DNA of 64,000 nt from contig JABWCE010000015.1 of assembly GCA_013359235.1 (NCBI GenBank), positions 1-64,000 of the forward strand, in the 5' to 3' direction. Every line of letters starts with the position of its first letter. Within the stretch, counting starts at the first letter, position 1. Position numbers and translations under genes: made by a program. A model generated the notes under the pieces. That model was not told where the DNA came from, made no database searches, and saw only the letters and a program-made list of their open reading frames with translations. This DNA is from Bacteroidota bacterium. GTDB taxonomy: Bacteria; Bacteroidota; Bacteroidia; NS11-12g; UBA9320. Positions 1 through 64,000 of the stretch are shown piece by piece.

Positions 1-1
1 T

Positions 2-1120
2 TCTACAGTTGCTAACCCAATACACAAATATGCAAATTCAACAAGTAAAGATGTAAAATTAAAAGTGATTTCAGAATTTGGATGTACAGATTCAATTACA
101 AAAACTATTGTATTGCAGGAATCACCTAAGGCTGACTTTACTTGGGGACCTGCATGTAACTTAGCTAATACCAATTTTACATTTACAGGTTCACGTCCTG
201 CATCTCCAATTATTACAACTTTCAATTGGAATTTTAATGGCGAAGGCACTACAACTCTTGAAAATCCATCAAAACTTTTCAGTATTGTTGGTAAGAAAAT
301 GATTACACTTACACTCGTTTCAAACAATGGATGTACTGATATAATTACAAAAGAAATTTCAGTAAAACTCCAATCAAAAGCTGATTTTGAAGTTGTTGAT
401 GTTTGCGATGGCGACGATGCAGTATTTACTAATAAATCTACTGTTTCACTTGGTGGATTAAATTATTTGTGGAAATTCGGCGATTCAAAAACCTCTAATT
501 CACAATCACCTCGTCACCGTTATAATATAGGTGGTAGCGACAAAACTTTCAATGTTACACTTGTTGCTATTGTGCCAGGTGGATGTAGCGACTCTATTAC
601 AAAACCTGTTTCAGTTAATGCAAATCCAAATTCAGATTTCAATTTCAAAACAAGCGGTCGCAGAGTTTACTTTACTGCAACACAACCAGGAGCTACTTTG
701 TATCAGTGGAGATTTGGAGACGGAGGAAAATCTTCGTTAACCAATCCACAATACGATTATTTGGAATATCCTTCTGCAAAATATTATGCTTGCTTAGCAG
801 TAGTAAATGTTAACGGTTGTTTCTCCGAAACTTGTAAAGAAGTAGCAATTACCGGAAACATTGACAACATTTCAAAACTTACTGGCGTAAAAGTTTATCC
901 AAATCCTAACAAAGGAAACTTTACAGTAACAGTAGAAGAACCCAAAGCTGATTTATCAATATCAATATATAACCTTTTGGGAGAAGTAGTTAAAACTATA
1001 GAAACCAATCCCTTCAAAACAGTTTATGCAATTGATTTGAATGTAGCAAACGGTGTATATATGGTTAAAGTTACAAACGGCGGCTTAACAGCTACTCAAA
1101 AAGTAACAGTAAACAAATAA
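2..1120 (+). CDS. PKD-repeat, T9SS-exported surface protein, 5'-truncated
   Basis: The frame is already open at base 2, so only the C-terminal ~372 residues of a larger protein are present; an internal GTG at 65 is not the real start. Ig-like PKD modules are seen from their cores WNFNGEG, WKFGDSKTSN and WRFGDGGKSS, spaced roughly 80-100 residues apart. The last ~80 residues form a type A T9SS sorting domain: KVYPNPNKGNF near base 890, a central GEVVKT strand and a terminal QKVTVNK. By family knowledge it is secreted through the outer membrane and the tail removed or anchored at the surface. No enzymatic domain is visible in this part. A hairpin terminator follows the stop. Confidence 0.85.
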   Translation, partial: STVANPIHKYANSTSKDVKLKVISEFGCTDSITKTIVLQESPKADFTWGPACNLANTNFTFTGSRPASPIITTFNWNFNGEGTTTLENPSKLFSIVGKKMITLTLVSNNGCTDIITKEISVKLQSKADFEVVDVCDGDDAVFTNKSTVSLGGLNYLWKFGDSKTSNSQSPRHRYNIGGSDKTFNVTLVAIVPGGCSDSITKPVSVNANPNSDFNFKTSGRRVYFTATQPGATLYQWRFGDGGKSSLTNPQYDYLEYPSAKYYACLAVVNVNGCFSETCKEVAITGNIDNISKLTGVKVYPNPNKGNFTVTVEEPKADLSISIYNLLGEVVKTIETNPFKTVYAIDLNVANGVYMVKVTNGGLTATQKVTVNK

Positions 1121-1140
1121 AATTTTAGTTTGTAAATTTG

Positions 1141-1174
1141 AAGCCTCTCCGACACAACGGAGAGGCTTTTTTAT
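1141..1174 (+). terminator. Rho-independent terminator
   Basis: An 11-bp perfect stem (AAGCCTCTCCG / CGGAGAGGCTT) with a 6-nt ACACAA loop is followed by a T-rich run. It ends the PKD-protein transcript. The T-run abuts the ATG of the next gene at 1176, leaving no ordinary leader. Confidence 0.85.
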
Positions 1175-1175
1175 T

Positions 1176-1949
1176 ATGAACTATATTAAAACAGAAATTT
1201 TAGACAGGATAGCATACATAATCCTCAACAGACCCGAAAAGCGAAATGCACTTAATGCCGATTTTATTTCTGAACTCAAAACAGCATTGAATAATTTAGA
1301 GGTGGATAATGAATGTCGTGCAGTAGTTATAAAATCATCAGGAAATGTATTTTGTGCTGGGATTGACCTTGCTTTTCTTCAAAAAATGCAGGAATTTACA
1401 TACGAACAAAACCTTGAAGACAGCAAAAATCTTAAAGATTTATTTTTTATAATTTATACTTTTTCAAAACCTGTAATTTCCTTGGTAAACGGACCAGCAA
1501 TTGCAGGAGGTTGCGGGTTAGCTACTGTATGCGATTTTTGTTTTGCTACTCCCGAATCTACTTTTGGTTATACTGAGTCGCGAATTGGTTTTATTCCGGC
1601 TATTGTTTTAATATTTTTAAGAAAAAAAGTAAACGAAACTATCAGCAAAAAAATTCTTTTGAGTGGTGAGCTATTTAACGCTGATTATGCCTATGAAATT
1701 GGATTAATAACCAAAATTATAAGTGCTGAAAATATTGAAAACGAAGTACACGGATTTGTTAGAAAGCTAATCGAAAATTCAAGTTCAAATTCAATGGCTA
1801 TGGTTAAAAAAATGTACTCTGCACTCGATAATTTATCAATGGAACAAGCTCTTGATTATGCTTGTGAAATGAATGCAAAAACACGTGAAACTGATGATTG
1901 CCGCAGAGGAGTTTCAAGTTTTTTAAACAAAACCAAAAACACATGGTAA
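1176..1949 (+). CDS. Enoyl-CoA hydratase/isomerase family protein (crotonase)
   Basis: A 257-residue protein of normal crotonase length. It has the RPEKRNALNADF start of the family and the two oxyanion-hole segments, SGNVFCAGIDLAFLQ (about residues 50-65) and NGPAIAGGCGLATVCDF (about 105-120). The acidic residue of the FGYTESRIGFIP stretch corresponds to the first catalytic Glu of enoyl-CoA hydratase; in the SKKILLSG stretch a Lys appears where the second Glu would be expected, so classical hydratase activity is uncertain and an isomerase or another crotonase reaction is possible. The start is set by the conserved N-terminus. The stop is one base from the TatD start, so the two are probably co-transcribed. 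Confidence 0.85.
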   Translation: MNYIKTEILDRIAYIILNRPEKRNALNADFISELKTALNNLEVDNECRAVVIKSSGNVFCAGIDLAFLQKMQEFTYEQNLEDSKNLKDLFFIIYTFSKPVISLVNGPAIAGGCGLATVCDFCFATPESTFGYTESRIGFIPAIVLIFLRKKVNETISKKILLSGELFNADYAYEIGLITKIISAENIENEVHGFVRKLIENSSSNSMAMVKKMYSALDNLSMEQALDYACEMNAKTRETDDCRRGVSSFLNKTKNTW

Positions 1950-1950
1950 T

Positions 1951-2718
1951 ATGATATTTACCGATACTCATGCTCATGTATTTTTAGATGAATTTGAAGG
2001 TGATTTTGAAAATTGCTTTAATAGGAGTACAAATGCAGGTGTTAGCCGTGTTTTTGTTCCCAATATTGATGAATTTTCAATAGAAGCAGTAAAAAATATA
2101 TGTTTGAAATATAAGCAAAACTATTTTCCAATGATGGGGCTGCATCCATGCAGTGTATCAGAAAACTGGGAAAAACAGCTCGAAAAAATTTACAGCGAAT
2201 TTTCTAATTCTAAGTATTTTGGTATAGGCGAAGTAGGAATTGACTTGTATTGGGATAAAAGTACTTTCGAAATTCAAAAAAAAGCCTTTGTAAGGCAAGC
2301 ACAATGGGCTATTGATTTAAATTTACCTGTTTCTATTCATTCGCGAAATGCAACTGATGAAATTATATCAATAATAAAAACCGAAAAACTTGAGAAACTC
2401 AAAGGTGTTTTTCATTGCTTTTCGGGTGATATATCACAAGCCGAAACTATTATTAATATGGGTTTTTATCTCGGGATAGGAGGAACTGTAACTTACAAAA
2501 ATTCAACACTGCCTCAAGTTATTGCTAAAACAGGTATAAAAAATATAGTTCTTGAAACAGATTCGCCTTACCTGCCACCAGTACCGCATAGAGGTAAAAG
2601 AAACGAAACATCGTACATTCCACTCATTGCATCACGCATTTCTGAAATATTGGAAATAAGCATTGAAAAAACTGCCGAAATAACTACTAACAATTCAAAA
2701 AATATTTTTGGGATATAG
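1951..2718 (+). CDS. tatD: TatD family metal-dependent hydrolase (DNase/deoxyesterase)
   Basis: A 255-residue TIM-barrel amidohydrolase. All metal-site motifs of the TatD family are seen in order: TDTHAHVF near the N-terminus, GEVGIDLYW about residue 90, SIHSRNA about 130, FHCFSGD about 155 and ETDSPYLPP about 203. Family members are Mg-dependent 3'-5' exonucleases in DNA repair and turnover; the exact substrate here is inferred only. It follows the crotonase gene with a one-base gap and is followed after 24 bases by tRNA-Ser. Confidence 0.9.
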   Translation: MIFTDTHAHVFLDEFEGDFENCFNRSTNAGVSRVFVPNIDEFSIEAVKNICLKYKQNYFPMMGLHPCSVSENWEKQLEKIYSEFSNSKYFGIGEVGIDLYWDKSTFEIQKKAFVRQAQWAIDLNLPVSIHSRNATDEIISIIKTEKLEKLKGVFHCFSGDISQAETIINMGFYLGIGGTVTYKNSTLPQVIAKTGIKNIVLETDSPYLPPVPHRGKRNETSYIPLIASRISEILEISIEKTAEITTNNSKNIFGI

Positions 2719-2742
2719 ATTATTTTTGTTTTCTGTTTAATT

Positions 2743-2833
2743 GGAGACTTGTCCGAGTGGTTTAAGGAGCAAGCCTGGAAAGTTTGTATTCGGTAATACC
2801 GAATCGAGGGTTCGAATCCCTCAGTCTCCGCCA
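2743..2833 (+). tRNA. tRNA-Ser(GGA), CCA encoded
   Basis: Acceptor GGAGACT/AGTCTCC, anticodon stem CAAGC/GTTTG with loop CTGGAAA giving anticodon GGA, a long class II variable arm (TATTCGG...CCGAAT) and T-arm GAGGG-TTCGAAT-CCCTC. G discriminator and encoded CCA at 2831-2833. It lies between tatD and the AmgK-RapZ gene with only ~25 bases on each side, so it may be cut from a longer transcript. Confidence 0.97.
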
Positions 2834-2861
2834 TTTTTCTTACAATTTACATAAAAATTTG

Positions 2862-4319
2862 ATGCAAGATATTATTCAAAATATTTCAGTTTTGTTTGTT
2901 AAAACTTTTAACGAAAAACCTACTGAAATTACTTTACTTGAACAAAGTGGCAGCGACCGCAAATATTTCAGAATTAAAACTAATGAAAAAACTCTAATTG
3001 CCACATCTAATGCAAACATATCAGAAAATGAAACCTTCTTTTACCTTACTCATAAGTTCAACGAATTGTCAATTAAAGTTCCAAAAATATTTGCAATTAG
3101 CGACGATAAAACCATTTATATTCAAAGCGATCTGGGCAAAACAAACCTTTTAGAAACAATAAATAAATTTGGCTTTTCTGACAAAGTAGTAATATTATTA
3201 AAAAAAGCAATTGAAAACCTTGTAAAAATTCAAATAGAAGGTGATAAATACATTGATTATACAAAATGTTATGTAAATGATGAATTTGGGAAACATGCAA
3301 TTTTTTCTGATTTATTGTATTTCAAGTACTATTTTGCCGATACTCTTAAAATAAATTACAATAACCAAAACCTTATTAAAGACTTTGAAAAACTGAGCAT
3401 TAATTTATCAGGCAATAGTTTAAAATATTTTATGTACCGCGATTTTCAAAGCCGAAATATAATGGTAAATGAAAATGATATTTTTTTTATAGATTATCAA
3501 GGCGGGATGAAGGGACCTGTTTTATATGATATTGCTTCGTTTCTGTGGCAAGCAAAAGCAAAATTGCCTAACAAAACAAAAGAGTACCTTTTTAATTTTT
3601 ATATTGACAAACTTGAAGAAAATATTAAATCGCCAATTAATAGAATAAATATTAAAAATCAATATAAAGGATTTGTGCTACTCAGACTTTTACAAGTATT
3701 GGGAGCTTACGGTTTCAGAGGTATTTTTGAGAGGAAAACACATTTTCTTGATAGCATTCCACCCGCACTTCAAAACCTAAAAACATATTTGAACGATAAA
3801 ATACCTGACTTAGACATGCCCGAACTCGATAACCTACTAAAAAAAATAACACTGGATGCAATTATAGATAAGTTTTCTACTGTAAAATCAAATAAAGATA
3901 CTCAATTAAAAATAAAAATTAAAAGTTTTTCTTATATCAAAACGGGTTACCCATCTGATGAAAGCGAACATAGGGGAGGGTTTGTTTTTGATTGTCGCGG
4001 AATTCTAAATCCGGGCAGAATAGAAGAATATAAAAATCAAAACGGCAGAGATAGTGATGTAATTTATTTTCTTGAACAAAATACATCTATGCCCGATTTT
4101 TTGAATAATGCGTTTGGAATGATTGATATTTCGGTTAGCGAATATATTAAAAGAGGTTTTCAGTCATTAAGTATTAGTTTTGGATGCACAGGCGGACAAC
4201 ATCGCAGCGTTTATGCTGCTGATAAACTTGCAAAATATTTGTTTGATAAATACAATGTTTGTATTGAACTTACACATATAGAACAAAAAATTAACGAAAC
4301 CTTAAACCCCAAAAGCTAA
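2862..4319 (+). CDS. AmgK-like sugar kinase fused to RapZ C-terminal domain
   Basis: 485 residues; the longer open frame begins inside tRNA-Ser, so ATG 2862 is chosen. Residues 1-330 are an APH-fold kinase like AmgK, which phosphorylates N-acetylmuramate/N-acetylglucosamine at C1: KYFRIKT, catalytic loop YRDFQSRNIMV (D194, N199) and metal-site FIDYQGGMKGPVLYD (D211). The His of the usual HxDxxxxN motif is Tyr192. Residues ~350-485 match the RapZ C-terminal domain, with DCRGILNPGR and GCTGGQHRSV (441-450); in enterobacteria that domain binds glucosamine-6-phosphate. The MurU-like gene starts on the base after its stop, supporting a role in recycling cell-wall amino sugars. The N-terminal P-loop half of RapZ is absent. 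Confidence 0.85.
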   Translation: MQDIIQNISVLFVKTFNEKPTEITLLEQSGSDRKYFRIKTNEKTLIATSNANISENETFFYLTHKFNELSIKVPKIFAISDDKTIYIQSDLGKTNLLETINKFGFSDKVVILLKKAIENLVKIQIEGDKYIDYTKCYVNDEFGKHAIFSDLLYFKYYFADTLKINYNNQNLIKDFEKLSINLSGNSLKYFMYRDFQSRNIMVNENDIFFIDYQGGMKGPVLYDIASFLWQAKAKLPNKTKEYLFNFYIDKLEENIKSPINRINIKNQYKGFVLLRLLQVLGAYGFRGIFERKTHFLDSIPPALQNLKTYLNDKIPDLDMPELDNLLKKITLDAIIDKFSTVKSNKDTQLKIKIKSFSYIKTGYPSDESEHRGGFVFDCRGILNPGRIEEYKNQNGRDSDVIYFLEQNTSMPDFLNNAFGMIDISVSEYIKRGFQSLSISFGCTGGQHRSVYAADKLAKYLFDKYNVCIELTHIEQKINETLNPKS

Positions 4320-5039
4320 ATGAAAGCCATGATACTTGCAGCAGGGCTTGGTACAAGGCTAAAACCTTTTACCGATATGCACCCGAAAGCATTAGCCGAA
4401 ATTAACAACAAAACTTTATTGCAGCACAATATTGAATATCTGTTGAGATTTGATATTGATGAAATAATTGTAAATGTTCATCATTTTGCAGAACAAGTAG
4501 TTGATAAAATTAATAAAAACAATGGATGGGGAGCAAAAATCACAATAAGCAACGAAACAGATTTATTGCTCGAAACCGGTGGAGGTTTGAAAAAAGCTTC
4601 ATGGTTTTTTGAAAATGAAAAAATCCCTTTTGTATTGCTAAACGTAGATATTTTGACGGATTTTGATTTAAAACATATCATTGATTTTCATAATGTACAA
4701 AACAATTTGGCAACGCTTTTTGTAAGCTCAAGAGAAACTTCAAGGTATTTTTTATTTGACGAAAATTTTGTTTTAAGTGGTTGGAAAAACTCAAAAACTC
4801 AAGAAACAAAAATCACCCGAAATGTTAAAAATTTAAAAAAAATGGCTTTTAACGGGCTTCATGTAATATCTCCGAAAATTTTCAGTTTAATAAAGCAAGA
4901 AGGCAAATTTTCGATTGTTGATACATATCTCGATTTGTCAAAAACAGAAATTATTAAAGGTTATAATGATGATAAATGTAAAATTATTGACGTTGGAAAG
5001 CCTGATAGCATTGCAATGGCAGAAAAATTGTTTATTTAA
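4320..5039 (+). CDS. Sugar-1-phosphate nucleotidyltransferase, MurU-like
   Basis: 239 residues, a short single-domain nucleotidyltransferase. The signature MKAMILAAGLGTRLKPFTD followed by HPKAL holds the nucleotide and Mg site; LLETGGGLKKA and NVDILTDFD match the sugar-binding and metal-binding motifs. MurU makes UDP-MurNAc from MurNAc-1-phosphate in the anabolic recycling route that bypasses de novo synthesis and fosfomycin. The assignment rests on the abutting AmgK-like gene (TAA then ATG with no gap) and on length; a generic glucose- or mannose-1-phosphate transferase cannot be excluded from sequence alone. Confidence 0.8.
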   Translation: MKAMILAAGLGTRLKPFTDMHPKALAEINNKTLLQHNIEYLLRFDIDEIIVNVHHFAEQVVDKINKNNGWGAKITISNETDLLLETGGGLKKASWFFENEKIPFVLLNVDILTDFDLKHIIDFHNVQNNLATLFVSSRETSRYFLFDENFVLSGWKNSKTQETKITRNVKNLKKMAFNGLHVISPKIFSLIKQEGKFSIVDTYLDLSKTEIIKGYNDDKCKIIDVGKPDSIAMAEKLFI

Positions 5040-5052
5040 AAATACTAAAAAC

Positions 5053-7014
5053 ATGAAAATATTTAAATCGTTAATTCTACTTATTATTTCAAACTTTGCG
5101 TACTCACAAACATTTAATTTTCCTCAAGAAAAGATAAATAAATTTATTACTCCTCATAATTCACCAAAACCTATTCAAAACCTCCCGAAATTTGAAAATG
5201 TACAAAAATCAGAATCTGGAATTTTCAAAGCATTATTGTATTTCAATAACCTAAAAAACAATGTAATTTCAACAAAAGATAGAAAATTTTATAAAAAATC
5301 AAACGATACATTAGTTATAGGCGAAACACCAGGCGATACCGTGAGAATAAATGGTACATGGAATCATAAGGGACCTATTTTTGTTTTGAATGATGGGGTG
5401 CTTATTTTTAAAAATGCCATAGTACACGATACGGGCGATATTTATGTTTTTGGAAGCGGTAAAATGTTTGCAGATTCAACTCTTTTCTATTTTCCACAGA
5501 AATATTTTTATGAAAGAGGATTGTTGGTTGTACAAAATGCCAAAGCTTTTATTACAAATTGCAGTTTTGATTACAGCGGTATGTCGCACACATTGTTTTT
5601 GGCTCATAATGCAGAACTGGATATGAAAAATGTAAAGTTCAGAGACTGGACAACCTGCGGAATGTTTGAAAGCCCAAAACTCACAATTGATGGTTGCAAT
5701 TTAGCCGGCGAATACATTTTAAGCGACAAATGTTCGGCAACTTTTTTGAATACTGATACAATTATACTATGGCATCAAATACCCGATAAAGCCGAAGTAG
5801 ATTTTGAATTTCCTAATGGAAATTTAGTAAATAACTATAAATTTAATAAAAACGTTTCGGGAATTAAAGGTGTAGAATATAGCGTTGTAGCCGACTCATG
5901 CACTGTTGTTATGTGGGCATTAATGCCGGTAAACGGTTCAAAAGTTAAAATTTCAAATTCAAAACTCAGGCTAATAGGAAATTGGTTTATGAGAGGTGAT
6001 TCTGCATTTTTATATGAAATTTATAATAATTCACATTACCCTGATTACAATTTACCACTTAGCGATAGGCAGCTAAGGCTGGTAAATACTGATGTTCAAA
6101 CATGGAGCATGTATGTTTTTGATTCGTCAAAAATTATAATTTATGATTGTATTTTAGGAGAAGTTGGTTCGCAAAACAAATCTGGAATTTATGCTTCAAA
6201 TTACCTTTGCGATGGTTCGGGAGGGTATTTTTGGGCAACTGATACAAGTGTGATTTTTGCTGATAATGTAACGGTGTACACAACTGTAAGGAGTGAAAGA
6301 AATGCGTTGATTATACTTGCAAACAGTTGGTTGCCTTTTTTGCCTCCTTTTGCGGTGCATAACAGTATTTTAATTAGTTCGCAAAACAAACTATCGTTTC
6401 AGCCTGTTCCGCATGATAGAAGTGTTGCTTGGTTGCTTTATATTGATTTTCCTGACTCAGTCATAAATGATAAAAGTTACTTTGTTAAAGGTTCTGCATG
6501 GATAAAACAAGGACCTGAGGGGCATCCAATGAAATTCGATTCATACAGCCTAAGCTATAAAAAAGAAAATGACAGCAAATGGAAAAGTATAATTTCAAGA
6601 AGCTACAATCAGGCAAACGACACAAATCTTGGGTTGTGGGATATTAAAAATTTAGCTCCGGGCAAATATATTTTGAAACTTACGGTTAAAGATAATTTTG
6701 GAGATACTGTAGATGCCTATAAAACAGTATTGATAAAGCCCGATTTGACAAATAGTAATAAAATTTTAAAATCACTGGGGGTAAAAATTTATCCTAATCC
6801 GGCTAATGATAAAATAGTATTGATGTTTGATAATAAATATAAAAATATGCAAATTAGTTTGCTAAATTCTTATGGGCAAAGAGTTAGAATTTATGAAAAT
6901 GTCAATTCTGAAAATTTAATAATAAATTGCGATAACCTCTCATCAGGTGTATATTTTATAAATGTTACAAATTCAGTAAACATTAATAAAACTTTTAAAA
7001 TTATTGTAAATTGA
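5053..7014 (+). CDS. T9SS-exported protein with beta-helix-like body
   Basis: ATG 5053 gives 653 residues with a clear signal peptide (MKIFKSLILLIISNFAYSQ); the frame opens upstream inside the previous gene, so the upstream part is not used. The body has repeated short beta-strand units, as in right-handed beta-helix proteins (for example DGVLIFKNAIVHDTGDIYVF, then NAKAFITNCSFD and NAELDMKNVKF), so a polysaccharide- or adhesion-related role is possible but not shown. The C-terminus is a type A sorting domain (GVKIYPNPANDKIV ... SGVYFINVTNS). It starts 13 bases after the MurU-like gene. Confidence 0.8.
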   Translation: MKIFKSLILLIISNFAYSQTFNFPQEKINKFITPHNSPKPIQNLPKFENVQKSESGIFKALLYFNNLKNNVISTKDRKFYKKSNDTLVIGETPGDTVRINGTWNHKGPIFVLNDGVLIFKNAIVHDTGDIYVFGSGKMFADSTLFYFPQKYFYERGLLVVQNAKAFITNCSFDYSGMSHTLFLAHNAELDMKNVKFRDWTTCGMFESPKLTIDGCNLAGEYILSDKCSATFLNTDTIILWHQIPDKAEVDFEFPNGNLVNNYKFNKNVSGIKGVEYSVVADSCTVVMWALMPVNGSKVKISNSKLRLIGNWFMRGDSAFLYEIYNNSHYPDYNLPLSDRQLRLVNTDVQTWSMYVFDSSKIIIYDCILGEVGSQNKSGIYASNYLCDGSGGYFWATDTSVIFADNVTVYTTVRSERNALIILANSWLPFLPPFAVHNSILISSQNKLSFQPVPHDRSVAWLLYIDFPDSVINDKSYFVKGSAWIKQGPEGHPMKFDSYSLSYKKENDSKWKSIISRSYNQANDTNLGLWDIKNLAPGKYILKLTVKDNFGDTVDAYKTVLIKPDLTNSNKILKSLGVKIYPNPANDKIVLMFDNKYKNMQISLLNSYGQRVRIYENVNSENLIINCDNLSSGVYFINVTNSVNINKTFKIIVN

Positions 7015-7058
7015 GTTTTAACTCAAAAAACCTCTTTATATAAATTGAACAAACAAAC

Positions 7059-9200
7059 CTATTCAGCTTCGCTTTCGCTGTTTTCAAGGCTTGTTTGATA
7101 TGCTTTAAGCAATTCGGCCTGTATTGCAGGAGGAACTAAAGCATATTCTGCAAATTTGCTTTTGAACGATCCTTTGCCTTGTGTAATAGAACGTATAGCT
7201 GTAGAATATCCAAACATTTCGGCAAGTGGAATTCGTGCTTTTATTGTTTGGTATTTTCCTTTTCCATCCATACTCAAAATTATTGCACGCCTTGATTGCA
7301 AGTCGGTCATTATATCGCCCATTTTATCTTCGGGCACATATACTTCGAGGTCGTGAACCGGTTCCAATAATTTTGGTTTTGCATTCAAAAAAGCTTCTTT
7401 AAAAGCATGTGCTCCTGCAATTTTAAAAGAAATATCGTTTGAGTCAACCGGATGCATTTTTCCGTCATATACCATCACTCTTACATCACGGGCATACGAG
7501 CCAGTAATTGGTCCTTTTTCCATAACTTCTAATATTCCCTTTTTTATTGAAGGCAAAAATCTGGTATCAATTACCCCGCCCACTATACAATTGTAAAATA
7601 CAAGTACGCCACCCCAGGGTAGTTTTATTTCTTCTTTTCCTCTTATCTGCATATTCTGTGGCTCTGGCATACCTTCGTAATATGGTTCTACTTTTAAGTG
7701 TACTTCGCCAAATTGCCCTGCTCCGCCCGATTGTTTTTTGTGTTTATAGCTTGCATTCATTGATTGTTGAATGGTTTCTCGGTATGGAATTTTTGGCTTT
7801 TCAAATTCAACTTCTATTGAATGGTCGTGTTTTAGCATTGTTTCAATCACATTCAAATGCAATTCGCCTTGACATGAAATAATTACTTGTTTCAATTCAC
7901 TGTCAAAATGTACTTTTAAAGTTGGGTCTTGGCTATGGAGTTTTCTTAAGACTTCACTTAGTTTTTCTTCATCTTTTTTGTTTATTGGTTTAATTGCTTT
8001 GCTCATTCTTGAATCAGGGTAAATTATTGGTTGAACAGATATTTTTACATTAGAAGCATGAAGAGTGTCGTTTGTATCTGTTTGTTTTAGCTTTAAGGTT
8101 GCACCAATATCACCGCTATTGAGCATTTGCACCTGATTTCGTTTGTTGCCGTCCATTATAAACAATTGGTTTAATACTTGTTCTTCTCCTGTTCTTGAGT
8201 TTACTACTTTATCACCTTGCTTTATAACCCCTGATTTTACTTTGAAAAATGAAATTTGCCCGAGATTAGGTTCTATCAAAGTTTTAAAAACAAAAAGTGC
8301 TGTTGGTTTATCGGGGCTGCAATATATTTCATTACCTTCAAGGCTAAGCTCTGGCTTGAGTTCTGAGGCAGAAGGTGCAACATTATCAATAAAACCCATT
8401 AATCTGCCCGAACCCATATCCTGCAATGCCGATAGACAAAAAACAGGAAAAATTTCGTGGTTTAACATACCGAGTTTTATGCCTTGACGCAGTTCATCTT
8501 CGTCCAGTGTCCCTTTTTCGAAAAATAACTCCATAAGATTTTCATCATTTTCTGCCGCTTTTTCTACAAGTTCATTGTGCAATTGTTCGGCTTTATCTTT
8601 TTCTGCATCAGGAATTGGTAATTTTTCTGGTTTGCCGCCCTTAGAACCAAATTTGTACATAATCATTTTAAGAACATCAATTATGCACTGCGAGCCTTCA
8701 TGTTTTACAGGGTATTGAACAATTACAGCATTTTTTCCAAAAAAATCGCTTATTGATTTGTATGTATCTTCAATATTTGCGTTTTGGTGGTCAATTTGGT
8801 TTACAACAATTACTGTAGGTTTTACTATTTGGTCAATGTAGTTCCAGATAATTTCTGTACCAATTTCTACGCCATGCTGGGCATTTATAAGCATTACAAC
8901 AGTATCGGCAATTCTTATTGTTGAGGCTATTTCGCCTATAAAATCATCAAGACCCGGTGTATCAATAATATTTATTTTATAATTTCTCCATTCTGTATGA
9001 AGCGGAGTTGCAAATATTGTTGTTTCGCGTTGGTGTTCTATTTCGTGATAGCTCGATACTGTATTTTTTGCTTCTACTGTGCCCATACGGGTAATTAATC
9101 CCGCTTCAAAAAGCATAGTTTCTGCCAAAGATGTTTTTCCGCTCTTGTGAGCCCCTACAAATGCTACATTTTTGATGTGTTTTTCATCGTATTCTTTCAT
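7059..9200 (-). CDS. Elongation factor G-like GTPase (EF-G paralogue)
   Basis: 713 residues with the full EF-G domain series: GTPase domain with G1 GAHKSGKT (16-23), G2-region RETTIF, G3 DTPGLDDF (80-87), G4 NQID (134-137), then domain II, III (LHLNVIE), IV (KHKKQSGGAGQFGEVHL) and V (GDIMTDLQSRRA). Canonical EF-G has PGHVDF in switch II; here the catalytic His is Leu84, as in known EF-G-like side families where that His is replaced. It stands alone, without rpsL/rpsG/tuf neighbours, which also argues for a paralogue rather than the housekeeping fusA. Possible roles are stress translation, ribosome recycling or protection; none is proven here. Confidence 0.85.
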   Translation of the reverse strand: MKEYDEKHIKNVAFVGAHKSGKTSLAETMLFEAGLITRMGTVEAKNTVSSYHEIEHQRETTIFATPLHTEWRNYKINIIDTPGLDDFIGEIASTIRIADTVVMLINAQHGVEIGTEIIWNYIDQIVKPTVIVVNQIDHQNANIEDTYKSISDFFGKNAVIVQYPVKHEGSQCIIDVLKMIMYKFGSKGGKPEKLPIPDAEKDKAEQLHNELVEKAAENDENLMELFFEKGTLDEDELRQGIKLGMLNHEIFPVFCLSALQDMGSGRLMGFIDNVAPSASELKPELSLEGNEIYCSPDKPTALFVFKTLIEPNLGQISFFKVKSGVIKQGDKVVNSRTGEEQVLNQLFIMDGNKRNQVQMLNSGDIGATLKLKQTDTNDTLHASNVKISVQPIIYPDSRMSKAIKPINKKDEEKLSEVLRKLHSQDPTLKVHFDSELKQVIISCQGELHLNVIETMLKHDHSIEVEFEKPKIPYRETIQQSMNASYKHKKQSGGAGQFGEVHLKVEPYYEGMPEPQNMQIRGKEEIKLPWGGVLVFYNCIVGGVIDTRFLPSIKKGILEVMEKGPITGSYARDVRVMVYDGKMHPVDSNDISFKIAGAHAFKEAFLNAKPKLLEPVHDLEVYVPEDKMGDIMTDLQSRRAIILSMDGKGKYQTIKARIPLAEMFGYSTAIRSITQGKGSFKSKFAEYALVPPAIQAELLKAYQTSLENSESEAE

Positions 9201-9430
9201 GGTTGCTATATTTTAATTGTTGTTGAATTTACTTTAATTTTAAAAATTAATATTTTACTTCAAAAAAAATGAAATTAATAACAATACAAAACCTTTATAA
9301 AAAATATTTTAAAAATAAAAAATGATATTGGTATCTAAATTCAAATTTTAATACACATTATTAATAAATCATTAATAATTTTTTGCATTTTTATTCAATT
9401 CATTAAGCTAATATTGTATAAAAAAATAGT

Positions 9431-11380
9431 ATGAAAATGTTTAAAATATTAATTTCAGTATTGTTGGTTACTGGTTTTGTTCAAGCACAAATGAATAAAA
9501 AAGTTTCGGTATTTGTAAATTCTAAGGTTGATGAAGCAAACAAAAGCATAACGCTATATTGGCCCAAATTTAAAGATGCTACGCAAGTAACACTTTATCA
9601 AAAAAATTTCACTTCGGGCAATTGGGAGATAAAAAAAACAAGAAGTGGAGCTGATTCGGGCTTTTTTAAAATTGATAATGTTAATATAGGTCAATTGTAC
9701 GAGTTTCAAATAGCAAAAATGGGCACTACAAGTTCTTATGGTTATATTTATACAGGTATAAATATTGAAGAAGTACATAGCGAAGGCAATATTTTAATGG
9801 TGATTGACAGTGCTATATATACAAAAATTCCGAAAAGCATTAAGCAATACGAAACTGATTTGATAGCAAGTGGCTGGAAAACCGAAAAGGTAGTGGTTTC
9901 GCCTAAAAAAACTGTTACAGAAATTAAAGAAATAATAAAAGGGAAAACAGGTATTACAACAGTGGTTTTAATTGGTCATGTAGCAGTGCCCTATTCTGGT
10001 CAATACGGGTTTGATGGTCACCCTGAACATCAAGGAGCATGGGCAGCAGATATGTACTATGGCGAACTTGACGGTACCTGGACTGATAACTCAGTAAATG
10101 CAAATCCCAGTGGTGCAAGACCCGAAACTATTAATGTGCCTGGCGATGGTAAGTTTGACCAACAATGGCCTCCTTCTGATGTTGATATTGAAATTGCGAG
10201 GATTGATTTAACAAGGCTTTCGTCTTTTGGCAAAACAGATTCTGCTTTGCACGCTTATTATTTTCAGAAAAATCATCATTTTCGTTCCGGAGGTTTCAAT
10301 CATGAGTATAAAGCCATAATTGATGATAATTTTACAAGCTATGAAATGGCTAGTTGGGGTTTTAGAAGTTATGCTCCGGCAGTTGACACAGGTAATCTTT
10401 ATTATAATATTGACAATTCGTCAAATGATTATGTAACAACATTAAAAAATAAATGGTGGATGCTTGCTGCAGCTTCAGGTCCCGGAAGTTATACTTCATG
10501 TGGTGGCGTTGTAAATACGTCAAATTTTGTAAATGACAGTATTAAAACTGTAATTTCGGGAATGAGCGGCAGCTATTTTGGCGACTGGGATATAAATAAT
10601 AATCTATTAAGAGCATCTCTTGCCTCAAAACCTTCAATACTCAGTGCATTTTGGGGTGGTATTCCGGCTTGGGTACTACATCCACTTGCAATGGGATACG
10701 ATATGGGTTATTGTGCAAAAATAAGCATGAACAATAAGGGAACTTATGTTGGAAATTTTAACGGTGGAAGAAATTCTATTCACATTTCTTTACTCGGAGA
10801 TCCTACAGTAAACATATATCCTGTAAAAAGCCCTACAAATCTTGTAATTTCGGGTACTGCATCAGCACCAAAACTAACTTGGACAGCTTCTGCCGATAAT
10901 AATATTATTGGTTACAACATTTACCGTGCAAACACTTTGAATGGTGATTTTGTAAAAGCCAATACCGCAATTGTTACAGGAACTACTTTTACCGATACAA
11001 AACCTCGAAACGTAAAAACAGTGTATATTGTAAGAGCAGTGAAGAAAATTATAAACCCCTCGGGAATTCACAATCAAATGAGTTTGGGTGCTATTGATAG
11101 TGCTGCCACTACAAATCTTTGGGTAAAAGAAGTAGAAACCAAAGGAGGTGTAATTATATTTCCCAATCCGGTAAAAAACAGCCTAAATATTGAAATACAG
11201 TCAATGACTAAAGAACCAAACAGTGTTGAAATTTATGATATAAAAGGTAAAATGGTTTGCGGAATAAAAACATTTAATAACAATATCACCTTAAATACTT
11301 CAGATTTAGCAGCAGGAGTATATATTGTAAAGGTTTATAACAAGCATTATCTCCTAAATCAGAAATTTATTAAGGAATAG
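9431..11380 (+). CDS. T9SS-exported protein, possible peptidase C25-like fold
   Basis: 649 residues with signal peptide MKMFKILISVLLVTGFVQAQ. The middle part (TVVLIGHVAVPYSG, DGHPEHQGAWAADMYYGEL, VDIEIARIDLTRL) recalls gingipain-like clan CD folds, where a strand ending in VG(D/H)xxxxP and a GR-type strand frame the active site. Where a catalytic His and Cys would be sought, the sequence reads AAASGPGSYTSCGG and SGMSGSYFGDWD, so it may be inactive. A fibronectin III-like module follows (about 470-560, APKLTWTASADNNIIGYNIYR) and a type A sorting domain ends the protein (GVIIFPNPVKNSLNIE). The C25 relation is an inference from motif spacing. Confidence 0.6.
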   Translation: MKMFKILISVLLVTGFVQAQMNKKVSVFVNSKVDEANKSITLYWPKFKDATQVTLYQKNFTSGNWEIKKTRSGADSGFFKIDNVNIGQLYEFQIAKMGTTSSYGYIYTGINIEEVHSEGNILMVIDSAIYTKIPKSIKQYETDLIASGWKTEKVVVSPKKTVTEIKEIIKGKTGITTVVLIGHVAVPYSGQYGFDGHPEHQGAWAADMYYGELDGTWTDNSVNANPSGARPETINVPGDGKFDQQWPPSDVDIEIARIDLTRLSSFGKTDSALHAYYFQKNHHFRSGGFNHEYKAIIDDNFTSYEMASWGFRSYAPAVDTGNLYYNIDNSSNDYVTTLKNKWWMLAAASGPGSYTSCGGVVNTSNFVNDSIKTVISGMSGSYFGDWDINNNLLRASLASKPSILSAFWGGIPAWVLHPLAMGYDMGYCAKISMNNKGTYVGNFNGGRNSIHISLLGDPTVNIYPVKSPTNLVISGTASAPKLTWTASADNNIIGYNIYRANTLNGDFVKANTAIVTGTTFTDTKPRNVKTVYIVRAVKKIINPSGIHNQMSLGAIDSAATTNLWVKEVETKGGVIIFPNPVKNSLNIEIQSMTKEPNSVEIYDIKGKMVCGIKTFNNNITLNTSDLAAGVYIVKVYNKHYLLNQKFIKE

Positions 11381-11387
11381 TAAAATT

Positions 11388-14300
11388 TTAAACAGTTTTA
11401 AATAAAATGTAAAATACGCTTCCGTTGTTTTTGGTGGAGGTAAACCATATTTTACCATTACATTTTTCTATAATTTTCTTAGAAATAGCCAGACCCAAGC
11501 CCATACCCGAGTTTTTTGTACTGAAACTCGGAACAAAAATCTTGCTTTTCACCTCATCGTCTATCCCTTCGCCATTGTCTTTTACGGCAATAATCACTTC
11601 TCCATGTTTATTTGTAAAACTTATTTCAATTTTTCCATCGGTTTCAGATTGAATACTTTGTATAGCATTTTTTATTATGTTGGTAAAAACTCTGCTTATT
11701 TGCTCAGGGTCGGCATAAATTACTGAAGGAGTAAGGTTTTTTTCATAAACAAAATCAATGTTTTCTGATTGCTCAAACAGATGAATGGTAGAAAGTAAAA
11801 TTTCATCAACCCTGCAATTTGTGTATTTGTCGGTGGGCATTTTTGCAAAAGACGAAAACTCTGTAGCAAGATGGCTTAGGCTTTCAATTTGTTCAATCAA
11901 AATATTGGTTATACGCTTAAAAGTTGTTGCATCAATATTTTGTTTGCTATCCCAAGCTCTTTGCAAATACTGTATATTCAGCTTCATAGGAGTAAGTGGG
12001 TTTTTAATTTCGTGAGCTATTTGTTTAGCCATTTCACGCCATGCACCTTCGCGTTCTGATTCTGATAGTTTATTTGCACTTTCTTCGAGTTCTAAAACCA
12101 TTTTGTTGTATTGTTTTACGAGTTGACCAATTTCGTCATCCCTTTTCCATTCTATGATTTCGTTTTTTGTAGATATTGATGTTTGTGAAAGTTTATTTCT
12201 TATTATCTGTAATGGTAATGAAATGCGTTGACCAATGAAATAAGCCACTACTATTGCTATGAGCAATAGCAAAAAATATATATTTATAAGAGAAACAAGA
12301 AATGATGAAATTTCTTTATCAATTTCAGATTTTTCGGTAAAATAAGGTAGATTTAGAAATGCTCTGATTTCATGTTCGTCACCCAACAAAGGCACATAAC
12401 CCGAAAGATAATCAAAATTTGATATATTTTCTTTTTGCAGCAATTGTGATATTTTTTCGTTTCGCATTTTATACAAAGCTTCGGGGTGCATAAGCGGAGC
12501 TAAAAGATGTTGTGAATAAATATCGGGTTGTGTGCTTGCAAGCAAAATGCCCGACTTATCAAAAATATTTAGATCGAGGCGGTTTGCATCGCCAAGTTGA
12601 TTTACCAAAGCTTTTAATCTTACACTATTAGCAAGTTTTTTTGAAAGGTCGGGTTCGTTATCAAGTTGGTTTAAAATTTCTTTTAGTTTTAAGAATAATT
12701 GGTCGTGTTGCCGCTGATTATAGTTGTAGTTTACGTATTGAATTGTAAAAAATACCGATACAACCAATCCAAAAAATACAAGCCCGACCATGCTTACCTG
12801 TATTCTTGTACTCAATAGCTTTTGTTTGTTGTTTATTAAAGGAAAAGTTCTGCTCAAATAATCGAGAAAAGGTGTGTGTTTGCGATTTTTGCCTAAAAAG
12901 GATTTTAATCCGTACCTTATTATATAAATGCCCGCCCATAAAGCTGAAAATGTAAGCCCCAGTATTGTAAAGTAAATAAACATAAACGAAAACATTGCAA
13001 ATGATTTTACCATATAATCTTTTCGCTTGCTTATTATCAGTTCAATATCCTGATGTAGATTAAAAATAAAATGTTTGTATTCTGCAGTAGAAAAGTTTTT
13101 ATTTTTTGTGAAATATAAATTTTCATAAGTCAAACTATAAGGAAAATCGCCTTTTTGGCTCACAAGTTTATGGTTTTGATATATGGCATAAGAATAATCT
13201 TTAAACTCAAATACAGTTTGCCTTTTTTTATCACTGAAAATATCGGGATATGAGTGTGAACTTTGAATTATTTTGGGCTGAAGCACCAAAAATACAGAAC
13301 CAAAACTACCTTCAAGGTTACAGGTTTCAAATTTGGCTATGTAGCCTCGTATGCCTGTTTTATTTTTAATTTTATAAAAATGTGTGCTAATTGTAGGTAC
13401 AGATTTGAATAAATATATTTCATCAAGTATTTTAAATGTATATCTGTTGTCTATATTCAATGATTTATGGCTACTGTCAAAACTCAATATTTTCAAATCA
13501 AATTTGTCAAGATACCCCGAAAAAAACAGGTTTTTAATGCGTTTTTCGTATTCATCTTTTTGTTTTATAAAATCTTTAAAGTCTTGTGGTGTAATAAATT
13601 CGCTGATAAGTTTGTTTTCAATCATTAAAAATTTTTCCTCAGCTTCAATATCTTGTTCTGATACAATTTTATCTACAAAAACATTTAGGTATTGTTCTTC
13701 GTGTTTTTTGTTTTGGTAATAAATGATATATGCCGAAAACCCCGAAACAACAAGTAAAATCAAGATATTTAAATAAAATTCTTTTATATTAAAGTTTGTT
13801 GTATTCCATAGTAAAATCAATAAAAAGTAAAGAATATTAATGGAGATAATAATGGCGGGCAAATGACCATCGTAAGTTTGAAAAAATGAATATATAATAC
13901 ACGAAACAGCAATTACAATCATTTTTTCTTTAAGCAGAAATAAATTAAATCCTGTATGTTTTACAAAAAATGTAATAATAAACATAATACTACCCATCAT
14001 CAAACCAATCAAAGTGATAGCTATAAATGAGTAAATATTTATTTTTGTGAGGTCTGAAAAGTCAAAAGATATGTTCGAATCGCTAACTAAACTTCTTACA
14101 AGGCTTATTACCATATCAGAAAGAAAAATCATCGAAATAAATAAAAGCAAAGTTTTTACTATTTTTAGTTTTTGATATTTGAAATTTAGAAAGTTTTTGT
14201 TTTCAATATTTATAAATGAAATAAAAATTGTGAGAAAACATATTACATTCAATAGCAAGTCGCCAAGCGAGGGAATAAGAAATGATGAAGCAAAAATTTC

Positions 14301-15098
14301 AGGGTTAAAAATTTCAGAATTTTGAAGTGATTTCAGAATTATTCTGTGATAAAGCAAAACCCTGAAAGTAATACAGAAAAACGAAACAATTGCAAAATTT
14401 GAGAAGCCGAAGCCACTGTTTATATTGTTTTCTATGTATTTGAAAATTGAAAGCCCAAAAAAGAAAAATGCTATTATGCTGCACCAAAAAGAAAATGGAT
14501 TTATATCGTCAATTTCTTTCAAAAAAAAGTAACCAATTGATTGCCCCGAAACTGAAGTAATATTGTACCCTTTATCATCAGTCAGTTTTATTCGATATTT
14601 ATATGATAACCCTTCAAAAGGGTGGTCGTTAGGTAGGTTAGAGATTTCTGAATTATCGGCAATTTTGTAAATTAGAAAGCAGTTATATTCATTCAGTTTT
14701 TTTCTTTTTACCAAAAAAGTAATTTTACCAGCATCAATTATAAAAACAGAATCTTGGTTTAAAACAATTGCTGAATCGCTTATTGGCTGAATGCTATTCC
14801 AAAAGTATAAACTATCGTTTTTAGTGCTTATTAGATAAAAATTTTCTTTCTCAAGTTTCTTTAAAATTTGTGATTTGTAATTTTTATCAATAACAGTTTG
14901 GTAAAGGTCTTTGTTATTGAGGATTTTTGATGCTTTATCAATTTTTTTAACAATATGTTTTTGAAGTATTTTTCCAAGTTTTATATTTTCTTTTTTTAAA
15001 TTATTTCGATTTGAATTGTAGTCTTTAACCAAAATAATTATAACAAATGCAATTGACAAGCATAAATATAAAACCGGATTATTTATTAGCTTTTTCAA
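11388..15098 (-). CDS. Very large membrane sensor histidine kinase (NtrY-like)
   Basis: 1,236 residues. One TM helix at ~7-25, a periplasmic-type stretch, a multi-helix membrane block at about 205-475, another soluble sensor region ~490-690, TM helices near 700-725 and 765-790, a third sensor region and a final TM near 925-945. Then HAMP (EWKRDDEIGQLVKQYNKM), HisKA with H1029 in AKQIAHEIKNPLTPMKL, and HATPase with N-box TNIIKNAIQS, DNGEGID and GMGLGLAIS. It autophosphorylates in response to unknown envelope or membrane signals. No response regulator lies nearby. Its start overlaps the hldD stop by 4 bases (ATGA), so it is probably translated from the hldD mRNA. Confidence 0.85.
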   Translation of the reverse strand: MKKLINNPVLYLCLSIAFVIIILVKDYNSNRNNLKKENIKLGKILQKHIVKKIDKASKILNNKDLYQTVIDKNYKSQILKKLEKENFYLISTKNDSLYFWNSIQPISDSAIVLNQDSVFIIDAGKITFLVKRKKLNEYNCFLIYKIADNSEISNLPNDHPFEGLSYKYRIKLTDDKGYNITSVSGQSIGYFFLKEIDDINPFSFWCSIIAFFFFGLSIFKYIENNINSGFGFSNFAIVSFFCITFRVLLYHRIILKSLQNSEIFNPEIFASSFLIPSLGDLLLNVICFLTIFISFINIENKNFLNFKYQKLKIVKTLLLFISMIFLSDMVISLVRSLVSDSNISFDFSDLTKINIYSFIAITLIGLMMGSIMFIITFFVKHTGFNLFLLKEKMIVIAVSCIIYSFFQTYDGHLPAIIISINILYFLLILLWNTTNFNIKEFYLNILILLVVSGFSAYIIYYQNKKHEEQYLNVFVDKIVSEQDIEAEEKFLMIENKLISEFITPQDFKDFIKQKDEYEKRIKNLFFSGYLDKFDLKILSFDSSHKSLNIDNRYTFKILDEIYLFKSVPTISTHFYKIKNKTGIRGYIAKFETCNLEGSFGSVFLVLQPKIIQSSHSYPDIFSDKKRQTVFEFKDYSYAIYQNHKLVSQKGDFPYSLTYENLYFTKNKNFSTAEYKHFIFNLHQDIELIISKRKDYMVKSFAMFSFMFIYFTILGLTFSALWAGIYIIRYGLKSFLGKNRKHTPFLDYLSRTFPLINNKQKLLSTRIQVSMVGLVFFGLVVSVFFTIQYVNYNYNQRQHDQLFLKLKEILNQLDNEPDLSKKLANSVRLKALVNQLGDANRLDLNIFDKSGILLASTQPDIYSQHLLAPLMHPEALYKMRNEKISQLLQKENISNFDYLSGYVPLLGDEHEIRAFLNLPYFTEKSEIDKEISSFLVSLINIYFLLLLIAIVVAYFIGQRISLPLQIIRNKLSQTSISTKNEIIEWKRDDEIGQLVKQYNKMVLELEESANKLSESEREGAWREMAKQIAHEIKNPLTPMKLNIQYLQRAWDSKQNIDATTFKRITNILIEQIESLSHLATEFSSFAKMPTDKYTNCRVDEILLSTIHLFEQSENIDFVYEKNLTPSVIYADPEQISRVFTNIIKNAIQSIQSETDGKIEISFTNKHGEVIIAVKDNGEGIDDEVKSKIFVPSFSTKNSGMGLGLAISKKIIEKCNGKIWFTSTKNNGSVFYILFKTV

Positions 15099-16057
15099 TA
15101 GTATTTTCCCTGTTTCAGATAGTTGTTCACGTAATCATTTATAGCTTCATCAAAGGGAGTAAAAGGTAAATTGTAACCTGCCTGATTTAATTTTTGCATA
15201 TTTGCTTCGGTATAATACTGGTATTTTTCTTTTATATCGGCTGGCATATCTATGTATTCAATGTTTTCGGCTATATTCAAAGCTTTAAAAATTGCTTTTG
15301 CAAGTTCGTTCCATGAATGAGCTTTGCCCGTTCCAAGATTGTAAATTGAACTTACAGTTTGCTTTTTGAACATAAAAATCAAAACATTTAAAACATCTTT
15401 TATATAAATGAAATCGCGTTTTTGTTCGCCATCGTTGTATTCGGGTTTGTAGCTTTTAAAAAGTCTGATTTTGCCCGTTTCTATTATTTGCTTTGTGCCA
15501 TGATATACAACCGAAGCCATGCGTCCTTTGTGATATTCGTTTGGACCGAAAACATTAAAAAATTTAAAACCTGCCCAAAAGGGAGGTTTCTCGTTTTGTT
15601 CAATTGCCCAAATATCAAAATCTTGTTTGCTTTGTCCATAAGGGTTCATGGGTTTTAGGTTTGGGAGTAATTTTTGATTGTCGTCAAAACCGATTTCACC
15701 CATTCCATAAGTAGCTGCAGACGAAGCGTAAATAAACGGAATTTGATTTGAAGAACAAAAATTCCAAAGTTTTTTTGAATATTCAGTGTTTTGTTCTTTA
15801 AGAAGTTTTACATCAAATTCGGCTGTATCTGTTATTGCACCAATATGAAATACAAATTTTGGACATCCATAAATCAAAGGATTTTTAATAAAATTGTGCA
15901 AGTCGGCAAAGGCTTTTATTTTTTTACCCTCAAGATTTTTCAGTTTGTTTTTGTCAGAAAAATCGTCAACAGCAATTACTTCACCCAAATTTTCATCGAG
16001 AATTTTACTTATCAGGCAACTTCCAATAAAACCTGCAGCTCCTGTTACAACTATCAT
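15095..16057 (-). CDS. hldD: ADP-L-glycero-D-manno-heptose 6-epimerase
   Basis: ATG at 16057 gives 320 residues (a TTG nine bases upstream is less likely). Extended SDR fold: TGAAGFIGS for NAD(P) at 4-12, SSAATYG as the catalytic Ser region, and PYGQSKQDFD holding the Tyr-x-x-x-Lys pair. KFFNVFGPNEYHKGRMASV is characteristic of HldD/RfaD rather than GalE. It epimerises ADP-D-glycero-D-manno-heptose for the lipopolysaccharide inner core. The other heptose-pathway genes are not in this window; the stop overlaps the large kinase start. Confidence 0.9.
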   Translation of the reverse strand: MIVVTGAAGFIGSCLISKILDENLGEVIAVDDFSDKNKLKNLEGKKIKAFADLHNFIKNPLIYGCPKFVFHIGAITDTAEFDVKLLKEQNTEYSKKLWNFCSSNQIPFIYASSAATYGMGEIGFDDNQKLLPNLKPMNPYGQSKQDFDIWAIEQNEKPPFWAGFKFFNVFGPNEYHKGRMASVVYHGTKQIIETGKIRLFKSYKPEYNDGEQKRDFIYIKDVLNVLIFMFKKQTVSSIYNLGTGKAHSWNELAKAIFKALNIAENIEYIDMPADIKEKYQYYTEANMQKLNQAGYNLPFTPFDEAINDYVNNYLKQGKYY

Positions 16058-16095
16058 AAACTGCAAATTAAGTTATTTTTATTAATAAAATTAAA

Positions 16096-16944
16096 TCAGC
16101 TTTTTATTCGGTGTATGGCTGTGTAAATATTAAATTTTGATGAGCTTAAAAATCCCAGATAAGATATATCAAATTCAATAGCTGTTTGTATTGCAAGGCT
16201 TGATGGTGCTCCAATAGAAGCGATAATTTTTGCATCGGCAAGTGCGGCTTTTTGTATAAGTTCAAACGATGCTCTGCCGCTCAAAAGTATTATGTATTTA
16301 TCCAATGGCATAAGTTTATTTTTCAGACAATACCCCAAAAGTTTATCAAGAGCATTGTGTCTTCCCACATCTTCTTTTATGGTTATAAGGTTTCCGTTGC
16401 AGTCAAACAATGCTGAAGCATGCAATCCTCCGGTGTTTTCGAAAATGCTTTGTTTTTCGAGCAATTTTGTAGGAAGTGTATAAAAAATTTCCTTATCAAT
16501 TTTTAAATTATCAATGCTTTTGTGATTTGTTTTTTTTACTTGTTTTATTGCATCAATAGATGTTTTGCCACACACACCGCAACTTGAATTAGTGTAAAAA
16601 TGTCTTTCGGTTTTGTTGAGGTTAAAATTCACATTTTCTTTAAGTTTTACAAGAATTATATTCTCAAAACTATTGAAATTATTTATATGTGCTATTGAGT
16701 CTATTTCGTCAAAGTTGTCAATAATTCCTTCGCTGAACAAAAAACCTGCAGCAAGTTCGTCATCGCAGCCTGGAGTACGCATAGTTACTGTAAGATTTGC
16801 GGTTTGCCGATTTTCAATTTTGCCGTATTCCACTCTTATTTCAAGTGGCTCTTCAATGGCAATAAAATCAGTAGCCTCTTCATTTTTGCCGTTTGAATGA
16901 ATTTTTAAAAGTTTTACTTTTGATATGCTTTTACTTTCTATCAT
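16096..16944 (-). CDS. fdhD: Formate dehydrogenase accessory sulfurtransferase FdhD
   Basis: 282 residues, normal length. TPGCDDELAAGFLFSEGII, the sulfur-carrying SCGVCGK pair (C122, C125), EDVGRHNALDKL and SIGAPSSLA are all family signatures. FdhD moves sulfur from IscS onto the bis-MGD molybdenum cofactor so that formate dehydrogenases become active. The start overlaps the mobA stop by one base (TAATG), which couples cofactor guanylylation with sulfuration. The formate dehydrogenase itself is not in the window. Confidence 0.95.
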   Translation of the reverse strand: MIESKSISKVKLLKIHSNGKNEEATDFIAIEEPLEIRVEYGKIENRQTANLTVTMRTPGCDDELAAGFLFSEGIIDNFDEIDSIAHINNFNSFENIILVKLKENVNFNLNKTERHFYTNSSCGVCGKTSIDAIKQVKKTNHKSIDNLKIDKEIFYTLPTKLLEKQSIFENTGGLHASALFDCNGNLITIKEDVGRHNALDKLLGYCLKNKLMPLDKYIILLSGRASFELIQKAALADAKIIASIGAPSSLAIQTAIEFDISYLGFLSSSKFNIYTAIHRIKS

Positions 16945-17513
16945 TAGTATTTTTTAATATTTTTCATAACATCTTCAGCTTTTTCAATAGTATCTACACT
17001 TTCAATTGCTTTGGCAGAAAGTGGTTTCAGCCTTTTTGTATTACAGGTAGCCAAAAAATGCCTAAGCGAATAATTTCCGTTGCTGTAATATTCAAACAAT
17101 TTTTTAAGCGAACTTGTTTCGAATACCGAAATCAAAGGCTCATCAATATTTGTTTTTGTGTTGTAGTAACAAATTGTTTCATATTTTTCACTTCTGTTCT
17201 TTAGCAAATATTTCAGGTCTGTAAGCCTTAAATGAGGGTAATCACATCCTGCAATTAATACAGCCTGGCCAGAAAATTTATTGGCAAAACTCAACAAACC
17301 AGTCATAGGTCCTGCACCCAAAAAACCATTATTGTCAATTATTATATTAAAATTTTCATCAATATTGTCTTTTTGTGCTTCGTTACACGAAATATATACT
17401 TTATTGCAAACCTTTTCAAGTAATTTGTAGGTGTAATATTGCTGGGCAATACCATTGTAATTGAGCATTGCTTTATCGGTTTTCATTCTGCTGCTTTGTC
17501 CACCTGCAAGCAC
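16944..17513 (-). CDS. mobA: Molybdenum cofactor guanylyltransferase MobA
   Basis: At least 189 residues. LAGGQSSRMKTDKAML is the GTP-binding loop and AGCDYPHL the metal-site motif; PLISVFE is also typical. MobA adds GMP to molybdopterin to form MGD. The start is unclear: the family usually has a few residues before LVLAGG, and the frame continues upstream through NITGLVLAGG to a stop near 17553, but has no ATG. GTG at 17513 would leave almost no N-terminus; a rare ATT at 17537 would give a more normal one. Followed directly by fdhD. Confidence 0.9.
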   Translation of the reverse strand: MLAGGQSSRMKTDKAMLNYNGIAQQYYTYKLLEKVCNKVYISCNEAQKDNIDENFNIIIDNNGFLGAGPMTGLLSFANKFSGQAVLIAGCDYPHLRLTDLKYLLKNRSEKYETICYYNTKTNIDEPLISVFETSSLKKLFEYYSNGNYSLRHFLATCNTKRLKPLSAKAIESVDTIEKAEDVMKNIKKY

Positions 17514-17637
17514 AAGTCCTGTAATGTTATATTTAATAAAATCTTTCAGCTTTTATGCTTTTTTCAAAGTGCAAATATTTTGTAATTATTTTTAAGTTTT
17601 ACTTTTAATTATATAATCTTTTAAAAAAATATAAACT

Positions 17638-19416
17638 TTGCAAAGTTTGGCTGCAAAATTCGAATTATTATCAGATATAGAATTTCCCGAAGATTTAAAA
17701 AAACTCAACTTAAATCAATTGCCCCAACTATGCACCGAAATCAGAAATTTTATAATAGAAAATGTTTTGCAAAATGGTGGTCACTTTGCCGCAAACCTCG
17801 GTGTAGTAGAACTTACAGTTGCCTTACATTTTGTGTACAATGCACCTTATGACAAAATAGTGTGGGATGTAGGACATCAGGCATATATACATAAAATACT
17901 TACAGGCAGAAAAAAAGTTTTTTATACAAACCGCAAATTAGGAGGTATTAGCGGTTTCCCCAATATTTTTGAAAGCCCTTATGATTCGTTTGGAACCGGA
18001 CATTCATCAACATCGGTTTCGGCTGTTCTGGGTATGGCGGTGGCTGCAAAACTTTTAAATGAAACAAATAAAAAACACATTGCCATTGTTGGAGATGGGG
18101 CTTTAACTGGAGGGCAGTTGTTCGAAGGTTTGAATAATCTGGCAGTTTCAGAAACAAATACTTTATTGATTTTAAACGACAATAATATTGGAATAGATAA
18201 AAATACAGGTACTGTAAATAATCATTTAAGCAATATAAATCCGTTGAATAATATTTTTACAAATCTTGGCTTGCATTATACAGGGATAGTTGACGGGCAT
18301 GATGTTTTCGAGCTTATTTCAAGTTTTAAAATGTTAAAAGATATAGAAAAACCGGGTGTTTTACATATCAAAACCACTAAGGGCAAAGGGCATCCCGAAG
18401 CCGAAAAAGAACAAACCTTATGGCACAGCACTTCAAAATATATAAAGATTGAAAACCCGCAGAAACAAAAATTAAATAATAAACTCAAATATCAGGACGT
18501 GTTCGGAAAAACACTGCTCGAACTTGCCCGCTCAAACTCAAAAATTTGTGGTGTAACCCCTGCAATGCCTACAGGCTGCGGAATGATAGAAGCAATGAAC
18601 GAATACCCCAATAGATTTTTTGATGTTGGTATTGCCGAGCAACATGCAGTTACCTTTTCGGCGGGCTTGGCTATTGAGGGTTTTAAAGTTTTTTGCAGTT
18701 TATACAGCACATTTGCCCAGCGTGCTTACGACCAGATAATACACGATGTTTGTTTACAAAATCTGCCTGTAATTTTTTGTTTTGACAGAGCCGGAAATGC
18801 TGCTGACGATGGAGCTACACATCATGGCATGTACGATATTGCAATGTTATTGCCTTTGCCCAATATAACAATTGCTACGCCAAGCAATGCAACAGACCTT
18901 AGAAATATGTTGCACTACTTTTCAAAAAATGCAAAGGGACCAATAGCTATCAGATATCCAAAAGGATTGATACCGGACGTAGATTTTAATTTTAATAATA
19001 AGGTTGGAATAAATTTGCCAAGCGGTATAATAAAACAAAATGAAGGCAAGGAAGTAGCAATAATTGCAGTGGGAACAATGCTTGAAATATGCAAAAATGC
19101 CGTAAAAATTCTCGCTTCAAAAAGCATAAATGCAACATTGTACTCAATGATTATTGTAAAACCTTTTGATGAAACCAATATAATAAAAATACTTGCACAA
19201 AATAAATTTGTAATTACGGTTGAAGATGGCTGCAAAACCAATGGTGCAGGCAGTTTAATAAAACAAGTAAAATCTGATAATAATTTTTTATGCAAAATAA
19301 TAAACCTTGGTTTCCCCGATGAAGTAATACCACATGGTTCGTATTTTGAGATTTTTGAAAAATACAAACTTAATGCTCAATCTATTGCAGATATTGTATT
19401 TGAGAATTTGGGGTAA
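17638..19416 (+). CDS. dxs: 1-deoxy-D-xylulose-5-phosphate synthase
   Basis: 592 residues, slightly short of the usual ~620. N-terminal thiamine-diphosphate domain with GDGALTGG (152-159) and LNDNNIGI, substrate-side VWDVGHQAYIHK, central domain with FDVGIAEQHAVTFSAG and FDRAGNAADDGATHHG, and a transketolase C domain (VEDGCKTNGAGS). It condenses pyruvate and glyceraldehyde-3-phosphate in the MEP isoprenoid pathway. No ATG exists: a TTG at 17638 is preceded by a stop two codons upstream, and a second TTG at 17647 (giving AAKFELLSDIE) is equally possible. Confidence 0.95.
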   Translation: MQSLAAKFELLSDIEFPEDLKKLNLNQLPQLCTEIRNFIIENVLQNGGHFAANLGVVELTVALHFVYNAPYDKIVWDVGHQAYIHKILTGRKKVFYTNRKLGGISGFPNIFESPYDSFGTGHSSTSVSAVLGMAVAAKLLNETNKKHIAIVGDGALTGGQLFEGLNNLAVSETNTLLILNDNNIGIDKNTGTVNNHLSNINPLNNIFTNLGLHYTGIVDGHDVFELISSFKMLKDIEKPGVLHIKTTKGKGHPEAEKEQTLWHSTSKYIKIENPQKQKLNNKLKYQDVFGKTLLELARSNSKICGVTPAMPTGCGMIEAMNEYPNRFFDVGIAEQHAVTFSAGLAIEGFKVFCSLYSTFAQRAYDQIIHDVCLQNLPVIFCFDRAGNAADDGATHHGMYDIAMLLPLPNITIATPSNATDLRNMLHYFSKNAKGPIAIRYPKGLIPDVDFNFNNKVGINLPSGIIKQNEGKEVAIIAVGTMLEICKNAVKILASKSINATLYSMIIVKPFDETNIIKILAQNKFVITVEDGCKTNGAGSLIKQVKSDNNFLCKIINLGFPDEVIPHGSYFEIFEKYKLNAQSIADIVFENLG

Positions 19417-19433
19417 ATTATTTTTTTAAAAAA
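19413..19433. repeat. 21-bp direct repeat, left copy
   Basis: GTAAATTA followed by seven T and six A, identical to 25007-25027. Both copies overlap a stop codon, here that of dxs and there that of the type B T9SS gene. The two copies bracket the two-gene T9SS block. The low complexity of the sequence weakens any inference. Confidence 0.5.
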
Positions 19434-19491
19434 TTTTGTTTATTAAAATAAATATATAATTTTGAATTGTCAAATCTTAAATAACAAGAAA

Positions 19492-19614
19492 ATGAAATCA
19501 CTAAATCAACCACAACAAAAAAAGGAGTACAACTTTACTCAGTTAATTAAAAGATTAAACCAATCTAATTTAACAGGCGTTCAGGCGTTCAGGCGTTCAG
19601 GTGTTCAAATTTAA
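19492..19614 (+). CDS. Short leader ORF, possible out-of-frame N-terminus of next gene
   Basis: ATG 19492 opens a 40-codon frame (MKSLNQPQQKKEYNFTQL...) that reads through the four 8-bp repeats as TGVQAFRRSGVQ and stops 11 bases after the GTG of the next gene. It is a polar, basic stretch with no recognised domain. Adding one repeat unit, or removing two, would join it in frame with the signal-peptide gene at 19601. It may thus be the real N-terminus in another phase, a regulatory leader peptide, or chance. Confidence 0.4.
   Translation: MKSLNQPQQKKEYNFTQLIKRLNQSNLTGVQAFRRSGVQI
19576..19607 (+). repeat. Four tandem copies of an 8-bp unit
   Basis: Units GGCGTTCA (three) and GGTGTTCA (one), head to tail. 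The unit length is not a multiple of three, so any slipped-strand change shifts the frame between the upstream ATG and the downstream gene. The GTG start of the next gene lies inside the last unit. Confidence 0.9.
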
Positions 19615-21598
19615 GTTAATTACAATTGCAATGACTGCAATTATATTAACAAATTATGCAAGGGGGCAAGATTACCGCATTTGGGATTACTCAATGTCAA
19701 ACGAAATTTCAACAAATTTTTTACAAACCAATCCATTTCCAACAGCACCAACTACACTATGTAAACTTGAAGTAGGAAAAAATTACAATTCTATGTCATA
19801 TAGAGCAATACTATACGGAGGCAATTTAGGTATATCGCAAAGTATTACAAATTTTGGGCAGTATTTAGGTAAATGGAGTTTTACAGGTGCGTGGCAAAAG
19901 AAAATTCCTAATGGACTACCCATTAATTGGTCATTTACACCTGGAATAAACTACTTAGTAAATTATCACCGTTGGGGTGATTATACAGCACATTTCGGTT
20001 TAAGAGCAATAAATACCCAAAGAAATGATGTATTTCCCGAAGGAGTTATATATACAGAAGCACCTCAAAAAGACGCTGTAATAACATGGGGATACGAAAC
20101 AGGTGCAACACCTAATAGGTTGATTTTTCAATCAATTGAGGGAGTTGACACAACTATTCCGAAAACAGAAGTTGTTGAACACGAATGGGCGACTATTTTA
20201 AGTAATGGAAATGTAGGAATAGGTATTTCAAACCCTGATGCTCAACTTACAATTAAAAACAATTTACAATCGTATAGTTTAATAAAAACTATTGATGTAT
20301 TAAATAAAGTGCCTTTAGAAGTTACATGGAATGGAGATATTAAATTAAATAAAGTGGTTAATAATGATGGAGTAACAACAAATATTTTACAAGTAATGCC
20401 AAATGGAACCTTGTCTTCTACACCTTTTTCAGGAATAGGAAGTAATATAAATTGGTCTCAAACAGGTAATTTAACAGGATACCCACCTGCAAAACTTGGT
20501 TCGTTAAATCAGCAAGATTACGAATTTATATCAAATGGAAGTACTTTTTTAACAATAAATGGAGATCAGGCTAAAAGTTCTTATGAAGGATTTTCTAATT
20601 TTACAAGAAATGTAAGTATTAGTGGAGGTAACCAATCAACAGGATTACCTGCTGGTGGTTATAAAATAAATGACCCTGAATTTTCACTAACAATTAAATC
20701 AAGCATTATTCCAAGTGTGCAGAATTATCCGGAAAAAGGTATATTAAATTGCATTGATAGTTACAATGATCCTGTTTTTCAAATAGGAAATAATGCAATT
20801 TCTATTTTTAATTCAGTACATCAAATAGGCAGTAATTACAGTCATTTTAATGGTTATGTTGACTTTAATGGAGATATTGCAGTTGAAAATTTGATGCCTT
20901 ATTCATCATCATTAAGTAATATTGGAAGTAGTACAAATAGATTTAACGAAATATGGTGTACAATTGGGAATTTAAATACTTCAGATAAAAGACTTAAGGA
21001 AAATATATTGATTTTGAAAAGTGGTTTAGAAACAGTTTCAAAGCTAAAACCATATTCATTTACATTAAAGGAAAAAAATAATAAATTACATTATGGTTTT
21101 ATTGCACAAGAATTAAAAAAAATATTCCCTAATTCTATAGTTTATGGTGAAGAAACTGATTCAAGTTATCTTGGAGTAATTTATTCCGAATTTATTCCAA
21201 TTTTAACTTTAGCTATTCAAGAACAACAGGCTATTATAGATTCATTAAAACAAAAACTTGAATTAATTTTTTCCTTAAATAAAATAAAAGATGAAAAAAA
21301 TATCAATATACAAAAAGAAATACTAAATAAACAACCTTTATTATTTCAAAATCATCCTAATCCATTTAACGGATATACATATATTGATTATTATTTACCC
21401 GAAAATTTAATCAATGTTTTTTTAAAAGTTACCGACAATAACGGAAAATTAGTAAAAGCATTTGAAATAGAAAAAACAGGTTTTGGGCAGGTAGAGATTG
21501 ATTGTAGAGAACTTGCGGCAGGTATGTATTATTATAGTTTGATTACAGATTCTAAAATAATTGATACAAAAAGTATGATGATTATTGCAAGAGATTAA
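19601..21598 (+). CDS. T9SS-exported protein with S74 intramolecular chaperone domain
   Basis: 665 residues from GTG 19601; the frame is closed by a TAA at 19571, so the start must lie in the repeat tract or at ATG 19631. MFKFKLITIAMTAIILTNYARGQ is a signal peptide. No enzyme domain is seen in residues 25-440. Residues ~455-550 match the endosialidase-type chaperone (peptidase S74): TSDKRLKENI holds the Ser461-Asp462/Arg464/Lys466 active-site pattern, followed by LHYGFIAQELKKIFP. A coiled segment and a type A-like sorting domain (NHPNPFNGYTYIDYY ... AAGMYYYSL) follow. It precedes another T9SS gene by 16 bases. Confidence 0.75.
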   Translation: MFKFKLITIAMTAIILTNYARGQDYRIWDYSMSNEISTNFLQTNPFPTAPTTLCKLEVGKNYNSMSYRAILYGGNLGISQSITNFGQYLGKWSFTGAWQKKIPNGLPINWSFTPGINYLVNYHRWGDYTAHFGLRAINTQRNDVFPEGVIYTEAPQKDAVITWGYETGATPNRLIFQSIEGVDTTIPKTEVVEHEWATILSNGNVGIGISNPDAQLTIKNNLQSYSLIKTIDVLNKVPLEVTWNGDIKLNKVVNNDGVTTNILQVMPNGTLSSTPFSGIGSNINWSQTGNLTGYPPAKLGSLNQQDYEFISNGSTFLTINGDQAKSSYEGFSNFTRNVSISGGNQSTGLPAGGYKINDPEFSLTIKSSIIPSVQNYPEKGILNCIDSYNDPVFQIGNNAISIFNSVHQIGSNYSHFNGYVDFNGDIAVENLMPYSSSLSNIGSSTNRFNEIWCTIGNLNTSDKRLKENILILKSGLETVSKLKPYSFTLKEKNNKLHYGFIAQELKKIFPNSIVYGEETDSSYLGVIYSEFIPILTLAIQEQQAIIDSLKQKLELIFSLNKIKDEKNINIQKEILNKQPLLFQNHPNPFNGYTYIDYYLPENLINVFLKVTDNNGKLVKAFEIEKTGFGQVEIDCRELAAGMYYYSLITDSKIIDTKSMMIIARD

Positions 21599-21614
21599 TT
21601 ATCTTAACAAACCA

Positions 21615-24600
21615 ATGCTTAAAAATTTATTAATTTTAATTTTATCAATTTTGGGGATGGTTATTCATAGCCATTCCCAAAATTATCAATGGATAAAACA
21701 GATTGGTGATAAACAATTTGAGACTGGTTCAAAATGTAAAATATTGTCTGATGGTCGTGCAATCATAAGTTGGAACTTTATAGATTCTACTAGTATTGAT
21801 TCTTTTAAAATTAAATTAAAAAATTCATACTCACCAACTTTGATTGCTTTTTTAAATAAATACGGAAAATCAAAGTGGATATGGACACCTGATAGTGCAT
21901 TTAGTATGAATGTTTCAACAATACGATTTTCTGAAAGTTTAAATAAAATATACATATGTGGAAAATTTGCAAAAAGTGCTACAATTAATAATATATTATA
22001 TAAGGGGAAAATGAATGGATTTATTCTTCGATTAGATACCAATGGCATATTTGAAAAGATATATACTTTATCGAATCCGAATTTGTTTTACTTTGAAACA
22101 ATGGAAATTAGCAATAAAAATGAAATTATTTTGGGTATAAATTTACCAGATTTTCAATCAAATATTTCTATTCCTGAGGTAGGATTTTCTGCATCAAAAC
22201 CTTGTTATTTTATTTTAAAGTTAGATAAAGATTTAAAGCCAATTATTGTTTCTGATCCTGTATATGGTATTCGATTTGGAAAAATGGCTATGAATATCTT
22301 TAAAAATAATTCTATTGTATGTTCTTACACTTTTAAGGATTCGCTTATAATAAATGGAAAATCATATTTCAATGGGAGAGGTAAAAATTCAATATATCTA
22401 AGTTATTTTGATAGCACTTTGAGATTTATAAAAAATAAATTACTTTTTACATCACTTGAAAAATATGCAAGTATATATTCTATTAAATCATTTAGCGAAG
22501 GAAATATAGTTGTAGGAGGTCGTTATGAAGATTCAATAAGTATAATCCCCAAAAGATTTTATTCAAATGATGTTCCGCTTTTTGCATGTTTTGATTCAAA
22601 TTTAAATTTAAAATGGTATAAAAGCCCTGAAATAAAAACAAATGAAAAAGTAAGTGCAGAAGTTTTAGATATGGATATTATTGGTGATTATATTTATGTT
22701 GGAGGCGCATTCGGTGGAAATACAAAATATCGTGAATTTATATTACCAGAAAAAGAAGGGTTTTTATGGTTTTTTAAAACTGATAAATTGGGAAATATAC
22801 TTTGGATGAATAAAATAGGTAAAAATGGTTATAATCAGCCGCTATCTGGAATAAGTTCAAATATACAAAGTGAGATATTATTGTCTGGTATGTTTATTGA
22901 TACAGCCCACCTAAATAATCAAACATATATAACTTCAAAGGGGAAAGCAGATGTATTATTGATGAAGATAAAAGATATAGATATATTAAGAGGTTATGTA
23001 AAACATGGACCATATTGTGCTGGTGATACGATAAAAGTACCATATAGCAAAAACGGCAGATTTGATAAAGGGAATGAGTTCATAGCCGAGTTGAGTGATG
23101 AAGAGGGAAATTTTACCGGAAAACAAAGAGAATTGGGTAGAATAAAGAGTGATACTGACGGTGTTATAAAAGGGATATTGCCTATATTTGATGTAGTGAG
23201 CAGCCCACATTACAGGATAAGAATAATAAGTACAAGTCCTGTAGTACAGAGCTATTACAAATATGATACATTGCGTTTGCTTATATACAGCAAAGATACA
23301 GCTTATGCAGGCAAAGACACGACAATATGTATGGGTCACACAATAAAACTAAAAACAACAGGAGGTAGCCAATGGCAATGGAGTCCTGGAAAACTCACAA
23401 GCGACAGTACATCAAAAAACCCGGTAGCATTTCCAAACAAAACAACACAATACAGAATAATAATAAGCGACAGCAGCGGATGTGGCAAAACCGATACTGC
23501 ATACAAAACAATAAACGTAAGGCCGCCATTAAAGATAGAAGGATTGCCAAAGGATACTGCTGCTTGCAATCATAATAGAGTATTGCTAAAACTAAGGGCA
23601 AACGGAGGCAATGGCAAAGATTATGAATATAAATGGATTGATACTTTAAATCAAACTATTGGAAACACAGATACACAAAGTGTAATTATTAGCGAACAAA
23701 GAATAATAAAAGCTATACTGAGCGATGGATGTACAGTAAAAAATGATACACATATTGTTCGTTTTAAATTACCTGATATAAGTTTTTCACAGCTTTTGCA
23801 AGATACTTTGGTATGTTCAAATACAGAGTTTTTATTAAAACTAAGAGCAAGTAATGGAAATAATAAAGACTATACATATCAATGGTTTTCAGATTTTAAA
23901 CAAATATCAGTTACAGATACTTTGCGTTATAAGATAACAATGGCAGAAACTCTCAAAGCAGTATTAACAAACAAATGCAATGACAAACGCGATACGTCGT
24001 TTATTAAGATAATTATACCACCCGCAATAACAGCCAATATTGAAAAACCCGAATGTTTTGATAGCATTACAACATTGAGAATTAAAGCTAATGGAGGTTA
24101 TAAAAATATTTTAAGCCATGTATGGTACAGAAAAGGCAAAGCAGTAACATTAGGCAAACAGTACAACATAAACTCAATATACGGAAAAGAACTTATAAAA
24201 GCAGTAACAAGTGATTATTGCAAAACAAATAAAACAGATAGCATTTATTTATATCCACAGCCCCAAGCCAAACTAATCTCCAGCAGTGATACATCATGCC
24301 AAAGAGAAGAAATAAAATTGAACAACAAATCAAAAACATTTACCAAATGCAATTCAAAAATACTATGGCAAACCGATAGTATAAAATTAATTAATGCCGA
24401 CACAATTATAAGTTTTAAAGAAAATGGCATTTACAAAGTAATACTTAAAATAACAGACAGCCTTTTATGCCAATCAACAGATACTGTAAAATTAACCATA
24501 ATACAAACTCCTGATGCCACATTTACAGTTGCACCATCCAATCCAACAGTTGATAATGGCAGTATAGAATTAATACCCAAACAAAAAGACAATAAAGAAT

Positions 24601-25010
24601 ACAATTGGCAAATAAGCGATGATTTAAAAATACGCCACAGATATTGGAGTGTAGTAAGGTTACCGGTAAAAGATACAACTACTTTTAGTGCAACATTAAC
24701 AGTAAAAAACTTCTTTGGTTGTGCAGATACATTTAGTACCATGATAAGAATAACAGAATCAGAAGCATTTTATATACCCAATGCTGTGAGCAATAATAAT
24801 GACGGGTTGAATGATGAATTTGCACCTTACGGTTGGATAATAGAAAGTTATAAGATGCTTATTGTATCGCGAACAAACCAAGTAGTTTACAAAGGCACAA
24901 ATCCATGGAAACCCACAGTAGAAGATGGAGTATATGCCTACTATATGAAAGTGAAATTTAAAAACGGCACCGAAAAAGAATACAAGGGTAATGTGCATGT
25001 GTTCAAGTAA
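21615..25010 (+). CDS. Large T9SS type B (gliding-motility C-terminal) surface protein
   Basis: ATG 21615 gives 1,131 residues with signal peptide MLKNLLILILSILGMVIHSHSQ; an upstream in-frame TTG overlaps the previous gene and is rejected. The first ~430 residues show repeated propeller-like strands (YIYVGGAFGGN, GFLWFFKTDKLGNILWMNKI). From ~470 on there are Ig/PKD-like modules with Cys-rich cores (GKDTTICMGHTIKLKTTGG, DTAACNHNRVLLKLRANGG, DTLVCSNTEFLLKLRASNG). The end is a type B sorting domain: FYIPNAVSNNNDGLNDEF and a terminal KGNVHVFK. A surface role such as adhesion or motility is inferred. Probably co-transcribed with the S74 gene. Confidence 0.85.
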   Translation: MLKNLLILILSILGMVIHSHSQNYQWIKQIGDKQFETGSKCKILSDGRAIISWNFIDSTSIDSFKIKLKNSYSPTLIAFLNKYGKSKWIWTPDSAFSMNVSTIRFSESLNKIYICGKFAKSATINNILYKGKMNGFILRLDTNGIFEKIYTLSNPNLFYFETMEISNKNEIILGINLPDFQSNISIPEVGFSASKPCYFILKLDKDLKPIIVSDPVYGIRFGKMAMNIFKNNSIVCSYTFKDSLIINGKSYFNGRGKNSIYLSYFDSTLRFIKNKLLFTSLEKYASIYSIKSFSEGNIVVGGRYEDSISIIPKRFYSNDVPLFACFDSNLNLKWYKSPEIKTNEKVSAEVLDMDIIGDYIYVGGAFGGNTKYREFILPEKEGFLWFFKTDKLGNILWMNKIGKNGYNQPLSGISSNIQSEILLSGMFIDTAHLNNQTYITSKGKADVLLMKIKDIDILRGYVKHGPYCAGDTIKVPYSKNGRFDKGNEFIAELSDEEGNFTGKQRELGRIKSDTDGVIKGILPIFDVVSSPHYRIRIISTSPVVQSYYKYDTLRLLIYSKDTAYAGKDTTICMGHTIKLKTTGGSQWQWSPGKLTSDSTSKNPVAFPNKTTQYRIIISDSSGCGKTDTAYKTINVRPPLKIEGLPKDTAACNHNRVLLKLRANGGNGKDYEYKWIDTLNQTIGNTDTQSVIISEQRIIKAILSDGCTVKNDTHIVRFKLPDISFSQLLQDTLVCSNTEFLLKLRASNGNNKDYTYQWFSDFKQISVTDTLRYKITMAETLKAVLTNKCNDKRDTSFIKIIIPPAITANIEKPECFDSITTLRIKANGGYKNILSHVWYRKGKAVTLGKQYNINSIYGKELIKAVTSDYCKTNKTDSIYLYPQPQAKLISSSDTSCQREEIKLNNKSKTFTKCNSKILWQTDSIKLINADTIISFKENGIYKVILKITDSLLCQSTDTVKLTIIQTPDATFTVAPSNPTVDNGSIELIPKQKDNKEYNWQISDDLKIRHRYWSVVRLPVKDTTTFSATLTVKNFFGCADTFSTMIRITESEAFYIPNAVSNNNDGLNDEFAPYGWIIESYKMLIVSRTNQVVYKGTNPWKPTVEDGVYAYYMKVKFKNGTEKEYKGNVHVFK

Positions 25011-25027
25011 ATTATTTTTTTAAAAAA
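25007..25027. repeat. 21-bp direct repeat, right copy
   Basis: Identical to 19413-19433, again spanning a stop codon. Homopolymer-rich, so coincidence is possible. Confidence 0.5.
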
Positions 25028-25126
25028 AATTATAAAATAAAATTGAACATTACAAAGTAAAAGAAAGGTTATAATAAATGTTCATTTTATAAACTTAGCT
25101 TCGTTTTAATTCAAAATAAAACTATC

Positions 25127-25134
25127 TACCTTTG
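25127..25134 (+). promoter_or_regulatory. Bacteroidota-type -7 element of uvrA
   Basis: TACCTTTG matches the phylum consensus TAnnTTTG exactly. It lies 19 bases before the GTG of uvrA, so the leader would be about 13 nt. No clear -33 TTTG is seen. Confidence 0.6.
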
Positions 25135-25153
25135 CAACTTGTTTTAATAAAAG

Positions 25154-28042
25154 GTGACTCAGGAAAAGGCTGTTCAAGCAGACAAAGCTTCAAAAACCAA
25201 AGAAAAAAAAATACCGCCAGATACCGATTTATACATAGAAGTAATTGGAGCAAGGGAACATAATCTTAAAAATATTGATTTAAAATTTCCTCGAAACAAA
25301 CTTATAGTTTTTACAGGACTGAGCGGAAGCGGCAAATCATCATTAGCTTTTGATACAATATATGCCGAAGGGCAAAGGCGGTATATGGAGAGTTTTTCGG
25401 CTTATGCACGCCATTTTATTGGCGAAATGAAACGCCCCGAAGTAGATAAAATTGAAGGTTTAAGCCCTGTAATTAGCATTGAGCAAAAATCAGTAAACAA
25501 AAACCCCAGAAGTACAGTAGGTACAATTACCGAAATAAATGATTTTCTCAGATTATTGTATGCCCGAGTTGGTGAAGCTTATTCGTTTCTATCAGGCGAA
25601 AAGATGGTAAAATACACCGAAGAGCAAATAATTGAAACAATAATTCAAAAATTTGAGAAAAAGAAAATTGTAATACTTGCACCTGTTATTAAAGCACGTA
25701 AAGGGCATTACCGTGAACTTTTTCAACATGTTGTAAAAACAGGTTTTACCAAAGTGCGTATTGATGGCGAAATAACCGAAATAAAAAGCGGTATGCAGCT
25801 TGACAGATATAAAATACACGATATTGAAGTTGTAATAGACCGCATTGAGCCGGAAATGGGAAACAAACACCGTATTGCCGAATCGGTAAAAACAGCTCTT
25901 AAAACAGGCAAGGGAAATATGATGTTGCTTGCAAATGAGAATAATGAAATTTTTCATTTCAGTAAATTTATGATGGACCCGGTTTCTGGATTGAGCTATG
26001 ACGAACCACAGCCAAATACTTTTTCGTTCAATTCGCCTTATGGTGCTTGCCAACGTTGCGATGGGCTTGGTTTTATAAGCGATATTGATATTGACACGAT
26101 TATTCCCGATAAAACAAAAAGTATTATTAGCGGTGCAATATTACCCCTTGGCGAAATGCGTGATAACTGGACTTTCAGTCAATTGAAGGCACTTGCAAAA
26201 AAATACAAGTTCAGTTTATCAGAACCAATAAGTTTGCTAAGCGAAAAGGTGATTGATATAATTTTAAATGGAAGCGACGAAAAATTTGATGTTGAATACA
26301 TTTTCAGCAGTGGTCAAAAGCAGATATTTCAAACTACTTTTAAAGGAATTACAAATATGCTGATGAATGCCTTTGGCGAAAAAGGCAACGAAAACATGAC
26401 AGAGTGGGCAGAAGAGTATATGACAATAAAAGTTTGCCCCGATTGCAATGGCAACAGGCTAAAACCCGAATCATTACATTACAAAATATACGATAAAAAT
26501 ATATCGCAGCTAAGCCGCATGAATATTGAAGAACTTTACAAATGGATAACAAAACTTGAAAAAAATCTGAGTGAAAGGCAAAACCTTATTGCCGCCGAAA
26601 TAATAAAAGAAATTTCGGTTAGATTAAATTTTTTATTATCTGTAGGATTAGGTTATCTCAATCTTGACAATCCGGCTCGTACATTAAGTGGTGGCGAAGC
26701 CCAGCGAATAAGACTTGCAACACAAATTGGTTCAAAACTTGAAGAAGTACTTTACATTTTAGACGAACCAAGCATCGGTCTTCACCCACGCGATAACGAA
26801 AAACTTATTGATTCATTAAAATCGCTAAGAGATATTGGAAACACTGTAATAGTAGTAGAGCATGACAAAGACATGATGAAACAAAGCGATTTTGTTGTAG
26901 ATATAGGTCCATACGCCGGAAAATCAGGCGGTAAAATAATTTTTGCCGGAAATACAAGTGAATTTATAAAAACCGATACTTTGACATCAGGATACATAAA
27001 CGGACACTTGAGAATAGAAATACCTGAAAAAAGAAGAAAAGGTAATGGAAAATTTTTAGAAATAAATGGCTGTACTGGAAACAATTTAAAAAATGTAGAT
27101 TTAAAACTGCCACTTGGTATGTTTGTTTGCGTAACAGGAGTTTCGGGTAGCGGCAAATCAACATTAATAAATGAAACATTACATCCTGTATTAAGCCAAT
27201 ATTTGTACAAATCACATAAAAAACCTCTTAAATACAAGAAAATTTCGGGAGTAGAAAATATTGACAAGGTTATAAAAATAGACCAATCGCCCATTGGTCG
27301 TACACCGCGAAGCAACCCCTCTACTTATGTAGGTTTTTTTACCGAAATAAGAAACTTGTTTGCTCAGCTTCCCGAAGCAAAAATAAGAGGATACAAAGCC
27401 GGGCGATTTTCTTTTAATGTAAAAGGTGGCAGATGCGAAGTGTGTCAGGGAGGTGGTATGAGAGTTATAGAAATGAATTTTTTGCCCGATGTAGAAATCC
27501 CTTGCGAAAACTGTATGGGTAAACGCTACAACCGCGAAACCCTTGAAGTGCGTTACAAAGGAAAATCAATTAGCGATGTACTGGATATGACAGTTGATGA
27601 AGCTGTAGATTTTTTTGAAAATATACCAGCCGTAAATAGAAAAATAATAGCATTGAGTGAAGCAGGATTAGGATATATCACCCTTGGGCAAAGCAGTACC
27701 ACAATTAGCGGTGGCGAAGCTCAAAGAGTGAAAATAGCTACTGAGCTTGCAAAAGTTGGTACAGGAAATACACTCTATATTTTAGATGAACCAACTACCG
27801 GATTGCATTTTGAAGATATAAAGAAACTTTTAAAACTACTTCATCGCTTTGTTGACAATGGAAATACAGTTTTGGTAATAGAACACAATTTAGATGTGGT
27901 GAAAGTTGCAGATTATATATTTGACTTGGGTCCGGAAGGAGGCAAAGCAGGCGGAAACATCATAGCTCAAGGCACTCCCGAGCAAATTATAAATAATTCA
28001 TTAAGTTTAACCGGAAAATTTTTAATGCATGAGTTTAAATAA
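25154..28042 (+). CDS. uvrA: Excinuclease ABC subunit A
   Basis: 962 residues from GTG. Two ABC ATPase halves: Walker A GLSGSGKSS and GVSGSGKST, signatures TLSGGEAQRIRLATQ and TISGGEAQRVKIATE, Walker B YILDEPSIGLHPRD and YILDEPTTGLHFED. Zinc modules CQRCDGLGF...CPDCNGNRL and CEVCQGGG...CENCMGKRY are complete. UvrA scans DNA for bulky lesions and loads UvrB in nucleotide excision repair. It is about 20 residues longer than typical because of a charged N-terminal tail (EKAVQADKASKTKEKK). It appears monocistronic; uvrB and uvrC are not in the window. Confidence 0.97.
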   Translation: MTQEKAVQADKASKTKEKKIPPDTDLYIEVIGAREHNLKNIDLKFPRNKLIVFTGLSGSGKSSLAFDTIYAEGQRRYMESFSAYARHFIGEMKRPEVDKIEGLSPVISIEQKSVNKNPRSTVGTITEINDFLRLLYARVGEAYSFLSGEKMVKYTEEQIIETIIQKFEKKKIVILAPVIKARKGHYRELFQHVVKTGFTKVRIDGEITEIKSGMQLDRYKIHDIEVVIDRIEPEMGNKHRIAESVKTALKTGKGNMMLLANENNEIFHFSKFMMDPVSGLSYDEPQPNTFSFNSPYGACQRCDGLGFISDIDIDTIIPDKTKSIISGAILPLGEMRDNWTFSQLKALAKKYKFSLSEPISLLSEKVIDIILNGSDEKFDVEYIFSSGQKQIFQTTFKGITNMLMNAFGEKGNENMTEWAEEYMTIKVCPDCNGNRLKPESLHYKIYDKNISQLSRMNIEELYKWITKLEKNLSERQNLIAAEIIKEISVRLNFLLSVGLGYLNLDNPARTLSGGEAQRIRLATQIGSKLEEVLYILDEPSIGLHPRDNEKLIDSLKSLRDIGNTVIVVEHDKDMMKQSDFVVDIGPYAGKSGGKIIFAGNTSEFIKTDTLTSGYINGHLRIEIPEKRRKGNGKFLEINGCTGNNLKNVDLKLPLGMFVCVTGVSGSGKSTLINETLHPVLSQYLYKSHKKPLKYKKISGVENIDKVIKIDQSPIGRTPRSNPSTYVGFFTEIRNLFAQLPEAKIRGYKAGRFSFNVKGGRCEVCQGGGMRVIEMNFLPDVEIPCENCMGKRYNRETLEVRYKGKSISDVLDMTVDEAVDFFENIPAVNRKIIALSEAGLGYITLGQSSTTISGGEAQRVKIATELAKVGTGNTLYILDEPTTGLHFEDIKKLLKLLHRFVDNGNTVLVIEHNLDVVKVADYIFDLGPEGGKAGGNIIAQGTPEQIINNSLSLTGKFLMHEFK

Positions 28043-28081
28043 AAATTAATAAATTTACATGAGTTCGATTTAAAACCCAAT

Positions 28082-28102
28082 TTTTGCTTCAAAGGAGCAA
28101 AA
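28082..28102. other. Short intergenic hairpin
   Basis: TTTTGCTTC-AAA-GGAGCAAAA forms a 9-bp stem (one G-T pair) with an AAA loop, 40 bases after the uvrA stop. It lacks a run of T after it, so it is a weak terminator candidate; it may be an interspersed intergenic repeat. Confidence 0.4.
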
Positions 28103-28218
28103 TATTAATAGAATGATTAAAAAATTAAATATAAGAAACTCCGAAGGAACGACATAAATACATACTACATATTGTTTTTTAATATGAAAAATATCTTAAT
28201 ATTTGAAAAAAATTTAAT

Positions 28219-28755
28219 ATGAAAATATCTAAAATATTATGGGTTGCAGTTTCAATAGGTGTAATGTATTTTTATTCATGCAAAGACAAAGAAAATTTGT
28301 CAAAACCCGATAATACCACAAAAACAAACACAGAATATCTTACAGATTCAAATTGGTTGCTGGTAAGTGCAAAATTTGACCCTCCACTTGTAATTAATTT
28401 AGGGACCGTTATAGATACTTTTTACAATCTATTTGAAATTCCGATGTACGAAGACTGTCAACGCGATAATAGGGTAAAATTCAATAATAATTTTACGATG
28501 ACAATAGATAATGGGGCAAAACGCTGTGGAGCAGAACCTCAAACAGCCAATGATGGAATTTGGCAATTTAAAAACAATGAAAAAACAATTCAAATTTCAA
28601 ATTCTGAATATTTTAATATGCTTGGACAAGATACTGTATATTTTAATAATGTAGCTTTGAATGATACAGTTATGACCGGAAATACCGAATACGAATACAA
28701 CAATCCACTTTTGGGCACAGTTAAAAGCAATATCACTTTTAAATTCAAAAAGTAA
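28219..28755 (+). CDS. Lipoprotein with lipocalin-like domain
   Basis: 178 residues. The N-terminus ends in a lipobox (MYFYSC, Cys21), so it should be lipid-anchored. The pattern DSNWLLVSAKFDPP ... GIWQFKNNEKTIQISN ... FKFKK is that of small lipocalin-like lipoproteins common in this phylum, which bind unknown ligands. Two internal Cys (EDCQRD and KRCGAE) could form a disulfide. Function not recognised. It sits alone between uvrA and ppsA. Confidence 0.7.
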   Translation: MKISKILWVAVSIGVMYFYSCKDKENLSKPDNTTKTNTEYLTDSNWLLVSAKFDPPLVINLGTVIDTFYNLFEIPMYEDCQRDNRVKFNNNFTMTIDNGAKRCGAEPQTANDGIWQFKNNEKTIQISNSEYFNMLGQDTVYFNNVALNDTVMTGNTEYEYNNPLLGTVKSNITFKFKK

Positions 28756-28836
28756 TTTTTATCAATGATTTATTAACAATACTATTATTTTTAAAACAAT
28801 CTTTTTTCTTTGTTTTTTGAAAAAAGAAATAGAATT

Positions 28837-31275
28837 ATGAAAACTACTTCATTCATACTTGATTTAAACAAAGCCGGAATAAAAGATATTGAAAAAGTAG
28901 GAGGTAAAAACGCTTCGCTGGGCGAAATGCTTCAAAATCTTTCACAAATAGGTATAAAAATTCCTAACGGATTTATAATAACTGTTGATGCTTACCGTGA
29001 ATTTGTAAGGTTTAATAAACTCGATAAACAAATTCATAAAATTATAAATGAAATTAATTTTGATGAAATAGAATCGCTTAGAAGAGGTGGTTTGGCAGCA
29101 CGACAATTATTAAAAAACTCAAAATTACCCAAAGAACTCAGCCAGGAAATCATTAATAAATATTACGAGCTAAGCAAAAGCTATAATCAAGATATGACTG
29201 ATGTAGCTGTTCGGTCGTCAGCCACAGCCGAAGATTTGCCTAATGCATCGTTTGCAGGGCAGCAAGAAACATATCTAAACGTAAGAGGTCCTGCACAATT
29301 GATGAATGCAGTGAGAAATTGCTTTGCATCAATATTTACCGACAGAGCTATAAGTTACAGGCAGAGTTTTGGTTACGACCATTTTAAAGTGGGATTATCA
29401 GTTTGTGTGCAAAAAATGGTAAGAAGCGATTTAGGCTCTTCGGGGGTAGCTTTTTCAATAGATACCGAAAGTGGCTTTAAAGATGTAGTAGTAATTAACG
29501 GCTCTTATGGCCTTGGCGAGATGATAGTTCAAGGCTCGGTTTCGCCTGATGAATTTATTGTTTTTAAACCGGCATTAAAAAAAGGGTTTAACAGCATTAT
29601 CGAAAAAAAACTTGGTGTGAAAGACATAATGATGGTTTACGGTGACGACCCTGATGAAAGAGTTAAAGTAATACCAGTTGAAAAAAGTTTACAAAACCGA
29701 TATTGTTTGAAAGATGAAAAAATAGTACAACTTGCCGATTGGGTAATGAAAATTGAAGAATATTATAGCAAAGTAAAGGGAAGTTGGTGCCCGATGGATG
29801 TAGAGTGGGCAGAAGATGGTTTATCAAAAGAATTGTTTGTAGTACAAGCAAGACCAGAAACTATTCATTCTCAAAAAAACTTTACAGAAATTATTGAATA
29901 CAACCTCGAAAATTCAGAAGTTTTTGAAAAAATTCTTAAAGGCATAGCAGTAGGAGATAAGATAGGGGCAGGCAAGGCATCAATATTATTTTCGCTTGAT
30001 AAAAGAGTGAGTGATGGACATGAATTTAACGAAGGCGATGTGCTTGTTACAGATATGACCGACCCCGACTGGGAGCCAATAATGAAAAAAGCTTCGGCTA
30101 TTATAACAAACAAAGGTGGTAGAACCTGCCATGCAGCAATTGTAGCTCGTGAACTTGGAGTACCTGCAATTGTTGGTTGTGGTAATGCTACAGAGTTGAT
30201 TGAAAACGGGCAAGAAATAACTGTATCTTGTTGCCATGGTGACGAAGGAATTGTATATAATGGTATTTTAAATTACAAAACTACAACTACCGATATTTCG
30301 CAATTTCCAAAAATTAAAACTTCCGTCATGTTAAATGTTGCTTCTCCTAATCTGGCTTTCAGGTTTTCTCACCTGCCCAATTGTGGCGTAGGGCTTGCAA
30401 GAGAAGAATTTATTATAAACAACTATATTCAGGCACACCCACTTGCATTGCTCAAGCATAAAGATATTGGCGATATTGAACTTAGCGATGCAATAAACAA
30501 AATGATACATGGTTTTGAAAACGAAGAAGATTTTTTTATTCAAAAACTAAGTTATGGTATTGCAAAAATAGCAGCAGCATTTTATCCAAACAAAGTAATT
30601 GTTAGATTCAGCGATTTTAAAAGCAACGAGTATTACAATTTATTGGGGGGCAAATATTTTGAACCTAACGAAGAAAACCCGATGATAGGTTGGCGTGGGG
30701 CAAGCCGCTATTATTCGGCTGAATATTACGAGGCGTTTGGGCTTGAGTGTAAAGCTATAAAAAATGTAAGAGAAGTTTTAGGATTGAAAAATGTTGTAGT
30801 TATGATACCATTTTGCCGAACTGTTGATGAGTTAAAAAAAGTTTATTCTGTAATGGAAGCTTATGGTTTGAAGCGTGGCGAAAACGAGTTAGAGGTCTTT
30901 CTGATGGCCGAAATACCTTCAAATGTAATTTTAGCATCAGAGTTTGCAAAATATATTGATGGTTTTTCAATTGGTTCAAATGACCTAACACAGCTAACAC
31001 TTGGGCTTGACAGAGATTCGTCACTTGTAGCACATATTTATAATGAAAGAAACGAAGCTGTAAAACAAATGATAAAAATGCTATTAAACACGGCAAAAAT
31101 ATGTAATGTAAAAGTTGGTATTTGTGGGCAGGGACCATCAGATTTTCCAGATTTTGCTCAATTTCTTGTTGAAAGCGGAATTGATAGTATTTCAGTTACG
31201 CCAGATTCATTACTTAAAACCTTAAAAGCTATTGCTGAGATAGAAAAATCTGCTAATATTGCATCTTCAAACTAA
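28837..31275 (+). CDS. ppsA: Phosphoenolpyruvate synthase
   Basis: ATG 28837 gives 812 residues; an upstream TTG nine codons earlier is rejected because the family starts near SFILDLNKAGIKDIEKVGGKN. ATP-grasp domain with GGKNASLGEML and RSSATAEDLPNASFAGQQET, swivelling domain with phospho-His432 in GGRTCHAAIVARELG, and a C-terminal PEP-binding barrel ending in GICGQGPSDFPDFAQ with the catalytic Cys. It turns pyruvate, ATP and water into PEP, AMP and Pi for gluconeogenesis. A short inverted repeat (CTTTTTTC/GAAAAAAG, 28801-28826) lies just before the start. Confidence 0.95.
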   Translation: MKTTSFILDLNKAGIKDIEKVGGKNASLGEMLQNLSQIGIKIPNGFIITVDAYREFVRFNKLDKQIHKIINEINFDEIESLRRGGLAARQLLKNSKLPKELSQEIINKYYELSKSYNQDMTDVAVRSSATAEDLPNASFAGQQETYLNVRGPAQLMNAVRNCFASIFTDRAISYRQSFGYDHFKVGLSVCVQKMVRSDLGSSGVAFSIDTESGFKDVVVINGSYGLGEMIVQGSVSPDEFIVFKPALKKGFNSIIEKKLGVKDIMMVYGDDPDERVKVIPVEKSLQNRYCLKDEKIVQLADWVMKIEEYYSKVKGSWCPMDVEWAEDGLSKELFVVQARPETIHSQKNFTEIIEYNLENSEVFEKILKGIAVGDKIGAGKASILFSLDKRVSDGHEFNEGDVLVTDMTDPDWEPIMKKASAIITNKGGRTCHAAIVARELGVPAIVGCGNATELIENGQEITVSCCHGDEGIVYNGILNYKTTTTDISQFPKIKTSVMLNVASPNLAFRFSHLPNCGVGLAREEFIINNYIQAHPLALLKHKDIGDIELSDAINKMIHGFENEEDFFIQKLSYGIAKIAAAFYPNKVIVRFSDFKSNEYYNLLGGKYFEPNEENPMIGWRGASRYYSAEYYEAFGLECKAIKNVREVLGLKNVVVMIPFCRTVDELKKVYSVMEAYGLKRGENELEVFLMAEIPSNVILASEFAKYIDGFSIGSNDLTQLTLGLDRDSSLVAHIYNERNEAVKQMIKMLLNTAKICNVKVGICGQGPSDFPDFAQFLVESGIDSISVTPDSLLKTLKAIAEIEKSANIASSN

Positions 31276-31289
31276 GGATTAAAAAAAAA

Positions 31290-31829
31290 TTATTCCTCAT
31301 AATACTTGAATGTTATTGGCAATTGGTAATAGGAATTAACAGGTTTGTTGTCTTTAATTGCCGGTATCCAGTCGGGCATTTTGCTAATAATTCTGATAGC
31401 TTCATCTTCAAAGCCAAAATTATCTTTAACTCCATTATTTTTTATACAGCATATTTTGCCAAGCGAATCAACAATAAAGTTTAACACAATTTTGCCTTCG
31501 GCTTTGCTTTTCAAAGCTTTTTGAGGGTATTTAAGTTCGTTGTTTATAAACATAATCATAGAATCACGTCCACCCGGAAAACTTGCTCTTACATCAGTAA
31601 TTAAATGCACTTCTTTATAAACCTTTTCGGGTATTGTAACAGTTTCTTGGGTATCAATATTCAATAGATTTTTTAGAATTTTTATTTCATTTTGAAGTGA
31701 ATCAATTTTTAAACTGTCAGCAATATGAATTTGTCTTAAGTTACTACAATCTGATTGTGAAAATGCACATTTATTTAGAAAAATTAAAGCTATTAAAGCA
31801 TTTTGCAGAATAAAAATTCTTAATTTCAA
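31290..31829 (-). CDS. TonB C-terminal-domain protein, signal-peptide type
   Basis: 179 residues from TTG; the kelch gene stop (TGA) lies one base upstream, which supports this start by coupling. Signal peptide MKLRIFILQNALIALIFLNKCAFSQ, a short coiled region (ADSLKIDSLQNEIKILKNLL), then a TonB_C domain (YPQKALKSKAEGKIVLNFIV ... DEAIRIISKMPDWIPA). Classical TonB has an uncleaved anchor and a Pro-rich span; both are absent. It may be a free periplasmic partner of receptors rather than an energy transducer. Confidence 0.75.
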   Translation of the reverse strand: MKLRIFILQNALIALIFLNKCAFSQSDCSNLRQIHIADSLKIDSLQNEIKILKNLLNIDTQETVTIPEKVYKEVHLITDVRASFPGGRDSMIMFINNELKYPQKALKSKAEGKIVLNFIVDSLGKICCIKNNGVKDNFGFEDEAIRIISKMPDWIPAIKDNKPVNSYYQLPITFKYYEE

Positions 31830-31830
31830 A

Positions 31831-32946
31831 TCAATTTATAATTAATTTTCCATTGTAAAAATTATTATTAGTTTTTAATCTATAATAATATAGACCACTT
31901 GCCAATGGCAAATTTTCAATTTTCTTATTTATTGAATTTTTATAAATAATCTTATGCGAATAAATATCAAATACCTCAAACAAAAAATCGCTTTCGGTAA
32001 TATTTATATTTATAACCCCATTTGAAGGGTTTGGATAAATTAAATTAGATTTTTTAAAATTTTCTGGCTTTATGCTCAACGAATTAATGCAAATTTTTTC
32101 GGCTGTTGCCCTATCGGTTCCACTGCTGTTAAAACCACCAAAAACATATATGCAATTGTCAATAGAAACTGCACAAAACCGATAGCGATATTCGTTCATG
32201 TCTTTCATTTCAAACCATTTTTCACTTAGTGGGTCGTAAATGTGAAAATCAATTAATTCATTATCGTTGTAACCTCCGGCAATAAAAATTTTTTCATTTC
32301 CATTTAACATTATTTTACCTTGTACATGTTGGTATCGTCTGCTTGGCAATTGCTGTATTAAATCCCACTGTTTGCTAAGCGGATTATAAACTTCAAAAGC
32401 CGAGAGTACATCATTGGCAAAACCTCCTGAAACGTATATTTTACCATTGGCTGTTGATGCACTTGGTAGTCTTCTGGCTGTAATCATTTTTTCTTTATAG
32501 TTCCATTTGTTTTGTGCCGGGTCAAATTCTAAAAATGAATTTGAAAAATACAAACCCGAATCGCCTCCCATAACGTACAATTTATTATTTAATGCAACTG
32601 CACAATTTCTTCTAAAATTCTTGGGAATAGGTGGTTTAAGGGTATCCCAATCATTATTACTTGGGTTAAAAATCAATGTAATATCATCGCCTGTAATGTA
32701 TATTTTATCTAATAAAGTAACAGCAGTTTTATATTCTCCAATTTTTGTAACGGTATCAATTGTTTTCCATGTATTTATTGAGGGGTCGTATAAAAATGTA
32801 TATTTATCTCCAAAAACATATATTTTTCCATTGTATAAGGTAGCTGTATGCTTACTCAAAGCTTTTGGCATTTCTTTAATGTATGACCACTGGGCATTAA
32901 CATTTGTAATAAATAAAAACGAGAGAAAAGTTAAAAATTGTTTCAT
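31831..32946 (-). CDS. Kelch-repeat T9SS-exported protein
   Basis: 371 residues with signal peptide MKQFLTFLSFLFITNVNAQ. Five to six kelch repeats are seen (HTATLYNGKIYVFGD, NNKLYVMGGDSG, NGKIYVSGGFAND, NEKIFIAGGYND, DNCIYVFGGFNSSG), which would close one beta-propeller. A type A sorting domain ends it (NLIYPNPSNGVINI ... ASGLYYYRLKTN). Binding or scaffold function is inferred; no catalytic residues are seen. It is followed with a one-base gap by a TonB-C-domain gene. Confidence 0.85.
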   Translation of the reverse strand: MKQFLTFLSFLFITNVNAQWSYIKEMPKALSKHTATLYNGKIYVFGDKYTFLYDPSINTWKTIDTVTKIGEYKTAVTLLDKIYITGDDITLIFNPSNNDWDTLKPPIPKNFRRNCAVALNNKLYVMGGDSGLYFSNSFLEFDPAQNKWNYKEKMITARRLPSASTANGKIYVSGGFANDVLSAFEVYNPLSKQWDLIQQLPSRRYQHVQGKIMLNGNEKIFIAGGYNDNELIDFHIYDPLSEKWFEMKDMNEYRYRFCAVSIDNCIYVFGGFNSSGTDRATAEKICINSLSIKPENFKKSNLIYPNPSNGVININITESDFLFEVFDIYSHKIIYKNSINKKIENLPLASGLYYYRLKTNNNFYNGKLIIN

Positions 32947-33007
32947 ATTTTATTGTTGTTTAATTATTTAAAGTATCAAAGTTAAAATAAGATTTAATAA
33001 AAACAAT

Positions 33008-33430
33008 TTAATTTTTAACTTTAAAAGTTATAGGAATTACCATTGATACTTCAACCGGGATTTTATTTTGATATCCGGGTTCCCATTTAGGCATTTTTTT
33101 CAACACTTCAATTGCTGCTTCCTCCAAGCCATATCCCAATTTATTTTTATCCATAATTTCAAAATTTACAGCATAACCTTCTTTGTTTATTATAAATTTT
33201 ACATATACAGTTCCTTCAATTTTCTTTCTTACGGCTTGTTTTGGGTAAATAATGTTTTTGTTTATAAAATCTATAAGAGCATTAACGCCACCGGGAAATT
33301 CAGGCATTTGTTCGGCATACTTTAATGTTTCATTTTTATTTGTATTTGTATCATTTTGTGAATAAACTTTAAATTCAAAAAGAAAAACTGAAAAAAATAA
33401 AAAATAAAATTTTAAAACAGCCTTTTTCAT
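33008..33430 (-). CDS. TonB C-terminal-domain protein, signal-peptide type
   Basis: 140 residues: signal peptide (MKKAVLKFYFLFFSVFLFEF...YSQ), a short linker, then a full TonB_C domain (FPGGVNALIDFINKNIIYPK, KKIEGTVYVKFIINKEG, AAIEVLKKMPKWEPG). Like the protein at 31290-31829 it lacks a membrane anchor and Pro-rich span, and the two are recognisable paralogues. It starts 14 bases after accC on the same strand, so it is probably read from the accBC transcript. Confidence 0.8.
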   Translation of the reverse strand: MKKAVLKFYFLFFSVFLFEFKVYSQNDTNTNKNETLKYAEQMPEFPGGVNALIDFINKNIIYPKQAVRKKIEGTVYVKFIINKEGYAVNFEIMDKNKLGYGLEEAAIEVLKKMPKWEPGYQNKIPVEVSMVIPITFKVKN

Positions 33431-33444
33431 GTTTTTGGTCTGTG

Positions 33445-34782
33445 TTACTTTATTTCAAAGCTTTCCATAAACTTTGTAGTAAAGTTACCATCAATAAAAT
33501 CTTTATTCTGCATTAGTTGAAGTTGAAGAGGAATGGTAGTTTTAATGCCTTCAATTATAAATTCTTCAAGTGCTCTTTTCATTTTTACAATACATTCTTC
33601 TCTGGTTTGAGCTACAACAATAAGTTTTGCGATCATACTATCGTAATTTGGCGGAATTACATATCCGGCATAGATATGTGTATCTACTCTTATACCGTGT
33701 CCTCCAGGAATGTGCAACGAAGTAATTTTACCTGGGTTTGGAGCAAAATTTTTATAAGGGTCTTCTGCATTTATTCTACACTCTATACAGTGCATTTTAG
33801 GATAGTGATTTTTGCCCGAAATAGGCACACCTGCTGCAATTAATATTTGTTCTTTTATTAAATCGTAATTTATAACTTCTTCTGTAACCGGATGTTCAAC
33901 CTGTATTCGGGTGTTCATCTCCATAAAGTAAAAATTTCTATGTTTATCAACTAAAAACTCAATGGTACCAACACCTTCGTAATTTATAGTTGAAGCAGCT
34001 TTAACTGCCGCTTCGCCCATTTTTTCACGAAGTTCATCTGTCATAAAAGGCGAAGGACATTCTTCAATTAGTTTTTGATGTCTTCTTTGTATCGAACAAT
34101 CTCTTTCGCTAAGATGACACACTTTTCCGTATTGGTCGCCGGCTATTTGAATTTCGATGTGTCGAGGTTCTTCAATGTATTTTTCCAAATACATTCCGTC
34201 ATTTCCAAAAGCAGCTTTTGCTTCTGTTTGTGCAGAATTAAATGCGGTTTCGAATTCTGAATCATTCCATACTATTCTCATTCCTCTTCCGCCTCCACCT
34301 GCTGTGGCTTTTAATATAATTGGATAGCCGATTTTTTTGGCAATTTTCACACCCTCTTTTATATCGGTAAGCAAGCCATCACTACCTGGTACTATAGGAA
34401 CTCCGGCTTTTTTCATCGTTTCTTTGGCATTGCTTTTATCGCCCATTGCATTTATCATTTCGGGCGATGCTCCTATGAATTTTATGTTATGAAAACGGCA
34501 TAATTCTGAAAATTCGGCATTTTCGCTTAAAAAACCATAACCCGGGTGAATGGCATCAGCATTTGTTATTTCGGCTACAGACAACAAATTGTGCATACTC
34601 AAATAACTCAGCGAACTTGCAGGCGGACCTATGCAAACTGCCTCATCTGCAAATCTCACATGAAGACTATCTTTGTCAACAGTAGAATATACGGCTACTG
34701 TTTTTATTCCCATTTCTTTGCAGGTTCGTATAATTCTTAGTGCAATTTCTCCTCTGTTGGCTATTAGTATTTTTTTAAACAT
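33445..34782 (-). CDS. accC: Biotin carboxylase subunit of acetyl-CoA carboxylase
   Basis: 445 residues, standard length. [21 protein letters not shown], biotin-carboxylase/ATP-grasp motifs [50 protein letters not shown] and [16 protein letters not shown] are all present. It carboxylates biotin on BCCP using ATP and bicarbonate, the first step of malonyl-CoA synthesis. It is encoded 84 bases downstream of accB. accA and accD are not in the window. Confidence 0.97.
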
Positions 34783-34866
34783 ATATCAATCAAAAAAAAT
34801 CTTTTTTCCTTAAATTATTAAAAATCAGAAAAAATTAATACAAACAAACTGATTATAAAAAATCAA

Positions 34867-35361
34867 TTAGCTTGGGTCTATTAAAAATAAAGGTTGGTCA
34901 TATTCTACCGGTGTAGCATTATCTACAAGTACTTTTACAATTTTACCTTTTATTTCACTTTCTATTTCATTAAATAGTTTCATCGCCTCTATTATACAAA
35001 CTGTATCACCGGCATTAATTTCGCTACCTACATTTACAAATGGAGGTTTATCGGGCGATGAACTTCTATAAAATGTACCAATCATTGGAGATTTTATTTC
35101 TTTCAAATTTGAAATTGAAATTTCTTCTTGTTTTTCTGCAACTTTTGGCTCAGGTGAAGGTGCTTGCTGTATTTGAGCCGGGGTTTGTTTTACCGGTTGT
35201 ACAATTTCTGTTTGAATAAATTGTGGTTGTTGCATTGTAGCAAAACCCGTTTGGGGATTTTTTTTGATAGTAAGTTTAAAATCTTTGCGTTCAATGCTAA
35301 CTTCATCAACTCCTGCAGTTGAAATAAACTTAATCAGTGCTTGAATTTCTTTAATATCCAT
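34867..35361 (-). CDS. accB: Biotin carboxyl carrier protein of acetyl-CoA carboxylase
   Basis: 164 residues. An N-terminal helix region ([20 protein letters not shown]), a Pro/Gln-rich linker at ~45-75, and the biotinyl domain with [19 protein letters not shown] and the biotinylated Lys128 in [10 protein letters not shown]. The thumb-like insert of this family is present. It carries carboxybiotin between AccC and the carboxyltransferase. First gene of the minus-strand accB-accC-TonB-C unit. Confidence 0.96.
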
Positions 35362-35553
35362 TTTGATAAATTAAAAAATAATTTGGCGAAAATAAGTTAA
35401 AAAAATAAATATTAAACCAAAATTACATTCAATTAAGGTTAAAATATTGCAAAACCAGCATTTAAAATTAAATATTTTTTTTTAGTAAGTATCAGTATTT
35501 CTTCATTTTTTAATTTTTTAAAAATAAAGAAATACAAATTGTGTAATTTCTTT

Positions 35554-35561
35554 TAACTTTG
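35554..35561 (+). promoter_or_regulatory. -7 element of guaB
   Basis: TAACTTTG fits TAnnTTTG exactly and lies 41 bases before the guaB ATG. A good -33 element is not seen. Confidence 0.55.
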
Positions 35562-35601
35562 CACCGCAAATAATTAAAGGTAATTTTTAAAGTTATTTGC
35601 A

Positions 35602-37074
35602 ATGTCTGATAAATTCTCCGATAAAATTCAACTTGATGGTTTGGCATTTGATGATGTTCTTGTTATACCAAGATATTCAGAAATTTTGCCACGTGATGTT
35701 TCTGTAAAAACACGATTAAGCAAAAATTTAAACATAAATATTCCGCTGATAAGTGCAGCCATGGATACAGTTACAGAAAGTCGTATGGCTATAAGTATGG
35801 CAAGACTTGGCGGGGTAGGTTTTATTCATAAAAATATGAGCATAGAAAGGCAGGCGGGCGAAGTAAAAAAGGTAAAACGCTCTGAAAGTGGTATGATAAA
35901 AGATCCTGTAACACTTACAACCTCTGCTACTCTTGATGAAGCATTATCGCTTATGAAAGAATATAAAATTGGAGGAATTCCTATAACTGTAGATAATAAA
36001 AAACTTGTAGGAATTATTACAAACCGCGATTTGAGGTTTCAAAGTGATATGAGCAAAAACGTTAGCGAAGCTATGACAAAAGATAATCTAGTAACTGCTG
36101 ACGAAAACACCGATTTGCAAAAGGCTTCGGAGATTTTGCAAAATTTTAAAATTGAAAAACTTCCTGTAATTGATAAAAACGGAATTTTAAAAGGATTGAT
36201 TACTTTTAGAGATATTCAAAATGTAAAAAACCACCCTTTTGCATGCAAAGATAAATACGGTAGGCTATTGGCTGGTGCTGCTGTTGGTATAACATCTGAT
36301 ACTATTGAAAGAGTAAGTGAACTTGTAGCTCAAGATGTTGATGTAATTACTCTTGATACCGCACATGGTCATAGTTTGGGTGTTATAAATGAATTAAAAA
36401 AAATAAAAAGCAAGTTTCCTGCTTTGCAGATTATTGTAGGTAATATAGCCACTGCTGATGCGGCAAAAATGCTTGTAAAAGCTGGGGCCGATGCTATTAA
36501 AATAGGAGTAGGACCTGGATCAATATGCACTACTCGTGTAATAGCCGGTATAGGTGTACCTCAACTTTCGGCTGTAATAGAATGTTCAAAAGCTGTAATT
36601 GGTAGTGGTGTTCCTGTAATAAGCGATGGAGGAATAAGATATAGTGGTGATATTGTAAAAGCAATTGTAGCAGGGGCAGATTGTATAATGGCAGGTTCGT
36701 TATTTGCAGGTACTGATGAATCTCCGGGCGAAACAATTATCTACGAAGGCAGAAAAGTTAAATCTTACAGAGGAATGGGCTCGGTTGATGCAATGAAAGA
36801 GGGCTCAAAGGACAGGTATTTTCAGGATGCCGAAGAAGAGATTTCAAAACTCGTACCAGAAGGTATAGTCGGAATGGTGCCATTCAAAGGAACTCTTGCC
36901 GAAGTAATGTACCAATATATTGGTGGACTTAGGTCTGGTATGGGATATTGCGGTGCTGCTACTATTGAAGAACTAAAAACAGCCAAGTTTGTAAAAATTA
37001 CATCTTCGGGTATTAGAGAAAGTCATCCTCATGATGTAACAATGACACACGATGCTCCAAATTATTCAAGGTAA
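35602..37074 (+). CDS. guaB: Inosine-5'-monophosphate dehydrogenase
   Basis: 490 residues. TIM barrel interrupted by two CBS domains at ~95-210 (IKDPVTLTTSATLDEAL and MTKDNLVTADENTDL). Catalytic loop GPGSICTTR with Cys309, IMP phosphate site SDGGIRYSGD, and the mobile flap (YRGMGSVDAM, ending MVPFKGTLAEV). It oxidises IMP to XMP with NAD, the rate-limiting step of guanine nucleotide synthesis; CBS domains sense purine nucleotides. Monocistronic as far as seen. Confidence 0.97.
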   Translation: MSDKFSDKIQLDGLAFDDVLVIPRYSEILPRDVSVKTRLSKNLNINIPLISAAMDTVTESRMAISMARLGGVGFIHKNMSIERQAGEVKKVKRSESGMIKDPVTLTTSATLDEALSLMKEYKIGGIPITVDNKKLVGIITNRDLRFQSDMSKNVSEAMTKDNLVTADENTDLQKASEILQNFKIEKLPVIDKNGILKGLITFRDIQNVKNHPFACKDKYGRLLAGAAVGITSDTIERVSELVAQDVDVITLDTAHGHSLGVINELKKIKSKFPALQIIVGNIATADAAKMLVKAGADAIKIGVGPGSICTTRVIAGIGVPQLSAVIECSKAVIGSGVPVISDGGIRYSGDIVKAIVAGADCIMAGSLFAGTDESPGETIIYEGRKVKSYRGMGSVDAMKEGSKDRYFQDAEEEISKLVPEGIVGMVPFKGTLAEVMYQYIGGLRSGMGYCGAATIEELKTAKFVKITSSGIRESHPHDVTMTHDAPNYSR

Positions 37075-37114
37075 ATTTCGTTTTTTTAGAAATAAATTTT
37101 AAAAAACATAATTG

Positions 37115-38143
37115 CTATTTGCTCTTTGGTGTACATATCAAAATTATAGCAGGAGCAATGTATTTGGCATATTTGCCCGAAATTTTAATTAAAAAATTCA
37201 ATATTTTCTGTGCTGATAATTTTAGCAGGTTTGCTTCATTCAAGTCGTAAAAAGCATAAGACCATTCAATTTTAAAAACATTTTTATCAATAAAATTTTC
37301 GTATTCTTCAAATTTAAGCAAATTTTCGGTTCTGTTACCGTTTGCAGGGTCGCAAGTATTAGTTGGGTGAGTGTTTTCAGTAGGAAATATTTTTGTAGAA
37401 ATAAATTTTTCAGCATCTTTTTTTATATCATCAAAATTTTTTCCTCTTGTAATTTTTGCAAGTTTTGCTATTGAATTATCATCAATTTCTTTAAAGTGTT
37501 CTTTAATAAAATCATACCTCATTTTTAAAAAAGACACTGCAGAATCAGAAGGCTTGATAATTTGTTGTCCGCCTATTAATTCATCAGTTAAATGTATTTT
37601 TTCAAAGTATTTTTTTTTAAATATATTGTAAATGTTGGCTGAAGTGTTGTGAATATGTACCGATTTTTTGAATGAATATGAACTTTTCTTAAAAAAAATA
37701 TTTGTATCGTAAATGTGTTCAATTACATCGCGACTTACAATTAGGTCAACATTGCCATTAGTTTCAATAAATACTTCATCAATGCTACCACAAATTACTT
37801 TGGTAACTTGAAAATTTAAGTGTTTTGAAATAGTTTTAAAATCTTCGCAACTTTGATTGTAAATATCAGAATAAATAATTTTATCAAATCCTAAAAAAGA
37901 TGCCAGAAGGCTTATCAAACCTGTGCCGCCTCCAATTTCGGCAATGGTTAATTTATTTACAGTTTTGTTGGTTTTACAAACTCCAATATTCAAAATTTGT
38001 AACGCAAGTTGCGATGAATATTTAATTGAATTGTGGTTTTTTTTTATATAATCTTTACTGTATTTTGAAATATTTAGTTGATCGAAATTAATGCTTTCAA
38101 TCAAAGAAGTAAAATGATTTATATCGCAATTTAATCTTTGCAT
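37115..38143 (-). CDS. Class I SAM-dependent methyltransferase, substrate unknown
   Basis: 342 residues. The SAM motif LTIAEIGGGTGLISLLASFLG at about residues 65-85, acidic motif II KIIYSDIY and VDLIVSRDVIEHI (motif IV) define a Rossmann-fold methyltransferase. The C-terminal 150 residues carry no recognised domain and may set the substrate. The start overlaps the end of the thiamine pyrophosphokinase gene by 13 bases. Substrate and pathway cannot be told from the sequence. Confidence 0.75.
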   Translation of the reverse strand: MQRLNCDINHFTSLIESINFDQLNISKYSKDYIKKNHNSIKYSSQLALQILNIGVCKTNKTVNKLTIAEIGGGTGLISLLASFLGFDKIIYSDIYNQSCEDFKTISKHLNFQVTKVICGSIDEVFIETNGNVDLIVSRDVIEHIYDTNIFFKKSSYSFKKSVHIHNTSANIYNIFKKKYFEKIHLTDELIGGQQIIKPSDSAVSFLKMRYDFIKEHFKEIDDNSIAKLAKITRGKNFDDIKKDAEKFISTKIFPTENTHPTNTCDPANGNRTENLLKFEEYENFIDKNVFKIEWSYAFYDLNEANLLKLSAQKILNFLIKISGKYAKYIAPAIILICTPKSK

Positions 38144-38778
38144 TCCATAAGAATTAAAATGCCTGTTTTATAACTTATTTTTATTATTCCATTTTCGGAT
38201 ACTTCGTTGCTAGAACCTGTTCGTACAGGCAATTGAAGGTTTTCGTTTTTCATATTATACAAAAGACCTGAAGTAGTAATTCCGGAAACTTTACCAAGCG
38301 GAAACAACGAGATAATATCACCTTTTTTATACATTTTTTCAAAGGTTTTGGGTATTGCAAAAATTGATGAATAATCATCGTACATTGTACAGTTTATTTT
38401 TTTAAAGTATTTTCCAAGTGTTATAATATTATTAAATGTATGATCGGTCCGAAAGCCCGTAGCCCATATAATATCAACTTTTTCAAAGTTTAAACTTATT
38501 AAAAATTCTATTGCTTTTTGCAAATCGGTTTTATTTTGGTCAGGAGTTTTTACAATTTCAACTTCAGGTGAAATTTGAAATTTTTTATGAGAAGGTTTTA
38601 TGCGGTCAAAATCGCCCAAAAGTACATCAATTCGAATATCGGTTTTAAGAACTCTTTCTATTGCACCGTCTAATACTATTACAGTTTTTGATTGATGATA
38701 TAATTTCTCTAAAATAGCCATTGAGCATTGCATTCCATTGGCTATAATAAGTGCACTTTTAGATGTTTTTTTTTTCAA
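38131..38778 (-). CDS. Thiamine pyrophosphokinase
   Basis: 215 residues. The TPK motifs DVLLGDFDRIKP, TPDQNKTDLQKAIEFL and GFRTDHTFNNI are present in order, followed by a beta-rich C-terminal domain (SLFPLGKVSGITTSGLLYNM) that binds thiamine. It makes thiamine diphosphate directly from thiamine and ATP, as in salvage. It sits just downstream of lptB and overlaps the methyltransferase gene. Confidence 0.9.
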   Translation of the reverse strand: MKKKTSKSALIIANGMQCSMAILEKLYHQSKTVIVLDGAIERVLKTDIRIDVLLGDFDRIKPSHKKFQISPEVEIVKTPDQNKTDLQKAIEFLISLNFEKVDIIWATGFRTDHTFNNIITLGKYFKKINCTMYDDYSSIFAIPKTFEKMYKKGDIISLFPLGKVSGITTSGLLYNMKNENLQLPVRTGSSNEVSENGIIKISYKTGILILMECKD

Positions 38779-38793
38779 AATATTAAAATTACA

Positions 38794-39516
38794 TTATCTG
38801 AGTACAAAATTTTGTCCTAAGTAAACTTTACGAACAAGTTCATCATCGGCAAGTTCTTGTGCGGTACCTGCTTTCAAAATTTTTCCTTCAAATAGTAAAT
38901 AAGCTCTGTTTGTAATAGAAAGGGTTTCGTGTACGTTGTGGTCTGTAATCAATACACCAATATTTTTGGTAACGAGTTTTCTCACAATAGTTTGAATATC
39001 TTCAACTGCAATAGGGTCAACACCCGCAAAGGGTTCGTCAAGTAAAATAAATTTTGGATTAACAGCAAGTGCTCTTGCAATTTCTGTACGGCGGCGTTCA
39101 CCTCCCGAAAGTACCGAACCTTTGTTTTTTCTAACTTTATTAAGATTAAATTCTGAAATAAGCAATTCTAATCTTTCGTGTTGTTCTTTGGCAGTAATTT
39201 TGATCATTTCGAGAATTGCCATAATATTGTCTTCAACACTTAAATCTCTGAAAACCGAAGCTTCTTGAGGCAGGTATCCAATGCCAAGCTGTGCTCTTTT
39301 GTACATTGGCAATTTTGTAATTTCGGTATCATCAAGAAAAATTTTTCCTTCATCAGCTTTTATCAATCCTACAACCATGTAGAAAGTTGTAGTTTTTCCC
39401 GCTCCGTTTGGTCCCAAAAGACCTACAATTTCTGCTTGATTTACTTTTATCGAAACATCATTTACAACCTTACGAGATTTGTATTGCTTAACTAAATTTT
39501 CGGCTCTTAACTGCAT
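38794..39516 (-). CDS. lptB: LPS export ABC transporter ATPase LptB
   Basis: 240 residues. Walker [11 protein letters not shown]-loop [17 protein letters not shown], signature [16 protein letters not shown], Walker [21 protein letters not shown] and H-loop ITDHNVHET. The GERRR and FAGVDPIAV forms are typical of LptB and separate it from LivF/LivG. It powers LPS extraction from the inner membrane with LptFG, which are not in the window. Confidence 0.92.
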
Positions 39517-39573
39517 CTGTTAAAAAATATTTACAAAAATACCGATACTATATAATAATTTAAGGAGTTATTA

Positions 39574-39605
39574 TTTTGCATTATTTAAAATTCTGTTTAG
39601 GTTTG
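39574..39605 (+). promoter_or_regulatory. Complete Bacteroidota promoter (-33 and -7)
   Basis: TTTTG at 39574-39578 and TAGGTTTG at 39598-39605 are separated by 19 bases, matching the TTTG-N19-TAnnTTTG arrangement of the phylum. The ATG of the barrel protein is 28 bases further on. This is the best promoter seen in the window. Confidence 0.75.
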
Positions 39606-39632
39606 TAAATTAATTTATTAAAAAAACATAAA

Positions 39633-40394
39633 ATGAAAAGAAAATTATCATTGTTGATTGTTATTACGGTAATTACTTACACTGCTCAAGCCCAGTTTTA
39701 TCTGGGAGCAAAGCTAGGTTTAAACTTTGCAAATTTTTCGGCTAGTGTTCCCAATTACAATTACAGCACAAAAATTGGGTTAAACGGAGGTGCAGCATTA
39801 AAATATAAATTTAATAAAAACTGGGGTGTACAGATGGATTTGCTTTATTCGCAAATGGGCTCAATAGGCAAAAGTGTAACAGCAAGTGATGATGGAGCGG
39901 GCAATGTAACTACAATTACCACCAAACCTACTTATACCTTTTCTTATCTGCAAGTGCCAGTATATGCAAATCTTGAAATTCCAATAAAATCTGAAGAGCT
40001 TATCCCTTACCGATACAGAGATAATATTGTTTCAATTCATTTATTTGCCGGTGGATATTTTGGATATGGTTTGTCAAACAATACCTCAACACTTACTACT
40101 ACATCAGTAAAAGATGAAAATAACAATGTTACAACTACAAGTAGCAAAGTGAGTGGCTCAAACTCAAAATTCAATGCCATTGATTATGGTTTGGGATTTG
40201 GTGCAGGTGTTTCATTCAAATTAAGTACATTGGGCAAACTTACAATTGATGGACGTTATCTTTTAGGTATGGGCAATTTTAACAGTAATAAAGCATACAC
40301 AGCTACAAGTATTGTAATGAAAAATACCGCACCTCAAATTCAACTTGGATATATTCATCGTATTTCAAAGCTAAAACGCTGGCAAACAGAGTAA
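39633..40394 (+). CDS. Outer-membrane beta-barrel protein (porin-family)
   Basis: 253 residues with signal peptide MKRKLSLLIVITVITYTAQAQ. The mature part starts with FYLGAKLGLNFANFSA, has alternating strands (WGVQMDLLYSQMGS, YLQVPVYANLEIP, NAIDYGLGFGAGVSFKL, LTIDGRYLLGMGNF) and ends in IQLGYIHRIS, as in eight- to ten-strand outer-membrane barrels (PorT/OmpA-like family). A pore or binding role is unknown. A strong promoter precedes it. Confidence 0.8.
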   Translation: MKRKLSLLIVITVITYTAQAQFYLGAKLGLNFANFSASVPNYNYSTKIGLNGGAALKYKFNKNWGVQMDLLYSQMGSIGKSVTASDDGAGNVTTITTKPTYTFSYLQVPVYANLEIPIKSEELIPYRYRDNIVSIHLFAGGYFGYGLSNNTSTLTTTSVKDENNNVTTTSSKVSGSNSKFNAIDYGLGFGAGVSFKLSTLGKLTIDGRYLLGMGNFNSNKAYTATSIVMKNTAPQIQLGYIHRISKLKRWQTE

Positions 40395-40407
40395 AATACT
40401 TGTTTTA

Positions 40408-41241
40408 TTAAGTTAATTTTAATCCGTTTTTTTCTATTGCAATCAGTCGTTTTTTGTAAAGAAAGCCAACCGATTTTTTAAAGGTTTTTTTGCTAATTCC
40501 AAATTCGTTGTAGATTATATCAGCCGGAGTTTTATCAGTAAAAGGTACAAATCCATTATTTGATTTTATATAATCTAATATTTTTTGCGATGTATTATCA
40601 ATTGCTTTATATCCTGGTTTTTGTAATACCAGATTTATTTTAAAATCTTCTTTAATGCTTTTTATATATCCAATAAGTTTATCGCCAATTTTAATGTTTT
40701 TAAAAACATCGCTAAAATGTATAACTCCGACATTTTTTTGGTTTATTATAGCTTTGTAACCAATATCTGTTTTCTGATAAATAATTATTGAAACTTCCTG
40801 TCCTTCGTTGTACTGGGGCTTTTCTGTACTTATAAATTTTTCTATTTTTGACGAAGCCACAATTCTTTTTGTAAGCGAATCAACATAAATATACACTACA
40901 TAAAATTTATCAACTTGCATTCTCGATTTTTGCTCACCATAAGGTACAAGCAAATCTTTTGGAAGCCCCCAGTCTAAAAAAGCACCTGCATTATTTACTG
41001 AAATTGCCCTGAGAACGGCAAATTCACCAACAGTAGCAATAGGTTTTAAGGTAGTAGCTATAATTCTGTCTTCAGAGTCATAATAAATAAAACAATCAAT
41101 AGCATCACCAATTTTTGTACCAGTGGGTACATATTGTCTTGGCATGAGTATCTCTCCCCATTCATAACCGTTAAGATAAATTCCGAAGTCGAGAATTTTA
41201 ATTACCTCTAAATTATTGTATTTTCCTATATCTACAGACAT
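40408..41241 (-). CDS. cvfB: S1-domain RNA-binding protein, CvfB family
   Basis: 277 residues. The N-terminal NNLEVIKILDFGIYLNGYEWGEILMPRQYVP, a second S1-like module (EFAVLRAISVNNAGAFLDWGLPKDLLVPY), a third S1 segment and a C-terminal winged helix (TPADIIYNEFGISKKTFKKSVGFLYK) match CvfB. CvfB proteins bind RNA and affect virulence-gene expression in firmicutes; the role in Bacteroidota is not established. A -7 element ends 11 bases before the ATG, so the mRNA leader may be only ~5 nt. Confidence 0.85.
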   Translation of the reverse strand: MSVDIGKYNNLEVIKILDFGIYLNGYEWGEILMPRQYVPTGTKIGDAIDCFIYYDSEDRIIATTLKPIATVGEFAVLRAISVNNAGAFLDWGLPKDLLVPYGEQKSRMQVDKFYVVYIYVDSLTKRIVASSKIEKFISTEKPQYNEGQEVSIIIYQKTDIGYKAIINQKNVGVIHFSDVFKNIKIGDKLIGYIKSIKEDFKINLVLQKPGYKAIDNTSQKILDYIKSNNGFVPFTDKTPADIIYNEFGISKKTFKKSVGFLYKKRLIAIEKNGLKLT

Positions 41242-41251
41242 ATAGTGGATG

Positions 41252-41259
41252 CAAAGCTA
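41252..41259 (-). promoter_or_regulatory. -7 element of cvfB
   Basis: On the minus strand the bases read TAGCTTTG, an exact match to TAnnTTTG. Its closeness to the cvfB ATG (41241) implies a nearly leaderless transcript. Confidence 0.5.
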
Positions 41260-41349
41260 TTTATTTATAATAATAAATTTAGCGTAAGTATTAAAAAATA
41301 ATTTATTATTGATTATTATTGAAATGAATTTTTGCAGCACAACTATATT

Positions 41350-41826
41350 ATGACATCTAAAATTGCAATATTTCCCGGCACATTTGACCCATTTACAAAC
41401 GGACATCTTGATATTGTAAAAAAATCGTTAAAAATTTTCGATAAAGTAATAATTGCCATAGGACACAATGCTGCGAAAAAACATCTTTTCGATTCGCAAA
41501 AAAGATTGAACTGGATAAAATCTGTTTTTGAAAATGAGCCACGTATTGAGGTAGATATTTATCAAGGTTTGACATACCAGTTTTGCAAAGCAAAAGGTGC
41601 AGAATTTATAATTCGTGGATTGCGTTCGAGCATAGATTTTGAATATGAAAAGCAAATTGCTTTTGTAAATGAACTTTTGAATGAAAAAATTTTAAATATT
41701 TTTATTGTAAGTGATCAAAATCTTAATTCGGTAAGTAGCACTATTGTTCGCGATTTGATTATAAATAACGGAGATTTTGAAAGATTTATACCCGATAAAA
41801 TTTATTCAGACTTAAAACATCACTAA
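41350..41826 (+). CDS. coaD: Pantetheine-phosphate adenylyltransferase
   Basis: ATG 41350 gives 158 residues, the usual length; an upstream TTG is rejected. AIFPGTFDPFTNGHLDIV holds the T/HxGH nucleotidyltransferase motif, IIRGLRSSIDFEYEKQIAFVN the pantetheine site and SSTIVRDLI the second phosphate-binding motif. It converts phosphopantetheine and ATP to dephospho-CoA. Its last 41 bases overlap tail-to-tail with the Nudix gene. Confidence 0.96.
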   Translation: MTSKIAIFPGTFDPFTNGHLDIVKKSLKIFDKVIIAIGHNAAKKHLFDSQKRLNWIKSVFENEPRIEVDIYQGLTYQFCKAKGAEFIIRGLRSSIDFEYEKQIAFVNELLNEKILNIFIVSDQNLNSVSSTIVRDLIINNGDFERFIPDKIYSDLKHH

Positions 41827-42388
41827 TATTTGGATAAGTTTCGGTTTTATCAATTTTAAACTTATCTAAATCTACCCATATAGCTTCTGAAATATCTTCA
41901 GAATACTGAGGTTTTAATTTCTGGTTTCCGTTGTATTTCATCAAAAACCAATGTGTTGTTTTAAGTATTGTTTCGTTGTTTTGTATGTAAATATGATATG
42001 TTGCAGTTATTTTTTTTAATATTTCAAGATTGTTTATACCACATTCTTCTTCTACTTCGCGACTTGCACAGGCACTTAAATTTTCATTTTTTTCTCTTTT
42101 ACCCTTAGGCAAATCCCATTTACCAAGCCTTTTTATGAGTAAAACCAAATTGTTTGAATTTTTCACTACACCCCCGCAAGCTTCAATATTTACGAAGTGT
42201 TTTTTGAATAGAGAAAAGTTTTTTGTTGTGTTTCCTTTTATCAATATTTCTGATTTTACACCTTGCAAAAAATCTTTGATTATTGTGTCAAACTCAATAG
42301 CTGTAGGGTTTGTAAATGTGTGTTGTGAACTTAAATTATTTAGATTTGAAAATAAAATTTTTTTATTGCCAAAGTAAATTGTTTTCAT
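41786..42388 (-). CDS. Nudix hydrolase
   Basis: 200 residues. A complete Nudix box is seen: GKREKNENLSACASREVEEECGI (pattern G-x5-E-x7-REVxEExGI), preceded by GKWDLPKG. The first ~65 residues are an additional N-terminal domain of unknown role. It hydrolyses a nucleoside diphosphate linked to X; the substrate cannot be assigned. Its start overlaps the stop of the type IIG gene by 4 bases (ATGA), so it is probably translated from that mRNA. Confidence 0.85.
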   Translation of the reverse strand: MKTIYFGNKKILFSNLNNLSSQHTFTNPTAIEFDTIIKDFLQGVKSEILIKGNTTKNFSLFKKHFVNIEACGGVVKNSNNLVLLIKRLGKWDLPKGKREKNENLSACASREVEEECGINNLEILKKITATYHIYIQNNETILKTTHWFLMKYNGNQKLKPQYSEDISEAIWVDLDKFKIDKTETYPNISDVLSLNKFYRV

Positions 42389-44814
42389 CTTTTCAAAAAT
42401 TCGTATTGGTAAACTTTAGGTTCAATTTTGTCGGCGAGGTGTTTAAGTTTCTCTCTAAGGTTGCCTATTAATTTCATGTATGTTTCGTCAGCACTTTTAT
42501 TGTTCATTTTGCCCTTATCGTTTCTACCCTGAAAATGTTCACGTATGTCGTAAAGCGATGCATTTACATTGCAATTTGGCTGGCAGTGGTAATATTTCCA
42601 AATATCGCACCCTGCATTAAAAACTGCCATGGCTTCATTTGAAAATTTTAAAGGAGATTTACCATAAGACTCTTCGGGCTCAAACAAAATAGATAAAGTG
42701 TGAATAGATTTTGAAGGAGGTTTGGGTTTTCCATTAATAAAATCTGTCATAAAATTACTTTCAAATTTCTCTCTCGAATTAACTTCTTGTTCTGTGAATG
42801 GTATCCAATGGTTTATTCCATATTTGCTTTGAATATTGTTGTTGAAAAGCGCATAAGTTAAGCAATCGTTTTGAAATTCTTTATCTTTTTTCCAATCATC
42901 ATTTGGATATAGAAACTGGTCGCGGTCATTTAGCCAGGTGGCTTCGATACAATGGCGAACTGAATAATAAATTGAAACGGGAATTAAATTGTTTTGGTTT
43001 ATCCAGATTCCACGTGGATTTGGTATTTGTTCTTTTGTGTTTAAAATATAAACTATGTTATTATGTTGAAAATCGTTTCCATTTATTCCGTCCATATATC
43101 CAACATTGTTTTCGTTGGTAGTTTTGTAATCGGAAATAAACTTATTTATGTATTGGTTTTTATTGAGTGCATAAAGTTCTTTTTCGCCAATGTAATTGGC
43201 GTTTTTATCATAAACATCTGCAACTATTTTTTCAAATTTTTCTTTTTTGTTTGTATTCCAAATTTTAAAGCCAATTGGGAATTGCCCTTTTACATTGTCG
43301 AAAGTGTCGGCTGGTGCTAAAAATATTTTTTCAAGTTTCGCTTGAAAATGCTCTTTCAAGTTTATAAAAGCAGACCCTTGTAGAATTTTCAAAGTTGAAA
43401 ATTCTGCAAGGGTTACACCATTAAATTCTGAATAAATTCTGATTAAGAATTGTGCAAATAATTCTCTTCCTGCTGTACCTAATATAGAACCGTACTTTGT
43501 ATGAGTTTTTGTTTGATTAACTCCAACCTTACCTTTTTCTGCTTTACTTGAGACTTCCGCATAAGGCGGATTAATATAAACAACCAACTTTTTCCTTTTT
43601 TCGGGGTTATTTATTATTTCTTGCAAAAGTTTTGGCAATTTGTTGAAATCGTCATTCAAAAAATCAAACTGAAAAACATGGTCGTCTAACAGGTTTGCAC
43701 CGTTCTTTATACGGTCGTGCATTACAGCTACATCTTGTTTATCGAGTGTAGATGCCCAAATATTGTATTTGTTTGTAAGCCCGGTAAGCAAATTTCCGGT
43801 TCCTGCTGCACAGTCCCAAATATAGTATTCGTCTTGCCAGTTTTCGCCTAAAACATCGGTAAGATATTTTTGTGATAGCTCAACCCATATTTGTGGTGTA
43901 AAGAAACTACCTTTACGTTCTCTTACATCTTGCGGTACGAGCAAATCTCTGCGTTCTACAATGTAATCCCAATATTCTTCTTTTGGTGGACGTTCGTATT
44001 TGTTCCAAAATTGGGTATGTGCTATTTGATTATCGTTAAACTTGGTATAAACAATATCAAACATGCCCATATCATTTAGTTTCCTGTCTAGTTCATAAAT
44101 ATCTTTTTTTAATATTACAAAAAGTTTTTCTCTGAGTGTGTTATTTTCTTGCGAAAGCAAATCTGCAAGATAAAAATCGGCATCAATTAGTCCATTTTTT
44201 TTGGCAATATCCCAATTCATTATGATACTTGGCTTTACAGCCTGCAACCACTTGTTGTAAATTATCATAAAATTGTTTTTGTCAATTTTGGTTTTTGTCA
44301 AGCCGAATTTGCCTGCAACGAAATTGTTTTTTATAAATTTCTTTAACTCTCGGTCGTCATTGAGAAAGTTAAATAATAAGGCTTTGCTGTCAATAACCGT
44401 TTTTACTTTCTTGTGTATGAGTTTAAACTCCTTTGTATCGTGGTTAGATGGTGTTACATTCCAGTTAAAGTCGTTTATGTAAAATACTTCGTGAATGTCG
44501 TTATATGGTATAAATGCAATTTTTTCACTGTCAAATGCTCCTAACATTGCAGGTGGTAAAAATTTATCAAAAGTACGTGCTTTGCCAATTGTAAGAATTA
44601 GTTGTACTATTGATTTGTAAATATCTGAAACCCCTTTTTTAGCTTCTGCCCAAAGCAATGATTGGTATTCAGAATGAATATTATCGCTATGGTGCATACA
44701 AACACAAAAGTCAACATTACCTATTATTTTGGTGCAATCATACATCCAAAAATAGTCGTATGCCACTTTGTTTTTAAGTTCTTCTTCTCTTATGTTTAGA
44801 TATTTCTTTTGCAA
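42385..44814 (-). CDS. Type IIG restriction-modification enzyme (predicted)
   Basis: 809 residues. The N-terminus looks like a PD-(D/E)xK nuclease: NVDF (D35) and LLWAEAKKG (E57, K59). A helical linker leads to ERKGSFFTP (299-307), SAM motif DCAAGTGNLL (334-343) and catalytic NPPY (415-418), as in N6-adenine methyltransferases of the Eco57I type. The C-terminal ~300 residues would form the target-recognition part. Such single-chain enzymes cut and methylate asymmetric sites. No ATG is available: the frame opens 18 codons upstream and TTG 44814 is the best start. The overlapping Nudix gene is its only close partner. Confidence 0.8.
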   Translation of the reverse strand: MQKKYLNIREEELKNKVAYDYFWMYDCTKIIGNVDFCVCMHHSDNIHSEYQSLLWAEAKKGVSDIYKSIVQLILTIGKARTFDKFLPPAMLGAFDSEKIAFIPYNDIHEVFYINDFNWNVTPSNHDTKEFKLIHKKVKTVIDSKALLFNFLNDDRELKKFIKNNFVAGKFGLTKTKIDKNNFMIIYNKWLQAVKPSIIMNWDIAKKNGLIDADFYLADLLSQENNTLREKLFVILKKDIYELDRKLNDMGMFDIVYTKFNDNQIAHTQFWNKYERPPKEEYWDYIVERRDLLVPQDVRERKGSFFTPQIWVELSQKYLTDVLGENWQDEYYIWDCAAGTGNLLTGLTNKYNIWASTLDKQDVAVMHDRIKNGANLLDDHVFQFDFLNDDFNKLPKLLQEIINNPEKRKKLVVYINPPYAEVSSKAEKGKVGVNQTKTHTKYGSILGTAGRELFAQFLIRIYSEFNGVTLAEFSTLKILQGSAFINLKEHFQAKLEKIFLAPADTFDNVKGQFPIGFKIWNTNKKEKFEKIVADVYDKNANYIGEKELYALNKNQYINKFISDYKTTNENNVGYMDGINGNDFQHNNIVYILNTKEQIPNPRGIWINQNNLIPVSIYYSVRHCIEATWLNDRDQFLYPNDDWKKDKEFQNDCLTYALFNNNIQSKYGINHWIPFTEQEVNSREKFESNFMTDFINGKPKPPSKSIHTLSILFEPEESYGKSPLKFSNEAMAVFNAGCDIWKYYHCQPNCNVNASLYDIREHFQGRNDKGKMNNKSADETYMKLIGNLREKLKHLADKIEPKVYQYEFLKR

Positions 44815-44894
44815 TAATTTCAGGCAGTTTTTAAGTGTTTTTTAATATTGATAAATTTTACCAATATTGATTTCGCAATATTTTTTTACAAATA

Positions 44895-45782
44895 TTAAAT
44901 AAAATTTTTGCTCACTATCAAATCTTTTGTACCATGTGTATAATTGTAAAAACCTTCGCCACTTTTGGCACCAAGTTTTCCGGCTGTTACCATGTTGGTA
45001 AGTAATGGGCATGGAGCATATTTTGGATTTCCAAAACCATTATATAAAACCATTAAAATACTATGACAAACATCAAGCCCAATAAAATCTGCCAACTGAA
45101 GCGGTCCCATAGGATGTGCCATTCCAAGTTTCATTATTGTATCTATTTCGGCAACTCCCGCAACTCCTTCGTGCAATGTGTAAATGGCCTCATTTATCAT
45201 AGGCATCAAAATTCTGTTTGCAACAAAGCCCGGATAATCATTTGCCAAAGTAGGCACCTTGCCTATATCAGATGATAATTGAATGATTTTGTCAGTGGTT
45301 TCTTTGTCGGTGCTGTATCCGTTTATTACTTCTACAAGTTTCATCACCGGAACGGGATTCATAAAGTGCATTCCTATAATTTTTGTTGGTCGGCTTGTTG
45401 CTGATGCAAGTCTTGTAATAGAAATTGATGATGTATTTGAAGCCAATATGCAGTTTTGTGGTGCATGAGTGTCAATCTCTTTAAAAATTTTTAGTTTTAG
45501 GTCAATATTTTCGGTAGCAGCTTCTATTACAAGTTCGGCATTTTTTACACCTTCCTCAATTGCTGAATAAGTTTTAATATTCGTTAATGCACTGTTTTTT
45601 TGCTCTTCGGTTGCAATACCTTTTGCAATTTGGCGGTCAAAATTTTTGCTTATAGTGTTTAATGCTTTTTTTAGAGCATCCGGATTTACGTCAACAAGCG
45701 AAACATTATATCTATACTGTGCAAATACATGTGCAATGCCGTTTCCCATGGTTCCTGAGCCAATTATTGTAATGTTTTTCAT
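44895..45782 (-). CDS. 3-hydroxybutyryl-CoA dehydrogenase
   Basis: 295 residues. NAD motif GSGTMGNGIAHVFAQ (8-22), IEAATENIDLKLKIF, SNTSSISITRLA, GMHFMNPVPVMKLVEVI with the catalytic His, and the C-terminal helical domain (PGFVANRILMPMINEA, LGAKSGEGFYNY). It interconverts 3-hydroxyacyl-CoA and acetoacyl-CoA in butyrate formation or beta-oxidation. A crotonase is encoded at 1176, far from here, so a functional link is only possible. Confidence 0.92.
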   Translation of the reverse strand: MKNITIIGSGTMGNGIAHVFAQYRYNVSLVDVNPDALKKALNTISKNFDRQIAKGIATEEQKNSALTNIKTYSAIEEGVKNAELVIEAATENIDLKLKIFKEIDTHAPQNCILASNTSSISITRLASATSRPTKIIGMHFMNPVPVMKLVEVINGYSTDKETTDKIIQLSSDIGKVPTLANDYPGFVANRILMPMINEAIYTLHEGVAGVAEIDTIMKLGMAHPMGPLQLADFIGLDVCHSILMVLYNGFGNPKYAPCPLLTNMVTAGKLGAKSGEGFYNYTHGTKDLIVSKNFI

Positions 45783-45786
45783 TTTT

Positions 45787-46338
45787 TTAAAATTTTAATG
45801 TGAATTGTATTGTACTTATTATATTGTGTTGATTGTAGTGTGTAAAATTTGGTTTAAAATTTAGACTCAAATCTTTGTTAATTTTAAATTCTTGTAAATT
45901 AGCATCAACATTAGCATCTATTATATTTAAAATATATAAACCGGCAAACGACAATATGCAAATATCGCGGTTTCGGCGATGATAGTTTCTCAATGAAGTT
46001 ACAGTACCGTCAGATAGGTTAGAGTATTTTGTATCAATAGTTGTGCTTAGTGTGTCAAGTCTTGCATTTAGGGCATTTTGATAGCTTTTTGTAAGTTTGT
46101 TGTTATATACATAACCATAAGCTATGCCAGCAAAGCCAGCATAAATTATTGCAGTTTTCCAAATTTTTCTATTGTATATCTGTCCTGCACCTGGCAATAC
46201 TGCCGAGTATATTGTTGCTTTTTTGGGGTTTAATATTTTTTTATTAGTATTGTTTTCTGTTTTTTTTTGAGATAAAACCGTGCAGCAACTCAGTACTGCA
46301 AAATAGAGCGTAAATAAAAGGCGTTTATTAATAAACAC
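45787..46338 (-). CDS. DUF5683 domain membrane protein
   Basis: 183 residues from GTG. Signal peptide or anchor MFINKRLLFTLYFAVLSCCTVLSQ, then the typical NPKKATIYSAVLPGAGQIYNRKIWKTAIIYAGFAGIAYG, with a small-residue-rich TM hairpin, and a tail with YHRRNRDICILSFAGLYILNIIDANVDA. These are the hallmarks of DUF5683, common in Bacteroidota next to parB; no function is known. It lies 46 bases after parB on the same strand. Confidence 0.85.
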   Translation of the reverse strand: MFINKRLLFTLYFAVLSCCTVLSQKKTENNTNKKILNPKKATIYSAVLPGAGQIYNRKIWKTAIIYAGFAGIAYGYVYNNKLTKSYQNALNARLDTLSTTIDTKYSNLSDGTVTSLRNYHRRNRDICILSFAGLYILNIIDANVDANLQEFKINKDLSLNFKPNFTHYNQHNIISTIQFTLKF

Positions 46339-46384
46339 GATGCAAATTTAGATTACTGTCTTGTTATTTCAAAAAATGCAGGTT

Positions 46385-47299
46385 TTACATTTTTTTTAAT
46401 ATTTCCTTAAAATGATCTCTATTTTCAAATTCAATTAAAATATTGCCTTTTTCACCTCCAAGTGGCTGTATCTCTACTTTTGCATTAAATTTTCGAGAAA
46501 TCATCTCTCCAAAATTTTTAAATTCGGAAAAATGCTTTGAAACAGGAAGGGGTTCGTCATCAAATTTTATATCGTCAACAGTTTTTTTCTCTTTTTTGAT
46601 TTTTGGCGAACCTTGTTTTACTAAGTTTTCAACGGCTCGTACAGATAGTCCTCCGGTAATTGTTCGATGATATATTTCTGTTTGCCAGTCTTTGTTTTCT
46701 ACATTAATTAATGCACGTGCATGCCCCATAGAAAGTTTATTTTCTCTAACACCAATTTGAATTTCATCAGGCAATTTTAATAATCTTAGAAAATTGTTTA
46801 TGGTCGTACGGTTTTTGCCAACCCTTTCGCCGAGTTCTTCTTGTTTCAGGTCACATTCTTCTAACAGACGCTTGTATCCTATTGCAATTTCTATTGGATT
46901 CAGTTCTTCGCGTTGAATGTTTTCAATAATTGCCATTTCGAGCATTTCCTGGTCGTTGGCTACTCTAATGTATGCCGGAATTTCTGTTAAACCGGCAATA
47001 AGCGAAGCCCTTGTGCGTCGTTCGCCCGATATTATCTGATATTTTTCGAATGCTATTTTTCTAACAGTAATTGGCTGTATAACGCCATGTACTTTAATGC
47101 TTTCGGCTAATTCATTTATATTTTCTTCGTTAAAATCATTCCGTGGCTGAAACGGATTTGCCTCTATTTGGCTTATAGGAACATTGGCAACTGAATTTAG
47201 TGTTTTTGCTTCAAATTTTGAAATATCAGTATCTGCACTTTCGAGCAGGGCACTAAGACCCCTACCAAGTGCATTGCGTTTTTTTATATTGTTGTTCAT
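46385..47299 (-). CDS. parB: Chromosome partition protein ParB
   Basis: 304 residues. ALGRGLSALL start, the CTP-binding/N-domain motifs IEANPFQPRNDFNEE and ISGERRTRASLIAG, the HTH region QEELGERVGKNRTTINNFLRLLKLP, SMGHARALI and a C-terminal dimer domain. ParB loads at parS sites and slides as a CTP clamp for origin segregation. It overlaps the parA stop by 4 bases. No perfect parS was found in the window. Confidence 0.95.
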   Translation of the reverse strand: MNNNIKKRNALGRGLSALLESADTDISKFEAKTLNSVANVPISQIEANPFQPRNDFNEENINELAESIKVHGVIQPITVRKIAFEKYQIISGERRTRASLIAGLTEIPAYIRVANDQEMLEMAIIENIQREELNPIEIAIGYKRLLEECDLKQEELGERVGKNRTTINNFLRLLKLPDEIQIGVRENKLSMGHARALINVENKDWQTEIYHRTITGGLSVRAVENLVKQGSPKIKKEKKTVDDIKFDDEPLPVSKHFSEFKNFGEMISRKFNAKVEIQPLGGEKGNILIEFENRDHFKEILKKM

Positions 47300-48096
47300 G
47301 AAAATATCTTGTCTTCCTCCTGCATTTTTGTCAAACCGTTTTTCTGTAAAATTTCTCTTGCCAGATTAAGGTAATTTATGCTGCCTTTGCTACCTGCATC
47401 GTGTTCTATTACCGATACTCCAAAACTTGGTGCCTCGCTCAATCTTGTGTTTCGCTGTATTATTGTATCAAAAACCAATTGCTGGAAATGAGTTTTAACT
47501 TCGTCAACTACCTGATTGCTCAACCTCAGTCTCATATCGTACATTGTAAGCAAAATACCTTCAATTTCAAGTTTGGGATTTATACTGCGTTGTACAATTT
47601 TTATAGTATTAAGCAATTTTCCCAAACCTTCGAGTGCAAAAAACTCACATTGCACCGGAATTATTATTGAATCAGCACTTGTAAGGGCATTTGTTGTAAT
47701 CAAGCCAAGCGAAGGTGAACAATCTATAATAATAAAATCGTAAGAATCTTTGATTTTATTTAATGCTCTTTGCATCAGTTTTTCGCGATTTGGCATTTCT
47801 ACAATTTCTATCTCGGCCCCTACAAGGTCAATATTTGCGGGTAATAAATCTAAATAAGTATTATGAGTTTTTAAAATTATGTCTTTAGGATGTAAATCCT
47901 GAATAATAGTTTCGTACAAGCCTATTTTAATGTTTTTTGGGTCAAAGCCAAGACCTGATGTTGAGTTTGCTTGAGGGTCGGCATCTACAAGCAATACTTT
48001 AAACTCTAGCAATGCAAGAGCTGATGAAAGGTTAATTGCGGTTGTGGTTTTGCCTACGCCTCCTTTTTGATTAGCAACACATATTATTTTTCCCAT
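47296..48096 (-). CDS. parA: Chromosome partition ATPase ParA (Soj)
   Basis: 266 residues. Deviant Walker A ANQKGGVGKTTT at 8-19, LLVDADPQANST, IIDCSPSLGLIT and VQCEFFALEGL as switch motifs. There is no DNA-binding N-terminal extension, so it is the chromosomal (type Ia-short/Soj) form. It works with ParB in origin segregation. First gene of a parA-parB-DUF5683 unit. Confidence 0.95.
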   Translation of the reverse strand: MGKIICVANQKGGVGKTTTAINLSSALALLEFKVLLVDADPQANSTSGLGFDPKNIKIGLYETIIQDLHPKDIILKTHNTYLDLLPANIDLVGAEIEIVEMPNREKLMQRALNKIKDSYDFIIIDCSPSLGLITTNALTSADSIIIPVQCEFFALEGLGKLLNTIKIVQRSINPKLEIEGILLTMYDMRLRLSNQVVDEVKTHFQQLVFDTIIQRNTRLSEAPSFGVSVIEHDAGSKGSINYLNLAREILQKNGLTKMQEEDKIFS

Positions 48097-48115
48097 ATTT
48101 GTTTTATTTCAATTT

Positions 48116-48799
48116 TTATATATTAATAGTTTCTCCTATTTTCATCAATAAAAGGTTTGCTCCTGATTTTTCAAATTCGTTAATGGCTTTTTGTTTGTCA
48201 ATAACTATGTAACCAAATGTATCGTAGTGCATTCCTATAATTTTTTTGCATCTAATAAATTGTGAGGCAATAGCTGCATCAGCAGCGTCCATTGTAAAAT
48301 TGCTTCCTATCGGCAAAAATGCAAAATCGAGATTATACATTTCGCCTGTAAGTTTCATATCGCTTGTAAGAGCAGTATCTCCGGCATAGTAAAAACACGT
48401 TTCGTCGTTGCTAATAATGTAGCCTGCAGCCGTACCACCATAAGTACCATCGGGTAATGAATTTGAATGTGCTGCATAAACCATTTTTACTTCACCAAAA
48501 TCAAATGTACGCTTCCCGCCTAAATTCATTGGGTGTGTATTTAAAATATTTTTATTGTTGAGCCAAGTATGTAGTTCCCAACTGCCCAAAACAGTAGCTT
48601 TGGTTTTGTTTGCGAGTATTTCGAGGTCGGCACAATGGTCTTCGTGCCCATGTGAAACAAAAATAAAATCACAAAAAATTTCATTAAAATTTATTTCATT
48701 TGCAAGACTGTTTGGTGTAATAAATGGGTCAAAAATCAACTTTTTGCCTTTGGTTTCAACCAAAAAGCAGCTATGTCCGAAATAAGTTACCCTTGTCAT
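48116..48799 (-). CDS. Metal-dependent hydrolase, UPF0173 / beta-lactamase fold
   Basis: 227 residues, the usual length of the family. Metal ligands GHSCF, SHGHEDHCAD (HxHxDH) and YYAGDTALTSDM and GMHYDTFG are all in place. Family members are zinc hydrolases of unknown substrate, sometimes RNA or sugar-phosphate related. The ATG is 22 bases from the divergent oligopeptide-binding gene. Confidence 0.88.
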   Translation of the reverse strand: MTRVTYFGHSCFLVETKGKKLIFDPFITPNSLANEINFNEIFCDFIFVSHGHEDHCADLEILANKTKATVLGSWELHTWLNNKNILNTHPMNLGGKRTFDFGEVKMVYAAHSNSLPDGTYGGTAAGYIISNDETCFYYAGDTALTSDMKLTGEMYNLDFAFLPIGSNFTMDAADAAIASQFIRCKKIIGMHYDTFGYIVIDKQKAINEFEKSGANLLLMKIGETINI

Positions 48800-48821
48800 A
48801 AGTAAAAAAAATAAAATTTAA

Positions 48822-50471
48822 ATGATTTTCAAAACTATTTTCAATTGTTTAATAGATTTTAACAGGTTTTGCTTATTTATTCACATTATTTTGGTATTAA
48901 CTTTTTGTTCTTGTAATGAAAGTAATAACATTGAAAAAAGTAAAGTTTTCAGATATAACAGCGAAAACGGAATTACATCACTCGACCCTGCTTTTGCCCG
49001 AACACAAGATAATATTTGGGCGGTAAGCCAACTATTTAACGGGCTTGTGCAACTTGATAAAAATTTGAACATTTTACCATGTATAGCCCGAAGATGGGAA
49101 ATATCTGCCGATGGTCTTAAATATACATTTTACCTTAGAAACGATGTATTGTTTCACAAAAGCGATGTTTTTAAAAATAAAAAACAGAGAAAAGTTGTTG
49201 CATCGGATTTTGTATTTTCATTTAATAGAATAATAGACGAAAAAACAGCCTCACCAGGGTCATGGATTTTTAATGATAAAATTGCATCAAATCCTTTTGT
49301 GGCATTAAATGATACAATTTTTATTATAAATTTAAAAAAAGCATTTCCTCCTTTTTTAGGTTTGCTTACAATGCCATATTGTTTTGCAGTACCAAGCGAG
49401 GCAATAAAAAAGCATGGTAAAGATTTTGGCAGAAATCCCGTAGGTACAGGTCCTTTTGTATTTGGCAAATGGAATGAAGAAGTTAAGCTGATATTTTTAA
49501 AAAACGAAGAATATTTTGAAACCGATAATGGAGTGCAACTTCCATTTATTGATGCGGTTGCTGTTTCGTTTCTCGATGATAAACAAACTGCTTTTTTGGA
49601 ATTTTTACAGGGTAATCTGAGTTTTTTTAACGGAGTAGAAAGCAGTTTTAAAGATGAAATTATTAATAAAGACGGGAGTTTAAAAAGCAAGTACAAAACA
49701 AAATTCAAGAGTTTGAAAACGCCTTTTCTAAATACCGAATACATAGCTTTTTTGGTAGATGATAGTTTAGAAAATTCAAAGAATCACCCTCTTTATGACA
49801 AAAACCTTAGGCTTGCCATAAATTATGCAATTGATAAAAAATCATTGATAAAATACTTACGCAACAATATTGGAACACCCGCCAATGGGGGATTTGTACC
49901 AATAGGATTGGCGGGGCATTACAAAAATGAAAACTTTGTTTTTGATATAAAAAAATCTAAGTTTTACCTTGAAAAATCTAAGTGGTTTAAAACAAAAAAA
50001 CCTGTAACTTTATATACAACTAAAGATTATCTTGATATTTGTTTATTCATTCAAAAAGATTTGCGAAAAGCAGGTATTGACATAAAAATTGAGGTACAAC
50101 CGGCTTCTTTTCTTAAAGAGGAAAAATCAAACAATCGTCTTAATTTTTTCAGAGGTTCGTGGATTGCCGACTACCCCGATGCCGAAAATTATTTAGCTTG
50201 CTTTTACAGCCCGAACTATTCGCCCCAAGGCCCCAATTACACTCATTTTAAGAATTTAAAATTCGACCAATTGTACGATTCTGTATTTAAAGCAGCAAAT
50301 GAAAACGATAGAGTTGAAATTTACCACCGTATGGAAAATATTTTAATGAACGAATGTCCTGTAATACCATTGTTTTACGACCAATCTCTAAGGTTAATAA
50401 ATAATAATGTAAAAAACCTTGACAACAATCCTACAAATTCATTGGATTTGAAAAGAGTGAAAATTGAATAA
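48822..50471 (+). CDS. Peptide/nickel ABC transporter substrate-binding lipoprotein (SBP5)
   Basis: 549 residues. A hydrophobic N-terminus ends in a lipobox (LTFCSC, Cys29 or Cys31), so it should be a lipoprotein. NSENGITSLDPAFARTQDN, LNGLVQLD-type start (LFNGLVQLDKNLNILPCIARRWE), KYTFYLRNDVLFH, VGTGPFVFGKW and the final SWIADYPDAENYLACFY are the DppA/OppA family pattern. No permease or ATPase gene is adjacent, so the rest of the transporter lies elsewhere or it acts alone. Substrate unknown. Confidence 0.88.
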   Translation: MIFKTIFNCLIDFNRFCLFIHIILVLTFCSCNESNNIEKSKVFRYNSENGITSLDPAFARTQDNIWAVSQLFNGLVQLDKNLNILPCIARRWEISADGLKYTFYLRNDVLFHKSDVFKNKKQRKVVASDFVFSFNRIIDEKTASPGSWIFNDKIASNPFVALNDTIFIINLKKAFPPFLGLLTMPYCFAVPSEAIKKHGKDFGRNPVGTGPFVFGKWNEEVKLIFLKNEEYFETDNGVQLPFIDAVAVSFLDDKQTAFLEFLQGNLSFFNGVESSFKDEIINKDGSLKSKYKTKFKSLKTPFLNTEYIAFLVDDSLENSKNHPLYDKNLRLAINYAIDKKSLIKYLRNNIGTPANGGFVPIGLAGHYKNENFVFDIKKSKFYLEKSKWFKTKKPVTLYTTKDYLDICLFIQKDLRKAGIDIKIEVQPASFLKEEKSNNRLNFFRGSWIADYPDAENYLACFYSPNYSPQGPNYTHFKNLKFDQLYDSVFKAANENDRVEIYHRMENILMNECPVIPLFYDQSLRLINNNVKNLDNNPTNSLDLKRVKIE

Positions 50472-50481
50472 AAAGTTTAAT

Positions 50482-50943
50482 TTATTTAATATCAAAAGCA
50501 TTGCTGAGATTTTTATCAGCTTTGTTTACAAATGCTGAAATTTTTCTGATAATTTTTTTAAACTCTTTGTTTTGAGGGGTATTGTTTATGTTTTTATCTA
50601 TTTTTAAAAGTGATATAAGCAAAGGGTCAAAATCGCGTTTTTTTCTTTCATTGTTCAATATTTTCGAAATTATTTCAATGTCTTTTTCTGCTTTAAAATA
50701 ATCTTTACGTTCTTTTAAAACACGCACTTTATAAATCAAACCCATATTAACCAAAGCTCTCACATTTGTATTGGCATTGCCACTTGAAATTTGAAGTTTT
50801 TCCATTAGCTGCAATGTGCATAGAGGCTCGTTTGATATTAATAAAAGTGCATGAATTTGTCCCATAGGTTTGTTTATACCCCATTGCTGCCCGAAATTTC
50901 CCCAGGTAGTAATAAATTGATTTTTTGCTTCAGCAATATTCAA
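50482..50943 (-). CDS. GbsR/MarR-family transcriptional regulator
   Basis: The frame is open further upstream (to a TTG at 51033), but the family starts near NIAEAKNQFITTWGNFG, so TTG 50943 (153 residues) is preferred. The winged helix shows as GQIHALLLISNEPLCTLQLMEKLQISSGNANTNVRALVNMGLI with a charged wing (RVLKERKDYFKAE). It is divergent from icd, with the starts about 150 bases apart, so it may regulate icd or itself; that is inference. The ligand is unknown. Confidence 0.75.
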   Translation of the reverse strand: MNIAEAKNQFITTWGNFGQQWGINKPMGQIHALLLISNEPLCTLQLMEKLQISSGNANTNVRALVNMGLIYKVRVLKERKDYFKAEKDIEIISKILNNERKKRDFDPLLISLLKIDKNINNTPQNKEFKKIIRKISAFVNKADKNLSNAFDIK

Positions 50944-51090
50944 TGTTTCGAAAATAATTGCTTTGTTTAAATTTAATGATTTAAGACGAAACTTGATTTT
51001 AAACAGATAAAAAAATATGTATATTTTATTCAACGTTTTGAGATTTGATATTAATGATGTTGGTTTGCAGAAAATTTTAAAAAAATCAAA

Positions 51091-52392
51091 ATGACAGGAG
51101 AAAAAATAGCGATAAAAAATGGTTTATTAAATGTTCCAAACAACCCCATAATTCCCTTTATAGAGGGAGATGGAACAGGTCCTGATATTTGGCGTTCAAC
51201 CAAAAGAGTACTAGATGCAGCCGTTGAAAAAGCATATAACGGAACCCGAAAAATTGAATGGAAAGAAGTACTTGCAGGCGAAAAAGCATTTAACCAAACA
51301 GGCAATTGGCTACCCGATGAAACCCTTGAAGCATTTAGAGAATACCTTGTAGGAATTAAGGGTCCGCTTACTACACCAGTGGGAGGTGGCATAAGATCAT
51401 TGAATGTAGCATTGAGGCAAATGCTCGATTTGTACGTTTGTCTTCGCCCGGTAAGGTGGTTTAGCGGTGTTCCAAGCCCTGTAAAAAATCCTGGGGCGGT
51501 AGATATGGTGATATTTAGAGAAAACACCGAAGATATTTATGCCGGAATTGAGTTTGCAGCCGGAACACCCGAAGCTCAAAAGGTACTTGATTTTATCGAA
51601 AAAGAATTTCCAAAAAGTTTTGAAAAAATAAGATTTGGTACAGAGCAAAAATCAAAACAGTGGCAAAATGAACTCGAAAATATTGGTTCAAAGCGTAGAG
51701 ATGTAGGAATAAATGTAGGAATAGGGATAAAACCTGTAAGCTATCTTGGCACCGAAAGACTTGTACACAGTGCTATTTCTTATGCCATTAAACACAATCT
51801 GAAATCTGTAACATTAGTACATAAAGGAAATATAATGAAATTTACCGAAGGTGGTTTCCGCGATTGGGGTTATAATGTGGCAAAAGAATTTTATGGAGCA
51901 GTAGAGATTGATGGTGGACCATGGTGCAGAATTCCCGAAGGTATGCCCGGAGCTGGTATTGTTATCAAAGATTCAATTGCTGATATTACTTTGCAGCAAG
52001 TACTTACACGTCCAGAAGATTTTGATGTAATAGCCACATTAAACCTAAACGGTGATTATTTGAGCGATGCACTTGCAGCACAAGTTGGCGGAATTGGAAT
52101 AGCACCCGGTGCAAATATTAATTACATTACAGGTCATGCAATTTTTGAAGCTACACACGGCACAGCACCCAAATATGCAAATCAAGATAAAGTAAATCCA
52201 GGTTCAATGATTTTGTCAGGTGCATTAATGTTTGAATATTTTGGATGGGTTGAAGCAAGTAATTTAATTTACAAATCACTCGAAAAAACTATTGGAAGTA
52301 AAAGAGTTACATACGATTTTGAACGTTTGATGGAAAATGCAACCTTACTCAAATGTTCTGAATTTGGTACTGAAATGATTAATAATATGTGA
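51091..52392 (+). CDS. icd: NADP-dependent isocitrate dehydrogenase
   Basis: 433 residues, close to E. coli Icd. [46 protein letters not shown] with the phosphorylatable Ser region, [14 protein letters not shown], and [21 protein letters not shown] are all matched. It converts isocitrate to 2-oxoglutarate in the TCA cycle. The conserved start (ATG 51091) fits. Other TCA genes are not nearby. Confidence 0.96.
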
Positions 52393-52484
52393 TGAATATT
52401 TTGTTGATTTCTTATTAAAAAAATCATTGTTGTAATTATAAAAAATTTAATATTTTCGCGTTTAATTGAAAAAAAATTAATTCT

Positions 52485-52706
52485 ATGTATTGGACACTTG
52501 AACTTGCTTCATATCTCGACGATGCTCCCTGGCCTGCAACCAAAGACGAACTTATTGATTATGCAGTGCGTTCGGGGGCTCCAATGGAAGTTATTGAAAA
52601 TCTTCAGGACCTTGAAGATGATGGCGAACCCTACGAAAGTATTGAAGAAGTATGGGCTGATTATCCAACCCCCGATGATTACTTCTTCAACGAAGACGAA
52701 CTTTAA
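52485..52706 (+). CDS. DUF2795 family small acidic protein
   Basis: 73 residues, very acidic. YWTLELASYLDDAPWPATKDELIDYAVRSGAP ... ENLQDLEDDGEPYESIEEVW is the highly conserved form of this family in Bacteroidota. Function unknown; other DUF2795 members are related to small DNA- or protein-binding modules. It has its own start region 92 bases after icd. Confidence 0.85.
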   Translation: MYWTLELASYLDDAPWPATKDELIDYAVRSGAPMEVIENLQDLEDDGEPYESIEEVWADYPTPDDYFFNEDEL

Positions 52707-52777
52707 TTTGCCTTTTTCACAAAACTTGGTTTGATTTTTTATAAAATAAATCTTTAACTCTTTACTATTTTAAAATT

Positions 52778-53275
52778 TTAAAACCCATAAGCTAAATGAA
52801 CACCAATACTTGAATGATAATCATTGGGGTCATAAGCAAACTCAATAACCGGTCCTATATGAAAATCTTTAAAATCAAATTCGTAAGTAGCTTCAAGATG
52901 TAGAGCAAATTCTTTTTCTTTATAATTTCGCTTTTCTATAGTTAAGCCTGGAGATACAATTACTACAAGTTTTTCTAACAAATTATAACTGAAAACAACT
53001 CCAAAAGTATTATGATAATGATTGTCAAATATTCTTTCGTAACCTAATCCTATTCCGAGGTTTTTAATATTTGTTTTTTTTATAAAATGAATATGAACAC
53101 TGTATGAAAACTCATTTTGTTTAGAGAAATGCACTATATTATTAGCAATACCAAGTTCGTTTTTATGAATTTCACCATGTTTTTCGTTTTTGTGAGACTT
53201 TTGTGAATATAGATTTTTGGTGCAAAACAGTAAAATTAATACTGTTGTAAAGCTAACTTGATTTTTTGTTTTCAT
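52778..53275 (-). CDS. Predicted outer-membrane beta-barrel protein
   Basis: 165 residues with signal peptide MKTKNQVSFTTVLILLFCTKNLYSQ. The mature part has a His/Lys-rich first segment (KSHKNEKHGEIHKNE), then alternating strands (NLGIGLGYERIFDNHYHNTFG, LVVIVSPGLTIEKRNYKEKE, HLEATYEFDFKDFHIGPVIEFAY) and ends in VHLAYGF, a C-terminal aromatic typical of outer-membrane proteins. The His-rich N-terminus could bind metal; that is a guess. No specific family recognised. Confidence 0.65.
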   Translation of the reverse strand: MKTKNQVSFTTVLILLFCTKNLYSQKSHKNEKHGEIHKNELGIANNIVHFSKQNEFSYSVHIHFIKKTNIKNLGIGLGYERIFDNHYHNTFGVVFSYNLLEKLVVIVSPGLTIEKRNYKEKEFALHLEATYEFDFKDFHIGPVIEFAYDPNDYHSSIGVHLAYGF

Positions 53276-53300
53276 TGATTAATTCTGAAAGTTTTTTTAT

Positions 53301-55013
53301 TTAGTTTAATATTAGTTTTCCCTTTGCCAATATTGTTTCGCCTTTATAAATGAGTTTGTAAAAATAAAAGCCATTTTGTTCTGAATCTCTTATAAAATCA
53401 GCCTTTCCATTTATAATTTCTAATGTTTTAATTATTTTGCCTAATGTATTGTAGATAGAAATTTTATAATTATTATCGTTATTAGAATTGTAAAAAAATG
53501 TACAAGAGTTGCTAATGGGGTTCGGAAAAACAAAAATACTTTTATTTTCGGTGATGTTGTGTGAAATGGAAGTATTATTAGGAATATAATTTGATTTTTT
53601 CAAAACAAATGCACCAAATTTCGGGAAAGAATTTACTGGTTTTTGGCTTGAACCATTTACATTTACACAATCATGCCCTGTCATTGGTATAGAAATTTTT
53701 CCATTATCAAAACACGTCCCATTAATAGTATCGCTAAAGTAATTCATTACATTGATAAGTTGGTATTTTTCACCGGTTTTAAATCCATTTTTTGATAAAT
53801 CAATTTCAACGGTTTTTAAACTATCCCAATTATATATTGCAAGATGAAATTTATCTTTTTCGTATTTGTTTTGATTTATAAAGTATTGTAATCCTGATTT
53901 AGGAACTGCCGAAACATAATTATTTTGAGGATAATCAGTTTGAAGAAAACCCCATAAATAGTACCCGTATTCTGCCGGAATACCTGCCATAAATGTATTG
54001 TTAGTTACTTTAGCCTGAAAAACAGGAGTATTGCTTAACCCTAATCTGGTTTGACAAGTTAAAAAATTGCTGTCAAGTATAAAATTTACAACACCATAGT
54101 TCAATCCAAAAGCATTTACCGGAGGGCGAGGTTGATTTGGGTCGGAATATGTGTAATTGTTTTTAATAACAGTATTTCTTAAAGGATTATTAGAACCATT
54201 TGATAATACAAAGAAATTGTGAGTTCGGTAATTATTACCAATTCCGCCAAGATTTTCGGAAGCTGAACCTCCATTGAAAATTATATTTTTTTGAAGGTCA
54301 AAATTTCCGATAGGAGCTGTGGTTGTGGTTTGCCAAATTTTAAGTCCATAACCAAAAGTGTTAAAAATAAAATTATTATGAATTTTTTTTACGCCAAAAG
54401 TATCGTTTTGCAAGTACATTCCATGTCCATGCCCTTCCCAGTTACCGCCATTTAATTGATTGTTGCCAATGTGGTAAATTATACATCCATAAATTTCGGC
54501 ATTTTCTGCTGTTTTCCAGCAATCTATTCCACTGCCCATATCATGTATTATTAAATTTATAAACTTTATATTTTTGGCAGTGCAATATACTGTTCCGTTT
54601 CGACCCTGTTTACGGTCTGTTTTTGATGAATTGGTAAATTCAATTCCCCAAAACCAAGTGTATTCACATTCATTAACGTTACAAAACAATGTATATGTTA
54701 AATCGCCATCAATTGTTACCCTTTCGTTTTTATAATTTCTGAAAATAATTGGTTTTGATTCTGTCCCTTTTGTTTTACATGCAAAACTTATATTAGACAT
54801 ATATGTACCGGTGTAGGTGCCCCCTTTTAACCACACAGTATCGCCAGGCATAAGCAAAACCGGATGGTTCAGTGCTGTTTGAAATTGCCATGGATTATTA
54901 AAACTTCCGTCACCATTAGAAGAGGCATTATGTGATACAAAAAAACTTGAAGAATAAGTTTTAAGAGATAAAAGTAAAAATAATGAGAAAGTTTTATATT
55001 TTGATATGTGCAT
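53301..55013 (-). CDS. T9SS-exported right-handed beta-helix protein
   Basis: 570 residues. Signal peptide MHISKYKTFSLFLLLSLKTYSSS, then SHNASSNGDGSFNNPWQFQTAL, the usual opening of parallel beta-helix (pectate-lyase-like) proteins, with PGDTVWLKGGTYTGTY and repeated helix turns such as IYGCIIYHIGNNQLNGG and VIKNNYTYSD. The end is a type A sorting domain (IFVFPNPISNSCTFFY). Substrate or catalytic residues were not identified; polysaccharide binding or lysis is likely by fold. Confidence 0.82.
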   Translation of the reverse strand: MHISKYKTFSLFLLLSLKTYSSSFFVSHNASSNGDGSFNNPWQFQTALNHPVLLMPGDTVWLKGGTYTGTYMSNISFACKTKGTESKPIIFRNYKNERVTIDGDLTYTLFCNVNECEYTWFWGIEFTNSSKTDRKQGRNGTVYCTAKNIKFINLIIHDMGSGIDCWKTAENAEIYGCIIYHIGNNQLNGGNWEGHGHGMYLQNDTFGVKKIHNNFIFNTFGYGLKIWQTTTTAPIGNFDLQKNIIFNGGSASENLGGIGNNYRTHNFFVLSNGSNNPLRNTVIKNNYTYSDPNQPRPPVNAFGLNYGVVNFILDSNFLTCQTRLGLSNTPVFQAKVTNNTFMAGIPAEYGYYLWGFLQTDYPQNNYVSAVPKSGLQYFINQNKYEKDKFHLAIYNWDSLKTVEIDLSKNGFKTGEKYQLINVMNYFSDTINGTCFDNGKISIPMTGHDCVNVNGSSQKPVNSFPKFGAFVLKKSNYIPNNTSISHNITENKSIFVFPNPISNSCTFFYNSNNDNNYKISIYNTLGKIIKTLEIINGKADFIRDSEQNGFYFYKLIYKGETILAKGKLILN

Positions 55014-55033
55014 ATAATTATTTTTTTTAAAAT

Positions 55034-55942
55034 TTATTTAAACTCATAAGGCAATTCAATTTGATATTTTTTGTTTTTTTTATTTGGCAGTGATTTATCT
55101 CTAAGCCATGGATTAAGCAATTTTAAAGTTTTATAATTTGTACCGTTTTGCAAAGCGTATAAACTCAAGTTTGATACAGATGTATCAAGATAAATTAATT
55201 TTCGGGGCGGCAAACAATAATAATCCTCCGGATTTATGAAATAACCATACATTTCCGGATTTTCAAAAATAAGTTTATATGCAACAATTCTGAAAATATA
55301 CCTTGCAGTTTCGTCATTCAAATGCAAATCATAAAATGAAGAAACACCTTGATACGAAAGATCTCTTAAAATACCGTTTATACCTCTGTTGTAGCTTGCA
55401 GCAGCAAGAGTCCAATTTAAAAGTTTTGAATAAGATTCTTTTAAAATTTTACAAGCCGTTTGTGTAGCTATTTCAAGATTGTAACGCTCGTCAACATAAT
55501 CATTAATTTCAATATTATAAGGTTTGCAAGTGCCTTCCATCAATTGCCAAAAACCTTTAGCTTGCGAAGGACTTGTTACGTTTGCCAAGCCGCTTTCGGC
55601 AACACACAGGTACTTAAAATCTGCAGGGATATTATTTTCTTTAAGGATTTGTTCAATAATTGGGAAAAATTTTGTACTGCGCTTCAGCAATATCATAGTG
55701 TTTGATTGCCAAAATACAGTTGACATAAGTTCACGATCCAGCCTTTCTTTTATTTCATCATTTTCTAATGGAATTTTTTCACCTGCAAATTCTACATAAT
55801 TAGGTATAAAAGGCGTTTTGATTTTATATTTTTCGGTAAACCAATTTTTGTACTTGTCAGTTACACTCAAAGCCCATCCGGCAAAAGCTAATACAGAAAT
55901 AATTAACAAAAACAAGAAAAAAATTTTTCTAAATAAATTCAT
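55034..55942 (-). CDS. Membrane-bound lytic murein transglycosylase (MltD-like)
   Basis: 302 residues. One N-terminal TM/signal segment (~5-25), then the lysozyme-like SLT domain with catalytic Glu116 in FKYLCVAESGLANVTSPSQAKGFWQLM, and NYNRGI-type motif AASYNRGINGIL. Ends with a small LysM-like tail (NYKTLKLLNPWLRDKSL). It cleaves the MurNAc-GlcNAc bond and gives anhydroMurNAc. It overlaps the GGGPS gene by 14 bases, so the two are coupled. Confidence 0.9.
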   Translation of the reverse strand: MNLFRKIFFLFLLIISVLAFAGWALSVTDKYKNWFTEKYKIKTPFIPNYVEFAGEKIPLENDEIKERLDRELMSTVFWQSNTMILLKRSTKFFPIIEQILKENNIPADFKYLCVAESGLANVTSPSQAKGFWQLMEGTCKPYNIEINDYVDERYNLEIATQTACKILKESYSKLLNWTLAAASYNRGINGILRDLSYQGVSSFYDLHLNDETARYIFRIVAYKLIFENPEMYGYFINPEDYYCLPPRKLIYLDTSVSNLSLYALQNGTNYKTLKLLNPWLRDKSLPNKKNKKYQIELPYEFK

Positions 55943-56654
55943 TTAATATTTCGGGATTTTTTTCAAAAACAGTACCTAAAACAACCATATCAGCACCTGC
56001 ATTGTAAGCATTTTCAATTTTTTCAGCACTATCAATACCACCACCGACAATTAAGGGTAATTCAGTGTATTTTTTTACAGCAGAAATAGTTTCGTCCGAA
56101 ACAGAATGTTTGGCTCCGCTTCCACAATCGAGGTAAATTAGTTTCATACCAAGTTGTTGTGCAGCAAGTGCAGTAGCAGCAGTCAACATTGGTTTGTCGG
56201 CAGGCAGTGGATTTGTAAATGAAATATACGAAGCAGTGGTTTTATTACCACCATCAATCAACAAATATGCAGTAGGTATAATTTCAATTTTAGAATTTTT
56301 CAACTCAATAGCAGCTTCAACATGTTTGCCTATCAAAAAATCGGGATTTCTTCCCGAAACAAGCGAAAGCAAAAGTAAAGCATCGCCCTTGCTGCTAATT
56401 TGCGAAGGCGAACCTGGAAAAATAACAACCGGTATATCTGTCATATTTTTAATAAAATCAATAGTTTTATCAATATTTCCGTTGCTTAATAAACTTCCTC
56501 CGGTAAATATAAAATCAACTTTTTTTTTGTTACACAATGAAATTAATTTCTCAAGATGTACAATATTGTCAAAATCGGGATCTATCAAAACCGAAAACAT
56601 TTTTTTACCTCTACTTGCTATGCTTGAAATTTTATTTAAAATATCAGATATCAT
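55929..56654 (-). CDS. Geranylgeranylglyceryl/heptaprenylglyceryl phosphate synthase
   Basis: 241 residues. TIM-barrel motifs of the PcrB/GGGPS family: KMFSVLIDPDF, FIFTGGSLLS, PVVIFPGSPSQIS, IPTAYLLIDGG, LIYLDCGSGAKHSV and LIVGGGIDSAEKIENAYNAGAD. It joins a polyprenyl diphosphate to glycerol-1-phosphate. In Bacteroidota the ether product and its use are poorly known. Upstream gene of the transglycosylase with a 14-base overlap. Confidence 0.9.
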   Translation of the reverse strand: MISDILNKISSIASRGKKMFSVLIDPDFDNIVHLEKLISLCNKKKVDFIFTGGSLLSNGNIDKTIDFIKNMTDIPVVIFPGSPSQISSKGDALLLLSLVSGRNPDFLIGKHVEAAIELKNSKIEIIPTAYLLIDGGNKTTASYISFTNPLPADKPMLTAATALAAQQLGMKLIYLDCGSGAKHSVSDETISAVKKYTELPLIVGGGIDSAEKIENAYNAGADMVVLGTVFEKNPEILNEFI

Positions 56655-56746
56655 CAGACTTTTTTATACGAGTGTTATTGTTTTACAAAGTAAATGCCAA
56701 AAACTGAAATCAAGCACCTTTTTTAATAAAAAAATTTGTTTTCAAC

Positions 56747-56821
56747 ATGGTTAAAATTTGGATTTTTCTTGTATTTTTATTAATTTTAAACCTTGTATGT
56801 GGAAAACGATTTTTAAAATGA
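56747..56821 (+). CDS. Tiny hydrophobic ORF (24 aa), doubtful
   Basis: ATG 56747 to TGA 56821 encodes MVKIWIFLVFLLILNLVCGK plus four residues, a single hydrophobic helix with a basic end. It lies in the intergenic region before the nrdJ promoter. Such peptides can be type I toxins or leader peptides, but chance in AT-rich DNA is as likely. Confidence 0.15.
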   Translation: MVKIWIFLVFLLILNLVCGKRFLK

Positions 56822-56835
56822 AAATTGCTTTGTTC

Positions 56836-56843
56836 TACCTTTG
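56836..56843 (+). promoter_or_regulatory. -7 element of nrdJ
   Basis: TACCTTTG matches TAnnTTTG exactly, 67 bases before the nrdJ ATG. A matching -33 is not evident. Confidence 0.55.
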
Positions 56844-56847
56844 GATA

Positions 56848-56877
56848 AAAACTCCCTATATTTTTTTAGAGAGTTTT
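56848..56877 (+). other. Stem-loop at the 5' end of nrdJ mRNA
   Basis: AAAACTCCCT pairs with AGAGAGTTTT (one C/A mismatch) around a T-rich loop. It starts about where transcription from the -7 element would begin. It could stabilise the mRNA or act as a weak attenuator. The leader is too short for a cobalamin riboswitch. Confidence 0.5.
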
Positions 56878-56909
56878 AAGCATTGAAAATCAGTATAAAA
56901 TAAGTAAAA

Positions 56910-59900
56910 ATGAGCGACCAAAATTTAAAAACACAAAAGGGATTGAAATTCGAAAGGTTTTTTACAAAAGAAAATATAAAACCCGAAGATATGTTTAATT
57001 ATAATTTACGTTCGTCGGTAATTAAAAATCCCGATGGCAAAATTGTATTTGAAGTGGACAATGTAGAAGTGCCTGATTCATGGTCGCAGGTAGCTACTGA
57101 TATTTTAGCACAGAAATATCTTCGAAAAGCAGGTGTACCTCAAACCGATGGCACACTTGGCTCAGAAACATCAATAAAACAAGTAGCCCACCGTATGGCA
57201 AACTGCTGGAAGGAGTGGGGTGTAAAATACAATTATTTTGATACCGACAAAGATGCCGAAATATTTTACGATGAGCTAGTATTTAGTATAATTTCACAAC
57301 ATGCAGCCCCAAACTCTCCACAATGGTTTAACACAGGTTTGTTTACATCCTATGGAATTAAAGGAGATCCGCAAGGGCACTATTATGTAGATGAAGAAAG
57401 CGGAAAATTGATGCGTTCAACATCAGCTTACGAAAGACCTCAACCACACGCTTGCTTTATACTTTCGGTTGATGATGACCTTGTAAACGAAGGGGGAATA
57501 ATGGACTTGTGGGTACGTGAAGCCAGAATTTTTAAATACGGTTCGGGAGTTGGAACAAACTATTCAAAAATAAGAGGAGCAAACGAAAAACTATCGGGAG
57601 GCGGAAACTCAAGCGGCCTTATGTCATTTCTTAAAATTGGCGACAGAGCCGCAGGTGCTATAAAATCAGGAGGTACAACAAGACGAGCAGCTAAAATGTT
57701 ATGCCTTGATTTAGACCACCCCGAAGTAATGGAATTTATAAACTGGAAAGTAAACGAAGAAAAAAAAGTAAAAATTCTTATCAATGCCGGATATTCTTCG
57801 GATTACGAAGGAGAAGCATATCAAACTGTTTCAGGACAAAATTCAAACAATTCGGTTCGCATACCCAATAAATTTTTTGAGGCTTTGAAAGAAGGTGGTA
57901 ACTGGGAACTAATATCACGTACTTCGGGCGAAGTGTTAAATACAATCCCTGCACAAAAAGTATGGGACGATATTACAAATGCAGCTTGGGCTTGTGCTGA
58001 CCCTGGCGTACAATTTGACACAATTATAAACGACTGGCACACATGCCCCGAAGGAGGTAAAATAAATGCCTCAAATCCATGTTCGGAATACATGTTTTTA
58101 GATAATACAGCATGCAATCTGGCATCTTTAAATCTCAGAAAATTCTTTAATGAAAATACTCTTGAGTTTGATATTCCTGCATTTGAATATGCATGCAGGC
58201 TATGGACTGTAGTACTCGAAATATCTGTGCTAATGGCACAATTCCCATCAAAAGAAGTTGCAAAATTATCGTATGATTACAGAACTCTCGGCTTAGGATT
58301 TGCCAATTTGGGTTCGGTACTTATGATTTCCGGAATTCCTTACGACAGCGAAAAATCTCAAGCAATTTGCGGAGCAATTTCGGCAATAATGACCGGCACA
58401 GCCTATTCTACATCAGCAGAAATGGCTCAATTTTTAGGACCATTCAAAGAATATGCAAAAAACAAAAAACACATGATGAGGGTTATAAGAAACCATCGTT
58501 ATGCCGCATATAATACACCTTTGGCTTATGAACAATTAAGCGTTCCGGCACAAGGCTTAAACCCCGCTTATTGTCCCGAAAAACTATTAAAAGCAGCTTG
58601 CAATGCTTGGGACAAAGCAGTACAATATGGCGAAATGTGGGGTTTTAGAAATGCTCAAGCTACAGTTATAGCACCAACAGGTACCATAGGACTTGTAATG
58701 GATTGCGATACTACAGGAATAGAACCTGATTATTCACTTATAAAATTCAAAAAACTTTCAGGTGGTGGTAATTTTAAAATAGTGAACGAAAGCATTCCAT
58801 TGGCTTTGAAAAATTTGGGTTACACACAAGAGCAGATTAATGATATAGAAAAATACGCCAGAGGAAGTGGCTCACTCGAAAATTGCCCTTACATAACCAA
58901 AAATGTATTGCTCGACAAAGGTTTTAGCGAAAAAGATATAGAAAATATTGAAAAACAATTGCCCTCTGTTTTTTATATCAGCCATGCTTTCAATCCCAAA
59001 ACAATAAATAAGAAAACATTAGAAAATCTCGGATATACTGAAAAAGATTTTGAATCAGCAGAATTTAATTTGCTAAGTGAATTAGGCTTTACAGAGTCGC
59101 AAATATTTGATGCCAACCAATACGTATGCGGAACTATGACAATAGAAGGTGCCCCTCATATTAAAGAAAAACACTTGCCTGTATTTGATTGTGCAAACAA
59201 ATGTGGAACAATAGGAAAAAGATATATACACGCACATGCACATATAAAAATGATGAGTGCTGCCCAACCATTTATTTCAGGAGCAATTTCAAAAACAATA
59301 AACTTGCCAAACGAAGCCACAGTTGATGATATAAAATCCTGTTATTTTTTAAGCTGGGAATTGGGCTTAAAAGCCAATGCTATTTATAGAGACGGATGCA
59401 AATTATCACAACCACTCTCTACTAAAGCCAACAGCAAAATTGAAAAAGAGCAAGATATTGTTGAAAAAGCTGTAGGAAATAATGCTGATGTGAAACTAAA
59501 TGAGTTAACACCCGAAATGATATTGAATGCAGCCAAAAATATAATGGACCAATCAGTAGGAACTGAATTTAAATCTGCCTTATCAAACATTGTACAAAGA
59601 AAAAAACTTCCTCAGAGAAGAAAAGGCTTCACACAAAAAGCAAAGGTTGGCGGACACACCATTTTTGTTAGAACGGGTGAATATGATGATGGTAAATTAG
59701 GTGAAATATTTATTGACATGCACCGCGAAGGAGCCACATTCCGTTCGTTGATGAACTGTTTTTCAATTGCAGTTTCAATAGGTTTACAATATGGAGTACC
59801 GCTTGAAGAATACGTAGATAAATTTACATTCACAAGATTTGAACCCGCTGGTTTTGTTGAAGGACACGATAATATTAAAAATGCGACATCAATAATTGAT

Positions 59901-60245
59901 TATATTTTCAGAATGCTCGGGTTTGAATATTTACACCGAAATGATTTAGTTCAAGTACAGCCAAACGATGAAACTAAAAAAATACAAAATCCTAAGCAAA
60001 ATCAAATAAAAGACCTGCCACTATCAATAGAAGACGATACAGATTTTAGCAGCCAACATTCAAGCGGAGTAAGTAAAGAAAATAAACCCAATTATTCAAC
60101 TCAACCACAGGCAAATGCTACAGATGTATATTTAAAAAGTATGCAAAGTGATGCTCCCGCCTGTAATGTTTGCGGACATATAACAGTACGAAGCGGAACA
60201 TGTTACAAATGCCTAAATTGCGGTAATTCTTTAGGTTGCAGTTAG
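56910..60245 (+). CDS. nrdJ: Vitamin B12-dependent (class II) ribonucleotide reductase
   Basis: 1,111 residues. N-terminal ATP-cone-free start, [49 protein letters not shown] and [20 protein letters not shown] define the RNR barrel with active-site Cys residues. The C-terminus has the zinc/thiol tail [14 protein letters not shown]...[10 protein letters not shown] typical of NrdJ. It reduces NDPs to dNDPs using adenosylcobalamin and works with or without oxygen. No nrdAB or nrdDG is seen here. It has its own promoter. Confidence 0.96.
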
Positions 60246-60325
60246 GAAAATAAAAAAATAAAAATTTTTAGTTTTTGTATTTGCATTAAAACAAAAAACA
60301 GATAATTTTGCAGCCCTTAAGCGGT

Positions 60326-60402
60326 GGGGAGTTTGGTTTTTCAGTAACAGAGCATCCCGAGTTATTCGGGAGGTGTAATTGGGGAGAGAGGAAGAAAATA
60401 AT
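60326..60402 (+). pseudogene. tRNA-like unit 1 (77 nt)
   Basis: Exactly 77 bases before unit 2 and 154 before tRNA-Val. The last 59 bases are identical to those of unit 2. It has a D-arm-like GTAACAGAGC and a 5-bp stem TCCCG/CGGGA with 7-nt loop at the anticodon-arm position. There is no TTCGAAC T-loop or paired 3' acceptor strand. It reads as a decayed or remodelled tRNA copy. Confidence 0.55.
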
Positions 60403-60479
60403 GGGAAGCATAGTTTACTGGTAACAGAGCATCCCGAGTTATTCGGGAGGTGTAATTGGGGAGAGAGGAAGAAAATAAT
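60403..60479 (+). pseudogene. tRNA-like unit 2 (77 nt)
   Basis: Begins GGGAAGC like the GGGAGCT of the real tRNA and reads TAGTTTACTGGTAACAGAGCA where tRNA-Val has TAGCTCAGCTGGTTCAGAGCA. The TCCCG/CGGGA stem holds loop AGTTATT, whose anticodon-position triplet would be TTA, but position 33 is G rather than T. The T-arm is replaced by a purine-rich stretch. It joins tRNA-Val with no spacer. Confidence 0.6.
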
Positions 60480-60554
60480 GGGAGCTTAGCTCAGCTGGTT
60501 CAGAGCACCTGCCTTACAAGCAGGGGGTCACTGGTTCGAACCCAGTAGCTCCCA
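60480..60554 (+). tRNA. tRNA-Val(TAC)
   Basis: Acceptor GGGAGCT/AGCTCCC, D-arm GCTC...GAGC, anticodon stem CCTGC/GCAGG with loop CTTACAA (anticodon TAC), T-arm ACTGG-TTCGAAC-CCAGT, discriminator A. CCA is not encoded. A strong terminator follows at once. Confidence 0.97.
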
Positions 60555-60563
60555 CAAATCAAG

Positions 60564-60598
60564 CAAAGGGATTCAAAAAAATGAATCCCTTTGTTTTT
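60564..60598 (+). terminator. Rho-independent terminator after tRNA-Val
   Basis: A perfect 12-bp stem CAAAGGGATTCA / TGAATCCCTTTG with a loop of six A, followed by TTTTT. It ends the tRNA transcript. Confidence 0.92.
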
Positions 60599-61087
60599 AA
60601 TAAAATTTGATTAGTACAAAAGCAATTAAATATTGTGATTTGCTTTAAAAGTGAGGAACGAACTTCGCGAATGCCAAAATTTAAAAAATAAAAGTAAATT
60701 ATGAGCAAATAGTATATTTGAAATGATAATTACAACGTAAACTATCGCCAATTCCATAGTTGGCAGCAAGCGTAAAACGACACTACACAGCAGACATTGA
60801 CCGAGTGAAAACAGAAAAAAGAGAAGCAAATTTTGACAAGTGGACAACGACATACAGATCATATTGAAAACGGACAACGAGTAAGCCGACACTCATTGCC
60901 GACCCTTTGTTTTTTATTTTTTTCCCACCCGCATTTTTTAAAAACAATTTTGAGCCACCCCGCAAGTGGCACATTTGGCTTTGCCCCACCCGCAAGCCGA
61001 CCCTTCAGCAAAGCCAAAAGAGCCACTTCTTTGCCCACGCTTAACGATAATTTGCGATATTCACGAACTAAAATTCTTGACTTTTAA
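60599..61087. other. Non-coding stretch at island edge
   Basis: About 490 bases with no convincing gene. It holds recurring GGACAACGA-type words (for example near 60842, 60871 and 61112), scattered short inverted motifs, an 11-bp inverted repeat (listed separately), and base composition less AT-rich towards 61 kb. An 84-codon open frame at 60833-61087 has unlikely composition and is not called. It may hold remnants of mobile DNA. Confidence 0.5.
60966..61026. repeat. Bipartite 61-bp inverted repeat
   Basis: GTGGC-aca-TTTGGCTTTGC ... GCAAAGCCAAA-aga-GCCAC: an outer 5-bp and an inner 11-bp arm, both perfect, with symmetric 3-nt bulges and a 23-nt centre. No T-run follows on either side, so it is not a simple terminator. 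It resembles foldable recombination or mobile-element sites. Confidence 0.75.
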
Positions 61088-64000
61088 ATGCTATTAGATA
61101 ATAAGACAAAAACAGAGGACAACGAACACTACAAGGTGTTTGACTTCATAAAAGGGAACACCGAAAACGGTGCTCTTGACCTAGTTACAGGTTACTTTTC
61201 AGTGAACGCTTTGGCGTTAATGAAAGACAACATCAACACGGTTGAGAAATTCAGACTGATTCTAGGAAACTTAATGCAGGAAGAATCACAGTTAAACAAA
61301 GTGATTGACCTACTAAATGGTAACACCAGTATTAACTCGACACTTTCTTTAAGCACATCTGCACAAAAAGCCGTTGAGTTTCTGCAACAAGACAAAGTAG
61401 CTGTAAAGAATATCCAAAAGAACTTTTGCCACGCAAAAACATACTTATACACCGACAAGACCAAAACTAAAAACTATTTCATTGTTGGCAGTTCTAATCT
61501 GACAGACGCTGGACTTGGTATCAAGGACAGTTCTAACATAGAATTGAACATTGCCAAACACGACTATGAGGACGAATTCAAAAACTTGAAAAAATGGTTT
61601 CAGGAACAATGGGAAAAAGTGGCTTTAGAAAAAATCGAGTTGCCTGACAAGACCAAAGTTGAAGTAAAGCAATACATCATTGAACTGATTAAAAACCTGT
61701 TCAAAGAATACACACCACACGACCTTTATTTCAAAGTCCTTTACGAAATGTTTAAGGACGACATAATGGAACTATCAGGTGATGCAGAGTTCAAACGTGA
61801 AATAGCTCACTTAGAAGAAACTATCATTTACAAAACACTTTTCCCTTACCAACAAAAGGGAGCAATCAGTTTAATTAAAATGCTCCAAAAATTCAACGGA
61901 GCTATTTTAGCGGATGCGGTTGGTTTGGGTAAAACCTGGACTGCTTTAGCAGTGATGAAGTATTTTGAACTGAAAGGTTACACCGTTCTTTTGCTATGCC
62001 CGAAGAAACTATCAAACAACTGGCAACAATATAAAGTAGGACAACAAAGCCGATTTGAAAAAGATGAAATTGATTTTTACATCCGCTATCATACCGACCT
62101 ACAAGAGGGACGTTTTGACCGTTACAACGACAAAACACTTCGCTATTTCAAGACCAGACCAAAATTGTTGATTGCTATTGATGAAAGCCACAACCTGAGA
62201 AATGATAAATCTTCCCGATACAAATTCCTGATTGACGAAATTCTGCTTCCTGAAAATAAAAGCAGAGATGTAAAAGTATTGCACCTTTCTGCAACGCCTA
62301 TCAACAACAAACTGATGGACATTCGTAATCAGTTTAAGTTGATGACAAAAGGCTTGGATGATGGCTTTAAGGAAACCGATTTAGAAATTGAAAGTCTTGA
62401 AAATATTTTCAAAACTGCACAAAAGGATTTCAGCGAATGGTCAGATATTGACGAACGGAAAATTGCCGATTTCATCGCCAAACTTCCCAAGAAATTTGAA
62501 AAGCTAACCGATGCACTCATTGTTGCAAGAACAAGAAAATTGATTGAAGGTGAATTCGGTGAAATGAATTTCCCGAAAAAAGAAGACCCCATCAATGAGT
62601 TTGTAACTCCTGAAAACATTGGCGACCTAAAATCATTTGATGATATACTGGATGCCATTTCGGTAAACCTAACGGCTTACCGACCTGCGGACTACATCAA
62701 AAACATTTCTCCAAAGAGTGTGCTGGAAGATGAAAAGCAACGTCAAAAGTTCCTAGTTAAAATGATGTATATCCTTTTGATGAAGCGACTGGAATCCAGT
62801 TGGTTTTCTTTCAAAAGCACCGTTGAAAACATTTTAAATCATCATACCAATGCATTAAACAAAGTCAATCAGTTTATTCAAAGCAAAACCGACAGTGCCA
62901 TTGACGATGAATTGACCGAAGAAGAAAAAGAAGAAATTGACGAAACGGCAGCAGAGATAGACGGAGAAACAGAAGAACCTATCACACTCGGAAAGAAACG
63001 ACCAATTCCGCTTTCATCCATTACAAACATTTACAACTTTAAAAAGCACTTAGAAGCCGACATCAAAAAGCTTTCAAAACTTAAAGCAAGTCTCGACAAA
63101 TACGAAACTGACTTCAATGCTGGCAAAGCTGAAGATGATAAACTCAATAAACTTATAGAGCACATCAACAGCAAACAAAAGAAGTCTAACAACAAAAAAG
63201 TGTTGGTGTTCACGGTGTTTAAAGACACAGCCAAATTCCTGTATGATGAATTGAAGAAAAGAGGAATTCAGAATGTGGCTTTTGTTTCAGGTTCTATCAG
63301 TGAAACTTTTGATGGCTATTCAGGAGACAAGTTTGAACCCATTTTGGAACGCTTCGCACCTTTCACCAAACTATACAATGAAAAAGATTGGTCTGACCTA
63401 TACGAAAGAATAAATCTTTCAGAAGATTTCAGAGAAGCCGACAAATGGAAAGTGCCTTACACAAAATGGTTAGAGATAATCAAGCAACACGACAAAACTA
63501 CACAAACTAAAATTGAAAAGCCAATTGATATATTGATTGCCACCGACTGTTTGAGTGAAGGACAAAACTTACAGGATTGCGACACGGTGGTAAACTATGA
63601 CATTCACTGGAATCCTGTTCGTTTGATTCAGCGAATGGGTCGTATTGACCGTATTGGTTCACCCAACAAAACCATTAAAGGCATCAACTTTTGGCCCGGA
63701 GATAACTATGAAGATTATCTTAATCTGAAATCAAGGGTTGAGAACAGAATGGCTTTAATGACTGTCGTAGGAACAGAACTGGACGACAAAATGACTCCCG
63801 AACTGCACAAAATGGTAGAGGAAAATCCATTGCTTCCAATGCAAGCCCAAAAGATGTTGGAGCAGTTACTAATCACTTGGGACGATGTAGAAACCAGCGA
63901 TGACACGTTGGGATTGAACGACCTTTCATTGGAGCAATTCAGACAAGAGTTGTTTGAGTTCTTCAAAAAGAATGAGGAATTCTTCAAAAAAATACCCAAC
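61088..64000 (+). CDS. HKD/PLD nuclease-SNF2 helicase fusion, 3'-truncated
   Basis: ATG 61088; the frame stays open for 971 codons to the window end. Residues 1-~200 are a phospholipase D-like half with HAK (H115, K117) and GSSNLTDAGLG; the usual Asp two turns later is shifted by one. Then an SNF2 helicase: ADAVGLGKTWTA (Lys282), AIDESHNLRN (365-368), LSATP (about 400), and the C-lobe VLVFTVFKDTAKFL, ATDCLSEGQNLQDCDTVVNYD and QRMGRIDRIGS (848-858). HKD-SNF2 fusions are a known but poorly characterised group, often in restriction or defence loci. It is less AT-rich than the rest of the window, suggesting transfer. The partner genes lie beyond the window. Confidence 0.9.
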   Translation, partial: MLLDNKTKTEDNEHYKVFDFIKGNTENGALDLVTGYFSVNALALMKDNINTVEKFRLILGNLMQEESQLNKVIDLLNGNTSINSTLSLSTSAQKAVEFLQQDKVAVKNIQKNFCHAKTYLYTDKTKTKNYFIVGSSNLTDAGLGIKDSSNIELNIAKHDYEDEFKNLKKWFQEQWEKVALEKIELPDKTKVEVKQYIIELIKNLFKEYTPHDLYFKVLYEMFKDDIMELSGDAEFKREIAHLEETIIYKTLFPYQQKGAISLIKMLQKFNGAILADAVGLGKTWTALAVMKYFELKGYTVLLLCPKKLSNNWQQYKVGQQSRFEKDEIDFYIRYHTDLQEGRFDRYNDKTLRYFKTRPKLLIAIDESHNLRNDKSSRYKFLIDEILLPENKSRDVKVLHLSATPINNKLMDIRNQFKLMTKGLDDGFKETDLEIESLENIFKTAQKDFSEWSDIDERKIADFIAKLPKKFEKLTDALIVARTRKLIEGEFGEMNFPKKEDPINEFVTPENIGDLKSFDDILDAISVNLTAYRPADYIKNISPKSVLEDEKQRQKFLVKMMYILLMKRLESSWFSFKSTVENILNHHTNALNKVNQFIQSKTDSAIDDELTEEEKEEIDETAAEIDGETEEPITLGKKRPIPLSSITNIYNFKKHLEADIKKLSKLKASLDKYETDFNAGKAEDDKLNKLIEHINSKQKKSNNKKVLVFTVFKDTAKFLYDELKKRGIQNVAFVSGSISETFDGYSGDKFEPILERFAPFTKLYNEKDWSDLYERINLSEDFREADKWKVPYTKWLEIIKQHDKTTQTKIEKPIDILIATDCLSEGQNLQDCDTVVNYDIHWNPVRLIQRMGRIDRIGSPNKTIKGINFWPGDNYEDYLNLKSRVENRMALMTVVGTELDDKMTPELHKMVEENPLLPMQAQKMLEQLLITWDDVETSDDTLGLNDLSLEQFRQELFEFFKKNEEFFKKIPN

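Follow-up and report, generated by a model that had tools for sequence, protein, structure and literature searches.

Next to a tRNA-Val gene of this Bacteroidota genome lie two adjoining genes, one for an HKD nuclease and SNF2 helicase in a single chain and one for a PglX/Eco57I-type N6-methyltransferase, which probably form a two-gene, ATP-dependent restriction-modification (R-M) system with the HKD-SNF2 protein as its nuclease half. The methyltransferase also hosts a DUF559 nuclease in its own reading frame, which would be a separate passenger, most likely a homing-like parasite. The window, that is, the whole stretch of DNA analysed, comprises the first 64000 bases of contig C18 of genome G000, which is 70989 bases long in all. 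Positions past 64000 continue the numbering of the window, and contig positions 60001-70989 are also referred to as locus L003. The features of the locus are as follows.

60480..60555, + strand: tRNA-Val(TAC), neighbour of the system; a role as attachment site was not borne out
60633..60738, + strand: single degenerate long-form CRISPR repeat, type II-C-like, between the tRNA and the system, where the sister genome G002 has an array
61088..64000 in the window, whole gene 61088-64474, + strand: HKD nuclease and SNF2 helicase gene, 1128 aa (Pfam, PADLOC, motifs)
64481-68437, + strand: PglX/Eco57I-type N6-methyltransferase, 1318 aa, beyond the window on contig C18
65977-66517, + strand: in-frame insert in the methyltransferase, three 48-nt repeats followed by DUF559
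66122-66454, + strand: DUF559 (Vsr-like) nuclease in the insert (Pfam, 1.7e-30)
65965-66013 and 66469-66517: inverted arms, palindromic repeats that bracket the insert

The HKD-SNF2 gene and its partner methyltransferase

The open reading frame of the HKD-SNF2 protein runs off the window at 64000, and its stop at 64474 was read from the contig. Pfam places a PLD-like domain first (PLDc_2, 6e-8, residues 81-175), with the SNF2/ResIII part (SNF2-rel, 3e-10; ResIII, 8e-8) and Helicase_C (3e-16) behind it. In the HKD part, H115, K117 and G134-S-S-N137 are invariant in 24 homologues, as are Walker A (G279-L-G-K-T283), the DESH box (D365-E-S-H368) and motif VI (Q848-R..G-R-I-D-R855) of the helicase; H115 and K282, singled out as active-site residues in a first, sequence-only reading of this DNA, are thus genuine motif residues. 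The PADLOC profile C3a139 HKD+Snf2 (PDLC01075) matches residues 24-904 with 261 bits (E 8e-78; no PADLOC cut-off is printed). Scores against the NCBIfam model DrmD (142.5 bits) and against NF042964, a phospholipase D-like anti-phage protein (110 bits), are below the respective cut-offs of 610 and 1100 bits. The AlphaFold model of the protein is poor (pLDDT 56). The sequence-only reading had also presented PLD and SNF2 parts in one chain as a departure from known systems. The fusion is real but not new, as it has a PADLOC profile and as HKD-Swi2/Snf2 fusions have been described as effectors in Type-2 BREX-related systems (PMC12839542).

The methyltransferase gene, a partner whose presence past 64000 had been raised as a possibility, starts only 6 bases after the stop of the HKD-SNF2 gene. 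It encodes an Eco57I/N6-MTase domain and a TaqI_C specificity domain, keeps the DPACGSG and NPPY motifs, and has PglX/BrxX as the best fold match of its model (2e-10). Its GC content is 40-41% in the N-part and core, 46% in the insert and 29% in the specificity domain. As for a DUF4391-like partner, which had been proposed as well, no such protein is encoded on the contig; that layout is known from Enterococcus plasmids, where more distantly related helicases are accompanied by DUF4391, a DEAD-box protein and a methyltransferase. Although profile similarity to type IIG models is present, the methyltransferase has no conserved N-terminal PD-(D/E)XK nuclease of its own. In its N-domain the candidate residue E99 is kept in 15 of 20 sequences and position 101 is a lysine in four of them, and no conserved PD-(D/E)XK lysine was found in these 20 sequences, so that cutting most likely falls to the HKD protein.

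According to the model that we favour, the methyltransferase would recognise its target through the C-terminal specificity domain and methylate host DNA at N6-adenine, thereby protecting it. Invading DNA without the modification would recruit the SNF2 motor, which would translocate, and the HKD domain would cut; as there is a single HKD half-site per chain, it would probably do so as a dimer. Target sites would change by exchange of the specificity domain. With SNF2 as the motor and HKD as the cutter, the roles would be shared out just as has been predicted in the case of Type-2 BREX-related systems (PMC12839542).

DUF559 nucleases within other proteins

The insert spans residues ~500 to 678 of the methyltransferase and lengthens by ~180 aa the linker that joins the N-part to the methylase core. 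No stop interrupts the 1318-aa frame, and the motifs on both sides of the insert are intact. The nearest methyltransferase orthologues have only a short linker at this place and no DUF559 (the linker is empty in L007-L009, L012, L014 and L024). Structure 3hrl (PDB) matches the insert at 9e-15. In the model of the methyltransferase this part shows no resolved fold, probably because the aligned homologues lack the insert. Pfam finds DUF559 alone between the host parts, with no splicing (Hint) domain around it, unlike in an intein. As in REP/RPE-type elements, a palindromic repeat is translated in the host frame, but the nuclease cargo goes beyond that definition; nor is the insert a RAYT/REPtron, as it holds DUF559 rather than a Y1 HUH transposase between REPs. 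The palindromic ends would be translated into a low-complexity peptide of the host, and the nuclease would be tolerated without splicing by folding as a looped-out domain. The repeats of the insert (a 166-nt block) occur only once in the genome, so the insert may have arrived passively with the methyltransferase gene.

The same linker is occupied in three orthologues (L011, L028 and L036) by an in-frame, RAYT-like Y1 transposase with palindromes, Y1_Tnp having been found in L028. Across 296 genomes from the phylum, this transposase has five close relatives, all of them in long open frames. In the genomes searched, the lineage (L011, L028, L036 and L148-L152) occurs only in frame, within methyltransferases and HsdR.

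Of the DUF559 matches listed for the same 296 genomes, 25 are in open frames 300 aa or longer. The host proteins comprise four HsdR, two HsdM and three MetH (the last with the same linker), together with LeuRS, RecG, AddA/RecB-like helicases and enzymes of the Eco57I type and of type ISP; there is also an N-terminal fusion to HisF. Several of the host genomes are single-contig, which makes mis-assembly unlikely. Inverted arms beat all 20 shuffles in 15 of the 25 loci. The second in-frame DUF559 of the genome studied here (G000:C33:26382-26687, L109) is part of a protein whose C-terminal domain is of type ISP and has near-perfect inverted arms. The arm AAAAAGCTCC...GGAGCTTTTT is common to the copy in the methyltransferase and to a type ISP copy in another family (L089). 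At the MetH site, one genome has 193 residues (G273) and another of the same genus has an empty site of 25 (G360).

Residues E19, D49, E60 and H66 of the DUF559 domain are invariant in 52 copies. A tree of these domains has supported groups for HsdR (four copies from three families, 100/99), MetH (three copies from three families, 100/93), HsdM (100/98) and LeuRS (97/81). In contrast, the type ISP copies fail to cluster together, so that the rule of one lineage per site is not general. Altogether this speaks for mostly site-specific DUF559 lineages with selection on the nuclease. Such lineages could stem from old insertions followed by many losses, and in the R-M cases DUF559 may have been carried along when the host gene was transferred. 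Identities of 0.78 for the HsdR insert and 0.55 for its host point to a younger insert, a comparison that we did not count as the synonymous sites are saturated.

LeuRS served as a test case, with 21 species of one genus aligned. Genomes of the genus with a match have one leuS each, with frames of 940 to 1233 aa. The DUF559 insert is found at exactly one place, around residues 236/240 of Thermus thermophilus LeuRS, in five of the 21 species, and the other 16 have a loop of 5-7 residues there; all genes are single copy. In one of those 16 (L135), the left palindrome alone remains. The dN/dS of the insert is 0.05-0.20. In post hoc comparisons of pairs that overlap and are not independent, synonymous divergence is lower in the insert than in the host for two pairs (0.138 vs 0.439, Fisher p 4e-9; 0.575 vs 0.756, p 3e-4) and weakly so for a third (0.193 vs 0.304, p 0.03), with no difference in a fourth, saturated pair (L103-L130). 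The insert thus looks younger than the surrounding gene, which is what homing or another allele-limited transfer would produce. In three leuS genes without the nuclease (L131, L134 and L145), the AT-rich repeat AAATTCAAAATTCAAAATTC occupies the insertion site; the loops of other LeuRS proteins contain short translated palindromes such as SSPLGRSGG.

On balance, we lean towards regarding these DUF559 nucleases as mobile elements widespread in Bacteroidota, which would lie in frame in linkers of essential or defence proteins, stay unspliced, and home from one allele to another by means of their own nuclease. It is slightly easier to view such an element as an 'intein without splicing', with the methyltransferase described here as one of its hosts, than to do without that notion.

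Two other explanations of the insert need to be considered. DUF559 might be a working part of the methyltransferase, making it type IIG-like with its own cutter, kept by selection for restriction. Many of the hosts are indeed R-M proteins (HsdR, HsdM, type ISP and Eco57I-type enzymes), and the nuclease residues are conserved. However, the closest orthologues do with a short linker, the same domain is found in MetH, LeuRS and RecG, proteins with no use for a nuclease of this kind, and repeats bracket it, all of which makes a function in restriction unlikely. Slightly less probable still is that the insert broke the methyltransferase and that the operon is decaying. A loss of function would be conceivable with ~180 aa placed between the N-part and the methylase core, and the 97% identical copy L006 passes into other sequence at its contig end, exactly at the linker; yet the 1318-aa frame is open with intact motifs on both sides, and single-copy LeuRS genes with the same kind of insert keep an intact reading frame as well.

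The tRNA-Val site and the spread of the gene pair

The tRNA-Val gene is followed by ~530 nt without a convincing gene and then by the HKD-SNF2 gene from 61088, in line with the non-coding DNA and large PLD-SNF2 gene described in the sequence-only reading. That reading had also taken the locus for the start of a tRNA-anchored island. The tRNA does border a variable region: in the sister genome G002, different genes and a CRISPR array of ~20 repeats (L051) come after the same pair of ribonucleotide reductase and tRNA-Val genes, which argues for a variable site rather than a demonstrated att site. A tRNA-anchored integrative element beginning with the HKD-SNF2 gene would agree with this variable content, with the position of the gene beside tRNA-Val and with its shift in GC content. 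The shift, announced as a visibly lower AT content, is true but modest: the gene has 37.6-38.0% GC compared with 33.0 ± 2.8% in 30 ORFs of 250 aa or more that lie upstream, and is thus about level with the GC-richest of them (37.7%). Against such an element, none of the genes as far as the contig end at 70989 encodes an integrase, and there is no copy of the tRNA-Val 3' end with up to 3 mismatches in the 10 kb downstream, where the longest exact copy has 9 nt. We therefore dropped tRNA-Val as an attachment site and regard an integrative island as improbable.

Other elements of the surroundings deserve mention. A CRISPR repeat similar to the one behind the tRNA is found at the end of contig C6 of G000, and contig C14 carries a Cas9-like gene. 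Between the likely promoter and tRNA-Val, a 77-nt sequence containing the palindrome CCCGAGTTATTCGGG is directly repeated at positions 60325-60478, its two copies being 90% identical; G002 has ~30 nt in their place. After the methyltransferase, the genes to the contig end encode an abhydrolase and a HARE-HTH protein. Two stretches with no known gene, 68494-68892 (L003:8494-8892) and 69840-69970 (L003:9840-9970), flank the alpha/beta hydrolase gene and contain imperfect inverted repeats (e.g. GCGTGTTGCCGCAATTGGCG ... CGCCAACTGCGGCAACACGC); they look like cassette boundaries.

Scanning 84,980 species genomes for the helicase yielded 33 loci with 41-97% identity, from Bacteroidota and from metagenome-assembled genomes (MAGs) labelled Ignavibacteria, Spirochaetes and others, labels that can be wrong. 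The helicase is split or shortened in four of them (L015, L030, L034 and L035). In most of the informative loci the same methyltransferase family is encoded 3' of the helicase, directly or past one small gene. Where present, this small gene is variable (L010, L016, L018, L019, L028, L029 and L034-L036), and by eye we judged its products as KilA-N-like, PDDEXK, AAA, Fic or Bro-like. Among closer relatives, identity is 71-83% for the helicase and 57-91% for the N-part and core of the methyltransferase, and 23-56%, over partial coverage, for the specificity domain. Thus, L007 shares 83% of the helicase and 85% of the methylase core with the system described here, but only 27%, over two thirds of its length, of the specificity domain. 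A conserved helicase and methylase core beside a diverged specificity domain is typical of R-M systems whose target site changes. It is very improbable that the HKD-SNF2 protein acts alone against modified DNA in a type IV-like manner, with the methyltransferase as a chance neighbour, as SauUSI-type enzymes, with PLD nuclease and helicase in one chain, might suggest, since the methyltransferase is conserved beside the helicase in most informative loci.

The helicase was found in none of 37 genomes of family relatives, six of them from the same genus, and copies 92% and 97% identical are present in Schleiferia thermophila and a Bacteroidales MAG. Together these observations show horizontal acquisition, and the sequence-only reading was right in taking the gene for an acquired one of the defence type. 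A recent arrival of the system is the simplest reading of this distribution.

Known systems and significance

Type ISP enzymes (LlaBIII/LlaGI) likewise combine an ATP-dependent motor, a nuclease, an N6-methyltransferase and a specificity domain. They do so in one chain and with a PD-(D/E)XK-type nuclease, whereas here the motor and HKD cutter are encoded by one gene and the methylase and specificity domain by another. DISARM differs in that none of DrmA, DrmB and DrmC adjoins the HKD-SNF2 gene on the contig, and the DrmD score is too low. Type-2 BREX-related systems share the HKD and Swi2/Snf2 helicase and an N6-methyltransferase with the system described here, but they also have a DUF499 ATPase and DUF3780, neither of which is found on the contig (PMC12839542, where SauUSI-type enzymes are cited too). 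A close match is the PADLOC candidate C3a139 HKD+Snf2 (PDLC01075), which has the same HKD nuclease and SNF2 helicase in one chain. PADLOC 2.0 offers a profile for it but describes no mechanism; the present analysis adds the pairing with a PglX-like methyltransferase and the insert. We thus file the defence system as a variant of known HKD-SNF2/N6-methyltransferase systems, close to C3a139.

Several precedents exist for parts of the DUF559 arrangement. Rickettsia palindromic elements and REPs place palindromic DNA in frame in genes, including those for tRNA synthetases and repair proteins (PMC10969869, PMC3733652), but these insertions code for short peptides rather than for a complete, conserved nuclease. 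The RAYT/TnpA-REP 'REPtrons' are repeat-flanked coding elements, for which unexpectedly long proteins were set aside as fusions or annotation errors (PMC6006769); RAYT-like copies fill the same linker in orthologues of the methyltransferase, but its own nuclease is a PD-(D/E)XK DUF559, not a Y1 HUH enzyme. ShiLan is a homing-like insert without splicing domains that leaves open the frame of a phage DNA methylase (PMC11855218). Its HNH nuclease is hidden in another frame, whereas DUF559 is read here in that of the host. The Vsr/DUF559 endonucleases, such as PDB 3hrl and VsrA of Caulobacter, a DUF559 protein that triggers the SOS response in vivo (PMC12907096), have the same domain, but stand alone instead of being embedded in another protein. 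In the open-access literature searched, no description of DUF559 as an in-frame element came up, and the titles and abstract starts of open-access papers naming DUF559 do not mention mobility. The insert is therefore a strong lead to a new class of element.

The defence genes give the HKD-SNF2 candidates a defined two-gene layout, which two proteins suffice to test. Of greater importance is the in-frame insert, as a whole nuclease is tolerated inside the essential LeuRS in five of 21 congeners. If our reading of it is true, a domain annotated merely as of 'unknown function' would be a selfish element living in other proteins, and many long Bacteroidota 'fusion' annotations would be parasites rather than multi-domain enzymes.
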